Positions 1 through 64,000 of a DNA stretch of 64,000 nucleotides are shown here, piece by piece. The stretch is from the NCBI GenBank assembly GCA_021734475.1, contig JAIPIU010000002.1:145592-209591 (forward strand), given 5' to 3'. Made by a program: the position numbers and the translations under genes. Numbering within the stretch: the first letter of the stretch is position 1; each line of letters starts with the position of its first letter. The stretch comes from Candidatus Altimarinota bacterium (GTDB lineage: Bacteria > Patescibacteriota > Gracilibacteria > Absconditabacterales > Absconditicoccaceae). The notes below the pieces were generated by a model. That model did no database searches. It saw only the letters and a list, made by a program, of their open reading frames with translations, and was not told the origin of the DNA.

Positions 1-87
1 AAGATTGACTTTAGTTAGTAAATATATATAGTAAAAGTGATGTTGTCATTAAAATTATTAAATTAAACAATCTAAAAAACAAAAGTT

Positions 88-3000
88 ATGTTTGGAACAA
101 TTTTTTTCTTTGTATTATTGGGAAGCTTGATTCCTTTGATTATCAAGAGTATAAAAGCTATCAAGATTTATAGCTATAATGATAATCGTTATAATAGGAA
201 TGAACATAAACCATATCCTTCCAATTGGACATCGGTTATCGTTCTTCCAATAGCTGTAATCATTTCGTGGATACTTTTTAGTGTCTATGTAAATTATGCT
301 ACTAAATTTTGGTGGTATCAAGAAGTAGGAAGGACGGATGTTTTTTGGACTCTTTTGATTCCAAAGATAAAAATCTTTTTTGCTTCATTTATAATTCTAC
401 TTGTATCTTTCTATTTATTTACAAAGTTACAATACAAAAGTTTGTTTGGAAATAGATGGTCTCTCGCCATCAATCTCCCAATTTCTTTTGTTGTTTCTCT
501 TGGTTTTGGTCTTTGGATTGCTAGCGAATGGCAGAACATATTGATGTATCAAAACCAGTCTCTTATGGGATTACTAGATCCTTTATTTAATAAGGATGCC
601 AGTTACTATTTGTTTTCATTAAATTTATACGATGACTTTCTTTTTATTGCTAAAACTTTAGTCATTTGTGCATTATTGTATTCTTTGATAGTTTTTATTG
701 TAAAAGCTGTTAGAGAAGAAATGAATTTTGCAGAATTTATGAAAACAATTCCACGTTCAGTTTGGATTTTTATAGCACTATGGTGTGGTATACATTTATT
801 TGATAGACAAATTTCGATTTATCAATTGATGTATTCAGATCACGGTTTATTCTCAGGTGTAAATTATGTAGGTCAAAATGTAGATATACCTATCTTTCAC
901 ACAGAACAAATCGTTTTTGCTTTGATTGGTATTATTGCTCTTTGTATTCCTTTTTTCAAAAAAGCCGAAGGACTATTCAAATTCTTATCAATCGTTACAA
1001 TTATAGTAATGTTTGGTGGATTAATCCTTCCGCTATTTATAGCTACATTCAATATTGTATGGCTTATTATTGTTTTGCTTATTGCAATTGTAATATCTAT
1101 ATATTTATTTTTGTGGGGAAGAAAAATGGATAGGGAAATTCTTGTATTGGTTAATATACTGATTACAATTATTTTTGTTCAGTTTATTGCAAATGAAGGA
1201 ATAATTCCTGCTAGTATTCAAGCTGTATATGTTTCTCCAAAAGAAAAACAGGTTGAGGCTCCTTATATCAAAAATAATATTGAATTTACCAAACAGGCAT
1301 TTTGTTTAACTGACGAATATTTGGTAGAAAAATCTATTGATTATTCAGAAAAATTAACAAAAGAAATGCTGATTTCCAACCAACAAACAATTGATAATAT
1401 CAGGATTTTGGATCATGAAGCTACTATCCAAGTGCTAGATAACTCTCAAACAGAAACTCAGTACTATCATTTCAATGATGTGGATGTCGACAGATATCCC
1501 AATACTGATGGAACTAGCAATATGTATTTTGTTGGAGCTAGAGAAATGAACCAAGATGGTTTACAGTCCAAAACTTATTACAATACTAAGTACGTCTATG
1601 GACATGGATATGGATATATCAAAGCTCGAGGTAATACTTATGATATCACTAGTGGTTATCCGATATTAGAAGTAAAAGGAATGCCAATCAGAAATGGTGA
1701 GCCAAGAGTTTATTATCAAGAAGGAGATATTCCAGAGTTTTTCTATGTCAATTCCAATCAAAATGAAATAGATTATCCGGTAGAAAAAGGTGAAATAGAA
1801 TATGCTTACACAGGCAAGGGAGGAATCTCTATAAACACAGCTTGGAAGAAATTCTGTTTTGCAAAAAAATATGATTGGAGATTGTTTTTTGGTGGAGCCC
1901 CTGTAAATGATTCTACCAAAATAATGTTAAACAGAAATGTTTCAGAAAGAGTAAAAAAGATTTGTCCATTTATTACTTGGTCATCTGACGCTCTTTTCGT
2001 TATTCGCCCTGATGGTACAGCCGCTTGGATTGTAGATGGATTTTCGATAAGCGAACATTTTCCATATTCATCAGACTTTGATCCTGGTAAATGGGGTTAT
2101 TCTTTTGGTAAATTTAACTATATTCGCCATTCTGTAAAAGCTGTTGTTGATGCTTTTGATGGGACTGTTGAATTCTTTACTGTAAATGAAAAAAACGATC
2201 CTATTATCGGAACGATTGAAAATATCTTTCCTGATATGTTCAAACCTTTGTCAGAAATGCCAAAGGATTTACAACAACATCTGATTTACCCAATATTTTA
2301 TTTCAAAGCTCAGTCATACATGTACTTAAAATATCACATGGATGATCCCTATGAGTTTTATCAGCAAGATAAAATTTGGCGGGTAGCTAATGAAAATTAT
2401 AAAGGGGAAAAAACAATGATGGAGCCACGTTATATGCTTCTAAAACTCCCAAATGAAAACAAAGAAAAATTTGTGATTACTATTCCATTTACTCCCAAAG
2501 AGTTGAGTGAAAACCAAACCAGAGACTTTTTAACTGGTTGGGTTGCTGGAGAATGTGATCCAGAAAACTTCCTAAAATTAAATGTTTTCATGTATCCAAA
2601 AGGTAAAGAGATTTTTGGGCCGTGGATGATAGAAAACGCCACTAATACAGAATCTCAGATTAGTAAATCATTTACTCTTTGGGGACAGGGAGGAAGTAAT
2701 GTTTGGCAAGGTAATCTAATGTTGGTGCCAATAGACAATACAATTATAGCTATTGAACCAGTGATAGTACTTGCTCAAGCAAATGACGGTAAACAACAGT
2801 TGCCAAGTATTAAGATGATAATTGCTTTTCACAACAAACATCTTGCTTGGGGACGTACGACTGAAGAAGCTCTTTATAATCTTCTTCAGGGTTACAAACC
2901 ACAAGAAGCTGAATCATTTACAGGATCTGTAAAATCGATTTATGATCAATATGAAGTTACAATACCAATCATTGATAAACAGGGTAATGTCTCTTCAAAA

Positions 3001-3117
3001 ACGATCTCAGCTTCATCTCAACAAGAAGCTCTCAAAGAAATGCAAAAAGCTATCCTCAAATTCGAGGAAGGTTTAAAAATTCTCAAAGGAGCTATGCAAA
3101 CATTATCTCAGAAATAA
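88..3117 (+). CDS. UPF0182 family large membrane protein
   Basis: A 1009-residue protein that resembles the UPF0182 (COG1615) family, whose biochemical role is unknown. About seven hydrophobic segments fill roughly the first 370 residues, including a WWYQEVGRTDVFW stretch typical of the family. A large, mostly soluble region rich in aromatic and charged residues follows and probably lies outside the membrane. It ends with TAA and a strong terminator, so it looks monocistronic. The odd feature is glycine coding: all of its roughly 65-70 glycines are GGN and none is UGA, although neighbouring genes use UGA for most glycines. This suggests acquisition from a standard-code donor, or selection to avoid UGA. 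The family assignment comes from recognised sequence pattern and length. Confidence 0.85.
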   Translation: MFGTIFFFVLLGSLIPLIIKSIKAIKIYSYNDNRYNRNEHKPYPSNWTSVIVLPIAVIISWILFSVYVNYATKFWWYQEVGRTDVFWTLLIPKIKIFFASFIILLVSFYLFTKLQYKSLFGNRWSLAINLPISFVVSLGFGLWIASEWQNILMYQNQSLMGLLDPLFNKDASYYLFSLNLYDDFLFIAKTLVICALLYSLIVFIVKAVREEMNFAEFMKTIPRSVWIFIALWCGIHLFDRQISIYQLMYSDHGLFSGVNYVGQNVDIPIFHTEQIVFALIGIIALCIPFFKKAEGLFKFLSIVTIIVMFGGLILPLFIATFNIVWLIIVLLIAIVISIYLFLWGRKMDREILVLVNILITIIFVQFIANEGIIPASIQAVYVSPKEKQVEAPYIKNNIEFTKQAFCLTDEYLVEKSIDYSEKLTKEMLISNQQTIDNIRILDHEATIQVLDNSQTETQYYHFNDVDVDRYPNTDGTSNMYFVGAREMNQDGLQSKTYYNTKYVYGHGYGYIKARGNTYDITSGYPILEVKGMPIRNGEPRVYYQEGDIPEFFYVNSNQNEIDYPVEKGEIEYAYTGKGGISINTAWKKFCFAKKYDWRLFFGGAPVNDSTKIMLNRNVSERVKKICPFITWSSDALFVIRPDGTAAWIVDGFSISEHFPYSSDFDPGKWGYSFGKFNYIRHSVKAVVDAFDGTVEFFTVNEKNDPIIGTIENIFPDMFKPLSEMPKDLQQHLIYPIFYFKAQSYMYLKYHMDDPYEFYQQDKIWRVANENYKGEKTMMEPRYMLLKLPNENKEKFVITIPFTPKELSENQTRDFLTGWVAGECDPENFLKLNVFMYPKGKEIFGPWMIENATNTESQISKSFTLWGQGGSNVWQGNLMLVPIDNTIIAIEPVIVLAQANDGKQQLPSIKMIIAFHNKHLAWGRTTEEALYNLLQGYKPQEAESFTGSVKSIYDQYEVTIPIIDKQGNVSSKTISASSQQEALKEMQKAILKFEEGLKILKGAMQTLSQK

Positions 3118-3151
3118 TACCGACAACATCTTTTCTGAGATTTACAATCGC

Positions 3152-3182
3152 AGCCCGCGGATTTTCCCGGGCTGTTTTTTTA
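3152..3182 (+). terminator. Rho-independent terminator after the UPF0182 gene
   Basis: AGCCCG (3152-3157) pairs with CGGGCT (3168-3173), followed by a T run to about 3181. It lies 35 bases after the stop codon. The GC-rich stem stands out in this AT-rich sequence. From here to 3296 I see no gene. Confidence 0.85.
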
Positions 3183-3296
3183 TTTACATTTTTTATTAAA
3201 TGTCAAATCAAATCCCTGTACTAAACCCAAAATTTTGACCATCTCAAAATTCTGATTATAATAATTAAGTGCATATATTTACTATACACGTGAAAC

Positions 3297-4805
3297 ATGG
3301 ATAAAAAACAAAAGCATGTTATTTATTTAGCTTTGTGTATTTCGCGAGTCCTTTTTATATTTGGGGATTATTTTTTGTCTAATACTCAAAATATTCAAGC
3401 CGACAATATCCCTAGTGAAAGCAAAGTTCTTCCAAATCAAAATATCCAAGCTCAAGAGCCACAAGATATTATCAAAAATATCAATCAAGATATCCAAGAA
3501 ATCTGAATCCAAGACCAAGATATACAAAAATTTGATATCAATCAGCTCCAAGAAGATGAAAAAAATAATTATGATAATATCCAGATTTTACAAGAGGTTT
3601 ACAAAAAAACTAACAATCCAGAAATCTTAACTAAGTTGTTACAAGAGCTTATAGAAAGTTATCAATTTGATTATGCTAAATCATATATCAATCAAATTAG
3701 TACATTGTGATATTCTCCTGAAATTGATTCAGATTTGTATCTACATATTTTGATAAATTCACTTTCGATTACTGATTCTAGAGATCTAATATATTTCGAA
3801 ACTCAGCTTGAAAATATGTCTAATAAGTGATATATCAACAAAGATGATACATATTTCTATCTATGATTGATCAAGATCTGGAAAAAAGATTTTAATTGAG
3901 CAAACAATTTATTCAAAAATATTTTGGACTCTCGTTATTCCAAATTTATAAATCATTTTGATACCAATCTGACTAATTATTCTGCTCAAAAAGATATTCC
4001 TTCTTACTATACTGATGCTATGATATCGTTAACCATGCTCAAAAACTGATATTTCTCTATAGCAAAAAAATTATCTCTCAATGTTCTTATGTCCAATGAT
4101 AAATATATTTTACCATATCAGATATTGGCTTATTCACATTTCCTCACAAACAATCGAGAAACTTCTATAGACTATTTTCTCAAACTAATAGACATAGATA
4201 AAAGCAAAGAAGACAATTACAAATTTATGATATGAGTCAGCTATTATCGATTGGATAAAAATGAAGAATCTGTCCTATATTTATCTCAGATCAAAAACAA
4301 ACTATACCAAACAGATGTTCATAGATATCTCATATTAAACTACTTGGAATGAAATGATATTCCCAAACTAGTACGTACACGACAGTCATTACTATGACAA
4401 AATGATTTAGAAAAATCAGATTTTTATAATTATTTTTACAATACATTTTACATCCCATTTAGAAATCAAGAGCCATCCTCGATATACAAAGAAAATCAAA
4501 CTTTGGCAATTAGTTTCTTGGATAAATGTTATCAAACATTCTCTACATGAGATAGTGATATCTGTATATACTGACAGGCATGACAAGATATTACATTATT
4601 TAATCGAGAAGCAGCCAAAGATAAACTGCTCTATCTAGCAGAAAAATATCCTCAATCATATATCTATCATGCATTATGAGATTATTATAATATCAAAAAA
4701 GATCTACAAAAAGCAAAAACTTACTACATCAAAGCAGTAAGTTCTACAACAAGTGAAACAGAAAAAAATATAGTTAGAACAAAAATTATAGATCAAAATA
4801 TTTAG
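3297..4805 (+). CDS. Exported TPR-repeat protein
   Basis: A 502-residue ORF when UGA is read as glycine; it has more than a dozen in-frame UGA codons and only one GGN glycine. Residues about 7-25 form a hydrophobic segment that could be a signal anchor or signal peptide. A Gln/Asn/Ile-rich stretch (many NIQ and DIQ steps) follows. The C-terminal part has helical repeats, clearest near residues 440-490, where ALGDYYNIKKDLQKA is a canonical TPR helix pair. TPR proteins act as binding scaffolds; the partner is unknown. Its TAG stop overlaps by two bases the TAA of the convergent gene on the other strand. Confidence 0.75.
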
Positions 4806-5680
4806 GCAGCTATAGCTGGAGTATCTTCTCAAATTACTGGAGCTTTTTCTTCAGGCTTAGAATTTATTTTTACTTTGGGAGCTCATTTAACTATTTTCAT
4901 TCATCATTTTTTATCTTCTTTAGCTTCCAAGACTTCAGCTAATTGTTCAGATATTTTGGCCATATGTTCTTCCATTTTACTTATTCTTTCTTTCAAATCC
5001 AATACTTCCTTATCATCTTTCTTCTCTTCTGGCTTATCTTTTTTATCATCAATTTTATCTTCTTTTGGAGCTTCTTTCTTTTTGTCTTTTGATTCATCTT
5101 TAGCTTTATCATCTTTTTTCTCTTCTGGCTTATCTTTTTTTTCTGATGCAGAAGATCATTTTTTTAATTCTTTGAAACCTTCTCCATAAGAACCTCGCCA
5201 TTTTTTCATATTAGTTTTAAATCATTTATCTCATTTCCAAAGTTTTACTCTATTTTCTTTTTTCAAAAATAAATTTCCACCCCATGTAAATGGAGTAGCT
5301 GCAGCTCTTCGAGAAAAATCCAAAGCTGTTCATAATCCATATTTGGCTCATCAGTAGACAGCGTGAGTAGGTCGAGTTGTAAGTTTTGATAATCCATAAG
5401 CTTCACCTCGATTACCTTCGTATGGAGCCCAAAATCTTTTCCATCCAGCTTTGTTATCAGCCTTATAGTTTTTTCGTCAATCACCAAGTCTTGTTCAATA
5501 TTTTTTATAAGTATCTTTTGCAAAAGGATCTCTCAGAGCATCCATCAAAAGTCTTCAGGTATCAGCGACTACGCCAGCACTAGTTTTGGCTGTGTTTAGT
5601 CCAAATCACACTACTCCAAGAGGTGAAAGTGCAGCTTGAGTAGCTCATCATACAATTTTAGAAGGTATACTTAGTCCCAT
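4802..5680 (-). CDS. Hypothetical protein with Lys/Glu/Asp-rich C-terminus
   Basis: A 292-residue ORF under code 25. The first 180 residues are Gly/Ala- and Trp/Arg-containing with short weakly hydrophobic stretches (for example near residues 10-35). Residues about 180-240 hold a low-complexity segment with a nearly repeated unit (KKDKPEEKKDD occurs twice). A probable coiled coil follows (ERISKMEEHMAKISEQLAEV). I do not recognise the family. The charged repeat and coiled coil suggest a structural or scaffold role, which is inference. It is convergent with the TPR gene and divergent from the large gene at 5850. Confidence 0.75.
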
Positions 5681-5775
5681 TTTTAATATTAATTTTAAAA
5701 ATTAATTTAATATATTATAACAAAATAAAATAAAATGTCAAATAAAAAGATATTAATAAAAAAGCTTGGCAAAAT

Positions 5776-5804
5776 TTGACAAAAATCTGATTTTTATGTA
5801 AAAT
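5776..5804 (+). promoter_or_regulatory. Sigma70-type promoter of the 5850 operon
   Basis: TTGACA at 5776-5781 and TAAAAT at 5799-5804 with a 17-base spacer. The sequence just downstream (TTAACTTTGTATTTTA) closely resembles that after the promoter of the 38018 gene, which supports a real shared element. Confidence 0.7.
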
Positions 5805-5849
5805 TAACTTTGTATTTTAAATATTCAGATTTATCTATTATAAAACAAA

Positions 5850-8800
5850 ATGGTTAATTCTTCAAATTCAAGTTTTAATAGTCTTTGGGAAAAAAGTATC
5901 AAAACTGCTGAGGTAAATAAAACCTTTTCCAAAAAGATGGTTGATGCTCTACAGACAGATTACAACAAACTTTCCTCAAAAGAGAAAGAACTTTTATCTC
6001 AAGAGCTCAATGATAGAATCAAATTTCGAGAAGAAAAACAGAAGGTTCTGGAAGATAAAAATGCTAGTGAAGATCAAATAAATAAGTGCAAAGAAAGTAT
6101 CAAAAGATACCAAAGAATATATTCTGATCTAGAGAAAGCTCCACTTACTGATTCTCCAGAAAATGAATGAGAAGAAAAATCTGAAAAAGAAACAAAAAAA
6201 GTAGAAGCAAAAGAATCATCAGAAAAAATAAACAAAGAATTATTTGTAAATAGAGATACATTAGCAGAAGATATAGCCATCAATAGATACAAAAACTGAT
6301 TAGATTCAATCAATGATTGATTTCCTAGTGGAGAAATTACACTTAGAGATGGTAAGAAAATCAAAATAGATGAACACAAAGATTATGAATTTTTCAAGTC
6401 TGAATATAAAAAAGCAATATCAATAAATGATCAAGAAACGATGAAAAAACTTGATACGCAATTTGCTGAGAGATTAATTTTGGAGAATCCTACCACAGAC
6501 GATATTACAAAAAGATATTATATACAAATAAACAATGATATATCATGAAAAAATAATAAAACAGAAAAAGAATTAGAAGAAGAGGCAATTAGATGTGTAG
6601 AAGGTCTTACAAAAATATGATACAATGTAGAATATATTAAATACAAAGAATGAAATGAATATGAAAATCTAGATGAAAATACGGTCAAAGAACGAGATGT
6701 CGACCTAATCAAAACCAATAGTAAATATAGAGAAAAACTAAAAGCAAGACTAGCTAATCTAAAGATTGGAGAAACAATTACTCTTATTAAGTGAGGTCAA
6801 ACAGCAATACTTCAAAAATATGATGAAAATGGATGGATAGCTAAGCATTGTCAAATAGATGAAATCTCAAAACTTATAGATAAAGATCATTATGTGGAAT
6901 TTGATGGAAATAAAAGCTATATAAGCTATGTATTAAACCAAGATTTATTCTGATTTATAGATGATTGAATACAAGATAAAGAAGAAAAAATATATCATAT
7001 AGTTAGACAAAAAGAAAAAGAAATAATACCAGACCCAGATCCAGAATACAAAGATTTAGATCTAAGCGCAGTAATATCAGATATGTGAACAGACGTACAT
7101 AGAGAAAGAATTTCTCTAGAGACAGAAGAAGAGCTCAAAGATTATTATAAATGATTAGCCCGATGGCGTTTAGATAAGAGAGCTTATTTGTTCTTATCTA
7201 GATGAGCAAAAAGAAAAAGAATGATCAAAGAATGAATGGATAAATTATCCGGTAAAGCATTCTCTGGTGATGATTCATTGGACGATAAAACAATAAATGC
7301 TGCAGATCGTCATGAATTGGAACTATTAAATAAATTGGAGGATATAGACAAAGCGAATGCTACAGTTATCAAAAATGTAGATGTAGATAATCTATGTAAA
7401 GATTTTCTATTATGATCAGTCAATGAAGATAACTTCAAAACAAAATTTAATGAAATAATAGATGCAGACGCTAATATACAAAATGTTTTGAAATGAAAAA
7501 AGATATCACATATATGAACAAATATTCTAGAAAAACTAAAAATTCAGAAAGCCAATGTAGATCTAATGAATACAGTAAATTCTGAATTTAATGCCTACGT
7601 TTGAGATTCAAACAATATACATATAGATAATATAAACAAAGCTATAGAAGATTATATAAATAAATTTCAAAAGACTCCTGAATTTATGGCAGATTATCAA
7701 GATTTTTTGAACAATACTCCATGATCAAAAGAGAAATTGGAAAAATATCTAAAGCATCAAAAGGCAATTATGAAGATGCAAATTACAAATTTAAAAGTAA
7801 ATCTAGATGTTCTTACATGATGAAAATCAGCCTATCAAATTGACAACAAAGATCGTCAGAAATGATTTTGATATAAGATATGAAAAGCTTTAGATAAACT
7901 TCCACGATGGGCTCAGACAGCATGATTTGTATGAATATCTATAGGTACATGATTGCTAACATGATGACTTGGAACAGTTGCGGCAGCAGCAATTACTACA
8001 TGAGTCTCAGCTTGATCTATAGGATGACTTAATGCTCTCAAAAAACGAACTCACTATACCAAAGAACAAAACACTCACGAAAAAAATATTGTTACAGATA
8101 ATAAAGCAGAAAAAGAAAAAATAGCTGAACTTCAAAACTTAGCAACGACAGGTAAACGATATCAACGAAAAACTTATAAAGCAAAGAGACAACTAAAATT
8201 ATATAATGAAGCTACTCAACAAGATTTTCAAATTACAGATACTGTTACACAAAATATTATGGCTGAAGCTTCTAAACTTAATTGAATGGATAATGCTAAA
8301 CTTGAAGAAAGTTTAATTCAATGATTAGCTCGTTTGGATTATTATAGAGAGACATGACATAACTTCCTAGCATCAGAAGATAAAGAAAAAATAGAATCAG
8401 ATTTCAATAAGTTAGAAAAAGCGATTATTCTTTGATTACAGAGATTATGAACAGATCTAGACACCTTCCGTCAAAAACCAGAATGTACGACATTAAAAGA
8501 CACATTGAAAGAAGACTATGATAAATCATTCAAAAATTTCAAAAAAGAAAGAAGAATATTAGCGGCTAAATACTGAGTATCTACAGCTGCATTATCAGCA
8601 TGAATGTCTGTGGGTATGCAACGAATTACATGATCATGATTATTTTCTGACAAAGCAGTAGATTGAGTTGCTGCTACAAATTTTACAAATAATAGTACAG
8701 ATTCATTTGATTTATGAAAAGCCGAATTATTGGATACAGCTACTAGAAATGATTTATATAATACATGAACAAATATCTTAAAAGATCCTAGTGTAATAGA

Positions 8801-10718
8801 TTGATCTAATATTACTATCAATTACGGTGCATGAACAGATGCTACGGCGGTAATACCATGAAGACTTACAGAAGCTGTATATCAATCTAAAATAGATAAT
8901 GTAATAACTAATATAAATGCATTAAATCTTGATTCCGCAACCAAAGATGCTTTGATAGATCATGTTAAATCTCAACCACGACAATCTTCTCGAGATACAA
9001 GTAATTTTATGAATGATTATCTACACGGTATGAGATGTGCAGAAGCCGTAGAACAAGTTGCCAAATCAGTAGCAGATTCTGGTAGAGACAATATTACACT
9101 CAATCTAAATTATGATAGTACTATGGATATTGTATGACAGTCTATGAAAGAAGCATCAGAGAGAGTGGTAAATGCAAACTTTGTTGTAGATACTCCAGAG
9201 ATAGCATGAGTAACGGAAAGATCACGATGAAGATTCTTACAATTCCCGGTATTCTTCAACACATTCAAAGATAATGTTGAGTTAAAACAAGAAAAAAAAC
9301 CTGAAGATGAAAAAGATAAACCAATAGATGATTGACAAAACGATTGAGAAAAACCAGATGAAGATAAGGAAATAGATGTAGATGATATAGATGACTATAA
9401 ACCAAAACCTACAGACCCAACAGAAGATCCAGAATGATTCTATGGAGATGATCTATGACCTAGCAAAGATCTAGATTGAAAAAAAAGTATTATAACTAGA
9501 TGACAAAAAATAGATAAAATAGATAAATCTGATTATGGAAAAGAATATCCATGAACATGAAAACTCCAATCAGAAAAAGAAACCGCATTTGATATTCTTA
9601 TGAGAAAAAAGAAACTAACTCCAGAAGATAAATCTATAATACAAAAACTACAGGCAGAATGAAAAAATCATAACGATATTATGACATACCTAGAAAATAA
9701 AGTAAAGAAACAGAGACTTCAAGCAAAAGAAAAAGCTGAATCTCCAAAGCGAGCTTTTAATCAAATATTAGAAGAATGTTATGCTAATATTCCAAAATAT
9801 TTGGAAAAGATTTTGTGACCAGATGTGGCATCTAAGTTTAATAAACTTCCAGATGCTAATAGAATCCATTTGGTATGAGAATATGATTATTTGAGTATAG
9901 CATGATCTTGATCTAGTGGTGTTTTTAGAACACAGGCATGAGATATATATGTATCACAATCAGCTGTAGAACAATTTGAAAATGCAGGCGATATTTGACA
10001 AATTGAGAGAGACGGAAAAACAGTTCGTTTCCCTAGAATATATCGAGAAATTAAACATATACTTACTCATGAAATGCTTCATAGTATGAGTGTACTAAAT
10101 TATAGTGATTTCAATAAATGAGAATCAAATAATGCTAACTTGATATCCACTAGACGTCTATGATTTATGAATATAAATAACAATAAAAAAACTTTGAGGG
10201 GTCGTGGTATAAATGAATGAACTACAGAATCTTTAGCTCAATCTATATTAGCTATGCGATACAAAGATGAATGACTAAATGATTATGCTCCAGCATGGAT
10301 AGCTTATCAAAAAGAACAAAAAATAATGGACAAGATAATCCAAACAGACTGAGATAATATAGATCTAAAAGATTTCTATAAAGTAATGTTGATTAGAAAA
10401 TATTGAGATGAATGAGAAATTCAAGAAGCTACTCCATTACTAGAGCTTATGAGAAAAATGAATTGATGAAAAGAAATAGCAAGTTCACCTAGACCATATT
10501 ATTATCAACTTATTATGAGTTTATCAGATTATGTAAATGAAGGTAATGTTGGTAATATTCAATTTATAATTGATTTTATAGAGAAAAAAGATATTTCAAT
10601 CATCAAACGTAATATATGATCCAATTTAGATGCGGTATTTGATAAATCACTATTAAATGATGCCAAGACAGATTTCAATGAAGAAATATTAAAAAAATAT
10701 GAACCATTAATCGGATAA
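5850..10718 (+). CDS. Giant protein with C-terminal gluzincin-like HExxH/NExxTE motif
   Basis: A 1622-residue ORF with many in-frame UGA codons read as glycine. Residues 1-110 are coiled-coil-like and charged. A Gly/Ala-rich hydrophobic hairpin near residues 690-730 (TGLLTGGLGTVAAA) looks membrane-inserted, and a second weaker hydrophobic stretch lies near 905-930. An acidic linker rich in Asp, Lys and Pro lies near 1150-1220. The C-terminal part carries HEMLH at 1407-1411 and NEGTTE at 1455-1460, the spacing and order of zinc ligands in gluzincin metallopeptidases. There is no N-terminal signal peptide. The family is not recognised as a whole; the peptidase call rests on the two motifs. It is followed after 28 bases by the small acidic gene, probably in one transcript. 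Confidence 0.8.
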
Positions 10719-10746
10719 AACTTTTAAATAAATAAAAAACTATAAA

Positions 10747-11058
10747 ATGACAAATCAGATTCAAAAAAATTTCCAAGAAGAATTTTTGGATGAGCTACTA
10801 GATTCGGCGTGATTTAGTGATGATGATAATTTGGAATTACTCAAAGAAGATCTTAGACCGTTACTTCAACAGAGGATAATGTGATCTATCTACAAAGAAT
10901 TAAATCAAGAGCAAAGAGATGATGTAACAGATCTTTTGGATAATAATAAAATCAATGAACTAGATGAATATCTTAGAAACACAATATCAGCTTATGATGA
11001 GTTTTTGATGGAAATATATTCAAATTTTGAGGATGAATATCTAGAAAATATGGCATAG
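10747..11058 (+). CDS. Small acidic helical protein
   Basis: A 103-residue ORF with two UGA glycines. It is strongly acidic and predicted helical, with Glu/Asp/Leu-rich stretches such as LDELLDSAGFSDDDN and an acidic C-terminus. I see no signal peptide or membrane segment and do not recognise a family. It lies between the giant protease-like gene and a lipoprotein gene with short gaps (28 and 23 bases), so the three are probably co-transcribed. A partner role for one of its neighbours is only inference. Confidence 0.7.
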
Positions 11059-11081
11059 TTTTAGACTATAAAATAATCAAA

Positions 11082-11390
11082 ATGAAAAAAGAAATTAATT
11101 TACCTAAATCTAGAAGTCGAAAAAATCGAGCTCAAAAACGATCTCACAGAGCAGTAATTTTATCTATGCTTGCATGAACTTTGACTATGGCTTCATGTGG
11201 AAAATCTTCAGATTCAGAAAAAAAAGCAAAAGCTATTTATGAGGCAGAGACTGCTGTCAGAAAAGCAGAAAGTATATTAAAGTCAGCAAAAGAAGATTTT
11301 AAAGACGCTCAAGAAGATGTCAAAGATGCCGAAAAGGATCTCCAAGAAGCAAAAGAAAATCTAAGAGAAGCAAAAAATGAATATAAATAA
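11082..11390 (+). CDS. Small coiled-coil lipoprotein
   Basis: A 102-residue ORF. A basic N-terminus (KSRSRKNRAQKRSHR) precedes a hydrophobic signal segment ending in a lipobox-like MASC; the cysteine at about residue 38 would be lipidated. In-frame UGA supplies a glycine in the signal (LAGTLTMASC). The mature part is a Lys/Glu/Ala heptad-like helix resembling small Lpp-type or alanine-zipper lipoproteins. It closes the 5850 operon and ends two bases before the stop of the convergent DUF721-like gene. Confidence 0.75.
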
Positions 11391-11392
11391 TT

Positions 11393-11692
11393 CTATTTAA
11401 AAAATATTTCACTCAGCCTAGTTTTATATCATAGATTAGCAAGAGACTCGTTTATTTTTTCCAAGAGCTCTTGTTTTTTTTTATATAAAAAAATTTTTAT
11501 TTTTTGATCTGATGTTTTTACAAATAACTTATTGAATCTAACATATCCAGATATTATATCATCTATATTTTTTATATCCAAATTATCTTTGAGAAAACGT
11601 TTCATTACATTTACCGCTACAGACCCTATCATATTTCTTCATAGATGTCTATTTGCCATCCTTTTTCTAATTTCATTTTTTATCAATTTCAT
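11393..11692 (-). CDS. DUF721/DciA-like small protein
   Basis: A 99-residue ORF when one internal UGA near the C-terminus is read as glycine. The pattern of a basic N-terminal helix, a central beta segment (KLFVKTSDQKIKIFLYKKK), then ELLEKINESL and a final short strand resembles DUF721 proteins such as DciA, which help load the replicative helicase. Similarity is weak and by eye only. It lies 30 bases after trmD on the same strand, likely in one transcript. The start at 11692 is chosen because an in-frame TAA lies directly upstream. Confidence 0.5.
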
Positions 11693-11722
11693 TTATATAT
11701 CCAAAAATAATAAAAATCTGAA

Positions 11723-12466
11723 TTAATTCTTTTTACTATTTTTATTTTTTCGTTCGCCTATATTTTTGTGGTGTCAGCTCAATAATATCTTTGGTACTTT
11801 CATTCACAATACTTCTTCTGGTCTAGTATATTGTGGATGTTCCAAATTGTTCATTTTACTTTCTACACTATAGCTCTCATATTTCCAGCTATCAGCTTCC
11901 TTGATTACTCCAGGTATAAGCCTGGTTATAGATTCTATTATAGTCATAGTAGGAGTTTCTCATCATAGAGTAATAAACTGTCATATAGATATCTTTTGAA
12001 ATTTACTTTTATATTTTTTCTTCATATATTGTTCCCAGCGGTAATCTATACCTTCATATCTTCCACACACAAAAATTAAATTCTGAATCTTGGATAATTT
12101 ATGTGCCTTGCTTTGATCAAAAATATTTTTTGCTGGCGAAGGAAAGATAATTCTAAAGTCATTCCGGTCTCAAGGACGAAGTCTGCAACCGGAATCTAAT
12201 TTTTTTATATCCTTCGCTGACGCTCAGGATGACAGTTTCTTTATTACGCTCTCTACAGCGTCAATTACTGGTTTAGCTTTCATTAGCATACCAGCTCATC
12301 CACCATAGATTGTATCATCTACTTGTTTATGTTTATCTTTACAAAAATTTCTAGGATTGATTATTTTAAATTTCAAAATCTTTTTCTCTTGGGCTTTTTT
12401 GATCAGAGATGTAGCCAAAAAACTATCAAATATTTCAGGAAAAATAGAAACTATATATATGTTCAT
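11723..12466 (-). CDS. trmD: tRNA (guanine-N1)-methyltransferase TrmD with an in-frame insertion
   Basis: A 247-residue protein that methylates G37 of tRNAs with S-adenosylmethionine. It starts [15 protein letters not shown], has the family's [38 protein letters not shown] and HPQYTRPEE motifs, and ends shortly after LLSGHHKNI. Several of the glycines in these SAM-knot motifs are UGA. Residues about 78-103 have no counterpart in the family; they are encoded by a palindromic repeat at 12159-12235 inserted in frame between the N-terminal half and the knot. The insertion contains two UGA codons, so it is open only under code 25. Upstream lies another such repeat, then the VirB2-like gene. Confidence 0.95.
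12159..12235. repeat. Palindromic element inside trmD
   Basis: It begins GTCATTCCGG and ends AGGATGACAG. The inner parts form CATTCCGGT/ACCGGAAT and ATCCT/AGGAT hairpins. It is GC-richer than its surroundings and translated in frame as part of TrmD. Its first half is nearly identical to the element at 12500. Confidence 0.8.
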
Positions 12467-12499
12467 AACAAAGCCAGTAAAACTTTTAAAACCTTATTT

Positions 12500-12602
12500 G
12501 TCATTCCGGTCTTAATGACGAAGTCTGCAACCGGAATCTTATATATTAGTCTTAGCTTCCGGCTGCAATCCTCCACCTCTTGAGGTATTGGACCGGAATG
12601 AC
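12500..12602. repeat. Intergenic palindromic element upstream of trmD
   Basis: Perfect ten-base inverted ends, GTCATTCCGG and CCGGAATGAC, with an internal CCGGAATC/GCTTCCGG structure. It fills the gap between the VirB2-like gene and trmD. Transcribed, it would form a stable cruciform or hairpin in the trmD leader, so an effect on processing or expression is possible. Confidence 0.85.
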
Positions 12603-12611
12603 TTTGGTGTC

Positions 12612-13748
12612 TTATCCTCCACCTCATGTTACCAAAAATTGTATCAACCTCACAAATGCATATGATCAGCTAACAAACAATAGTCATATCAAAGATCCTG
12701 TAATTCATTTTTTAGCTTTACTGTGTAGGTCTTGATTGATACCAGAGAATACAAACAGTAATCATGATATAATCAACACTATAGTAATCACAGTTCCTAC
12801 AAAAAAAGTCGCTGACAAAATTATATCTTGTATAAATATTCATGGAGAAGATCTAGTGTCTTCAGGTAACGATTGTCTGATACCTAGAGTATCATATATG
12901 TTAAATTTACATTGACCGTTCATCAAACAATCTGGATCCATTTCTATTCCTGCCGTTCATTCAGTGTTTACATAACATTTATTATCTTCCAACAGTCATT
13001 CACAACATTTACTAGCTCATGCTTCATCTGTATATAATTGATTAGCTGGACAAGTAGCAGGATCCGTTGAACAGTATTGTATATATATATCTTTTATATC
13101 TCATCATTCTCATGTTCACAGAGATTGAACTTGAGATTTTAAACTAGAACAACTCTTACAACTATATTTTCATTCACTATCTTTTACTACAGCATTTCAA
13201 TCTATACAACAAGATAGGCTATTATCTTCAGTTGGTCATAGCGATCAAACTTGTTCGGGAGCTATAGTTTTTGAATAGACAGTTCCTTCACAACATTTGG
13301 CATAGTTATCGGTTACTGAATCTTTGTCATAAACGGTTCATCATATGGGACAACATTTTTTGTTTCACACTCACAGTCATCCACGACCATAGGTTTGTCA
13401 TCCATTTCAAACACAATCAAGGTTTGAATCACTACATTTTGGTTTTGTAGAACCATCTTCAAAACAACAAACTCAAGGACTTATTTCATTAATATAATTT
13501 ATTGTAAAAGAATCTATTTTACTAGCTTCACCTGGACAACGATCTTTTCGCAGTTGTATATTAGGATCAGGTATTTCTTCACATGATCGATGACTAGGAT
13601 TTAAATCACAACAATCATCACTTCACTGAGCAAATTCACAACAATCATTACTTCAAGGTTGTGCTAAACAAGGATCAAAACCTTGTCAGTAAGAAAATCA
13701 AGCCATCAAAAAAATAAAAACAAAGATTGCAACAATATATTTTTTCAT
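12612..13748 (-). CDS. Exported Cys-rich protein with VirB2-like two-TM C-terminus
   Basis: A 378-residue ORF. The N-terminus has a signal peptide (KYIVAIFVFIFLMAG). The body, residues about 25-290, is very cysteine-rich with many CC pairs, suggesting several small disulfide-bonded modules outside the membrane. The last 75 residues hold two hydrophobic segments separated by a short basic loop (HSKAKKG), in the arrangement of VirB2/TrbC-type pilin subunits common in CPR genomes. The protein could be a surface pilin-like subunit with a large disulfide-rich head; this is inference. It ends in GGGG followed by TAA. The next gene on this strand is trmD. Confidence 0.75.
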
Positions 13749-13818
13749 AGTTTACTATTCTTGATAAAACACTAGTCATATTACAATTGTAATTGAAATT
13801 TTCAACCAATTTTTTACT

Positions 13819-13932
13819 GTCATTCCGGCGCTAAGTATTGCAGCCGGAATCCGAATGTAATGAGTCCCGCAAGGCGGGATTGTTACAAATAAATAATAGA
13901 TTCCCTCTCCCAAATAACAGCCCGGGAATGAC
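13819..13932. repeat. Intergenic palindromic element
   Basis: It starts GTCATTCCGG and ends CCGGGAATGAC, with internal CATTCCGG/CCGGAATC and TCCCGC/GCGGGA hairpins. It lies between the divergent Cys-rich gene and the M23 gene. Apart from it, 13749-14037 shows nothing but AT-rich promoter-like sequence. Confidence 0.85.
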
Positions 13933-14037
13933 AGGGTGTTTGTTATTGATAGGATGAATACAAATTTTAAAAACAAATTGACCTTGCTCAACAAATTCTT
14001 ATATCTAAAAATAGTTTAAAATATAAAAAACAAAAAT

Positions 14038-15249
14038 ATGCTCAAAGTGCCTTTTTATACGCTGACAAACTATAGTGATATAATAGCCAAAACATATGAG
14101 CAAAATGATAAGTCTGATTGGTTTTTGTTATCAGATTTTTTTGATATTTTAAATGTTGAATTTGTATCCAATTATGCTAGCTTAGATGCTAGAAAATTAT
14201 CAGAATATTTCGCCAACAAAACTCTCAATCAAGTAATCCCATTTGGCTGAACAAATAAAAAATTCCAAGATGTGATCATAGCTATCAAATTACTTGTTCC
14301 CACTATGCGAGCATGTGACTATTTTCTTCGAAATTGTAAAAAAAACACTCATGGATGATTGGATCTTATCATGCCTCGTTGAACACCTATTCATAGTTTT
14401 TCAGATGGAGTAGTCACTAGAATCAAGCAGCGAGATGGTGTCAAAAAAGATGAATGAAATTGTGTGGTAATCCAGACTTGAGACAAACGATACTCATACA
14501 AACATATGGATACAATCAATGTAAAATATTGAGACCAAATCAAAAGATGAGATCAAATTTGAACGTGTGGTTCTACATGACAATCTACTCAGTATCATTT
14601 ACATTTTCAAATAGATGCTCCTGTGTCGCCATTCACACCATACCGAAGCACACAGCTAAATAGTGTTTTGAAAAACACTCTAGATCCATTACCTTTTTTG
14701 AGAGATATATTTCGATATAGCAAAATATTCCTTGATATGCCTTTGAATACAGATTACAAAAAATCTATAGAAGCTCTGTATTACCAAGGTATAGTAAAAT
14801 GATCCAATCAAAAAGTTTTTCCAGATAATAAATTGCCTAGACGACAAGCAGCATTAGTCTTTGATAGAATATGCAAAAAATACAATCTATATTCTCAGAT
14901 ACCAGTAGTCAATCCAACATTTACTCCATATTCAGATTTGAATAATCCAGATCCAGAACTTACGGAATCTGTAAAAAATCTTCAGAAATATTGAATAATG
15001 GTTTGAAAAGATTGACAATTTTTTCCAGACAAAGAAATTCTAGGAGAAGAATGGATCGCTATATTGGGTAGAATGCTGTTCAATCTCAAAGATCAACACA
15101 ACTGAATGCGATACAAACCCTATGTAACATATTTTGAAAGCAATGCTCTCACAGAAAAAAACCGAAAATATTTGGGTAAATCTATTCTTAGAAAAGACTC
15201 ATTCTTGGTACTCTACAAGTCACTAAAAAGAAAAAATTTATTAAATTAA
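14038..15249 (+). CDS. M23 family peptidoglycan endopeptidase with SLH-like repeats
   Basis: A 403-residue protein. Residues about 100-200 form an M23/LytM metallopeptidase domain: H105xxxD109 (HGGLD), a YKHMD segment and HLHF at 187-190 supply the zinc ligands that cleave peptidoglycan cross-bridges. Residues about 225-350 contain two S-layer-homology-like repeats (FLDMP...IEALYYQGIVKGSNQKVFPD, and a second GIMVGKDGQFFPD), which usually tether proteins to cell-wall polymers. No clear signal peptide is visible; the N-terminal 100 residues are a separate unknown domain. Seven bases separate it from the following glycosyltransferase gene, so the two are probably an operon. Confidence 0.85.
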
Positions 15250-15255
15250 ATCTTT

Positions 15256-16401
15256 ATGAATAAAATCTGATTTTTGTTTTATGGTAGGTTGGAAGTCGAA
15301 AAATGATTCGATAGTATTTTGCAGATGATAGAAATATTTGGAAATAATAATCAGGATTTACCATTTGATTTATATATTTTTGGGAAATGAAAACTTGAAT
15401 CAGATCTAATCAAACTCACACACAAATACAATTCTATACATTTTTTTGGTCGACAGACACTAGACTATATCAAACAATATTTGCCCAAAGTACAATACTT
15501 ACTCATGCCTTCTAGCTTCCTAGAAACGTTTTGATTGTCGGCTCTCAATTCACTTTCGCGATGACTACCAGTCATATGATTTGCCAAATGATGATTGGCT
15601 CAGTTTATTCTACCAGCATTTGATCTGACAAACACAAACTGATTTGATACGGCATGGAAATTACACAATATGATAAACAAATTAGTACAAAATCCCCCCA
15701 AGCTAAATCCCAAAACTTTCCAAGAAATATCAGATCAATATAGCAAAGAAATCTGGTTCCAAAATTTCAAAAAGATATTCTGATCTTGAAAAAAAATACT
15801 TATGCTGAGCGATTTCAAAAGCAAAATATGATGAATAGAGACATATATTTATGATGTCAAAGATTTATTAGAATCCAAATGATATGAGATTCAGGTTTTG
15901 TGATGTGAGCTTTCGAGTAATAGATTTGCGAAATTTTTTAAATATCTATGAATCTTATTGGCATTAGTAAATATCTCTAATTATTTCAAAATCCAAAAAG
16001 CTATCAAAGAATTTAATCCTGATATACTACGATATCACAGTACTCTGAGATGGATATGACGACTGTGAATATCTGCTTCCAAAAAATTTAAATGAAAAAA
16101 AATAGTGATGTATCATGATTTTGGATACTTTTATCCATTTCCACACTCACTTCATTTTGTAGATCAGATCAAAACCCCTCTGACTTTGATAAACTATATC
16201 AAATCTGCCAAGACTAATAATCCTATCAAAATATTAGCAATATCATTTAAATATTTATCAGTATCTTTGATCAAAAAATCTCTCAAAAAATATATGGATA
16301 AACATCTCAGTCCATCAGAATTTATGCTAGATATAATTTCCAATTCCTACCAATTAACCAAGAAAAAAATAAAGGCTTTCCCTCATTTTATTCAAGAATA
16401 A
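15256..16401 (+). CDS. GT4-like glycosyltransferase with circularly permuted domains
   Basis: A 381-residue protein. Residues 1-165 match the C-terminal, nucleotide-sugar-binding half of GT4 enzymes: FLFYGRLEVEKGFD at the start, then IHFFGRQ and SSFLETFGLSALNSLSRGLPVI. Residues about 180-381 match the N-terminal acceptor half: KKILMLSDFKSKIGGIETYIYD, ending at FPHFIQE where a normal enzyme would enter the interdomain linker. The usual order is therefore reversed. In the EX7E motif the second Glu appears to be Asn. One continuous ORF encodes it, with many UGA glycines. It probably adds sugars to an envelope glycan. It follows the M23 gene directly. Confidence 0.85.
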
Positions 16402-16421
16402 TATTTTCTATTACACCGTCA

Positions 16422-16499
16422 TGTCATTGCGAGCGAAGCGCGGCAATCTTAAAATAAATGAAAAAAGATTGCTTCGTCGTTAAACTCCTCGCAATGACA
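16422..16499. repeat. Palindromic element of the CATTGCGAG type
   Basis: Twelve-base perfect inverted ends TGTCATTGCGAG (16422-16433) and CTCGCAATGACA (16488-16499), with internal GCAATCTT/AAGATTGC pairing. It lies between the convergent glycosyltransferase gene and the gene at 16507 and could act as a transcription terminator for both. Confidence 0.9.
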
Positions 16500-16506
16500 G
16501 AGTCTT

Positions 16507-16800
16507 TTACAATTTCATTTCTTCTTCATTTTCAATTTTTTCATCCAATTCATCCAATTTTTCATTATCTACAAACAACAAAAATATTCATAATATTAGT
16601 CATATTATTAGACTTAGAGTATAATGATTTGGTAGCAGATACATATCTAGTAAACCCCAACATCATCTCCAAATCATCACTACGGCGATAGTAGTCAAAA
16701 AAATATTTATATTAGATCTTTGTTTTCTAATTCTTTTAATTCTTTTGTAAGCGGTTTTTGCATGCTTACGAATATGGTGATGAATGCGATTTATTGTCAT
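16507..16800 (-). CDS. Small two-TM membrane protein
   Basis: A 97-residue ORF. A basic, His/Arg/Lys-rich N-terminus (about residues 1-30) is followed by two hydrophobic segments (about 32-50 and 60-78) and an acidic C-terminal tail (DELDEKIENEEE). Several UGA glycines lie in the membrane segments. No family recognised; the positive-inside rule puts both termini in the cytoplasm. Confidence 0.65.
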
Positions 16801-16827
16801 TTTTTGTTTTATTTTTTAAAGTTGTAT

Positions 16828-19800
16828 TTAAATATTTCATAATCTAACTTTTGATCTATCTATATCTTTTGAACTTAATCATAGAGTATGTCATTGTAAT
16901 CATTTCCTAGATAAACGTTTCTCCAAATCCCTAAGTTTTTTATTTAAATAAATATCTTCATTTCTATAGTCACGTTTCTTTTCATCTCTAAGTTTTCTCT
17001 CTTCTGGAGATAATTTTCTTATTTCTGCAGCTTCTGCCAATTCTGATTCTTCTTCAGTTAAAAAAGAAGAAGAAAAATTTTCCACTATTTTTATATATTC
17101 ATTCCAAGGAGCTAAATAATAAGGTCTATTAAAATCTTCTAGATATTGTTTTCCAAAAAAAGATTCTATAAAATTATTGTCAAATTTATCTATATTATCC
17201 AAAAATAGATTATAAAATCATTCCAAAGCTCATTTAAATTGAGTCGGAGGAGAACTTCTCTCATTTTCTACTATCTCTCAAACAGTAGAATATCGCATTA
17301 TATTATCTAAATCTTTTTTTGTTAAATCTCATCATTCTTGTTTAATTTTTCATCATGCTAATTTTGACTGATACCATTTTATAGTAGATATTCTTCTAAC
17401 AAAATCTGATTTTCCATTTTCATCAAAAGTTCTGTCAAATCGATTTAAAAATACTTTTGCTATAGATTCAAACTGTTCAGATGAAGATAATTTTCATTTT
17501 GGTATTTGTTTACTTACAGAATTCCGAAAATCTTCAGCAGCTTGAATTTGATCTACCTCTCATGTAAATCAACCATTGTCATACTTCATCATTTCACGTT
17601 GAACAAATCATTTAGTTTGAGTTAATGGAGAATCTGTAATTATCTTGGAATTAGTATTTACATCTTTGTCAGTTCATTCTACTTGATTTTCTATAGATAG
17701 AGCTTTTAGTTCATTCATAATAGGATCTTTAGATATATTTTTTCCATTAAAATCTTCCATAACTGGTAGTTTTCTCAAAAAACTTTCAATATTAGTTCAA
17801 TTTGTATATCGCCATTTTTCAAAATTTCATAAAAATTTTTTATATTCAATTTCCTCACTTTTTTCCGAAAAACTATTCGAATTATATTTTAATTTATCGT
17901 TTTTTCAAAATTCTCAATTACTTATATAATCCAACATATATGCTATTTTTTCTTTTTGTTCATATCTAGTTATCCATAGTCATGGACTAAATCACATAGA
18001 TCTACATATTGATTCTAGCCATCATTTAGTATCTTTATCTGCAAAATGTAAAAAAAATCCATTAAGCATGCTACCGATTATGCACATTTTCAATAAACTA
18101 ATTTGCTGTGGTGATTTTGCTAGAGTTGCCATTCTTTTTAGGAATGCTAGTGCATGTTGAGATCTTCCTGAACCAGAAAATCTTTTAAATTCATTATAAC
18201 AGAAAGTAAAATTCGTTACTTGTTTTAGTCAATTAAATCTATCTTCAATTTTTGATTGAGAAATTCGTTCATTATATTTTCAATCAAGTTCTCAAGCAAA
18301 TTTATCTGATCGCATTCTTTTGGGATTATCATCTCATCAATCTTCTCAAAGTATTTGACCAAAACGCTGTCACGTAGCTCTTCCTCATATATTATTTACC
18401 AGATAAGTCATTTCAGCTCTTACCAAATCATTTACCATTGGTCAATCATAACCAGATCAATATATTCCTTTTTTAGATTCAATTTCTCTAATGAGTTCTT
18501 GCTGATGAGCTAAAAATCTTTGTTGATGTTCTTCTCATAAAAGTAATTTTACCCAAGCTCATTTTAATCTAAGTTGTTGAATTCCACGATATGGAGATCA
18601 ATTTTTAATAAGCGCCAATAAAGTGGCTGGAGCTATATAACGATCTTGAGGTAATTTGCCGTCTATTATCATTTCTTTTAGATTTAATCATCACAAGTAT
18701 GGTCTCAAAAATCAATCTAAATCAAAACTTTGACCAAAATCTGGATCGGCTTCGAATATTTTCAATCGTTTCTCTGTTTTTTTCCATACTTTAGCATCTC
18801 TTTCATTTCGATATTCCAATTCTATAGTTTGAAAAGCATCACCAGCTCATGGTATAAAACTCATTAATCCAGCCATTTTTTTGTATATTCATACATCACT
18901 AACCAAAAACTCATTGAACATATCCTGTCTCTCTTTGCTATAATTTTTGAGTGCATCATCAACTTTTTTACCTACTCATTTAAATACTTCCAATATTTGT
19001 TTGATACCAAAAAATTTCCATTCCTTTCTTCATTTATGTTTGTTCCATGCAGCTTCATCATGGTTTTTGACTTTGTCATCAGCATTTTTTTGAGTACTTG
19101 GTTTTAGATTTTTGGTGGATACAAATATCATAAAGTTATTATAATCCATTTTGCGTTTATAATTTCCCAATTCTACGGTAAATGTATTATCAGAATTATG
19201 AGATACTTTGTAATATATTGGAACTATTTCTTCTTTTCATTTATCATCATATTCTCTAGAGTCCATTCATCGATGAGTTATTTCTTCTTCATTTCCTTTA
19301 TCATCTTTCAATAAATTAGACATAAATTTTCATTTTTCTCGTCTTACCTCACCAAAAATTCCAGATCAACTTATACCAAGATTTCAATCTCCAAAAGCTC
19401 CAAATGCTTTATCCCAGTTTTTGGGATCGGGTAATTTATAAATATCTCCATTAAAAGCATTACTAATTTTATCTAGTGATTCTTTGGTTTTGGGATAAAC
19501 TATTTTTTTCCCTTCTAAATTTCCTGCAGCCAATTCTCATCATTCCAACTCCACAGTGAAATTTGTATTTGTTATATTTATTATTTTCAATTGTATCCAC
19601 TGATCTCATCATACATCCATAGGAGGTAGCTCTGTTTCAAATCATGTTTTGATCCATATTCTAGTTCAGATTTCAAATCATTTTCATATTTCTTTTCAGT
19701 CAAAAATTTCTCATTTACTATTTGGGAATTGATATCATTTTATATTATCTCGACTTTCTAAAAATTTTTGTTTTTCTGTTTTTTCTTTAGTTTCTAGTCA

Positions 19801-21396
19801 AATTCACTTTTCTTTATTTTCTTCACTATCTTGACTCTCTTTGCTTTCACCTTCTCAGCCTTTCTTATCTTTATCATCTGTCATTCCGGCAGCCTGCCCC
19901 GCAGCACCGCGTGGGTCAAGTTTTGCGGCCGGAATCTTATCATCAAATACTTCCTTGAGTTTATCTACATTGTCTTTGTTCATAGATCTATTATCAAAAG
20001 AATTTTGAGCCAATACATACAACAAAAATAATTTTCCAATATTGTCTCAATTTAGATTTATACTTTTCCCATCTTCAGAAATTTCATTAGCAAAGACTTG
20101 TTTGATAGCAGCGTTTTTCAATAGATCATTATTTTCTTCCAATACTTTTATATCCAATTCCAATGGAATCTTTGCATCAGCAAAATTAGACATATCTATA
20201 AAATTTGGATTTACTCATCCTTTTAATTTCTTATTTACTCCTAATCTAATATCTCACTGAGCTGTATCAATCACTATTTCATTTTGATTCAAATCAAAAA
20301 TATTTTTTGCAAAATATTCAAAATCTGATTGATCTACTCAGATCAAATTGCTTAGATTATTTACTTTCAATTCCTCCAATCTAGCAGATATATTTTCTCT
20401 TAAAAATTCATTTTGATCTTCTTTACTTAGTTTTCCAAAATCAAATTTATTTTGAAATAATTTGGACAATAGATCTCATAAATTTTTATTTTTCTTTTGT
20501 ACCATATCTATGTACGCATAGAAACTAAGTTTATCAAATTCTTCTTTGTTTCAATTCTCTTGAGCTTCATCTAGTTTTTTTCTTATTTCATCATCAATTT
20601 CATTTTGCTTCCACGGATATTTTTTTGTTATCCATCACATATTTGGAACAAAATCATTGAATGTATTTTTCAATAATCCAAAATTTTTCTCCAAAAACGC
20701 TAGACTAGATTTCATCCCATCTAGATATTCTTGTGTGATTAGTTTATCGAATTTTTTACTCACCCCAGTATTCCAATTTTTGAAATTTCAATCTACATCA
20801 TTAGCTCATATTTTCCCATCTTTCATCAATCCATCTACTATATCTTTGTTTTCTATCCTTATATCTTTTATTTCTTTTTCAAGATATTCGTCTATCTTTT
20901 TTCATCCATCACCATAATCAACAAAATTCCAAAGCTGATTTTTAAATTCATTCAGAGTTTTGGTATTATTCATTTCTCTATCCAAGCTAGACTTCAAATT
21001 ACTTGGCACCTTATCCTTTATCCTTTCAACTAATTTATTTATAACTACTTTTTCCATATCTTTTCATAGTTCTCACATACTACTACTGTTTAAAACATTA
21101 TGCAAAGTAATAGCAGAAGTGTGTCTATCATCACCAATAATTTGATCTATACCAAAACCGTCATCTTTGATCATATCAAATGTCACTGTTCAATTTTTAC
21201 TTATTTCTTCCAATAATCAAAAATCTGATTCTATTCTATAATATTCCAAAAATTCTTTCAAGATCTGAATATTATCTTTTCACTGATTTTGGGGTTTATT
21301 TTTCAAAGTATCCAATATAGTCAAAATCATACTAGAAACTTGAGAATTTCTAGCTCATCATTTTTTACCATTAGGAGTCTTTTTGGGTGTATTCAT
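16828..21396 (-). CDS. Giant hypothetical protein (1522 residues)
   Basis: One continuous ORF under code 25 with dozens of UGA glycines. The N-terminal half is helical and charged, with no signal peptide. Residues about 487-505 come from a palindromic repeat inserted in frame (19880-19936). An Asp/Lys/Glu/Ser-rich linker follows near 505-530. The middle has Gly- and beta-rich sequence (about 540-760) with segments like GIFGEVRREKGKF, and the C-terminal third is Lys/Glu-rich with Trp and Tyr. MAGLMSFIPGAGDAFQ near residue 850 is the only mildly hydrophobic hairpin. I do not recognise the family. Size and overall style resemble the proteins at 5850 and 38018, but I could not demonstrate homology. 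The gene is preceded by a plausible promoter at 21456-21484. Confidence 0.75.
19880..19936. repeat. Palindromic element inside the 1522-residue gene
   Basis: GTCATTCCGG at 19880-19889 and GGCCGGAATC near 19927-19936 bracket a GC-rich core. It reads in frame on the minus strand as roughly 19 residues (IPAAKLDPRGAAGQAAGM). The composition contrasts sharply with the AT-rich flanking coding sequence, so it marks an insertion into the gene. Confidence 0.8.
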
Positions 21397-21455
21397 ATTA
21401 CATATAAAATGCTAAAGCATTGTAACAATATTACAATGTAACAATGAATCAATTA

Positions 21456-21484
21456 ATTATACTTACAAAGCCATTAAAATGCAA
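21456..21484 (-). promoter_or_regulatory. Sigma70-type promoter of the 1522-residue gene
   Basis: On the minus strand TTGCAT (21484-21479) and TATAAT (21461-21456) are separated by 17 bases, 60 bases upstream of the ATG at 21396. Between them and the start lies an inverted repeat (TTGTTACATTGTAATATTG-like), possibly an operator. Confidence 0.6.
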
Positions 21485-21630
21485 AAATCTGATTCTTTTT
21501 TTTGCGGGTGACTTCTAACAATTTCATAACAAATGTCAATAGTAAATTACAATTACGAAACATTAGTTAATACCTATGATAATTTGAGATTGAATTTTAA
21601 ACGCCCTTTTATAAAAACAAAAAACGACTA

Positions 21631-21713
21631 GTCATCGCGATACCGCAGTACTGCGGTAGTGGCGATCTTAAGATTGTTTATCCACGAAGGTGGGCTTCGT
21701 TCCTCGCAATGAC
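21631..21713. repeat. Palindromic element upstream of topA
   Basis: The ends GTCATCGCGA and TCGCAATGAC are inverted repeats with one mismatch. Inside is a perfect 18-base palindrome, TACCGCAGTACTGCGGTA (21641-21658). The whole 21397-21736 gap holds this element and the promoter of the minus-strand gene; nothing coding is visible. Confidence 0.8.
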
Positions 21714-21736
21714 ATTTTAGTACTTTAAATCTTGTT

Positions 21737-24103
21737 ATGGATAATTTAGTTATAGTAGAGTCTCCTGCCAAATCGCAGACTATCAAGAAATTTCTTTGAG
21801 AGTGATTTGAGGTCAAAGCTTCTATGTGACACATAGTTGATCTTCCTACAAAAGAAATGGCTATAGATATCAAAAATAATTTTATACCTCAATATGTAGT
21901 TTCCCCAGACAAACAAAAAACACTCAAAGAACTCAAATCCATAGCATCCAAGGTCAAAAAAGTGTGGATTGCGACTGATGAGGACCGCGAATGAGAAGCT
22001 ATATGACGACATGTGGCGACGCAGCTTTGATTAAATATTGCTAATACATCTAGAATAGTTTTCCATGAAATTACCAAAGATGCTATAGACCATGCAATCA
22101 AAAATCCTAGAACAATCGATATGAATTTAGTAGACGCTCAACAGGCTAGAAGGGTACTTGATCGTCTGGTTTGATATGAATTATCACCAGTACTTCGACA
22201 AAAGATCAAGAGATGATTATCTGCCTGAAGAGTACAATCTGTTGCTGTAAGATTATTGGTTGAAAGAGAAAGAGAAATCCAAAAATTTGAATCAGAATCA
22301 TTTTTCAAAGTTATTTGAAATTTTATTTGAGATGAAAAAAAAGAATTCAAAGCTGAACTTTCAAAAGATATAAAAGATACTCAAGAAACTGAGAAATTTT
22401 TAAATGACATATCAAATTCTAATTTTCAGATTTCAAAAATAGAAGTTAAACCAGGAAAAAAAACTCCATCAGCTCCATTTACTACATCTACATTACAACA
22501 AGAGGCTTCACGTAAGTTATGATTTTCTGTGGCTAGAACTATGCAGGTTGCACAAAAATTATACGAAGCATGACATATTACTTATATGAGAACTGATTCA
22601 GTAAACATTTCTCAGAGTGCTATGCAAGCAGCTCAAAATGAAATCAAAAAAATATATTGAGATAAATATTCCAGCCCTACAAATTACAAAACCAAAACTA
22701 AATGATCTCAAGAAGCACATGAATGTATTAGACCATCTCATATGGAAAATCCTCACGCATGATCAGATTCATCAGAAAAAAAACTTTATGACCTAATTTG
22801 GAAGAGAACAATAGCGTCTCAGATGTCTCCTGCTATCGTAGAAAAAACCAAAGCTACAATAGATATATCTTGAAACAAAAATAAATTTATCGCTACATGA
22901 GAGGTAATTAAATTTGATTGATTTTTAAAAGTTTATTTTGAATCTCGTGATGACGATGAAGAAGAAGATAAATGAATCTTACCAAAACTTACAGAGTGAG
23001 AAATTCTAAATCCAACCCAAATCATAGCTACTCAAAGATTTAAAAATCATCCACCTAGATATACAGAAGCGTCTCTAGTAAAAAAACTTGAAGAGCAAGG
23101 TATCGGTCGTCCATCTACTTATGCTCCCACAATATCTACAATCCAAAAAAGAGGATATGTAATCAAAGAAGATAGACCATGAGAAAAAAGAGAATATATA
23201 GAATTTATTCTTGAAAATTCAAAAATCACACAAACTACCAAAGAGCAAAACACTTGAGCAGAAAAAAATAAGTTATTTCCTACTGATATTGGAATGGTAG
23301 TAACAGATTTTCTTATGGAACATTTTTCCAATATTATAGATTACAATTTTACTGCCTGAGTAGAAGAAGAGTTTGATAATATAGCAGAATGAAAAATTCA
23401 ACGATCCAAGATGATATGAGATTTTTATTGACCATTTCATGATCAGATTTCAAAAACTGCTGAAACAGATAGAGTAAATTCGGATAAAGAAATATGATTA
23501 GATCCTCAGTCTTGAAAAAAAGTAATAGCTAGAATATGAAGGTTTTGACCTATGCTTCAGATATGAGAAGTTACAGATGAAGAGAAACCTAAATTTGCAC
23601 CCATGCCATCAGGTAAAACTATAGAAACTATTACTCTACCAGAAGCTCTAAAAGCATTTTCTTTACCTAGAGATGTTTGAACTTATAAATGAGAAAAAGT
23701 AATAGCTTGAATATGAAGATTTGGGCCATACTTAAAATACAAAAGTTTATTTGTTTCAATTCCCAAAACTTCTTGATTGGATCCATTTACTATTTGAATA
23801 GAAGATTCAAAAGAACTTGTAGAAAAAAAAATAGAAGCAGAAAAAAACAAACATATAAATTCTTTTCCACATGATTGAAAAACTATAGAGGTTTTAAATT
23901 GATTCTATGGTCCATATATCAAATATGATTGAAATAATTATAGATTAGTAAAATGATGAAAAGATGCATCAGATCTTAATTTAGAAGATTGTTTAGTCGT
24001 TATAGAGGCTAAAATAGGTAAAAATCCTCAAACCAAAAAGAAAGCTTCCAAACCAAAAATATCTAAAACTGCTACAAAAGCAAAAAAAGCGAAGAAAAAA
24101 TAA
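21737..24103 (+). CDS. topA: DNA topoisomerase I
   Basis: A 788-residue type IA topoisomerase that relaxes negative supercoils. The N-terminal Toprim domain starts [18 protein letters not shown] and carries the acidic triad in TDEDREGEA (UGA for the Gly). The catalytic tyrosine is Y283 in [24 protein letters not shown] is the family's conserved motif near residue 455. The C-terminal part has GRFGP/GPYLKY-type Topo C-terminal repeats (residues about 590-760) in place of zinc ribbons, and ends in a Lys/Ala-rich basic tail that would bind DNA. Length is within the usual range. Confidence 0.95.
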
Positions 24104-24169
24104 AATCTATAATGTTTAACAATAGTTGTTATTTAATTTCCAAGTTTTTATAATATTTATTTATATACA

Positions 24170-24997
24170 ATGAAAACAATTTCTCTCATAGATTTAACTT
24201 TAAGATCAGGTCGAAAACTAACAAAGAAAAATTTTTGACTAATTTTTTTATTTATTGTTACAATCTTTGTTATACAGTGATTATTTGCTTTGATTCTTTC
24301 TATGTTGTGAGTTTGATATTCCAATCAGGAATTATGACTTGTATCAAATATAATAGTCAATGTAATTAGTTTAATTATCTGAATTGCTATAAATATATGA
24401 CGAAAAAATATTTCTCTAGAAATATCTCAAAACTGACATACAAAGTACAATCAGTTTTTCAAAAAAATTCTACCATTGTTTCTGAAATTTTTATGAGCTA
24501 TGCTATTATATTTTGTAGCTATGATAATACTTTTTATTTTGCCAATACTACTATTTATAGTTTCTAAATGATTTACCCCATTCCTAATATTAGCAGTTTT
24601 ATTGTCTATAGTTTGAGTACTTTTATTTATAATATTTGCTATCAGAGTACAATTTTTTTCTTATCTCATAATAGATAAAAATTATTGACCATACAAAGCT
24701 ATCAAACAATCTCGAGAAATAACAAAATGACATTTTCGAGAATTACTATGATTTTGTATGTCAAAATTTGTTATACTTATGCTATGAGCAGTTGCACTAT
24801 GAATATGATTACTTCGAGCAATACCAACAAATCAAATAGCTACAGCAGATTTTTATAAAAAAATATCATGATCTACAAATGAACCAGTAATAAAAAAGCC
24901 AATATTAATAACAAAAAAGTCAGTAGCGAAACCCCCAGTTACTAAAAAAAATACAATCAAAAAACCACTTAGAAAAATAGTTAGAAAAACCAAATAA
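24170..24997 (+). CDS. Multi-TM membrane protein, DUF975-like
   Basis: A 275-residue protein with five or six hydrophobic segments between residues 20 and 225, rich in UGA glycines within the membrane. The segment NYGPYKAIKQSREITKGHF resembles the conserved amphipathic stretch before the last helices of DUF975-like and related integral membrane proteins. The C-terminus is a basic, Pro/Lys/Thr-rich cytoplasmic tail. Function unknown. It lies 66 bases after topA, and the next small membrane gene starts 25 bases after it. Confidence 0.65.
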
Positions 24998-25022
24998 AAA
25001 TTTATTTTTTAAATATTTATAA

Positions 25023-25205
25023 ATGCCACAGAAAGAAAAAATTTCAACTAAAAATATAAAAAAAACTTGAGAAGGTTTGTTTATTCCATGATGATTGCTG
25101 TTATGAATGTGATTTGGTTTTGCTTTTGATAATCTTGTTGCTTGATTATTTATATGATTAGGTTTAGGTTTTATTGTCTTTGGTATACTTACTATGAAAA
25201 AATAA
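25023..25205 (+). CDS. Small Gly-rich membrane protein
   Basis: A 60-residue ORF with a polar basic N-terminus and two closely spaced Gly/Phe/Leu-rich hydrophobic segments (about residues 20-57), most of whose glycines are UGA. It ends MKK. No family recognised. Short spacing to both neighbours suggests it is part of the same transcript as the preceding membrane protein. Confidence 0.6.
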
Positions 25206-25227
25206 GTTTTACATTAGTGTAATATCA

Positions 25228-25701
25228 ATGCTCGAAACTATTAAATATATTAAAGAAGCAATTAAATTAGCACACAAAAATCTCAAAACCAATGATGGTT
25301 GACCGTTTGGTGCTGTTATTGTCAAAGATTGAAAAATTATAGGAAGATGAAGAAATATGGTTATCTCTCATAGTGATCCAACAGCCCATGCTGAAGTCCA
25401 GGCTATACGTAATGCTTGTAAAAAATTATGAGAACATCATTTAGATTGATGTGAAATATATACTTCATGTGAACCATGTCCTATGTGTTTATGAGCAATT
25501 TATCGAGCACATATTTCCAAAATTTACTATGCAGATACACAAGAGGATGCTGCCAAAATAGGTTTTGATGATAATTTTATATATGAAGAACTAAGTACTC
25601 CCAAATCAAAAAGAAAAATTCCTATGAAACAAATAAATCATAAAGAGGCACTCAAGGTATTTCAAAAATGGACAAATAAAAAAGATAAGGAAATATATTA
25701 A
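25228..25701 (+). CDS. guaD: Guanine deaminase
   Basis: A 157-residue zinc-dependent deaminase of the cytidine/tRNA-adenosine deaminase fold. HAE at residues 54-56 and CEPCPMC at 81-87 provide the zinc ligand and catalytic glutamate. The stretch after it, with GFDDNFIYEEL, matches the small bacterial GuaD type that converts guanine to xanthine, more closely than TadA or CDD. Start at 25228 gives the normal length. Role: purine salvage or breakdown in a genome likely to depend on imported nucleobases. Confidence 0.85.
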
Positions 25702-25757
25702 AAGCGTTTAAGCGTTTATTCGTTTAAGCGTTTAAACGTTTTAGCGTTTAAACGTAC
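25702..25757. repeat. Short array of GCGTTTAAACG-like units
   Basis: Five or so near-copies of AAGCGTTTA/AAACGTTT follow each other, several of them palindromic (GTTTAAAC). Related fragments occur near 30362 (TTTAAACG) and after groEL near 56428 (AAACGCTAAAACG). It sits between guaD and the next gene. Confidence 0.55.
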
Positions 25758-25759
25758 AT

Positions 25760-26773
25760 ATGTATCATATTCGATATGAATATTTATCAGACAATTATCC
25801 CAGATTTCGTGTCTACAAGATTTATAATGAAGAAGAGATTCAGAACTATACTCTTCATTTAAGTTTTTTTGATGCAGTGAAAAAATCTCAAGAATATCCC
25901 AGATATGATCATATATTTATGCTAGATGAAAGTAGATTTTCGTTTTTTAGATTCGATGTTTATCAAAAATTTGACAAAAAAATAACTATACAAGATCTAC
26001 AAAAAATTATAGATGAAAAAGTTTCTCAAATCAAACAACAAAGAGAGATATCAGACGATATCATATCAACATATATAGATACAATATATGTAGATGGAGA
26101 TTCAAAAAAATTCCTAATCTGAGAAAAGTGAGAAGTTTTTTTTAGGCTTTATATAATCTATATAAACAAAGTTTCTCTAAATACTATAAATAGAATATAT
26201 TGAAATGTATTATCAAACAAACATGTCGCTATATTACCTCAATCTTTTTATACTGCACTTTTTTTGAGGAATATACTTAAAAAAGAAAACTTTGTCTTGT
26301 TGTATATTAATGAAAATTATTGTAAAACTATAAAAATTAATCAATGATTTTATCAAAAAGTTAATTTTCTAAATCTATGAATGTGATCACTCAGACAAAT
26401 GTACAAAGATAATTGAATATCTCATTATCGATACAAAGACTATGAAACTATAGAAAAAAATTCCTTAGCAAAATCTTTGGTAACAGACACGATACAGTTT
26501 TATGCTCAAAACTTTTGTAAGTGGATGAAAGAAAATGATCTTGTATGAAGCGATATAATAGTAATATCACCTATAGTAAAAAATTCACACTTCATAGAAA
26601 TACTAAATAATGAATACTGAAAATATAATAATAACTATATAGTACCATTTCATCATTCAGATTCTTTATCAGATTTTGGTAAAAATCGAGATCCAGAGGA
26701 TATGGATTTTTTGGTGCTTATAAATCAAAAGAAAAATCAAATTTTTGGATCTAAACCAACACAGACAAAATAA
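25760..26773 (+). CDS. Hypothetical protein (337 residues)
   Basis: An ORF open only with UGA as glycine; the first UGA is at codon 121. The sequence alternates short beta-like and helical stretches. Segments such as TIYVDGDSKKFLIGEKGEVF and VLLYINENYCKTIKI resemble strands of actin-fold (PilM/FtsA-type) proteins, but I see no phosphate-binding motif and this is only a guess. No signal peptide or membrane segment. The start coincides with the end of the repeat array at 25702-25757. The next gene is a TPR protein. Confidence 0.6.
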
Positions 26774-26829
26774 TTTGAAATAATATTATATATTTTTATA
26801 AAGCAGGCCCTTTAAAAATTTAATATAAA

Positions 26830-27906
26830 ATGGATAAATTTTTCATTAATAAAAAACTTCTAGAAGAATTAAAATTTGTAGATGAAAAATTAGCTCAGGA
26901 TTTTGATTTTAATCTTCCAAATGTACAAAAACAATTAGTGGATAGTCTGTTAAGAGATGGTAACTTGACAGATTCTTATACAGATGTTCGTGTAGATGAA
27001 GCAATTAAAAATCTTTGATTAACTCAAGCAGATTTCGTTGAATATATGAAAGCTATATCTTTGTATCAGATTAAAAAAGATTATTCAAAAGCTCTTGAAA
27101 TATTTCAATACTTACAACAAAAATATCCAAACATTCCAAGTTTCTTATATTATCAATGAATTATTTATATGGAATTTGAAATGTTTGATGATGCAATATT
27201 TTGTTTTCAAGACATGTTGGATATACAACCACAAAATTATCAAGCTATGATGTGAATAGCAAATTCTTTGATGCTATCTTGATATTATGATGAAGCAATT
27301 ATACATTATCAAAATATTTCTGGAATATATCCAGATAGCATAGAACCTATAATATTCAATTGAGTTACTGAGAATTTACGTTGAAATTATATAAATGCAC
27401 TAAACATATTTGAAAAAATAAAGGTCATCAAACCAACGGAAAATATATCCAATTATCAATGATATACTTATTTTTTATTATGAGAATACGACAAAGCAAT
27501 CTATCATTATGATAAATATTTAAAATCTGATATCAAAGATTATCAATCTTTTTATATGTTATGAAAAATTTATAATAAAAAAAAGAATTTTATTAAATCG
27601 AAATTTTATCTAGAATCTGCCCTAGAAATATCTCAGTCTAAATGAGATTTTTCTATTATACCAGACGTTCTTTTTGAGTTTTGATTAACTTATTCTTGAT
27701 TTTGAGAATATCAAGAAGCTATTAGTTATTTTGATTGAGTCTTAGATATAGATCCTCAAGATATAGATGCTTATATTCAAAAATCTGAATGTTTGTTCAA
27801 ATTATGAGATATATCTTGAGCAAAAAATATCTTAAAAAACGCAATATTTCAAATTTGAGAAAATGATCAGCTATTGGATACCTTAAGTAAAATGCAAGAT
27901 GCATAA
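26830..27906 (+). CDS. TPR-repeat protein
   Basis: A 358-residue cytoplasmic-looking protein made largely of tetratricopeptide repeats from about residue 70 to 350. Typical units read YSKALEIFQYLQQKYP, YDEAIIHYQNISGIYP and YQEAISYFDGVLDIDP. The usual glycine at position 8 of the TPR helix is often UGA, which confirms the code. The N-terminal 65 residues are a separate helical segment. TPR domains bind partner proteins; the partner is unknown. secD follows 77 bases later on the same strand. Confidence 0.8.
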
Positions 27907-27983
27907 ATAACCTTGAATTAAAAACACAAAAGTATAAAGTCAATAAACTATTTTAGTCAGATTTATTTTTTATATTTTTTGAA

Positions 27984-30203
27984 ATGAAATTAAGTAGAAA
28001 GCAGATCTTTACAATATTATTCTTGCTTTGATTATTCGCTATTTTCTTTGTTTGAAGAAAATTTAATCCAGAAACTTGAATAAGAAGTCTTATTATTACT
28101 TCAGACTGAATAAGTCATTTTAGAAAATGATTGGATGTTTCTTGATGAACAAAATTAGTATATAGAGTGTCATATGAAAAATATGAAGAAATATACAAAG
28201 ACCCACAAGAACTAAATGCAGTAAAAAAACTTATAGAAAATATAGTTATCAAAAATATTGATAAAAGAATTTCCAAATTGGGTGTAAGTGATTATAAAGC
28301 ATATGTTCAAAATCTAGATAATCAACAATATATAGTTGTGGAAATATGATGAATAGCTGATTTGGATCAAGCAAAAGAAATCATATGAAAAACAGTTGAA
28401 CTTGAATTTAGATTACCAAATCAAGAAGAACCCACTGAATCTACTATAAAAGATAGAGAAACAAAAGCTTACTCTCTATTGCAAGAAGTAAAAACCAATC
28501 CATCCAAAATGGATAAATTAGCAGATGGTAGGGGTGCAGAAAATATTTTTTATAATCATTTTACTGGAGTAACTCTTGCTCAACTTCCAGATATATACAC
28601 AAAAAATGCAAAACTATTATCTAATATCCAAACATGAGAAATATCAGATATTCTAAATTGAGAATATGCTACTATTCAGACTCAAGATCAAGACTGAATT
28701 GTTTCATCATCTCAGTTGAAATGATTTTCTTTCTTTCGTATATTGGACAAAAGTACATTACAAAAAAGTATAATATGAATAGAAGATATAAAACAAACGG
28801 CTGATCAATTATGACTAGAATATCAAGAAAAATATTCATCAGAAATATCTGATATCAATCAAGATAATTATGAATACAATGGAAAAAAACTTATTTACAA
28901 TATAGGAGAAATATGAAGTGGAGAGTCTGCTTATAATGTTAAAATTATAAGTGTATCCAAACCTAGCATTCTATGACTTTCAAAAGAAGAGGTAGAAGAA
29001 ATAGACGAAAGTACTGATTTATTAGTTGAAAAGGTTAAAAAATCTATCAATAAAAAATGATCAAATTTACTATCATGAACAAAGCTTGTTGAAAATTGAC
29101 GATTGTCTCAGACAGAAATAACAAATATAATAAATACTTTTGATCCTAATAATACTTGAGATATTCAGACTTACAAAAGATTTGATACTACGTATATCGT
29201 ATATATTACAGATCAAAAAGATCAATTAGAAAAATTATATTCAGTTTTAGAGGTGTATAATGTAGATGAAACTAAATTTGAGGATTTATTAAAAAATCAG
29301 ATAATTTATGATATAGAAGATGTTTTTATACAAGATAGAGAGACTTGGAAGTTAGCACTTACAACTCAAAGTCAAAAAGTATTGAATGGAGCATATTTCA
29401 AATATGCTAATGTAAGCTCTTCTCAAGTTTGAGAACCAGTAGTGTTAATAAATTTTGATGATGCATGAAAAGAAATATTTTGTGAAATAACATCAGAAAA
29501 TATAGGTAATCAAATGGCTATATTTATATGATGAAATTTACTTACATCACCAACTATACAAAGTAAGATATGTTGAGGATGAGCTCAAATTGATTGACAA
29601 TTTACTCCTCAAACAGCAAAAGAGTTAATCAATTCTCTAAATGATTGAGCATTACCAGCTCCACTTATACTTATGCAAGAAGAAAAAATATCTCCAACAT
29701 TGGGAGAGAGTGCGTTTTCATGAGCAATGTTAGCTACATTGATTTGAATAATAGCTATCTTTGTATTTATGTTGTTTATGTATTGAATTAAAAAAGCACT
29801 TATAGCTTTGTTTACTATAATTGTATTTTTGGTTATTTTGACATGATTTTTAAAACTTATAGATTATGCTCTTTCATTGAGTGGTATAGCTGCTATCATA
29901 TTAGCATTATGAATGGCTGTAGATGCAAATGTTTTGATCTTTGAAAGATTTCGTGAAGAATTGAGTGAATGAAAATCACTATGATCAGCAATTGAATTAG
30001 CTTGATCAAGAAGTTGGCCAGCTATTAGAGATTGACAATTGAGTACATGATTAATAGCATTTATTTTATTCTCAATGTGAATAAATATGTTCAAATGATT
30101 TTGATCAATGATGCTTGCTACTATGACTTTAACATTACTTGTGAATGTGCCTGTTACAAAAGAACTTCTAAAAGCATTTTATTCCAAAAAAAACACAAAA
30201 TAA
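27984..30203 (+). CDS. secD: Sec translocase accessory subunit SecD
   Basis: A 739-residue inner-membrane protein that uses the proton motive force to complete Sec-dependent export. An N-terminal membrane helix is followed by GLDVSGGTKLVYRV (the family's GLDLxGG motif, with UGA glycines), a large periplasmic region, and five C-terminal helices. The conserved MAVDANVLIFERFREEL lies near residue 645. The periplasmic region is longer than in many SecD proteins. No secF follows, so SecF is either encoded elsewhere or absent. Confidence 0.93.
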
Positions 30204-30317
30204 CTTGCAATGTTATTCTAATTTGTTATAAAATCACTGTCCATTTTTTTGGACAAAAATATTATTAGTGATATTATCGCCCACCACACGGTAATAAACT
30301 ATAAATGATAGGAAAAT
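30204..30317 (+). ncRNA. Possible structured RNA between secD and a terminator
   Basis: After the secD stop, TGTCC/GGACA forms a small hairpin nested near ATCACT/AGTGAT, followed by an unusually GC-rich single-stranded-looking stretch (GCCCACCACACGG). The segment ends at a clear terminator. I do not recognise a known RNA family; it could simply be a 3' untranslated region. The remainder of the gap, 30346-30515, is AT-rich with no gene seen. Confidence 0.3.
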
Positions 30318-30345
30318 AAAAGTCCGTAGGGCTTTTATTTTTTTT
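30318..30345 (+). terminator. Rho-independent terminator after secD
   Basis: AAAAGTCC (30318-30325) pairs with GGGCTTTT (30329-30336) with one G-U pair, followed by a T-rich run. Confidence 0.75.
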
Positions 30346-30515
30346 AATCAAAAAAAATATTTTAAACGTTGAAACTTTTAAACGAATAAATAGAATACCT
30401 AAACTAAACCTAGTTATTGCTAGTATATGCAAAACAATCTTAGTTAAAATTATTTAAAAATTGATTAGTTGTTTCATTTCTCATAATAAATTATTTATCA
30501 TATATATGTTTTTTA

Positions 30516-31394
30516 ATGCGAATAATAATCCTAGTTTTTTGACTTATATTTTGATCTTTTTGATCGGTTTTGTTAACTAGATTATCTTCAAATAAATTTG
30601 ATTTAAAAGAATTAAAATCAATATCTATTTGATTTTCCCAATGTCCAAAATGTAAAAAAAGATTAAAAGTTAAAAATCTTATACCATTGTTTAGCTATAT
30701 TTATCAGAGATGAAAATGTTCTTTTTGTCAAAAAAAGATATCTACATTTTATCCTATATTAGAGATATTATCTTGAATAGTATTTTTGCTTACATATTTA
30801 TTTATTCCGTTTTCAGGGTATCTTAGTCTAATTTTTTGGTTATTAATAAATTGGTTGTTATTATTAGTATTAATATACGATTTCAAAAAATATGAATTAC
30901 ATTTACCTATTACTGTATTCGTTTTGATACTTTCTCTTTTAGTCCAATTTTTTAATATAACTGGTGATTACAAGATAGCATTCTTTTCTTCTATATCTTT
31001 ATTAGTCACATTTCTAGCTATATATTACATATCCAAATTATATGTAAGATATAAATACAAAAAAAATTTAGCATGAATCTGAATTTGAGATCTAATATTA
31101 TCTTTTGTTTTATGAACATTATTCTCATTTATATTTATGTTCAATAATGTTGCTTTTTCTAGCTTTAATTTAAATAAAATATTATTATTATTTGTTTTAA
31201 TTAGTTGTATTATTTGAATTGTTATTCGAATGATAAATTATTTTATACAAGATAGTATAAAAGCAAAAGACGATATCAAAAAGAGCTTAGATACAAAGTC
31301 TCAAAATATCATTCCATTTTTACCAGCAATGATTATAACATATCGGATATTATTGTTTCTATCAGACTTTATTTTAAAAATTATTTTTCCATAA
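30516..31394 (+). CDS. pilD: Prepilin peptidase / N-methyltransferase (A24 family)
   Basis: A 292-residue polytopic membrane protease that cleaves and usually N-methylates type IV prepilins. The N-terminal cytoplasmic domain has the four-cysteine zinc module: CPKC near residue 43 and CSFC near 69. The two catalytic aspartates are in LIYDFKKYELHLP and in GIGDLIL, the GxGD motif, whose glycine codons are UGA. The N-terminal membrane motif is GSFGSVLLTRL rather than the usual GSFLNVxxxR. The ATG at 30516 is the first in-frame start. Its presence implies type IV pili, as in other CPR bacteria. The next gene begins after one base. Confidence 0.88.
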
Positions 31395-31395
31395 A

Positions 31396-32316
31396 ATGTT
31401 TTTAAAAAATTATATTAATAAAATAAATTTATCTCCAAGATCGGTAATTATTACACTAATAGTTAGTATCTTGTATTTATCCGTAATATATCAACTTTTT
31501 TTTCTTGAAAGTATATTCACTTCATTATTATTTGTATTTCTATTTTTCATATCGTATCATTTCTTTTTTATAGAAGTCCAAAGATATCATACTAAGTATT
31601 TTCTATTATGATTGATTATTCTAACTATTATAGAACGAATATTTATTTGATTCTCTGATCGACATTTATTAGCAGCTATAACTGTTTTCAACGCTGCGAT
31701 ATTTGTATTATCGACAGATATACAGGTACCAACACAGAGTAGGGTTTACTTCAAGAGTATTAGTTATTTTACAACATGATGATATTTATTTACTGTGCTT
31801 ATAGCATTTACTTATAGTATAGCATTACTATGAATATCTAAAAATTTTCCATTTTCGTGTGAGTCTTTATCTAGTGCTTCCAATCAAGTTATAGAAACAT
31901 TCACAAAGCCTTTTAAAATTTGAATGGATAAAGCTAATCAAATAAAAGAGGACACACAAATGTTCTTTAGTTCAAGTTTATGAGATATTCTGACCAAACC
32001 AAATCAAGATAATCCATCTTATTTATCACAAAAAATAACTAATTATAAATCTGTAATGATAGATCAAGTAATCCAAGATAACTCATCTATAAATATGTGA
32101 ATATGTGATTATATCTTGCAAGAAATCACAAAAAGATACGATAAACCAGTATTTCAATTTTCGGTTATAGTGCTTATGTATTTATTATTTTATCCATTTT
32201 TGAGGATTATATTTTGGATAATGAGTTTCATTTGACTAATAATATTCAAATTGTTATATTTATCAAAAGTATATAAGATTAAAAAAATAAAAAAAGAAGT
32301 AGAAGAAATAAATTAA
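31396..32316 (+). CDS. Hypothetical membrane protein (306 residues)
   Basis: Four or five hydrophobic segments lie in residues 15-150. A soluble, helical region follows at about 155-245, then two more hydrophobic segments at about 245-285 and a basic Lys-rich tail. Contains UGA glycines. No family recognised. It begins one base after the prepilin peptidase stop and is followed after three bases by a small membrane gene, so it probably shares their transcript; a role near pilus or envelope assembly is inference. Confidence 0.65.
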
Positions 32317-32319
32317 ATT

Positions 32320-32520
32320 ATGAAATTAAAACAAAAATTTAAAAAGTATTTACCAATTATTTTAGAAAAGGCATTAGGTACAATCTTTCTTCTTGATTTA
32401 ATAATCATATTTCTGGTTGCTCAGTCATACGGTTTTGATAACTGGAGAGTTGGATTTTTATTAGGCTTAATGTTTTTGTCGGTGTTGATATTGTTTATAC
32501 CAACCAAAGAAAAATGATAG
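32320..32520 (+). CDS. Small two-TM protein ending in tandem UGA-UAG
   Basis: A 66-residue protein (65 if UGA once served as its stop). Basic N-terminus, then two hydrophobic segments (about residues 17-35 and 44-61) joined by a short polar loop with GFDNW. All four internal glycines are GGN; the only UGA is the penultimate codon, directly before UAG. The unusual ending suggests a gene that came from a standard-code source, or a late code conversion. A terminator overlaps its stop. Confidence 0.6.
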
Positions 32521-32553
32521 TCTGATTATTTATTTGTAGTCAGACTTTTTTTT
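32519..32553 (+). terminator. Terminator of the pilD gene cluster
   Basis: AGTCTGA (32519-32525) pairs perfectly with TCAGACT (32540-32546), followed by a long T run. It begins within the TAG stop codon of the preceding gene. Confidence 0.85.
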
Positions 32554-32616
32554 AATTTGAAACTAGAAAGCAGAAAGTTAAATTTATTTAAACTTTAAAC
32601 TTTAAAATTTAATATT

Positions 32617-33960
32617 ATGTCAGTAAAAATTGTTGCACCAGGTTGATCATACAACAAAGCTATTACAGCAGCCAAATACGGTGCAGATGAAATATATGTC
32701 TGAGTTCCATTTACATCACTCAGGATGAGACAAAACAAAATTCGTTGATTTGAAGAATTAAAAAAAACTATAGATATTATCCATTCTCTCAAAAAAAGAG
32801 CATTGTTAACCATGAATATTTTTCCTAGAAATAATGATATAAATATATTTGAATCAGTAGTAGAAAAGATTTCAGATGTTTGAGCTGATGCTGTTATTTT
32901 TTCTGATCCATGAACATTCAAAATTATTAGAAAATATTTACCCAATACTGATTTACATCTCAGTACTCAGACTTCGACTATGAATTATTGAGCTGTTCAG
33001 TTTCGATATGATTTGTGAGTAAAAAGAGTCGTGCTAGCTAGAGAGTTACATATAGATGAAATCAAAGATATCAAAGCCAAAGTTCCTTGAATGGAATTAG
33101 AAGTTTTTGTTCATGGAGCAATGTGCATGTCATATTCTGGTCGTTGTTTATTATGAGATTATATGTCTGGTAGACCAGGTAATAAATGAGAATGTTCACA
33201 CGCTTGTAGATTCAAATACAAAGTGCGATTGGAAGAAGAACGTAGACCAGGTAAATTGTTTCAACTTCAATGAGACGAGGATGGTACACACATTATGTCT
33301 TCAAAAGACCTTTGTGTTATAGATGATCTAAAAAATATTTTACCATACGTTGATGCGCTCAAGATTGAATGAAGATCCAAATCAGAATTTTATGTATGAG
33401 CTGTTGTCAAAGCATATAGACACGCAATAGATTCAATTTCAAAAAAGAAAAAAGCTGATTCTGATATCTTAAATCTTGTAAATGTTATTCCACACAGACA
33501 ATATCGAAATGGTTTTCTTTTAAATAAATTACAAGAATATCCTGAATGAGAAGACAATCTTAGCCTCCTTGATAAAGTGAAGTGAAACGGAATCCCGCAA
33601 TCCGCTGAAGACTGATCAAGTAGCGGGAGAGGTGGCGTGAACAAAGTGAACGACGGAGGATTTGTTACTTCAACAACATTAGACAGTGCTTGACCATTGT
33701 TTAATCGTAACTATTTTGGAATATTTACAGATAAATTTATTGAACATAATAAGAAAAAATATTTCCAAATAGATCCCAAAGAAGTAATTACTAGATGAAT
33801 GAAAATTAAGTTTATTTCACCACAATCTATAGGAGAATTAGAAATTGTAGATATTCTAAATTCCAAATGAAAAAAACTAGAAAAAGCAACATGCAATACT
33901 CCAGATATTTACATACTTACAGATACAAAACTTCAAGGACGAGAAATATTATATTCATAG
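32617..33960 (+). CDS. Peptidase U32 family protein (TrhP/YegQ-like) with in-frame repeat
   Basis: A 447-residue protein. VKIVAPGGSYNKAITAAKYGADEIYVG is followed by the U32 signature around EVFVHGAMCMSYSGRCLL, and then by GECSHACR. U32 proteins of this type are needed for tRNA U34 hydroxylation and related modifications, probably through bound Fe-S or metal, although they were first described as collagenase-like peptidases. Residues about 317-348 are encoded by a GC-rich palindromic insertion (33565-33660) that interrupts the C-terminal part between PHRQYRNGF and RNYFGIF, two stretches adjacent in relatives. The insertion carries UGA codons. The stop abuts the convergent MFS gene. Confidence 0.9.
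33565..33660. repeat. Palindromic element inside the U32 gene
   Basis: CCTCC near 33566 and GGAGG near 33655 form the outer pair; TCCCGC and GCGGGA form an inner pair. The element is much GC-richer than the flanks and includes two in-frame UGA codons. It stays open through the gene. Confidence 0.7.
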
Positions 33961-35259
33961 TTATTTTCTAAATTTTATACTTCATATAAATCAACGACTC
34001 CTAAGTAATAGTCGTAAACTAATCACAAACAAAGCTATTCATATAAATATAAAAGATCAACTGATTCATATAATTCAAGATAATATACCAAATATTATTG
34101 CTCCAAATATATCTCACAATCTTCATGTAAATTCACCTACACCTGTGATTGTTCATATATCATTAGATTTTACATTATCGGAAATTAATCCTGAAATTAC
34201 TGGTCTAATAGCTGCTAGTCACAAAGCTATGCCAAAAGATATTGTTATTATTGCTCGAAATCATTCATTATATCATAGTAGAGTATACATAAATGATAAG
34301 AATAAAAATATTAATAATACAAATGCTTTTTTATTAAATTTATCAGCAATAGATCCAGAAAAAAATCAAATTAAATATGGAGCTCTCATTACAGCTACTA
34401 TTATCGCTATTTGAGCCAGAGATAAATTATTTTGAATAGATACTATAGGTATAAACAAAAATCATATATAATTTAGAGCATTAAAAGCAAATTCAAAAGA
34501 TATAGGTCATATAAGTTTTTTTGATGAATTTCTCAAGGTTTCAAATACTCTCTTGAATGATCCAAAAGAAAAAATGGAACGAAAAAACTGGTGGAGAAAG
34601 CTCTCTTTTTGGAATATTTCTTTTAATCTTTTATCCTTGAATTCTGGGAGCTTATTATCAGTAAACAAAGATAATATAGAAAACAAAAACAAAAATATAA
34701 ATACATAGTGTAGATCTATATAATCTATAAACAATGCTACCAACAAACTTCACAATACTAATGCTAAATTTGCACTAGAAAAAAATAAACCAAAAGATGT
34801 TCAGCTATTATTCTTTTTTACTCGATGACGGATATATGTTTGATATGTTACCAGTAGTGATGCTGTAGCTATACCATTAAATATTACAGCCACAAGTAAT
34901 ATTTCTATAGAAAAAAATACTCATGCAAAGAAATAAAATATTGCAGCAATTGCATAAAATATTTTACTCAAAAAAATAACATACTTCATATTGGTATGAT
35001 CATCTAGTTCTCAAATTGGTAGAGTAAATATCATTTTTGCTCCAGCCAAAATAGCCCCAATAATAGATACCCAAAAAATATTATCTACAATGGTTTTTAC
35101 ATAAACAGAAAAAAAGGTGTCAGCTCCCAGTCCCCATCATAGCATAAATATAAAGAAAGAGAACGAAACCATTTTGATGGATATAGGCAAAGAAAAGAAT
35201 TTTTTCTGTATTATTTTTATCAATCATTCTTTTGGATGTTCTTTTATATTGATTTTCAT
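33961..35259 (-). CDS. Major facilitator superfamily transporter
   Basis: A 432-residue protein with about 12 hydrophobic segments in two groups of six, separated near residues 195-230 by a cytoplasmic loop rich in Lys, Phe and Glu. A motif-A-like loop follows helix 2 (GELDDHTNMKYV) and a counterpart after helix 8 (GSIADKFNKK). This is the normal MFS layout. The substrate cannot be told. Its stop codon is directly adjacent to the stop of the convergent U32 gene. Confidence 0.82.
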
Positions 35260-35314
35260 AAATCGCTTTAATTGCTAAATCAAATCAATTCTAAACAAAA
35301 TTTTTTTTTTGTCA

Positions 35315-35346
35315 AAAAACGGACATTAGTCAAGACTCCGTTTTTT
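35315..35346. terminator. Bidirectional terminator between MFS and SPFH genes
   Basis: AAAAACGGA (35315-35323) pairs with TCCGTTTTT (35337-35345). On the minus strand it follows the SPFH gene stop, separating that gene from the MFS gene. Confidence 0.85.
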
Positions 35347-35367
35347 ATTTACAAATATATAAAATAA

Positions 35368-36129
35368 TTATTTTACATTAAATTTTTTACCTAATCATTC
35401 TATAGCGTTCATTATTTCTATAGGTATCATCCAAACAGTTGTGTTTGATTGATCGGAACTTATATCATTTACAGATTGTAATGTTCTCAAGTGTAGTGCT
35501 CATGGCGCTTTAGCAAGCATTTCAGCAGCTTTTTTGAGATTCTCAGATGATGCAAGTTCTCATTCCGAAGTGATAATTTTAGCTCTTTTTTCTCTTTCAG
35601 CTTCAGCTTGTTTACCAATAGTTCTTTTTAGATCATCGGGGATGTTTATATCTTTTATTTCAACAGATAGTACATCTATTCATCGTGAATCAGATTTTTC
35701 ATCAACAATTTTCTTTATCTCTGCGCTAGCTTCATCTCTCTTTGCTAATAGCTCATCCAACTCAAATTTTCAAACAATATTTCTCATAGTAGTTTGAGCA
35801 AATTGAGTCATAGCATAGTCAAGATATTTTACATTGATTACAGATCTATCTACCTGATCTTCTTTTACTTTATAATATATTACAGCATTAATATTACATG
35901 AAATATTGTCCTTTGTCATAGCTTCTTGACTAGGTACATCTACAGCTTTTTCTCTAATATCTACATTACTGGTTCTTTGTATTATAGGTACAATGTATTT
36001 AAGTCCTGGTGTCAAAATTCATGTATATTTTCATAGTGTAAATACTACTTTCCTATAATATTGTTTTACTACTCTTATTCATGATATCAAAAATAAAATA
36101 ATAATTCCCAATAAAAAATTTCCAGCCAT
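35368..36129 (-). CDS. SPFH/band 7 (stomatin-like, slipin) protein
   Basis: A 253-residue protein with an N-terminal membrane helix (residues about 4-20) followed by a band-7 domain: [29 protein letters not shown] and the conserved stretches [17 protein letters not shown]-like [16 protein letters not shown] and [19 protein letters not shown]. The C-terminal helix is Ala/Glu-rich, which drives oligomerisation. Such proteins organise membrane microdomains and often regulate FtsH-type proteases. The next gene upstream on this strand is a membrane protein, not the usual NfeD partner. Confidence 0.88.
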
Positions 36130-36154
36130 TTTAGTAAAGATTATAATATAAAAA

Positions 36155-36793
36155 CTATTTTCTATCAATCTTCTTATAATAATTATATACTGTAAATAAT
36201 ATAATAAACAAGACTAAACCTCAAATAATAATCCAAGTTACATAAGAGTTTTGATTTTCTAAAAACATATTACCAAAATTAAATTTATTTTCATCTCTTA
36301 TAAATTTTCAAAAAATAATCGTTATCAAAATACCAAAAATAAAAAGAATAGGTAATATTTTAAAAATATTTGAAATATCCGATGATTTGTCTATTGCTTC
36401 ATCTTGATTATTTAGATCAAATCTTAAATTTTCATTTTCTTTTTCATCGGGGTTTTTGCTATTCTCATTTTTTAAATTTCATACAACATCTACTATCTTA
36501 AATAAATCTGATTCAGAATTAATTTTTCTTTTTTTTTCTTGTTCTGCTATTTTTTTTATGGTCTCCCAAAAACCTCATCCATTTTTCATCATCATCTCTT
36601 TAAGTCATGATTTTTTATATTTCCATATCATAGAAAATATAGCTATTCAAAAAATCAAAAATACAATCAAAAAATCTCACCAAGCTCACAAATTTTCTCC
36701 TAGATTACCTATAAGTCCAAAAACAAAAAAAATAGCTATAATAATTCACAAACTGCTATTTTTTTTTGATTTATTTAAATTTACTTTATCCAT
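36155..36793 (-). CDS. Hypothetical membrane protein (212 residues)
   Basis: Two hydrophobic segments at about residues 15-35 and 40-58, a charged, helical middle region rich in Lys, Glu and Asn (about 60-140), then two more hydrophobic segments at about 142-160 and 180-202, ending in a basic tail. Contains UGA glycines. Not recognised; lacks the beta-barrel features expected of an NfeD partner. It lies 25 bases upstream of the SPFH gene on the same strand, so the two are probably co-transcribed. Confidence 0.65.
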
Positions 36794-36812
36794 AAAATCT
36801 GAAAAAATAAAT

Positions 36813-37157
36813 TTATTTTTTCATGCTAGTATTTCTTCTTAATTTATTTCTTGTCCAACCAGAAATAGGTACAGAAACCATTTCAGATCATCCAGATGGA
36901 GTTCTAATATATCTATATCCATCAGGATCTACTCTAAGTCTAGTCTCCCAACAAATTTTTCTTCCTTTCAAAAACCAATTATATGTAGATCATTTAGGGT
37001 TTGTATATACTCATACAATACCAATCTCTTTTGAATCTTCCAAATCAAGTTTTCTTTTTGGATATTCAAATCTTTTAGATCCTTTCAATCTATTTGCTTG
37101 TTTTTGTTGTATAGACTTTTTTTTAGCAATTCATTGCTTGTTTGTTCTAGATGCCAT
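36813..37157 (-). CDS. Small basic hypothetical protein
   Basis: A 114-residue protein, strongly basic at both ends (KKKSIQQKQANRLKGSKR and TRNKLRRN). The centre reads as beta strands with aromatic residues (STYNWFLKGRKICWETRLRV, DGYRYIRTPSG). UGA encodes four of its glycines. The composition resembles nucleic-acid-binding or ribosome-associated proteins, but no family is recognised. It starts upstream of the membrane and SPFH genes on the same strand. Confidence 0.6.
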
Positions 37158-37262
37158 CTTTAAAACATAAAACTTAAAATAATTATCAGTATTCACTGAA
37201 TCTACCTCAATAATAATAAAAGCCAAATTAAATTCAAGTTCTTACTTTTTACTATATTGATT

Positions 37263-37335
37263 AGCCTGAAACCGGGATTGAACCGGTGACCTCACCCTTA
37301 CCATGGGTGCGCTCTACCGACTGAGCTATCCAGGC
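37263..37335 (-). tRNA. tRNA-Thr (anticodon GGU)
   Basis: Full cloverleaf on the minus strand. The acceptor stem GCCTGGA pairs with TTCAGGC (one G-U). The D arm is GCTC/GAGC, the anticodon arm CACCC/GGGTG with loop ATGGTAA (anticodon GGT in DNA), and the T arm ACCGG/CCGGT with TTCAATC loop. CCA is not encoded. Confidence 0.95.
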
Positions 37336-37372
37336 ATGTTTTTTTAAAAATAACAGTTAATAATTGATAGAA

Positions 37373-37429
37373 TACCATGGGTGCGCTCGGACTTTATCCC
37401 GCAAAGCGGTAGACTGAGCTATCTAGGTA
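37373..37429 (-). pseudogene. Damaged 5' half copy of tRNA-Thr(GGU)
   Basis: Sixteen bases (37373-37388) are identical to the D-arm/anticodon part of the neighbouring tRNA, and 37410-37429 match its acceptor/D-arm side with four differences. A 21-base GC-rich segment (37389-37409) is inserted between them in the D loop. The copy stops at the anticodon loop; no 3' half is present nearby. Confidence 0.75.
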
Positions 37430-37507
37430 TTTTATTTACAATCAATAGTTAATAATTTCTAGTGTCAAATTCAAGTCAGAATTTAAAATATTAGTATTCT
37501 TAAATAA

Positions 37508-37540
37508 AAAAAAGCTCACTTTCGTGACCTATTTTTTGTT
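37508..37540 (-). terminator. Terminator of the small protein gene at 37557
   Basis: On the minus strand GGTCAC-GAAA-GTGAGC forms a stable GAAA-loop hairpin (one mismatch) followed by a T run. Confidence 0.7.
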
Positions 37541-37556
37541 TTTATTTTGCAATCTA

Positions 37557-37754
37557 CTAATTAATTTCAGCTGCAGCATGAATTTGATTTCATTCACTTT
37601 CAATCCCCAAATTATTAGCAAACAACATCAAAAATGACATTAAAACAAAACCCAAAGAAATTCAAATTATAAGTTCTTTTCAAGCGAACTTTTTTTTAAT
37701 ATAGATCAGACTCTTTTTTAGTCATTTAAATTTTTTAAATAAATTTTTAGTCAT
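37557..37754 (-). CDS. Small single-TM protein
   Basis: A 65-residue ORF with a basic N-terminus rich in Lys (about residues 1-27), one hydrophobic segment (about 28-46, IIGISLGFVLMSFLMLFA) and a short polar tail. The layout is that of a small membrane-anchored protein or an uncleaved signal. No family recognised. A terminator follows it. Confidence 0.6.
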
Positions 37755-37953
37755 TTTGTTTTTCGTTATTTCTAAATGGGGTAGTATATAATAACATAAA
37801 ATATTTTTTTTGTCAAAAGAAAATCTAATTCTGATTAATTTTTTCAAAATTGATACTTGTCTTATTTTATATCTATATCACAGTATGTTAAAAGCATATT
37901 GTATAATTTTTTTTAATAAATGGTTTATTTAGCAAAAAAAGCCCTGTGAAAAT

Positions 37954-37981
37954 TTGACAATATTTTTATTTAAGCTAAAAT
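37954..37981 (+). promoter_or_regulatory. Sigma70-type promoter of the 38018 operon
   Basis: TTGACA at 37954-37959 and TAAAAT at 37976-37981 with a 16-base spacer. Downstream TTACCTATGTATTATA matches the same region after the 5776 promoter. The remaining 37755-38017 gap is AT-rich with no gene. Confidence 0.7.
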
Positions 37982-38017
37982 TACCTATGTATTATATTTT
38001 ACTATAAATTTATAACC

Positions 38018-41000
38018 ATGACAGGTCCAGAAAATTATGTAAAAGATATAGAGTCGAGTGATAAATTGAGTACTACTGAGTTATCGGTTCTAAATGCTTA
38101 TGTTGAAGCAGAATTTAGAAAATTTTCCGAAGATAATGAAATTAATGAAAGCAATAGAGATAAAAAACAAGAAGAATTCAATACCAAGATAGATGAGATC
38201 GTAGAAGCTGAAAAGGAAAAAGCTCTTTTTGCTGAAATTATAAAGTTTGATTTTGAACTTACTGATTTAGCTACTCAAATAGATCTCCAAAATTTACAAA
38301 ATGATGTAGATCAAAATACAGATAAATTAGATTCCAAATCTATTGAAAATAAAATTAAATGAAAATTTACTCTTTTCAATTGAGTAAAATTATCAGATAT
38401 ATCTGATGAAATTGCAAAACTATGATCAGCAGATCAAACAAAAATAATAGACTTATTATCAAAATGAAAAGTTACAGAATTACAAAAAATATTATGAAAA
38501 GATAATTTACCCAAATACTGATTTGATTGAAAATTTTGATCAGAGACTTTATCTGGTTTGGAAATTTATACAAACGATAATGCTGACAACACAAACGATA
38601 ATGCTGACAATACAAATGATAACACTGGTAACACAAACGATAACGCTGACAATACAAACGATAACGCTGACAATACAAATGATAACACTGACAATACAAA
38701 CGATAACGTTGATAATACAAACGAGCCAGAAGTCGATCCAAACATTTTGACAGAAGTTACAGACGAAACAGAAAAAGCAAAAATAACATCTAAACTATTT
38801 GATATCACAGAATTCAAACGATGAAAAATCCAAAAAAATTGAGCTTGATTATATTTTGCAGAGATTAATGCTACTATAGATTGAACTGAATATGAAGTAT
38901 GATCACTCAAATTTGATGCAGATTGAAACCTTTTACCAGACCAATTAATAAAAACAACAAATAAAGAACGAGAAGCTTTATATTTTGTAGATGATAACAA
39001 AATCAAATTTCTTGCTAGATATTCTGATTGAATGTATCTTACAAAAGATACAGTTACTTGAATTACACCTATAGAGAAACCAGAAAGTTTAGATAATCAA
39101 TATGGCTACAAACCAACAGAATTTAATCTAATGGAATGATCAGAAGTTCATTATGAATTCAAAGATGACTTATGATATTCAGTTGACGACCTAGAACATA
39201 AACACCCAAAATTAAAAAATATTATGGACAAGATTATAGATGAAGAAGAATGAAAAGAAAATTTATCTAGAAGAAAATTTAAAATAAATTTGAGTCCAAA
39301 TGACTGATTAGCGAAAATTATTTTGGACATAGATAGCGGAAAATTAGATATCAATCGAGACAAAAAATGAAGAATTTCTACTGCTGATATCAAAAAATAT
39401 TTTCCATATTACGAACGTGAATGATGAATGGATAATGAAAGAAGAAAGATTGCTATGATATTAAATCAGGCTGATCAAAATGATTTATTAAATTTTGCAT
39501 ATGACGCACAATCATATTGAGAGACATACAAAGAAAAATTTCAACAAGCTGATAGGTTTGACCAAATAGCGGATAACTTATCTTCTGAAAATATTTTAGA
39601 AGCATTGTGTGATTTCAATACTGATTGACAGATTTCCGTTGTTGAAGGTAGAACACAACTCAAATCAAAATTCAAAACAGAACAATGAAAATATCCATGA
39701 CGAAGAAAAGATTTCAAAAAAGAGAAAGAGCAACGAAAGGAAACAAATAAAGATTATAAAAAATCACAAGAATGAATATGAGATGCAGCTACTATTTTTG
39801 GTCCACAATTATATTCAGAAATCAATAGAGCAATAGCGGTATTAGATGTAAAACTCAAATATGAACCAGATACCAAATCTGAATATATGAGAAAATATAA
39901 TCTTACAGCTGCTGATCTTGAGTGAGATTGAAATGATCTGACATGAGAAAAAATAGTTATAGAAAATATTATGAGAAATATTGCTTGGACAACCACCAAT
40001 CCATCTTTGGAAAGAGCTATATCCAATGTAAAAGCCAACCAACGAACTAAACAGAAATTACTTGAATTTGCTCAAAATTTTACATGAAAAGAATGATTTG
40101 ATAATTACTGAAATTTTCAACCACTATTTGCCAAGGCTATAGAAGAGTTAAATTGATCAAGTGCTACTATCACTCCTGATTTAGTTGATAATTTGACTGG
40201 AGTAGAGAGATTGGATACATGATTTGATAGATATTCTATGATAGAAAAAGAGCTTAATGCTTACTTTTCCAAACATCCAGAAATGGAAGCAAAATTCAAA
40301 TCTGATTGATTTACAGATACTAAACATACATTTATTACATGACTTATGTCAGTGTTGGATAACTTACAGGTAAGTCTGAGTCCAGATCAATGATGAATTA
40401 CAAAGTCTTTTGATACAAAGAAATATAGACATAAACTAGAAAATGAATTTACTAGAAATCTGATTTGATGATGACTAACATTCAATCCAAATTGAACTAT
40501 TTGACTCAAGTCTGATATATGAAAATACGATTTTTCAGAAAATTGAAAATTTGTACGATGACGAAATGTATGACCATGAGTACAATACAATGCAGCCACA
40601 TGAATATTAGCAGTAACTCTTAGTGCATCTGCAGAAGCTGCTCGACAATATAATTACAAATGAGTAATTACTTCAAGACTAGATGATATCAAGACATGAA
40701 AATATATATGACTACAATGATGAACTACAAATGTTTGATGAGAATTAGCATGAAATTTTGCTTGAGCTTGAGTAGCTGCATTAGAGGTTATTTGGAAACA
40801 AGATCCCAAACAATGAGTAGAACAAATGACTCGCCAATATAGAGATATTTCTTCTTGAATATTTTATTTACCTACAAATATTGATTCCAAACATATACAA
40901 AACAAAGCTTCATTGGAAAAATATTTAACATCTAGATTAACTACTGTAAAAAATTGAGCCAAAGAACCATTCAAAACTTTTATAGCAAACAACGAATGAT

Positions 41001-43318
41001 TTTTGAAATGAAATATCAAAAATATATCTGACTATTTCGATAAAAAATGAATATTCAAATTAATGAACGATATGCCAACTGAATTCGCATGACCCAAAAA
41101 GAGAAATGCTATCAATAATTTAATACAAGTACTTCAAACTTGAATAGTAGATTCACGAAGAGATTATATGTATGATCAGTTACATTGAAAAGTATCCGTT
41201 ACCAAACTTGGTTGATGAATATGAATATGATACATGACAGTAGATTGAGTATCTTTTGGAATACCATTCCCAACATTAAATTTCAATATATCTACTTGGA
41301 GAAAAAATTATGTTTCATGAGCTGCAGGAAAATATATGGACCAAGAAATTATTCGTAATTGACAGACACAGTGACATACAGATGAATTTCAACCTGATCT
41401 ATCCAATATTGCTCCAGAGCAAAGATTAAATGCTTATGCTGAATATATTGAATCTATTTACAATATAAATGATAATAATAGAGACAACTTATTTGCTGTA
41501 AGAGCAGAAGAAGGTAAAATTATATTTACTTCTAATTGAGAAAAGAAAATAAAAGATATGATAGATATACGTTGTAAAGTTGATCAAGACGTCTTGGATA
41601 ATATTTCATATTCCGAGGATTGAACGACACTTACAATATGAGATGTGGGATGAATATCTGCATTTACTAGTTCAGATGGTCAGTCTTCTAGAAATTTCCT
41701 CATTATATGACAGACATGAACAGTAGATAAAAACAATAATCCAAATACTGCGATACTCAAATATCCACATCCGCCTCAGAGTTATATATGAGATATCAAA
41801 GAAATAAAGCCTATTACCTACGAAAAAACCTGACTAAAATCACGAACATACCAAGACATAAGTGATTTCTTGGACTCAAGTTTTATAGCAAATTGAGAGA
41901 CTTCTGTTACCAATATAGAAGATGTAAAAACTGAAATATTATCAAAGGTTAGAGAAATATCAGGTAATTTATTTATTGATTGATTAAATGGTCAATCTTG
42001 ATTATCCAAATTTCCTACTACATGAACACTAATTTTTACAAAAAATAAAGCTTGAACAATAGAAATTACATCATCAGAGTCTCCTACAGATAAACTAGAT
42101 GTCCAATATTACTATATCGAAACTTCATGATGATCGTCTGAGGTAATAAATAATACTGTTACAAATACATATAATTTTGAAAATCTATTTTCATATCCAG
42201 ATATAGATGAAATATTTGAAGATCCGAAAGTTTTGGAAGAATTAGCAAGGCTTGATAATTGAAGAATAAATACTTTAAATGATTTCTTGGATAAAGCTTC
42301 TCATGATATAGATTCTGATAATGATGTAAATATAGATGATGAAGAATATCAAGAAGCAGCACAAATACTGAAGAAATTTTTATGATCCAACTATCAAGAT
42401 ATAGTTGAAATTTTGGATGGAACTGATATAGACTCCAAAGTTTTGGTAATCAATAGAATGAAATGAATATTTGCAACAGACGCTAGAGTTTCAAAATGAA
42501 AGAATATACAAGCAATAGTTAGTGGTAGAACAGAAGCTTACAAAAAACTTTCATGACCATCATGAGAAAAATTACCCGATTTTGCTACAAATTATAGACA
42601 AAATATAGTTGATCAATTATCTTCTCAAACAGATTTGTCTCAAAATATCCAAGAATGATTGTTTGGATATACAGCCTTTTATAGAAAATGAACTAAACTC
42701 AATGAATGAAGAACTTTTTCTATGACAGCTCTATGAGCTACCAAAGTTTTGTGAGGGCTGACAGAAAAATTCACATGAGTAGATGAGTCTATTGCTAAGA
42801 AATGGTTCACTGAAAATCTAAAATATAATACACATGATCTAGATATGATTACAAAGTCTATAAATACACAATTACCTGAGTGAGAAAGCAATTTAACCAC
42901 TGATCAGATTTTTGATCTTTTATCTTGAAAATCACTTGACATTTGAGAGAAAATATTTACATTAAATTCAGAATGTGTGTTTTATTTATTATGAGAATGT
43001 GCTAACGAATCTGTTTGATTAAAAATAAATTGACTCACTATCAAAACCAAAACTGAAACACCAGTAATTATAGATCCTACAATCAAAAAAGAATCTTACT
43101 GATGATCGATTACTCCAGTAGATGAATACGATGGTTGAATAGATATCTCTGCTAGAAATCTTAGTGTAGCTATGGTTCCATGAGCTTATGAGCATAGATT
43201 TTGAATCAATCTTTCTGGAAAAAATAGATTTAAAGAATGATGAGATCAGTGATGAGATGATGAATGATGAGATCAATGAGTAGAAGTAGAATGATGAGAT
43301 CAATGATGATGAGGTTAA
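38018..43318 (+). CDS. Giant protein with peptidoglycan-binding-like module and Asn/Asp repeat
   Basis: A 1766-residue ORF under code 25. Residues 1-110 are acidic and helical. Residues about 146-185 resemble a peptidoglycan-binding (PGBD) module: VTELQKILGKDN...FDGKFGSETL. A seven-residue Asn/Asp repeat follows (about 185-233). Near residue 1430 the sequence DIDSDNDVNIDD fits an EF-hand/calcium-binding loop. The last 35 residues are a Gly/Asp-rich tail, most of whose glycines are UGA (EGGDQGGDDEGGDQG). There is no obvious signal peptide. Family not recognised overall. It is followed after 38 bases by the DUF11 surface protein, so a joint role at the envelope is plausible. Confidence 0.8.
38570..38716 (+). 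repeat. Seven tandem 21-base coding repeats
   Basis: Seven copies of a 21-base unit encode TNDNADN-type heptapeptides with small changes (A, T, G or V at one position). The repeat sits directly after the PGBD-like module and probably forms a flexible, possibly calcium-binding linker. Confidence 0.9.
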
Positions 43319-43356
43319 AATCTTATTTCAAATTTAGTTTGTAAAATCAATTTCCA

Positions 43357-46300
43357 ATGAAAAAAGTATTATTGTCTTTAGCTTTATTTGTATGATTATG
43401 AGTATCTTTTTCTTTTTGACAAAGTATAGCTACTTTAAATTGATCTATGCCTACAGATACTACTACACTGAATTCTAGCACTATAAACAATTATCGACAG
43501 ACTTGTCTAAATCAACCATGAAACAATGATAATATCCAAAAGGCTATTTATCTAAATTCTACTATAAATCCAAATTTCTATTATGGATACCGAAATACGG
43601 TAGCTACACGTGTAAAAGCAATATTAAATAACACTACCATGTTAATTTACAATCCATGAACATTTTCTAATAATTGACAATTTACTTTTCTATCAAATCT
43701 AAATCCAAATTTAAATTCACCAAATACATATACAGTAGCTGTTACTGCTTTACAAAATACAGTACAAGCAACAGCAAATAATGTATGAAGAACAAACGTA
43801 GCATGAATGTATGTTCTTTTTGGTAAATACAAAACATATGCTGCTGCATGAAGCAATAGTTCAAATACATATTGATATAGACCTACATATACACAGACCA
43901 ATGCGACTATATTACACAAAAACTTATCTGATCCATGACTTTATACAGAGTTGTATTCTTGTGTAAGATATTATGTAGCTAAATGTTGAGATGGAGTGAG
44001 AGATTATCCATGAGTACAGATCAACTGATTAATTGTTGAATGAAATCCAAATGAACAATGTGATGGTAGTGATTGAGTTACTCCGTGATACTCTTGTAAC
44101 TCATCTTGTCAATTGGTACAAAATCAGCAATTAGCAGATCTATCAGTTACAAAAACAGTTAATAATTCTACTCCTATAGTATGATCAAATGTTACATTCA
44201 CAATGGTCTTAAATAATGCTTGACTATATGCTGCATGAAATGTTACACTTACTGATATACTTCCTAGTTGATATACTTATGTATCACATACTACTACTCA
44301 ATGAACATATACTCCATCCAATTGAATATGGAATGTATGAAATATAAATGTAAATCAAAATCTGACTTTGACTATTACAGCTCAAGTCCAATCAGCATGA
44401 ACATATATAAATACAATAGAAGTTACATCATCTGATAAACCAGATCCTGATTCTACTCCCAATAATCATATTGCATCAGAGGACGATCAAGCATCAGCCA
44501 CTGTTAATCCTCTATCACCAGCTCCTACTTGTACATTAACAGTTAATCCTACAAGTATAGTTAGTTGATGATTGGCTAGTGTTTCATGGAACATCAATTG
44601 ATCATTTTTATCACCCACATATATATATGTAAATCCACAAGTTCCATGAGCGTTTCCACATTTAGTAAATACTCCTACATGAACGACATATGCTTCGCCA
44701 ACAACTCCATGAACATATACATTTACAATGACGGTAGTTAATCCTATTAGTTGATTGTCATGAGTATGTACAGCCACTTTAAATGTATGACAAAGTTCTC
44801 CTATATTAACAATACAAAAGACATTACTTGAAAATAAATCTTACTTTTCATGAGATCAAGTTTGATTTAAAATTACTTTTCAAAATATATGACAATGAAT
44901 AGCTAATCAAGTTGTTTTAACTGATATTTTACCTAGTTCGCTTACTTATCTTTCTAGTTCAATATATTGAGTAAGTGCAAATTTAAGCATGGGTATGTCA
45001 TGAGCAAATTCTGTTATTACTTATAATTGATTTAATCTTCCTGCATGAGCAAGTTGATATATGATTATTACATGAGTTTTGTTGTCAAATAATGCATGAA
45101 ACAACACTATAAATTATACAGATATATATGCATCCAATCATCCAATAGTTTCAGCGACTGCTCAATTTACTGTATGAGTAGTGCCAAGTAACGAAGTTGT
45201 ATTTACAAAAATATGAAATAAATCTGATTATCAATTATGAGAAAACATTACATTTACAGTTTCTACTACCAATAATTGACCAGCTCCTATAAATGATTTG
45301 ACTATCACAGATATACGACCAAATTCATCTTGTATTACATATAATTCTCGAAGTTCAAACGATTGATTTACCAATCCATCCAATATGAATCGGTTTAGAT
45401 CATGAGTTTTGAATGTATGAGAGACAGTTACATTGACTTTAAATTGAACAATATCTACAAATAGTTCATGTGCTCTATGATATATCAACACTGCAAATCT
45501 AACTTATTATCTATATTGATCACTACAAAACAAAACTGCTAATTATCCATTCAATGTTTTAGCTCAGTCTCAATGTGAATCTCTTACATCAGATTATTGA
45601 ACAGTTATTTTATTAGAAGATGATGAAGCTAGAGCTAAATTTACTTGTGAAACAGTTAACTGAGTTCAGTGAAATATCAAAATAGATTGTGGTAATTGAC
45701 AACAATTAAATTGATTCTGATCTTCTTTCACAGATTATTGTGAATACGATGATGCAGATACATACACTGTTACCTGTTATGTGGAGAACACAACTAGCGA
45801 ACAATGTGAAGAAACTATTATAGTGGATAACTGATTCTTGTGATATTGTGGTAACTGAATACGTGAATGATACGAAGACTGTGATCTATGATGAACTTCA
45901 TCTCAAAGAAATAATTGAATAGAAATAGAAGATGATTTAGATCTAGACTGACTAGATGCAGATGAATATGCAAATAGATGATATAGCTGTAGAAATTGTG
46001 CAATCATATGAGGTGACTATGAGCCAGTAATGTGTTTCAATATCAATACAACTTTATCAGTACAAAAATGAGAAGTACTGCCGTTTCGATGGAATCTAGA
46101 ATGAGATAATATAGTAGACGAAAATGATTGTGAAGATGCAGATCCAGGAGATATATTAGAAGATAGTTTGAGATGTACTTTCAAAATATACAATGGTCAT
46201 GGTAATGAAGAAGCAGATGATGATGAAGCATATCGTATAACCAAAGACTGTAATGTAGATGAACGAGATTGAAATCAAATGTTTGATTATTTCGAAGATT

Positions 46301-47325
46301 TAGCTGATCAAATATATTTCTCTTTGGACAATGCTTTCGGTAAATATTATTTTAGAGTAAATGATTTTGTAAAAAATGATGTCTATGGTGAATACAAACT
46401 TATGCTTGAAAAAGTAGAGTATGAATATTGTAATTGAAATGATGAAGAAGAGTGAACTGTGATAGATAGAGTTTGTCATGTAAATTTCACAGCAACCAAA
46501 CCATATCTAATGCAGAAAAGTTTATTCTGAGCAACTCCCAAAGCTACTACAGACATTAATTTAGACGATTTCTATGATATTGAGTGAACCAAACTTATCA
46601 AAAAAACTGATTTAGAATCTATTATGGATGTGGATGCAAAAGATTATGATGGATGATCTGCTCTCAATACTTTAGTTTCAAGTTTTGTAAATAAGTATGA
46701 TAAACTCTCTACTAAATTAAATGATTTCGGTTTCTCCAACCTAACTCAATGAACTATTACAGAACTAAAAAAAGTTCCAAGTAAACAAATATATATAATC
46801 AAATGAAATGGTACACTTACTATCAAACAACTTAATTCATATTTCAATAAACCGTTTACATTAGTAGTTAAATGAATGGATTTAGTTGTAGAAGGATCAG
46901 TAAATACAAATTGAATGTTTATAGTACAATGAGGAAAAATATCTTTCAAAGAAGATCCAAATTCTCGATGTGAAGCTACACAAGTAGTTAGATGAATATT
47001 TATTACAGATACATGATTTGGTGTTTGAGATATTACTCTCAATATGAGTAATGATTTGGATAAACCACGATGTCAACGATGATGACTAGATGTAAAATGA
47101 GTTTTGATATGAGACAATATCGAAGATCTAGTAGTACAAAGAAGATCTCAATTAAATGATTGGTTTTATGTAAACTCAAATAATGAATCCAAAATCAAGA
47201 TAGAAAGAAGAAATGAGATATTCGCATGAGCATCAGTGCTTATAGAATACTCTCCTTCATTACGATGAAATCTACCTCCGTGAGCAGAAGATTTTACAAA
47301 GACATTGGAAGTATACAAAAGATAA
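43357..47325 (+). CDS. Secreted surface protein with DUF11 repeats
   Basis: A 1322-residue protein with an N-terminal signal peptide (KKVLLSLALFVGLGVSFSFG). The region from about residue 260 to 750 carries at least three DUF11-type, Ig-like beta modules. Their marker strands are DLSVTKTVNNSTPIVGSNVTF, LTIQKTLLENKSYFSGDQ and VVFTKIGNKSDYQLGENITF, each followed by LTDILPS-like or TDIRPN-like segments. A Cys-rich and acidic region follows (residues about 750-960), with short DxDxDG-like stretches, and a beta-rich C-terminal part. DUF11 repeats are typical of S-layer and adhesin-like proteins. Second gene after the 38018 promoter; ends at a strong terminator. Confidence 0.85.
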
Positions 47326-47343
47326 GCTATTTAGTTTCTACAA

Positions 47344-47376
47344 TAAAAAAATCCCGCAATAAAGCGGGATTTTTTG
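47344..47376. terminator. Bidirectional terminator after the DUF11 gene
   Basis: AATCCCGC and GCGGGATT flank a six-base loop, with A and T runs on either side. It can serve both the DUF11 gene and the convergent reductase gene. Confidence 0.9.
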
Positions 47377-47415
47377 TTGTAATATTTTTTTAAGAAAAAT
47401 CTTTTATAGTATTTA

Positions 47416-48996
47416 TTAGAAATACTGTTCGTAATAAATTTTTGTAAATCATTTGTTTCTAAGTATCTCAAGTATAGATTTTACTACTGGAGGAGCACCG
47501 CATATATAAAACTCCATATTATCATTCAATTCAAACTGATCTAAATTTATTCTACCAGATTCATATCATTCTACATCTTCTCTAGATAAAAATATTTTAT
47601 AATTCAAATTTGAAATTTTTTTAATATCTTCCTCATAAAAAATATCATTTTTATATTGCGCACCCAATATCAAAGTTTTCTTTATTTTATTATTACAATT
47701 TCTTATCATATTTATTATAGGAGCTAATCATGATCAGGTTGCTATAAATACTTTTTCATTGTCATTATCGTTCAATACAAAGTGTCCAAATACACCATTT
47801 ACTTTTATTTCATCTCATATTTTCATTTCTTTTAATTTATTACTTCATCTTCAGTCTTCCAATAATTTTATAACAAAGATACAGTCAGTAAAATCATTTT
47901 GTTTCTCATGATTAGCAATAGAATAAGCTCTTACAAAATTTCATTTCTTATCTTCAAATACAAAACCCATCCATTGTCCAGGTTTTATTTCCAAATTTTC
48001 TTTTAATTCTACACTCAATTCTAAGATATTTTTTGTTAACATTTTACGATTGATCACTTTTCATTTTATATATTCAATCTTTTTATTTTCTCTTACTATC
48101 ATGGTAAATTGATCTTTTCATACGCCACATATAGGACATTTCCAATTGTTTGGTATGTTTTCTCGCTTGGTACCAGGAGCTATTCCTCATTCTGGATCTC
48201 ATAGTTGTTCATTGTAAACATAAGCGCATGGATTACATTTCCATTGCTTAAAATTTTCTCAATCCTTTGTAGAAGTTAAATTTTCAGCTTTAATTCCAGT
48301 TTTTTTAAATCAAATATTTCACCATTCAAAAACTTTTAGAATTATATAAATTATAATCAAAGCTATTGCAGATCATATCTCTCATTCTACCAAAGATGCA
48401 TGTATTACTCCGGCCAAAAGAGCTAGATATGCTAGTTGTTGTATAATTTTTCGATATTTTCCCAATACTTTCATAGAAAAATTATTTGATGTTAGAAATC
48501 CCAAAAATAAAGCCCCTATTCATATATAAGCAATCCAAATAAATGTTTCAGATATATTAGAAAAAATTGAGATTCATTCATTATGTCGTGTTATCAACAA
48601 TAATGTGAAATGTAAAAATATAAACCAAAAAGTCAGTATTCATAGTAATCTTCTATGTTTTAAACAAAATTCAGATATAGAATAAATTAAATTTACGATC
48701 AATTCTTTTACAAAAATTAATATAGGTTTTTGTATCCATCATTTCAAAATATATTCTATTAATTCTGAGATTCACCATTTTTTTACTTCAAAATATTTTG
48801 TACTAATTACATATAATGGCTTGATAAATAATAGGAATACAAGTAAATTTAATCCTCATCAGGCAAAAAATTCTTGAAGTTCACTTCATTTTAAAATTCA
48901 GCTATATGCTAATATTAGAATTAAAATAGCTAAAATTGGTACCACAAAAAAAATAACATTGCTCAATAATTTTTCTATTTTTTGTGATATTTTCAT
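47416..48996 (-). CDS. Ferric-reductase-like TM domain / rubredoxin / flavin reductase fusion
   Basis: A 526-residue three-part protein. Residues 1-245 contain about six hydrophobic segments with histidines in the membrane, like ferric reductase or MsrQ-type haem-binding domains. Residues about 250-300 are a rubredoxin domain with two iron-binding CxxC pairs (KCNPCAYVYN and KCPICG) and the typical DPEGGIAPGT between them. Residues about 305-526 are a ferredoxin-NADP reductase-like domain: RAYSIAN binds FAD, FIATGSGLAPIINMIR binds NAD(P)H, and YICGAPPVV is near the end. It should pass electrons between NAD(P)H, flavin, rubredoxin iron and membrane haem; direction and partner are inference. The thioredoxin-like lipoprotein gene lies just upstream. 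Confidence 0.88.
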
Positions 48997-49017
48997 AATT
49001 TTTAATTCTAAAATAAA

Positions 49018-49359
49018 TTATTTACATCCAGCTTTTTCTGCTAATGTTGATATATTTTGCACTCATTCAAGTAATTCTCAATTAGCTAGTTCCCATGTTG
49101 GAGTTCCTTTAAGTTTAGAACAAACATTTCGATCTTGAGCACAGTCTACATATTCAATATATTTGAAACTATCTCCAAACATTGCTTTTTGATCCAAACA
49201 GTGAGAACAAGTTTCTGTTCAATACATTTTTACTCATTTATCTCACAAACATTTAGATATTTCTTCTATGTTCAAATTAGGATCATCATTTACTTGATTA
49301 GTACATCCCAATAAAAAAACGCCAGATAAGACAATTACAAATAACATTAATTTTTTCAT
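49018..49359 (-). CDS. Thioredoxin-like lipoprotein
   Basis: A 113-residue protein with a lipoprotein signal peptide (LMLFVIVLSGVFLLGC), so it is anchored on the outer face of the membrane. The mature part has VKMYGTETCSHCLDQK, a CSHC redox pair after a beta strand, and a cis-Pro loop (GTPTWEL), as in thioredoxin-fold proteins that follow VKOR-type oxidases. It would exchange disulfides outside the cell. It is co-directional with the reductase fusion (21 bases), which suggests a shared redox pathway. Confidence 0.82.
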
Positions 49360-49479
49360 ATCAAAATTTACTTAAAAATATAAAGTGATTAAACATTAAT
49401 AATATTTACAAATTTATCAATCAAAATTTTCTCAAATTTTATTCGTCTATATAATATAAACTAAGCATATTAATATATA

Positions 49480-49517
49480 AAAAATCTGACTATATACACC
49501 ACTAGTCAGATTTTTTA
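49480..49517. terminator. Bidirectional terminator overlapping a stop codon
   Basis: AAAATCTGACTA and TAGTCAGATTTT form a 12-base stem with T runs on either strand. The stem includes the stop codon of the phosphatase-CYTH gene on the minus strand. Confidence 0.88.
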
Positions 49518-50425
49518 GCTAAATTAGAATTAGTAAATTTTCTATTTTTTGTTAATTCTTTATCAAACCGCTTTGGTATTATAAATTTTTTGCTTTCAAG
49601 AAGAGTTTTAAATTCTATTTCAGCTGTTACTAATCATTTTAATTTTCATTCATAAACATCAAGCTCAATCTTTTTTGCTTTATAAGCTATAATATAACGA
49701 GTCTTTTCTAGATGTCGTTTTCATACTTTCTTTCGTAATTTATCAAAACTTTCTTTATTTATTTCCTTTTCAATTTCTTTTCTTATCAATCAATGTCATT
49801 TTTTTATCGTTTGAAAATATTCTGTTTTTGATTTCATAGTAGTTTTTCTTATCCTAACTGTCTTATTTTTTATATCTTTGAAATATCATTGAATAATTTT
49901 ATTCTTTGGATATTTGCTTATATTTTTCGGTAATTCTTTAATCATAAACTTTCTCTCAATTTCAAATTTATCCAATCATTCTATTAACTTTGGCATAGCA
50001 TCATGTAAGTAGTCTACTAGATTATTACAATAATTTTCCAAATCTCCATATGATCAATATTTTTGTTCATATTCAGCTTCATCCATTACATCTTTATTTT
50101 TACCATAAGCAATAAAGTTAAATAAAACTGATTCATATCCCAGTGATTTTATTACTTCTTGATGATGTTTAGCCATACATATTACAAAATCTTTATCTTT
50201 CAAAACTTCATTACTTACTTTAGTCTGTCTATGTTTACTGGCATTACATCAATATTTATCTAGGCGTTTGAGTGTATAAGAAAAAGGATTCTGTGGACGA
50301 GCCGTTGTTCCAGCAGAACTAACTTCAATTCATTTTATTTTATTATCTTTGATATGTTTTTTAGCTAAATACTCTGCACTCATACTACGAAAAACATTTC
50401 CAGTACATACAAATAATAATTTCAT
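49502..50425 (-). CDS. Low-molecular-weight tyrosine phosphatase fused to CYTH domain
   Basis: A 307-residue fusion. Residues 1-150 are an LMW protein tyrosine phosphatase: LLFVCTGNVFRSMSAEYL contains the CX5RS phosphate loop. The general-acid aspartate region reads KDVMDEAEYEQ rather than the typical DPY. Residues about 160-290 are a CYTH (triphosphate tunnel) domain: FEIERKFMIKELP carries the ExExK-like start, later RYIIAYKAKKIELDVYEG and AEIEF line the tunnel. The domains are joined in one ORF with UGA glycines. CYTH domains hydrolyse or bind triphosphates and polyphosphate. A short gap of 17 bases separates it from the cutA gene upstream. Confidence 0.88.
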
Positions 50426-50442
50426 TAATTATAAATCATAAA

Positions 50443-50748
50443 TTATAAATTCTGAATTCGTTTTAGATATTCTTCATTTACATCATCTGGTTTTATCCAT
50501 ATCATTTCAGGTATTTTATATGGATGATTTTTTTTAAAATATCATATTACTTTTTCTTTATTTTCTTCAGGTAGTTTAATTATCAAAACTTTTTCTTCTT
50601 CTTTTTTCAATTCTCATTCTCGCATATAATAAGATTTCGTATAATTAACTCTACTTACACATTTTACCATTCAGGATTTTATTAATCCTAAAATAAAGCT
50701 TTTCAATTTTCTTCAATCATTAGGAAAAGTACTTAGCAATAATAACAT
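50443..50748 (-). CDS. cutA: CutA divalent-cation tolerance family protein
   Basis: A 101-residue protein of the small trimeric CutA1 family. The order of segments is typical: an N-terminal strand with TFPN, KCVSRVNYTKSYYMREGELKKEEEKVLIIKL, then KKNHPYKIPEMIWIKPD. The family binds divalent metal ions, though its cellular role is uncertain. Co-directional with ftsK upstream and the phosphatase-CYTH gene downstream. Confidence 0.85.
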
Positions 50749-50772
50749 AATTTATTGTTTCAAATAAAAATT

Positions 50773-52884
50773 TTACAAAAATATATCTCTTGGTTTAGCT
50801 CATTCTTGTGGTCATACAATTCATCTTTCTTCCAATTGATCCATTATTCTAGCTGCACGAGCAAATCATACGCCAAGTTTTCTTTGTAATAGAGTTGCCG
50901 ATGCTTTTCTAGTAGTTGCTATTACTTCTATAGCTTTTTCTATTAATTCATCATCATCGCCAGCTCAGCCATACATTCATCATTTTTCTAGTTTGTTTTC
51001 TAGAGCATGTAATATTTCAGGGTTATAAATATCTTCTTCTGATAATCATTTCATATATTTTTCTTTTAACTTAGCGACAACTTTTTCTATCTCTTCTGTA
51101 CTAACAAATGGCGCCTGTATTCTCAATGGAAATCTAGTGTTGGAATCTATATAGAGCATATCTCATTTACCTATTAGTTCTTCTGCTCCTTTTCTTCCAA
51201 GTATGGTTCTACTATCTATTTCACTAACTACTCCAAAGGCTATTCTGGTAGAAATATTTGCTTTGATTAGTCACGTAATTACATTCACAGATGGTCTCTG
51301 AGTAGCGACTATTAAGTGTATTCAAACTGCACGAGCTTTTTGAGCTATACGAGTAATACATGTTTCTACATCTTTTTTATTACCAGACATCATCATATCA
51401 GCTAATTCATCTATTACTATTACTATACGATATAACTTTTCTCATATTATTTTTTGATTATATTCATCAATATTTTTTACTCTTTTTTCTTTCAACATTC
51501 AATATCTTCTCTCCATCTCATCTACGGCTCGTTTTAATAGTTTTAGAGCTTTATCAGATTCACTTACTATGGGAGCAAGCATATAAGGTAGTCATGAATA
51601 CATTTCTAGTTCAACTTGTTTTGGATCAACCATTAAAAATTTAAGTTCAGATGGTGTGTTTTGATACATTAAACTTAATATAAAATCATTTACTCATACA
51701 GATTTACCAGATCAAGTTGCTCCTGCTACCAAAAGATGTGGCATAGCTTCTAATTGTTTAACTTCTACAGATCAATCTATAGCTTTACCTAGTGTCAGAC
51801 TTGTATTTCATTTTTTCATAGATTTTTGAAATAGGTCAGATCCTATTACATCACCCACTCTTACCATCATAGGTTTTGGATTTGGTATCTGTATTCATAC
51901 AGAATCAGTTCATGGTATGGGGGCAACTATTCTTAGATATTTTGATTTCAAAGAAAGTTTGATATCATTTCACAATCATTCTATAGTAGAGAGTCTGATT
52001 CATTCATCTGGTTTGAGTCTAATCTGGACTATAGATGGTCATATATCAAATCATTCTATCGTAATAGGTACTCCAAATTCCATTAATTTTTCTTGCAATG
52101 CTTTAGCTTTTTCCATTAAAAATTTTTCATCTATAGTAGTAGCATCAGATTCATTTGATTCTAATAATTCTACTGAAAAAGTTGGTTTATCTCCAGAGAA
52201 GTGTATTGTTGGTCTGGGTTTTTTCTTTTCTACTTTTTCTTCTACTTTCTTTTTTATTAATTCTTTGATAAATGAACGTGATATTTCTTGTGTTTGTGGT
52301 TGATCGTCTTCATCTTCGTCTTCATCTTCATAAGATTTTCTTGATTTTGATTTAGCTTTTTTTTGTGGTTTGTCATATGATTGTAAATTTATTTTTGGTA
52401 AGGAAAAATTAAATGTATAGAGTATCCGCGCTATAGTCATTACAAATAAAATTATTATAATTGTTTTGACAGCTACAGATTGTCATCCAAACATACTATC
52501 AAATATTCGTATCAACGGCCAGGATATAAATCATCCATTTGCTTGATAGCTAGTACTAGTTCAATCTATCACAGAAAAATTTAACAATGCAGATACCAAT
52601 AACATTATCACTAGAAACTGCTTTATAATCAATCTCATCAAATATCATTTGGCCATAATCAATATTCATATAACAATACACAATCCAAAAAATATATTAA
52701 GTCAGATATCTCCAAAAGCTATCTTTGCATAGTTTGTCATGAAATCAAAAACAGGAGATCATTCTGCCAATGACAAGGAAAAAAAGTAGAGTATTCATAT
52801 TATTAGCATAATAATTCATATCTTAAACTTGTTTAATGTAATGCTTTTTCTCGATGATCTTCTTTTTTTTCTTCTAGCCAAAAC
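50773..52884 (-). CDS. ftsK: DNA translocase FtsK/SpoIIIE
   Basis: A 703-residue septal DNA pump that moves chromosome ends during division. A basic N-terminus ([12 protein letters not shown]) is followed by about four membrane helices within residues 25-140. An acidic, low-complexity linker lies around 150-185, then the alpha/beta motor. Walker A is GATGSGKSVG, with UGA for two Gly residues. Walker B is [24 protein letters not shown] follows. The C-terminal gamma winged helix ([29 protein letters not shown]) is present. No in-frame ATG fits the N-terminus; the TTG at 52884 is chosen because it precedes the usual basic leader and an in-frame TAA lies at 52891-52893. Confidence 0.93.
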
Positions 52885-52972
52885 ATTTTATTATATAATA
52901 AAAACTATCCACAAACTATATAAATAGGTATTTATGCTATATTTTCAAGCCAAAGCTAGTCTTAAAGTGATG

Positions 52973-53000
52973 TTGACTTAAATTATAATATATGTATTAT
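52973..53000 (+). promoter_or_regulatory. Promoter of the small membrane gene at 53025
   Basis: TTGACT at 52973-52978 and TATTAT at 52995-53000, spacer 16. Initiation would be near 53008, which supports the ATG at 53025 over an earlier one at 52992. Confidence 0.6.
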
Positions 53001-53024
53001 AGTTTAAAACAAATACATAAAAAA

Positions 53025-53339
53025 ATGAAAAACTTAGCATTAATATTTCGACTAAATGTTTTGATAATGGGCTTGCTTGTACTATTTATAGCTCTATTTA
53101 TTATTCACATTCCATTTCCATTTATAAATAATATGGATGGCTTTGCTCTTACTCTTTCACTTATATTTTATTTATTTATTTTCACTTGTTTTTTAGTCTT
53201 TTCTTTGAGAAAAATAATCAAAGAAATTACTTTAAAAAACAAAACAGGAATCTTTGTATTTACTATTATATTTGCGATATTATGGATCAATTGTTTGTAT
53301 ATAATTTTGAGAGATCCGACAGTTATATCTATATTTTAA
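53025..53339 (+). CDS. Small three-TM protein without UGA-glycine
   Basis: A 104-residue protein with three hydrophobic segments (about residues 5-30, 38-60 and 75-97) and a short basic loop between the second and third. All glycines are GGN. No family recognised. It has its own promoter and terminator and lies beside ndk, which shares the same lack of UGA-glycine. Confidence 0.65.
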   Translation: MKNLALIFRLNVLIMGLLVLFIALFIIHIPFPFINNMDGFALTLSLIFYLFIFTCFLVFSLRKIIKEITLKNKTGIFVFTIIFAILWINCLYIILRDPTVISIF

Positions 53340-53377
53340 TAAGTTAAATAGATTCTGGATATATTATTAATTATAAT

Positions 53378-53411
53378 ACTGGATATAGCTTTAGCTTTCC
53401 AGTTTTTTTAA
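53378..53411 (+). terminator. Terminator between the small membrane gene and ndk
   Basis: ACTGGA (53378-53383) pairs with TCCAGT (53398-53403), with AGC/GCT in the loop, followed by a T run. Confidence 0.8.
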
Positions 53412-53419
53412 ATATTATA

Positions 53420-53447
53420 TTGACTTATGATATTAAATATTTATTAT
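53420..53447 (+). promoter_or_regulatory. Promoter of ndk
   Basis: TTGACT at 53420-53425 and TATTAT at 53442-53447, spacer 16, the same hexamers and spacing as the promoter at 52973. This places the start of transcription near 53455, so translation begins at 53477. Confidence 0.6.
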
Positions 53448-53476
53448 ATAAAACATATAACAAAAATATAAATATT

Positions 53477-53884
53477 ATGACAGAACAAACGTTTACAATT
53501 ATCAAACCTGATGCTATGCATCATTGTGCTGAAATATGGTGTATTGTTAAAATATCTGGATTTCATATAAAAAAGGTTAAAAAAATTCATTTAACATTAC
53601 AACAAGCACAGGAATTCTATGCTATCCATAAGGAAAGACCATTCTTTAAGGATCTCACAGAATTTATGTCTTCAGGAGAATGCATGGTAGCAATACTAGA
53701 AAAAGATAATGCAGTTTCCGATTTTCGAAAACTTATTGGTGCGACTAATCCTGCAAATGCGGAGGCAGGAACAATTCGACAAATTTACGGTACTCCTAAT
53801 TCTGGGCATCTAAATGCTATTCATGGCTCAGATAGCTTAGAAAATGCAAAAATCGAAATAGCTATTTTATTTCCAGAGAATTAA
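53477..53884 (+). CDS. ndk: Nucleoside diphosphate kinase
   Basis: A 135-residue enzyme that transfers the gamma phosphate between nucleoside triphosphates and diphosphates. It begins TEQTFTIIKPDAM; the catalytic histidine lies in NAIHGSDSLENA near the C-terminus; RPFFKDLTEFMSSG and GATNPANAEAGTIR match the family. The segment after KPDA (MHHCAEIWCIVK) is unusual where most relatives have a G- and I-rich helix start. All seven glycines are GGN. An ATG at 53477 gives the standard N-terminus; the ORF is open upstream to 53420, but that lies in the promoter. Confidence 0.92.
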   Translation: MTEQTFTIIKPDAMHHCAEIWCIVKISGFHIKKVKKIHLTLQQAQEFYAIHKERPFFKDLTEFMSSGECMVAILEKDNAVSDFRKLIGATNPANAEAGTIRQIYGTPNSGHLNAIHGSDSLENAKIEIAILFPEN

Positions 53885-53904
53885 AATAACTATTATTTTA
53901 CAAC

Positions 53905-53936
53905 AAAACTGGAGGATTTTTCTTTCAGTTTTTTTT
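53905..53936 (+). terminator. Terminator of ndk
   Basis: AAACTG (53906-53911) pairs with CAGTTT (53926-53931), followed by a T run, 20 bases after the stop codon. Confidence 0.75.
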
Positions 53937-53943
53937 AAAAGTC

Positions 53944-53971
53944 TTGAAATTTTATTTATTTTTATTAATAT
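53944..53971 (+). promoter_or_regulatory. Probable promoter of the groESL operon
   Basis: TTGAAA at 53944-53949 and TAATAT at 53966-53971 with a 16-base spacer. No CIRCE element (TTAGCACTC-N9-GAGTGCTAA) is visible in the leader, so HrcA control is not supported. Confidence 0.5.
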
Positions 53972-54024
53972 AGCACCTACATTAGTTTTGTGATATAAAA
54001 TTTTTTATTCATTAATTTAAACAA

Positions 54025-54309
54025 ATGACACTTATTCCATTAGAAGACCACATTATCCTAGAAGCAATCGAAGAAGAAAACAAAACAGCTTCTTGAATTA
54101 TATTGCCAGATTCAAAAGAAAAACCAAGTAAATGAAAAGTGATTGCTGTATGAGAATGAAAGATATTGGATAATGGATCGAGAGCTCCAGTAGATCTTAA
54201 AGAGTGAGATATAGTATATTTCACCAAATATTCTCCAGATGAACTAGAAGTAGATTGAGTAAAATATTTAGTCATCAAACAATCTTCTATATTAGCCAAG
54301 CAAGCATAA
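54025..54309 (+). CDS. groES: Co-chaperonin GroES
   Basis: A 94-residue lid protein of the GroEL chamber. [42 protein letters not shown]-type order is standard: the mobile loop [11 protein letters not shown] contacts GroEL. Nearly all glycines are UGA. It opens a four-gene cluster ending with groEL. Confidence 0.95.
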
Positions 54310-54336
54310 TTTTTAATTTAAATACATAATATAAAT

Positions 54337-54540
54337 ATGAATATTCAAGAGCTCAATGAATTGTGAATAGTTGATACTCATCAAAAATTTGCAGATTTAA
54401 AAATTATGAAATTTGTAGATACAAACACTATATTACTATTCAAAGTAATTAATTGATATTATAATGTTTATGATATTGATAAAGAAAAATTTAATGAAAT
54501 AAAAAAATCAAAAATTACAGAAAGTATCACATCCAAATAG
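54337..54540 (+). CDS. Small hypothetical protein in the groESL cluster
   Basis: A 67-residue soluble ORF containing two UGA glycines. Alternating short strands and a Lys-rich C-terminal helix. No signal, membrane segment or known motif. It lies 27 bases after groES and 22 bases before the next small gene, so it is probably co-transcribed. Confidence 0.55.
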
Positions 54541-54562
54541 TTCTTTTAATTCAAAATCTAAA

Positions 54563-54736
54563 ATGAAAAAACAACAAGATTTAATATCACGTATAGTATC
54601 ATCTATCATTTCATTATGATTGTTTTTTGTATGACTATTTGTGTTTGTTTGATTGCTTCAGGTTTTAGTATGGATTATAGCTATAGTGATATTATTAGCA
54701 GCATTTACAAATGTATTAAATTCTTTTAAAAAATAA
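54563..54736 (+). CDS. Small membrane protein in the groESL cluster
   Basis: A 57-residue ORF with a polar, basic start and one long or two short hydrophobic segments (about residues 12-50), ending FKK. Three UGA glycines lie in the first membrane segment. No family recognised. It is followed after 25 bases by groEL. Confidence 0.55.
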
Positions 54737-54761
54737 TCTTAACTTTTAAATTATAATTTAC

Positions 54762-56426
54762 ATGAAAATGGCAAAATTAATTAATTATTGAGATGATGCT
54801 CGCAAAGATATATTTCAGGGCATCGAAATGGTTGCAAATGCAGTCAAAGTAACTATGTGACCAAAATGAAGAAATGTAATTTTAGAAAAATCTTATGGAT
54901 GACCAACAGTTACAAACGATTGAGTTACAGTTGCAAAAGAAATAGAATTGGAAAATAAATCATACAATATCTGAGCATCTATGATCAAAGAAGCTGCTGA
55001 AAAAACCAACAAAGAGGCTTGAGATGGTACTACTACTACAGTAGTTTTGGCCTATGCTATGGCAAAAGAATGACTTAGATATATACGTTCATGAGTAAAT
55101 CCGTTCGCTCTTGGTAGATGACTTCACAAAGCTGTAAATAAATTAGTAGAAGAATTAAATCAAAAAGCAAAAGCTCTCAAAACAAAAGAAGAAATTAAAC
55201 AAGTAGCTACTATATCAGCACAAGATGAAGAAGTTTGATCACTTATCGCTGATGTAATGGAAGAAATATGAAATGAATGAACAATTACAGTAGAAGAGTG
55301 AAAATCAATTTGATTAACCAAAGAAATTAAAACTTGAATGCAATTTGATCAATGATATGCTTCTCCATATTTTGTATCTGATCCACAGCGTATGGAATCT
55401 ATTATAGAAAAACCATACATATTAGTTACTGATAAAAAAATATCTTCACTAAAAGATATTCTTCAGATACTTGAATGAGTAGCTGCTAGTGGTAAAAAAG
55501 ATATGGTAATCATAGCAGAAGATATAGAGTGAGAAGCTTTAGCTTCACTTGTTCTAAATAAGATTAGATGAATGTTGAATGTTTTAGCTATCAAAGCTCC
55601 ATGATTTGGAGATCGCAAAAAAGAAATGTTGAAAGATATTGCTATAGTTACTTGAGCTACTCTTATCACAGAAGAACTCTGACTAAAATTAGAAGAAGCT
55701 ACTATAGATATGTTGGGTAAAGCAGATAAAGTTATATCTACAAAAGATGATACAATTATAGTTGATTGAAAAGGTAATGAAAAAGATATCCAAGAAAGAG
55801 CAGATCAAATCAAAGCTCAAATATGAAACACATCTTCAGATTATGACAAAGAAAAATTACAAGAAAGATTGGCTAAATTAGTATGATGAGTAGCTGTAAT
55901 CAAAGTGTGAGCTGCTACAGAGATGGAAATGAAAAACAAGAAATTCAAAATAGAAGATGCTCTCAACGCTACACGTGCTGCAGTTCAGGAATGAATAGTG
56001 ACATGATGATGATCAGCATTATTACAGTTGTCCAAAACATTAGAAGATTTTAAATTGGAAAATTCAGATGAACAAATAGCTGTAGATATTATCAAAGAGG
56101 CAATCCTTTATCCAGTGATACAGATAGCAAATAATGCATGATATAAATGAGATCGAGTAGTAGAAAAAGTCAAAGAATCTTCAGATTTTAATTTTGGATT
56201 TGATGCAAAGGAGTGAGATTTCAAAGATTTATTCAAAGCATGAATAATAGATCCTGCTAAAGTGCTTAGAGTAGCACTAGAAAATGCAGTTAGTTCTGCA
56301 GCAATGTTTTTGACTACAGATGCTGTGATAGTGGATGCGCCCAAATCTGATTCTCATGATCATGGGTGAGCGCCTATGTGATGAATGCCATGAATGTGAG
56401 GTATGTGATGAATGGATATGTATTAA
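54762..56426 (+). CDS. groEL: Chaperonin GroEL
   Basis: A 554-residue ring chaperonin that folds proteins with GroES and [18 protein letters not shown] near the N-terminus and [13 protein letters not shown] are the ATP-binding motifs; the apical domain and the GGGVAVIKVGAATE-like stretch are present. The C-terminus is the typical Gly-Met tail, GGMPGMGGMGGMDMY, in which nearly all glycines are UGA; this is the clearest proof of the code in the window. The start at 54762 gives MKMAKLI; the ATG at 54768 is equally possible. Confidence 0.97.
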
Positions 56427-56463
56427 ATGTTGAAACGTAAAAACGCTAAAACGATAAAATAGT

Positions 56464-56488
56464 AAAAACACGCGAAAGCGTGTTTTTT
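56464..56488. terminator. Terminator of groESL
   Basis: AAAACACGC-GAAA-GCGTGTTTT, a perfect nine-base stem with a GAAA loop and a T run; it also faces the convergent HD gene. Confidence 0.9.
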
Positions 56489-57560
56489 ATTTTTCTCCAT
56501 TAAATTCAAATTTCTTTTTCAATCTTTCTATTTCTTTCATTATTAAATCATAAGCTTTTGGATTTCTATTCTTTGCTATATCCAAAAAATATTTTTCTGT
56601 TTCTTTTACTTTACGTATTGCTTTTTCTCTCGTTACTCCATTCATATCTCTCAGATTATGTATTCTATCTGCTAATTTTACATCTAAATAATCATCATTT
56701 AAGTTATCTAGATGTCAAAAATAATCATCATTTCTTCTATCTTTAGCTAATCATTCAATCTCTTTTTTACGATTATCATCTAAAGATTTCTCTAATTCTT
56801 TTCTTTCTATACCATTTAAATAAAACATCCGATCTTTTTTACTCAAAGCATCTACTCAATCCGATATATAATTACCGTAGACTCTATTAACCACATCAGC
56901 ATATTCTGGCAAATCTTCTTTTACATCATGAAGTAGCGCTATAATGATTTTATTTAAATTGGGTTTGGGTAATTCTCTTAATAAAATTTCCATTACTCAT
57001 TTGAGATGTTCAAAATATCTCTCACCACTATCTCTTTTTTCATTTTCAAAAGCTAATTTCATTAGAGAATAGGCTTGTTCAAAGCGATACATTTCTTTTT
57101 TTACTTGTTCGTCTGCTTTTGTTAATTTTTGTGGGTAATAAATTTTTCTCATTATTTCATCATAATATTTTTCTGCTGATCTTAAGTTTTGATTATATTT
57201 TTGACGTAATTGATATATTCATTTCATAAAGTCTTTTTTAATTTGTAGACTAGCGAACTTTATTTTATAGCCATCACATAAAACCAAAAAATCATAAAAT
57301 GCATTGAAACTAGATCTAGATGTTAATATATTTGTAGTAGATAATTCTTTTCCATATATTTCATTAAATTTTTTTAATAAGACATGAAACAATGGGCTGT
57401 TTTCCATTTCAAAATCTTTTGGAATATATTTTATTGTCGTTATAGGAAAATCTTTCATAACATTATCAAAACTATTTAGACATTCTTTTATATCAAAAAC
57501 ATAGCTAGCTAATCTTCCATTATGTTTTTCTTTTTCAGCTTCATTTTTTAAAATATTCAA
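56487..57560 (-). CDS. HD-domain hydrolase, RelA/SpoT-like
   Basis: A 357-residue protein with one UGA glycine at codon 114. Residues about 160-310 form an HD phosphohydrolase domain of the SpoT type: RYFEHLKGVMEIL, ALLHDVKEDLPEY and KLADRIHNLRDM give the metal-binding H, HD and D residues. The N-terminal 150 residues are a different domain with no clear relation to known (p)ppGpp synthetases; synthetase motifs are not seen. It may hydrolyse (p)ppGpp or a similar nucleotide. No in-frame ATG fits; TTG at 57560 is used, directly after an in-frame TAA. Confidence 0.8.
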
Positions 57561-57587
57561 AGCTATATATTAATATATAAACACTCA

Positions 57588-57616
57588 ATTATAGTTAAAA
57601 TTAATCAAAAAATCAA
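57588..57616 (-). promoter_or_regulatory. Promoter of the HD hydrolase gene
   Basis: On the minus strand TTGATT (57616-57611) and TATAAT (57593-57588) have a 17-base spacer and lie about 30 bases before the TTG start. Confidence 0.65.
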
Positions 57617-57672
57617 TTTCTAAAACATATAATTTAGCTACCAAAACATATTAAAAACAGTATTAATATCAT

Positions 57673-58290
57673 ATGAATATATCCAAACGACTAATTTCAA
57701 TATCATTTATACTTATCAATATATTGTGAATTTCAATATACTTTTCTTTTAATCCAAATTTTTATTTAAAACATTTTGATACACCTCAGATTACAAATAT
57801 AAACAAAACAGATATCCAAAATATTTATTCTTTTCTTCAAAATAAATCAGATTTGAATAATAATTTTACAGCTTTGGAAGCTAGTCATCTAAGAGATGTT
57901 CAAAAAATATTTTCAATAATATACTATATTTTACGAATATCCATACTTGTATTTGTACTTAATGTTTCATTTTTGATTTATTCAAAAAAATCAAATCAGA
58001 TTTTAAAATTATTGTTTATTTGATCAATAATTACATTATCTTTTATTTTAGTGTTAATATTTACTACGGCATTAAATTTTAGATTATCTTTTAATATTTT
58101 TCATGAAATATTTTTTCCACAGTGAAATCGATCTTTTCCCATAGATAGTAATTTGATTAAATTATTTCCGGAATCTTTTTTTATCCTTATTTCTCAAAAA
58201 ATATTTTATACAATTTCTATTATCTCACTAATTATAATAATATTTTATTTAATAAAAAAAAAGACCTCAAGAGAGGTCAATAATATTTAA
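57673..58290 (+). CDS. DUF1461 integral membrane protein
   Basis: A 205-residue protein with an N-terminal hydrophobic helix, then a polar extracellular segment (about residues 35-70) with a helix of the form LEASHLRDVQKIFS, and three further hydrophobic segments. The FHEIFFPQGNRSFP motif and the DSNLIKLFPESFF stretch before the last helix are typical of DUF1461 (TIGR01906) proteins, whose function is unknown. Its TAA overlaps the stop codon of the convergent response regulator gene. The hairpin in its last codons is a terminator for that other gene. Confidence 0.8.
58253..58278 (-). terminator. Terminator of the response regulator gene, inside a CDS
   Basis: On the minus strand GACCTC-TCTT-GAGGTC is followed by eight T. 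The hairpin falls inside the C-terminal codons of the convergent DUF1461 gene. Confidence 0.8.
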
Positions 58291-58667
58291 TTTAATACAT
58301 CCAAAATCTGTTTTTTAAATGTCTCTATTTCTATTGGTTTTATCATAATATCATCCATTATCTCTATTCCATTATCTCTCTTTAAATATTGATTAGCCGT
58401 ATAGGCAATTATCTTTGGACTATTACCATTATATTTAGCTTTTATTTTTTTACTAGTTTCTATTCAATCTAGACCAGGCATACTTATGTCCATTAATATC
58501 AAATCAAATATTTCCTTTTTTGTTAATTCTATTGCTTTATTTCAATTTTCTACAACAAAAATATTTTCTTTTTTTATTCATAAACTCTCCAAGAATATTC
58601 TAGCAATCTCTCAACTATATTCATCATCGTCGGCAATTAATATTTTTTTATCTTCCAATCAATTCAT
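58287..58667 (-). CDS. Single-domain response regulator (CheY/Spo0F-like)
   Basis: A 126-residue receiver domain. KKILIADDDEY carries the acidic pocket, LILMDISMPGLDG the phosphorylated Asp (about residue 64), AYTA the switch Thr and DIMIKPIE the conserved Lys. There is no output domain, so it acts by protein contact. No histidine kinase gene is adjacent. Convergent overlap of three bases with the DUF1461 stop. Confidence 0.92.
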
Positions 58668-58746
58668 AATAAAAATTTATTTAAATAAAAAACGTCATTA
58701 ATTTTTGACTAAAAAAGCATATGAAAAACATAATAAAAGTCAATTT

Positions 58747-60213
58747 TTATTTACTACGACTTTGTTTCCAATATAGTGCATAAGCCAATCCAAACATAGC
58801 CATAAATGGATAAACTATCATTCTATCTACAAAACTATGTAATACAAAAGCTTCCATACTTAGTCCCAAAAGTCATATTGAAAATCATATTATTATTCGA
58901 CTATTTTGTCTAATCTCTTTACTCAATTTCTTTTTCCTTATATCCAACCAAGCTTTTATTCATACTATATGTAGCCATACATACATAATTATCCATCATA
59001 TAAATCACAATATTCCATATTCCATCAAAACCTGAATATATTGATTCTCTGGATTGAAACCTATAGTTGTGATCTCATACTTATCATTTATTTCTTTGAT
59101 TTTTTGACATTTAGTATCTTCCAAATTATTGTAACATACTTGATGAGATGCTGGTCATGCATATCCAGCTCACCATCCAAATATAGGATTTTCAGCAAAT
59201 ATTTTTAATCATTCCAATGGTAGTTGTACATGTCATATGTTTGAGTGTACTCTATCTCCACTAGTTTTATAAAAATATGTTCATCCTATTCCTATTAATA
59301 TTATCAATGGTACTATCAATCTCCAAAATATTTTACCTATATTTTTTCTATATATTAGTATTAAAATTATAATAGTTTGTATTATCCATACTCATATTGC
59401 AGCTCTAGATAGAGTAGAAAACACAGCTAATCAATATACTATAGACCATGGTAAAATCATTTTTCTTTTACTTTTTCATTTCAAAACTACTAAATAAAAA
59501 AGTGGCCACAAAGCTATCAAAAAGAAACCAAAATTTATAGGTCTTTCAAACAAAAACTGATTACGAACAAATCAATGATTTATCATAGTATAATATGCTG
59601 CAGGCGGCTGTATACCTATAGTTCATTCATAGTTATATTGATTATATCCAAAAAATTTCAAAAAATTGGGGATTAGCCAAACCATAGCTCGCCAAGCAAT
59701 TGCTCAAACCAAAGCTATTTTGAACAATCTATTATACCAATATATTATTTTCATATCTTCCACTTTCAAAAATATTCGACTCAATAAAAAGCTCAATATA
59801 AAAATAAAAAATCAAATCAGATTATATTTGGCTGATAGAATATAATTTCATATTCATACTTTTTTGATTATTATACTAACAATAAGCGTAATAATAAATG
59901 TTATCAAAAATACGCTTACAAATTTGATTATAGGTATTTTATTTAAATTCAATTCATATCGTCTATTTTCAAATTCAGATTTCAATCCTTTACTATTTTT
60001 CCAGTTAAAGTTTTTCACAAATATATACAAAACAAATATTGCTCATGCTACTACAAATATCTCTTTCCATGACCAAATTACTTTCCAAAAACCACCATCA
60101 AGTCCAAGTTCAAAAGTAATAAATGTTTGTAGAAAAAATTGTAATATCAGTCAGATAAAAAATATTTTGAATAATAGTATCAATGTCTTTCTGATTTTTA
60201 AATTAGATTCCAT
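58747..60213 (-). CDS. O-antigen ligase/polymerase-like membrane protein
   Basis: A 488-residue protein with about 12 hydrophobic segments and a large extracytoplasmic loop near residues 310-370. STLSRAAIGVWI precedes the loop, and LEGLKIFAENPIFGWGAGYAGPASH lies within or beside it; this is the pattern of the Wzy_C/WaaL family that joins or polymerises lipid-linked glycans. Two bases separate it from mraY, on which it is likely translationally coupled. The acceptor is unknown; in a CPR cell a surface polysaccharide or wall glycan is plausible. Confidence 0.85.
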
Positions 60214-60215
60214 CT

Positions 60216-61277
60216 TTATCTAATAGCATTTATCTGGTAAAATATTGCTATCAATGTAATAGCAGCTAGTAATCATTGTATCATCCGCGCCTTCATCACT
60301 ATAGTAGTTTCTGGTACTCATTTATGTTCAAATAGATGATGTAATGGAGACATAGGAAATAATTTTCTTTTAAATCTTTTTTTCCAAAACATCTGTAATG
60401 CACTAGATCCAACATCCAATATAAACAAAGCAAATAATATTATAAATGGAATAAAAATTCACATCCTCATATTTAATAAATATATTAGAGAAGCTAAGAA
60501 TCAGCCCAAGGCAAAAGCTCAACTATCTCACATAAATATTTTTGCGGGATTGATATTATAAAACATAAATGCTATCAGTATTGCAATTAGTATAGCTAAA
60601 ACAGTTGTCGCTATATATGTTTGATTCAAAAATGTCAAAACAGCTAATACAAAAAATACAAGTCCCATCAATCATCATGCTAATCAATCTAGTCAATCGG
60701 TTATGTTTATTGCATTCACAATACTTATGGTCACAAAAAATGTTATTATAGGATAAAATATCCCCAAACTTATCTTACCAGCTATTGGCCAAAAATTTAT
60801 ATAATCTACTCATAGTTTAGCATAAAACCATCGACTTATAAAAGCAGCAAAAAGACACATTCCAATTAGCTTTGCTCTAGCACTTAGTCATTTGATTTTT
60901 CCATGTCATTTTACATTCAAAAAATCATCAACAAGTCATATCAATCCCATAGAAAAAAATCCAAACAATATAATATATGTCTCTCTTTGATTCAATAGAG
61001 TGTTATTAACTAAATTATAGTGCTGTAAAATAAACGATACTCCTATCATTATCAACATTATCAACAAAAACATTCCCCCTCACATAGTAGGAGTTCCAGA
61101 TTTATGTTTATGCATTTCAGCAAATATTTTTGATTTTTCTCATGTAGCAGTATCTTCACGAATAGTTTTACCAACCTTCAATTTTCTAAGTATCTTAATA
61201 TAGATAGGATAAAATATCCATGAAATTATAAAGGCAGCTAATGAAAATAAAATTATCTGATTTAGCTTAATTAACAT
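60216..61277 (-). CDS. mraY: Phospho-N-acetylmuramoyl-pentapeptide transferase MraY
   Basis: A 353-residue polytopic enzyme that transfers phospho-MurNAc-pentapeptide from UDP to undecaprenyl phosphate, giving lipid I. Motifs in order: EMHKHKSGTPTMGG-type segment, LVDDFLNVKG, NAINITDGLDGLAGG, GDSGAFALGGFLA and PLHHLFEHKG. Several of the key glycines are UGA. It shows that this organism makes lipid-linked peptidoglycan precursors. Co-directional with the O-antigen ligase-like gene. Confidence 0.95.
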
Positions 61278-61405
61278 TTTTATCAAAAAAAATAAATGCG
61301 TCAATTATTCTAATAATCTAGGTTTTAAATTCAAAAGAAAAACACTAAGTCATCCTTAATAAAACAATTGTCATCCTGAGAGAATCGAATGATATAATTA
61401 TTTTC

Positions 61406-62509
61406 TTATTCATTATCACTACTTACTTTCTCCCAACCTAATTGTCCACAAGCGCCTTTAGCCTCTCTTCACATACTATCTCTGATGGTTACAGTTACTC
61501 ATTCTTTTTCTAATATTTCCTTGAATTTTCTAATATTTCATTCTGGACTTTCGTGAAAATATTTCATAGCTGGATTTTCATTATATGGTATTAGATTAAT
61601 ATGAGATAATTGTCATTTTACTAATTTACTCAATTCCATAGCAAGTTCTGGCTTGTCTGTCAAATCCTTTATCATAATATATTCATAAAAAATTCTGTTA
61701 TCGGTAGCTTTGATATAGTCTTTAATAACTTTCATAAGATCACCTAATTCTGTTCATTTTGCTACAGGAATAATTTCTTCTCTAAGTTTTTGATTTGGAG
61801 CATGTAGAGAAATAGCAAGCTTGACGGTTAATTCATCATCTATCATTCTCTGTATTCACTTCACTACTCACACAGTTGATATCGTAATATGTCTTCTACC
61901 TAGCGATAATCTATCCTGAGCCAGCATTATTTCTATAGATTTTTTTACATTATCATAATTTGCAAGTGGTTCTCACATTCACATAAAAACAACATTTCTT
62001 ACGCCAAATAGTGTTCAGTCTTCTTTTTTACCAAACTTATTTTTGATATAATTATTTGCATATAGTATCTGAGAAATAATTTCATCTCGTGTGAGATTTC
62101 TAGTAAATCATAGTTTACCAGTCACACAAAAACTACATCACATAGGACATCATACTTGTGATGAAATACATAGAGTGATTCTATTAAGCTTAGCTTTGTT
62201 ATCTTTCACATGCTGTTCTTTTTGTCGATGATAGATAATTACGCTTTCAATAATTTTTCAATCGTGAGTTTCAAAAGCAAATTTTGTTGTCTGTCAGTCT
62301 TCTACCATATCTTTCATTTTTATTGATAGTGGGTCAAATTTCGTTTTCAATTCCTCTCTCAAATCTTTGGATAGAGTAGTCATTTGATCTATTTCTATAT
62401 TCTGATTTTTAAATATTTCAAAAAAAATCTGTTTCACCTTAAATGGTTGAAGTTTAATTTCTTGAGCAAATTTATTCACTTCTATTTCATCTCGTAATAA
62501 TGCTTTCAT
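61406..62509 (-). CDS. rlmN: Dual-specificity RNA methyltransferase RlmN
   Basis: A 367-residue radical SAM enzyme that methylates A2503 of 23S rRNA and A37 of some tRNAs. The cluster motif is CPMGCSFC near residue 127. MGMGEPLANYDNV and the C-terminal GACGQLGW, whose cysteine holds the methyl intermediate, are present. The N-terminal helical domain is normal. The start at 62509 (MKALLRDEIEV) fits the family; an upstream ATG at 62557 would add 16 residues. Between it and mraY (61278-61405) is a partial TGTCATCCTGAG repeat near 61363. Confidence 0.95.
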
Positions 62510-62786
62510 TAATTTGTATACGATATAATTAAAATACAATTTACTATAAAAATCCACATATTTCTTTCAATACACAATTATATAATATTTATAAATTTCA
62601 AAAGTTGAAATTTGTTTATAAATTTCAGAATGGAAATTTGCGTTTTTTTGAATTCTGGATAAAATTAAGACATATTGGAACATGTAATTAGGAATTCGGA
62701 ATCATGAATCCAATATACTTAGTTCCAAATAAACCAATTCCCAATTCCATATTTGTTATTATACATTTACAATTTAGTATTCTTCC
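62510..62786. other. Intergenic region between divergent genes
   Basis: About 277 bases without a gene. It holds two AT-rich inverted repeats of ATTTCAA/TTGAAAT type near 62595-62640 and a T run, and a stretch with several AATTC/GGAAT fragments near 62690-62750. The promoters for rlmN and the TrmB-like gene must lie here. Confidence 0.5.
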
Positions 62787-63557
62787 ATGGATAGCAATCT
62801 TATTTCCACCCTTCAATCATATGGCTTTTCAGATAAAGAAGCTAAGGTTTATTTAATTACTTTAGAATTAGGTTCTAGTCCTGCAAGTACAATAGCTAGA
62901 AATACAGCTATCAAAAGAGTAACGGTTTATACAATTCTAAAAGATCTAAAAGCTAAATGAGCTATTACAGAAGCTAGCAAGGATTGAGTAGCTATTTTTT
63001 CTGCTATCAGTCCATCAGTTTTGATGAGCTCATTAGAATCCAAATATGAAGATTTCAAAAGTAAATTACCCGACTTTCTAGCTATAGCAGAAAAATATGA
63101 CAATAACAAACCCAAGGTTCAATTTTTTGAATGAATAGAGTGAGTCAAGAAAATGTACAATGAATTATTGTGATCCAAAAATCATATTATACGTTCATTT
63201 TTAGGTACTCATGAAGTAAGTCAGAGTTTAAAAGATTATTTAAATAAATCATTTGTTCCACTTAGAGTATCTCACAAAATCAAAGCTAAAGTGATTCTAT
63301 GTCAATCTCCTGACAACAAAGAATATCATCAAACTAATAAAAAAAACCTGATTGAATCTCTTTTTATAGATCATGATATTTTCCATCTTCCATGTTGAAT
63401 AGATATTCATAGTGGAAATAAGGTTTCTTTTCTAATGTTTAGTGATCAAGAAATGTCTGGATTGATAGTTACTAGCTCCAAATTACATGATACTTTAGCA
63501 AGTGTCTTTGATTTTATATGGGAGACAAATAAAAAAAATGCAAAAAAAAGAAAATAG
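62787..63557 (+). CDS. TrmB-like transcriptional regulator
   Basis: A 256-residue protein. Residues 1-75 are a winged helix of the TrmB type: LQSYGFSDKEAKVYLITLELG, then a recognition helix in AIKRVTVYTILKDLKAKG. A helix of about 35 residues links it to a PLD-like C-terminal effector domain (about 130-250), without the HKD catalytic motif. Such regulators respond to sugars or other small ligands. The next gene starts inside its last codons, so the two are co-transcribed and probably functionally linked. Confidence 0.82.
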
Positions 63558-64000
63558 TTATGAACATATATTACAAGAATTTTTTTACCCTGAACATGAC
63601 CTTCAGCAAATGGTTTTGTGAATTGTACAAAAATCATTAGTTGATTTATTAGCTATCAAAGAATCTTGGTCCAAAATCAAAGAACATCTAGAAAAGTGAG
63701 AATTACCATCAGAGTATTTGTATCTTACATGAGCTGAAATCTATAATAGAAACTGTTTTTCTGTTAATTCTCCATATCATGCTGTTGCCCTATTAGAGGC
63801 TTGATGACTTTTGAAAAATGCTCCAGATTTGGAAAAATATTTATGATCTACTATTATCGATATATGATGTTGAAACTGAGCAAAACCAGCAGGTTTACTA
63901 AAATATCTCAAATCAATCTGATTATGATCTCATATAAAAAAATACATATGATTGGATTGATCAGTTTCTATGCTGAGAGCTACCGATGATAATTTTCATA
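63538..64000 (+). CDS. SAM-dependent methyltransferase, N-terminal part (cut by window end)
   Basis: 154 codons are visible; the ORF continues beyond the window. It starts 20 bases before the end of the TrmB-like gene in another frame. A helical N-terminal region is followed by TGAEIYNRNCFSVN and then IIDIGCGNGAKPAGLLKYL, a class I SAM-binding motif with UGA glycines, and KKYIGLDGSVSML. The segment order resembles the histidine-specific (EgtD/DUF2260-like) methyltransferase family, but without the C-terminal part this is tentative. Confidence 0.7.

Follow-up and report, generated by a model that had tools for sequence, protein, structure and literature searches.

How a palindromic, repeat-like segment can come to lie within the reading frame of trmD, the gene for tRNA (guanine-N1)-methyltransferase, is the question raised by this locus. 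The gene occupies positions 11723-12466 on the minus strand of the window, the whole 64,000-nucleotide stretch that was analysed, and encodes 247 aa when TGA is read as glycine. Translated with table 25, it matches PF01746 (E=3.6e-46); a genome search identified it as the sole TrmD match in the 1.17 Mb, eight-contig assembly, and the closest relatives by TrmD include candidate division SR1 and Candidatus Absconditabacteria. Eight in-frame TGA codons are present. In an alignment of 43 TrmDs, codons 57, 162, 168, 169 and 231 fall in columns that are 100% glycine and codon 221 in a column that is 93% glycine, whereas the remaining two, codons 81 and 99, belong to the repeat and do not coincide with conserved-glycine columns. 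Since six of the eight occur at conserved glycines, the reading of UGA as glycine is evident from trmD itself, and the UGAs of the element come in addition. The tRNA scan, which covered the window, returned one tRNA-Thr.

The segment, 76 nt long at 12158-12233, consists of two REP-type palindromes in inverted orientation, arranged as GTCATTCCGGTCTCAAGGACGAAGTCTGCAACCGGAATC, a spacer and ATCCTTCGCTGACGCTCAGGATGAC; the first-pass annotation had placed 77 bases at 12159-12235, so that the element was there and its ends were off by one or two bases. The left unit (type A, 12158-12199, plus strand) consists of a GTC tag, the stem ATTCCGGT/ACCGGAAT and the tail CTAA. Its 42 nt are 100% identical to a copy elsewhere in the genome (L114:3948-3907, E=1e-16), and another copy (L107) is 95.8% identical over 48 nt. 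The right unit (type B, 12209-12233) carries the GTC tag followed by ATCCTGAGCGTCAGCGAAGGAT on the minus strand. In a related copy (L092:1239-1264), with the sequence ATTCTGAGCGTCAGCGAAGAAT, both arms are altered and the stem is preserved (ATTCT/AGAAT versus ATCCT/AGGAT). Because the left unit is of type A and the right one of a second type, the element is a heterodimer of two REP types. Its folding beats all 200 dinucleotide shuffles (z=-3.15). It encodes approximately 26 residues (about 78-103), and the two UGA codons that had been announced within it are those at 12224-12226 (codon 81) and 12170-12172 (codon 99), both on the minus strand and neither at a conserved glycine; this frame can indeed be read only with UGA as an amino acid.

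These properties, together with the distribution of the repeat, support the view that the segment is a dispersed palindrome inserted in frame. The head GTCATTCCGG, which had been described as common to the segment and nearby intergenic elements, occurs five times exactly in the window (six matches with one mismatch allowed, versus 0.55 expected from shuffling) and 112 times exactly in the genome, while the reversed control is found nowhere; the repeat is a multi-copy dispersed palindrome, like those known as intragenic REP/RPE insertions. For 100 of the 112 heads, the units were characterised from the stretches around the repeats. The unit GTC plus ATTCCGG..CCG[AG]AAT is present in 89 of these 100 copies, followed mostly by CTT or CTA; loops span 14-50 nt, tails are mostly CTTA, CTAA, CTAT or CTAC, and the base preceding the tag is T in 45, A in 38, C in 15 and G in 2. 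Units occur singly or as inverted pairs, with 31 paired-head dimers among 83 elements. Within the window, intergenic dimers of the family lie at 12500-12602, ahead of trmD and about 33 bp from its start codon, and at 13819-13932 (repeat scan), and a single unit lies in frame at 19880-19936 (plus strand) in a 1527-aa ORF (16831-21411, minus), where no TGA is needed (KIPAAKLDPRGAAGQAAGMT).

Comparison with relatives places the insertion in time and in the protein. In the alignment of relatives that had been proposed, the congeners G001 and G002 (73% identical overall) have no REP segment and carry loops of 9 and 5 residues there. The stated addition of about 25 residues is therefore close for the peptide encoded and too high for the length gained: compared with the congeners, TrmD is longer by a net 17-21 residues, since the element took the place of the earlier loop of 5-9 residues and was not purely an addition to it. 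A near-identical empty site was not found among the relatives, so that the insertion ends and a target duplication are not readable. TrmDs in the PDB also do not have the segment, their alignments breaking between query residues ~74-85 and ~104. An AlphaFold2 model, whose Foldseek matches are TrmD structures, has a mean pLDDT of 88.9, with 54-59 in the insert and more than 90 in the flanks, and sets the insert between a helix (64-79) and a strand (104-109); the model supports a position in a flexible loop of the methyltransferase domain. No column between residues 66 and 111 is invariant or nearly so, and this loop is the only internal site in the 43 TrmDs at which several sequences have at least four extra residues.

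The family has entered other genes of the same genome. In-frame copies are found in uvrC (twice), ackA, pheT and comEC, and further in genes for a peptidoglycan-binding (PG-binding) protein, a polysaccharide pyruvyl transferase-like protein (PS_pyruv_trans) and a UPF0489 protein. In trmD, as in uvrC, ackA and pheT, the domains of a conserved gene continue on both sides of the repeat; the pheT case is less clean because the PheT loop is variable. The uvrC gene (L106:1149-2924, contig C4, minus strand) holds two separate copies, both at sites that are occupied by other repeats in relatives; the second corresponds to a gap in the PDB alignment (query 437|464 against 64|66 in 2nrt), and so does the AckA copy (query 18|46 against 19|25 in 1tuu), through whose insert AckA matches an intergenic REP in tblastn. 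A TGA lies inside the repeat at five of the ten intragenic sites: trmD, both uvrC sites, comEC and the PG-binding gene, the last four in the frame CCG GAA TGA at the tag. In addition, argS, a UPF0004/radical-SAM (MiaB-like) gene, rarA (MgsA_C) and gatB (L247, L249, L251 and L254) hold in-frame copies of a second palindrome family, CCCCCTTGATAAAGGGGG, with the peptide xPLIKGG; none of these four copies has a TGA within the repeat. Among the interrupted genes that could be identified, those for tRNA and repair enzymes are frequent.

The same loops are struck repeatedly, which corrects the assertion that other TrmD proteins have nothing at this position, since several relatives carry unrelated inserts in the loop. 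The TrmD loop of G024 contains a AGTCRAARGTCRAA-type palindrome (fold z=-4.18) with 15 matches in that genome versus 5 in the control. G059 and G060 have the CCCCCTT palindrome, whose 18-nt core is rare in these two genomes (one and two places) and dispersed in the genome studied here. Inserts in G004, G011, G015, G023 and G032 are less clear: those of G004, G011 and G015 do not prove palindromic when their folding is compared with shuffles, the G023 insert (SSGKSAKN) was rejected as a REP peptide, its DNA having neither a REP nor folding, and the CTTCCATCTTCCAT repeat of G032 is unique to trmD in that genome and is thus unproven as a dispersed family. At UvrC site 1, the genome studied has a GTCATTGCGA-type plus type-A pair, G001 a decayed GTCATTGCGA-type copy and G015 a different GTC-tagged pair; UvrC site 2 is occupied in the genome studied by a type-A unit and in G001 by a GTCATCTTGAG dimer, and G024 has there a repeat-like insert of unrelated sequence. 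The same TrmD loop and the two UvrC sites are filled in relatives by unrelated repeats. G002 has no AckA insert, and in G001 its place is taken by a different, low-complexity one. A third palindrome family, rich in AGTC, is found in G024, G015 and G004 (L145-L159) mostly within conserved genes, often with a TGA inside the repeat: pheT, mnmA (twice), uvrC, thrS, gyrA, traX, PolyA_pol (CCA-adding-enzyme-like) and uvrA, which has two copies in G024 and, at a matching site, one in G015. The small gene adjoining trmD in the window (11393-11692) has a G015 counterpart (L159) with an AGTC-type insert, which the window copy does not carry. In another genus, tsaD of G020 (L173) contains an in-frame REP with the same head, reading PE-TGA, with family support; in G020 and G032, several further open frames that run across REPs may be spurious.

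Taken together, these observations make it very probable that the trmD segment is a non-autonomous dispersed REP-type palindrome, made of two GTC-tagged inverted hairpin units, which landed after the split from the sequenced congeners. Some transposase would have moved the REP into trmD after that divergence, and the insertion would have been tolerated because the frame is kept, UAA and UAG are absent, both UGAs are read as glycine and the receiving loop is flexible and holds no conserved residue. The peptide would be made and retained in the enzyme, and the insert is probably near-neutral. A RAYT was considered as the mobiliser and is unsupported: neither of the two Y1 (RAYT-like) transposase genes in the genome is flanked by a trmD-type REP, no transposase in it could be tied to the family, and REP number does not go with transposase presence, G020 having 36 heads yet no PF01797 match. 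One of the Y1 genes (L002:1295-2000; contig C4, ~122.8-123.5 kb) is flanked by a different palindrome, CACCCGGGTG, maybe its own REP.

The first-pass annotation had also proposed that the code change widens the set of tolerable insertion sites. Code 25 does increase the number of open frames: of 6, REP dimers have 2.00 open instead of 0.72, and single units 5.12 instead of 3.85; shuffled sequence gains 0.7 in both cases, less than the REPs because the tag GGAATGAC itself has a TGA in one frame. However, half of the intragenic copies need no UGA. The code widens the tolerable frames and is not needed for intragenic insertion, and the idea that UGA as glycine drove intragenic colonisation is weakened by the five of ten REP copies and all four CCCCCTTGATAAAGGGGG copies that do without it. 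A broader reading, possible though doubtful, starts from the stop codon that the tag GGAATGAC of every (C)GTC-AT REP holds in one frame: in UGA=Gly SR1-type bacteria the reassignment would have done away with it and opened conserved genes to several unrelated palindromes that reuse a few loops (TrmD and the two UvrC sites). Were this true, the proteins' load of inserts would be a by-product of the altered code. Only about 10 of the 83 REP elements lie in supported genes, while ORFs of at least 150 aa cover about 86% of the window; the small number would fit strong removal of intragenic insertions, the coding fraction being a mechanical estimate and the stretches having been picked by repeat.

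Among the alternatives, the one that fares best, while still improbable, is that the insertion was co-opted, its peptide giving TrmD a new contact (tRNA, a partner, regulation) that selection has kept. The abundance of tRNA and repair enzymes among interrupted genes would suit it, as would the decayed UvrC site-1 REP shared with G001, from which it follows that some inserts last long. Nevertheless, the loops are filled by unrelated repeats in different genera, so that no particular sequence is required there, and the insert is modelled with low confidence. Bypassing elements of some yeast mitochondria are skipped or removed segments, and the stable hairpin could suggest that the trmD segment is likewise lost from the protein through ribosome skipping or mRNA removal. 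This is highly improbable, for the copies within conserved genes preserve the reading frame and are free of UAA and UAG, constraints that skipping would not impose, with the proviso that the survey sought open frames only and frame-breaking copies would escape it. Hardly any credence can be given to an ordinary fast-evolving, length-variable loop whose REP likeness is due to chance or low complexity: some relatives do have long loops with no recognisable repeats (G023; less clearly G004, G011, G015 and G032) that fold no better than shuffles, but in this genome the 42-nt identity to a REP elsewhere, the fit of both halves to REP units and the folding score refute it. Finally, a pseudogene or an assembly chimera, conceivable in an eight-contig, probably metagenomic assembly where repeats cause false joins, is scarcely credible given one continuous trmD frame across both flanks with every invariant residue intact, no other trmD in the genome and a pattern that recurs in many genes and genomes.

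Intragenic REPs are themselves already known from Rickettsia and other bacteria; the new twist is that UGA-read copies occur in an SR1-type host. A close match is with the CGTC-tagged REPs (Di Nocera et al. 2013, PMC3733652), which share a GTC-containing tag, a stem starting with AT, inverted dimers and heterodimers, and a presence inside genes for repair and tRNA functions, at times twice within one Uvr gene. In that superfamily, according to the same paper (PMC3733652), intragenic copies interrupt tRNA synthetase genes as well as uvrA and uvrB, in both of which a pair of insertions is described, and two Xanthomonas species have distinct REPs at roughly one position of recB; the paper also reports that CGTC REPs have no transposase of their own, which matches the missing RAYT link here. 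The present family fits the superfamily in its stem (8-9 bp starting with AT, in 89 of 100 copies) and its dimers, and only loosely in its tag, which in the superfamily is CGTC (or TGTC, CCTC) and here has T, A or C ahead of GTC; it does not fit in loop size (14-50 nt versus 4-5) or tail (CTT/CTA versus CCA), and the host is of SR1 type with UGA reassigned. The likeness to Rickettsia palindromic elements (described in part in PMC3733652) was well drawn: both are small dispersed palindromes, intergenic and in frame in conserved genes, that encode 20-30 residues. The host is nevertheless unrelated, the repeat sequence differs as far as described, and part of the copies here need UGA as glycine. 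REPIN/RAYT systems share the inverted pairs of REP units and the presence of Y1 transposases, and differ in that a RAYT is flanked by the same REP, which neither gene is here, and in that REP number here does not track transposase presence. Our literature search found no reports of REPs or MITEs in Patescibacteria.

These results extend intragenic palindromes to SR1/Patescibacteria and point to a readily missed consequence of codon reassignment, namely that the genetic code determines which mobile sequences can be read through in genes. They also amount to a natural inventory of loops at which essential enzymes tolerate insertions, struck by unrelated repeats in different lineages. Two further features of the window may be recorded. 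Upstream of trmD, positions 12612-13748 (minus strand) encode a predicted 378-aa Cys-rich protein with 29 TGA codons, and positions 38547-38756 hold a coding-like tandem array of seven copies, in register, of a 21-bp unit.

Follow-up and report, generated by a model that had tools for sequence, protein, structure and literature searches.

Our analysis indicates that the gene studied here very probably encodes a genuine and, by prediction, functional glycosyltransferase of the GT4 type in circularly permuted form, one that would act in surface-glycan transfer and would have arisen through gene fission and re-fusion. The permuted GT4 had been proposed by a sequence-only reading of the window, by which we mean the whole stretch of 64,000 nucleotides that was analysed. 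It is now supported by profile searches, by a two-domain structural model, by homologues with the same order in 63 genomes, and by an order-normalised tree in which the family stands next to canonical GT4 enzymes.

Domain order and active site

In ordinary GT4 enzymes the domain PF13439 precedes PF00534, and it is for this reason that we call the order in the window protein reversed. Pfam places both the donor domain PF00534 (Glycos_transf_1, residues 5-147, E=2e-15) and the acceptor domain PF13439 (Glyco_transf_4, residues 191-379, E=6.5e-11) within this protein, each above its curated cut-off and the C-domain ahead of the N-domain, the opposite of the N-then-C order of CAZy family GT4. Only GT4 domains were matched; Pfam gave no match to the MurG-type domain Glyco_tran_28. 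The source organism reads TGA as glycine, many of its long ORFs being open under table 25 alone, and among the relatives recovered through homology one is on record as Candidatus Absconditabacteria. Under table 25 the ORF coincides exactly with 15256..16401 (+), begins with ATG and runs for 381 amino acids with no internal stop, 19 TGA codons being read as Gly. Under the standard code (table 11) it is broken, and that translation was rejected. The Pfam order and the table 25 ORF thus confirm that a nucleotide-sugar half comes first and an acceptor half second in one uninterrupted frame.

The breakpoints, too, lie where they had been proposed, at the interdomain linker and the protein ends. Only a few residues stand ahead of strand 1 of the C-domain at the N-terminus, and the protein closes with PHFIQE, which used to be the interdomain linker; the equivalent stretch of the canonical sibling L043 continues by way of the linker between the domains (VLPNFIDSKH...NFVFFGRL) to the C-domain. 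With the start codons of homologues picked by proximity, the Arg of the GR motif falls at residue 9-16 in 39 of the 40 permuted proteins. The new linker is short in nearly all homologues, a few residues in most, while about 40 residues of low complexity separate the halves in the close relatives L053 and L054 (genomes G039 and G044).

The alignment of the 40 permuted proteins, whose identity to the window protein goes down to 23%, has 24 invariant positions spread over both halves: R11, E15, K16, G17, G43, G45, G65, P85, S86, E90, F92, G93, G112, G113 and F117 in the first, and D186, G193, G216, R265, G268, H287, P294, P353 and S354 in the second. R11, K16 and H287, at the positions of the GT4 C-domain Arg and Lys and N-domain His, are present in 40 of 40. 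We take R11 and K16 to be the donor-diphosphate Arg and Lys of PimA-type enzymes, expected to bind the donor diphosphate, and E90 to be the first Glu of the E-x7-E motif of the same enzymes; H287 is presumably the equivalent of the GT4 active-site His in the N-domain. The second Glu of that motif is replaced in the window protein by N98, so that full activity is not to be assumed; over the 40 proteins this position holds N in 19, T in 8, E in 7, D in 5 and I in 1. As read from the sequence, the protein is GT4-like in its domains and active-site residues, and since two textbook features of GT4 fail (the order and a strict E-x7-E) we regard it as a permuted variant that is related to GT4.

Table 1. 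Permuted gene, its parts and its upstream neighbour in the window
Feature	Position	Strand	Remarks
Upstream neighbour, M23 peptidase with SLH domain	14038..15249	+	
Permuted GT4 gene	15256..16401	+	381 aa, code 25 (TGA=Gly), ATG start, TAA stop
First half, GT-B C-terminal (nucleotide-sugar) Rossmann domain	15256..15780	+	residues 1-175; PF00534 5-147
New inter-domain linker Gly-Ser-Gly	15781..15789	+	residues 176-178; from last helix of C-domain to strand 1 of N-domain
Second half, GT4 N-terminal (acceptor) Rossmann domain	15790..16398	+	residues 179-381; PF13439 191-379
R11 and K16 of GRLEVEKG	15286..15303	+	invariant, 40 homologues
E-x7-E position, E90 and N98	15523..15549	+	E90 invariant, 40 homologues
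G192-G193 of KIGGIETY, glycine loop after strand 1 of N-domain	15829..15834	+	
H287 (YHDFGY)	16114..16116	+	invariant, 40 homologues

Predicted fold

An AlphaFold model of the window protein, computed from an alignment of 40 proteins, is confident (mean pLDDT 92.6, pTM 0.88) and shows both Rossmann domains complete. The check by structure prediction that had been suggested therefore came out in favour of the permutation: the model supports a predicted GT-B packing of two domains, and unpaired domains were not seen. The normal-order sibling L043, from genome G021, served as a control (pLDDT 89.2, pTM 0.87); once the halves are rotated, the succession of strands and helices is identical in the two models except for one insertion in L043. 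In Foldseek comparisons with the PDB the window-protein model aligned with canonical GT4 structures over about one half (TMq about 0.35), a full-length match failing because the halves stand in reversed order. The L043 model matched glycogen synthase, BshA, PimB', PimA and MshA over its full length (430-490 alignment columns, mostly TM about 0.6). The PDB sequence search matched little beyond the C-half, most hits being receptor constructs with Pyrococcus glycogen synthase fused in, and the search of a viral structure library returned nothing of note.

How could a GT-B enzyme tolerate such a rearrangement? In our proposal the donor-binding C-domain would be translated first, and its terminal helix would pass, by way of the short linker, to strand 1 in the N-domain that binds the acceptor, while the usual interdomain hinge peptide would be cut and would supply the new N- and C-termini. 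In enzymes of GT-B fold the helix at the C-terminus returns across to the N-domain, which brings the old ends close together. Such a cut and join would, as the model supports, preserve the two-domain cleft.

Distribution among genomes

The reversed order occurs as a single ORF in 63 genomes, each from a different species of very small, uncultured bacterium: 41 belong to the window's own family, f1, 21 to f22 and 1 to f23, the last two being further families whose members came from a class-wide search with the N-half profile. The search of 99 genomes found f1 homologues collinear with the entire query in most of the family, and three single-contig genomes (G007, G011 and G027) carry the reversed order. 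Within f1 there is at most one strong N-half copy per genome, and ordinary N-C GT4 genes lie elsewhere in the same genomes. Phage records gave two weak C-half matches. We also note apparent frameshifts in the GT genes of G032 and G126 (L018 and L120) and an in-frame TAG in that of G103 (L140), either sequencing errors or young pseudogenes.

These data bear on two ways in which the gene might be less than it seems. An assembly error could have fused two genes, and the sequences are indeed mostly metagenome-derived, but the identical order recurs in the 63 independent species genomes, single-contig ones among them. It is therefore due neither to chance nor to misassembly, and the search for same-order homologues has refuted assembly error for practical purposes, leaving it a negligible probability. 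Nor is the protein at all likely to be a degenerate, catalytically dead relic, a reading that could draw on the Asn at the second Glu of E-x7-E, on the frameshifted relative L018 and on the in-frame TAG of L140; against it, R11, K16, E90 and H287 never vary among the 40 proteins, even at 23% identity, and a copy of the gene is kept in 45 of 49 f1 genomes.

How the order changed

Some relatives arrange the same halves differently. In G021 (L043, 431-1666, minus strand) they follow N-C order in one ORF, the N-half matching the family profile at E=1e-53 and the C-half falling among the permuted C-halves. In G006 (L039) a C-half gene (5410-6327) and an N-half gene (6341-6967) lie adjacent in C-then-N order, separated by a TAA stop and a fresh ATG at 6341. 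In G012 the halves are on separate contigs (L041 and L040), the N-half being without a clear ATG, and in G017 an N-half was found and a C-half was not. The G017 bin (L042; C104, C20) mixes TGA-recoded and standard-code contigs and is therefore probably contaminated. Some members have extra sequence inserted midway through the C-domain, at roughly one position: about 100 amino acids in G006 (L039:5410-6327), and less in the f22 genus g78 (L119-L124) and in G021 (L043). Canonical N-C relatives exist elsewhere in the phylum, namely L142 and L143 of family f14 and L151-L160, L165 and L169 of other classes; both halves are in one ORF in L151 (N 3e-24, C 9e-24) and in L142 (N 4e-22, C 1.5e-24). L142, L151 and L043 thus carry both homologous halves in N-C order, and circular permutation is the fitting term for the window protein.

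In the order-normalised tree of the two halves the family (f1, f22, f23 and G021) joins canonical L151 and L142/L143 with support of 94-100, its inner nodes being weak. In the C-half tree the permuted, split and G021 C-halves stand apart from other GT4s with support of 99. A species tree from rpoB/C (FastTree) gives G012, G021, G006 and G017 a basal position in f1, with support of 0.04 at one key node; an earlier unrooted tree places G006, G021 and G017 elsewhere. At least one change of order must have taken place within this one family, since it contains both fused orders as well as split genes. We claim no direction for this change, since AU tests (2000 replicates, and thus rough) rejected none of three alternative histories: G021 forced outside (p = 0.35), all permuted forms as one clade (p = 0.15), or f1 and f22 each as one clade (p = 0.28).

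The most likely route is fission of a canonical GT4 into two genes, followed by re-fusion in reverse order. The sequence-only reading had instead invoked a tandem duplication of a canonical gene with loss of the outer halves, leaving C-N. Duplication is a standard model of permutation (PMC3320104), the new protein ends do lie at the old interdomain linker, and tandem pairs exist, canonical GT4 genes adjoining for example at G000 C3 138532-140663. Among about 70 family members, however, tandem or partly truncated intermediates were not found, whereas free-standing halves are present in G006 and G012. Fission and re-fusion therefore fit better, and duplication, for which we see no specific support, appears rather unlikely. 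A chimera of two unrelated GT4 halves that mimics a permutation is less probable still: the C-half is generic enough to match other GT4s at E about 1e-25, but the nearest canonical relatives (L151 and L142) have both matching halves in one ORF, and the placement of the family in the combined tree and the separation of its C-halves both speak against unrelated halves. For fission and re-fusion a more specific history can be put forward tentatively, though we would not call it probable: in one orthologous family the halves would have existed as separate genes and been joined again either way round, with the reversed order in almost the whole of f1 and f22 and N-C restored in G021. If true, this would be a natural fission/fusion series for an enzyme fold with all its intermediates still alive. 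The free-standing halves could also be a late breakdown of the permuted gene.

Relation to known enzymes

Few enzyme families are as large as GT4, whose annotation assumes a single domain order; order-dependent structure and profile searches catch only half of a permuted protein. The window protein shares with canonical members (PimA, PimB', BshA, MshA and PglA) the pair PF13439 and PF00534, the positions of the Arg, the Lys, the first Glu and the His, and a GT-B-like model; it differs from them in the order of its halves and, like most members of its family, in the replaced second Glu of E-x7-E.

General searches of the open-licence literature found no report of a permuted GT4 or GT-B enzyme. 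The earlier statement that no GT4 of this order is known thus stands, but GT-B fusions of reversed order are known in another family (PMC8993221). Entamoeba histolytica and Dictyostelium discoideum offer the closest precedent with their reversed Alg13-Alg14 fusion; according to the same paper, this gene was split and repeatedly re-fused, with reversed order in Amoebozoa (PMC8993221). Like the window protein the fusion is a GT-B enzyme whose single chain begins with the donor half and continues with the acceptor half, and its order came about by gene splitting and later re-fusion, the route that we infer for the permuted GT4. However, Alg13-Alg14 is MurG-like and eukaryotic, with split genes as the usual state, whereas the present enzymes are GT4-type and bacterial, with the reversed fusion usual in whole families. 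Among the general models of permutation, which include fission and fusion, the nicotinamide nucleotide transhydrogenases are similar in that separate subunits were fused in different orders (PMC3320104), although they are unrelated, three-part membrane enzymes.

The permuted form suggests that nature can do without the hinge peptide between the two domains of a GT-B enzyme, and it opens the mechanics of donor-induced domain closure to direct testing. Permuted, split and normal-order members within one family provide a rare bacterial series for studying the origin of circular permutations, as well as natural templates for work in which glycosyltransferase domains are split and recombined.

Probable role and gene surroundings

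No functional family of NCBIfam reached its cut-off for the permuted GT. We consider a retaining transferase in surface-glycan assembly its likely function; it would take the sugar of a nucleotide diphosphate donor and attach it, with retention, to a glycan that is lipid-linked or at the surface, and our best guess is a lipid-linked surface-glycan transferase acting at the inner face of the membrane. The published genome of Vampirococcus (Absconditabacteria) is described as that of an organism with an elaborate cell surface and several glycosyltransferases (PMC8080830). In f22 an O-antigen-ligase-like gene (Wzy_C domain, cluster c2) lies at the GT locus in 15 genomes, usually just upstream (L136:5091-6443 and 14 other f22 loci), and often FtsW is found further upstream, before it. 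In f1 the permuted gene is not part of a glycan operon and has housekeeping neighbours such as trmD. An operon with the M23 peptidase gene upstream was considered and rejected, this neighbour not being conserved even within the genus.

The window holds other features that we record in passing. Directly after the GT gene lies an inverted repeat starting TGTCATTGCGAGCGAAGCG (16422-16499), of whose long form none is expected by chance, and an extra copy of its core is found at 21703-21714. Two giant ORFs, at 5850-10718 (+) and 16828-21396 (-), encode 1622 and 1522 amino acids with no Pfam match, and a UPF0182 membrane protein of 1009 amino acids is encoded at 88-3117.
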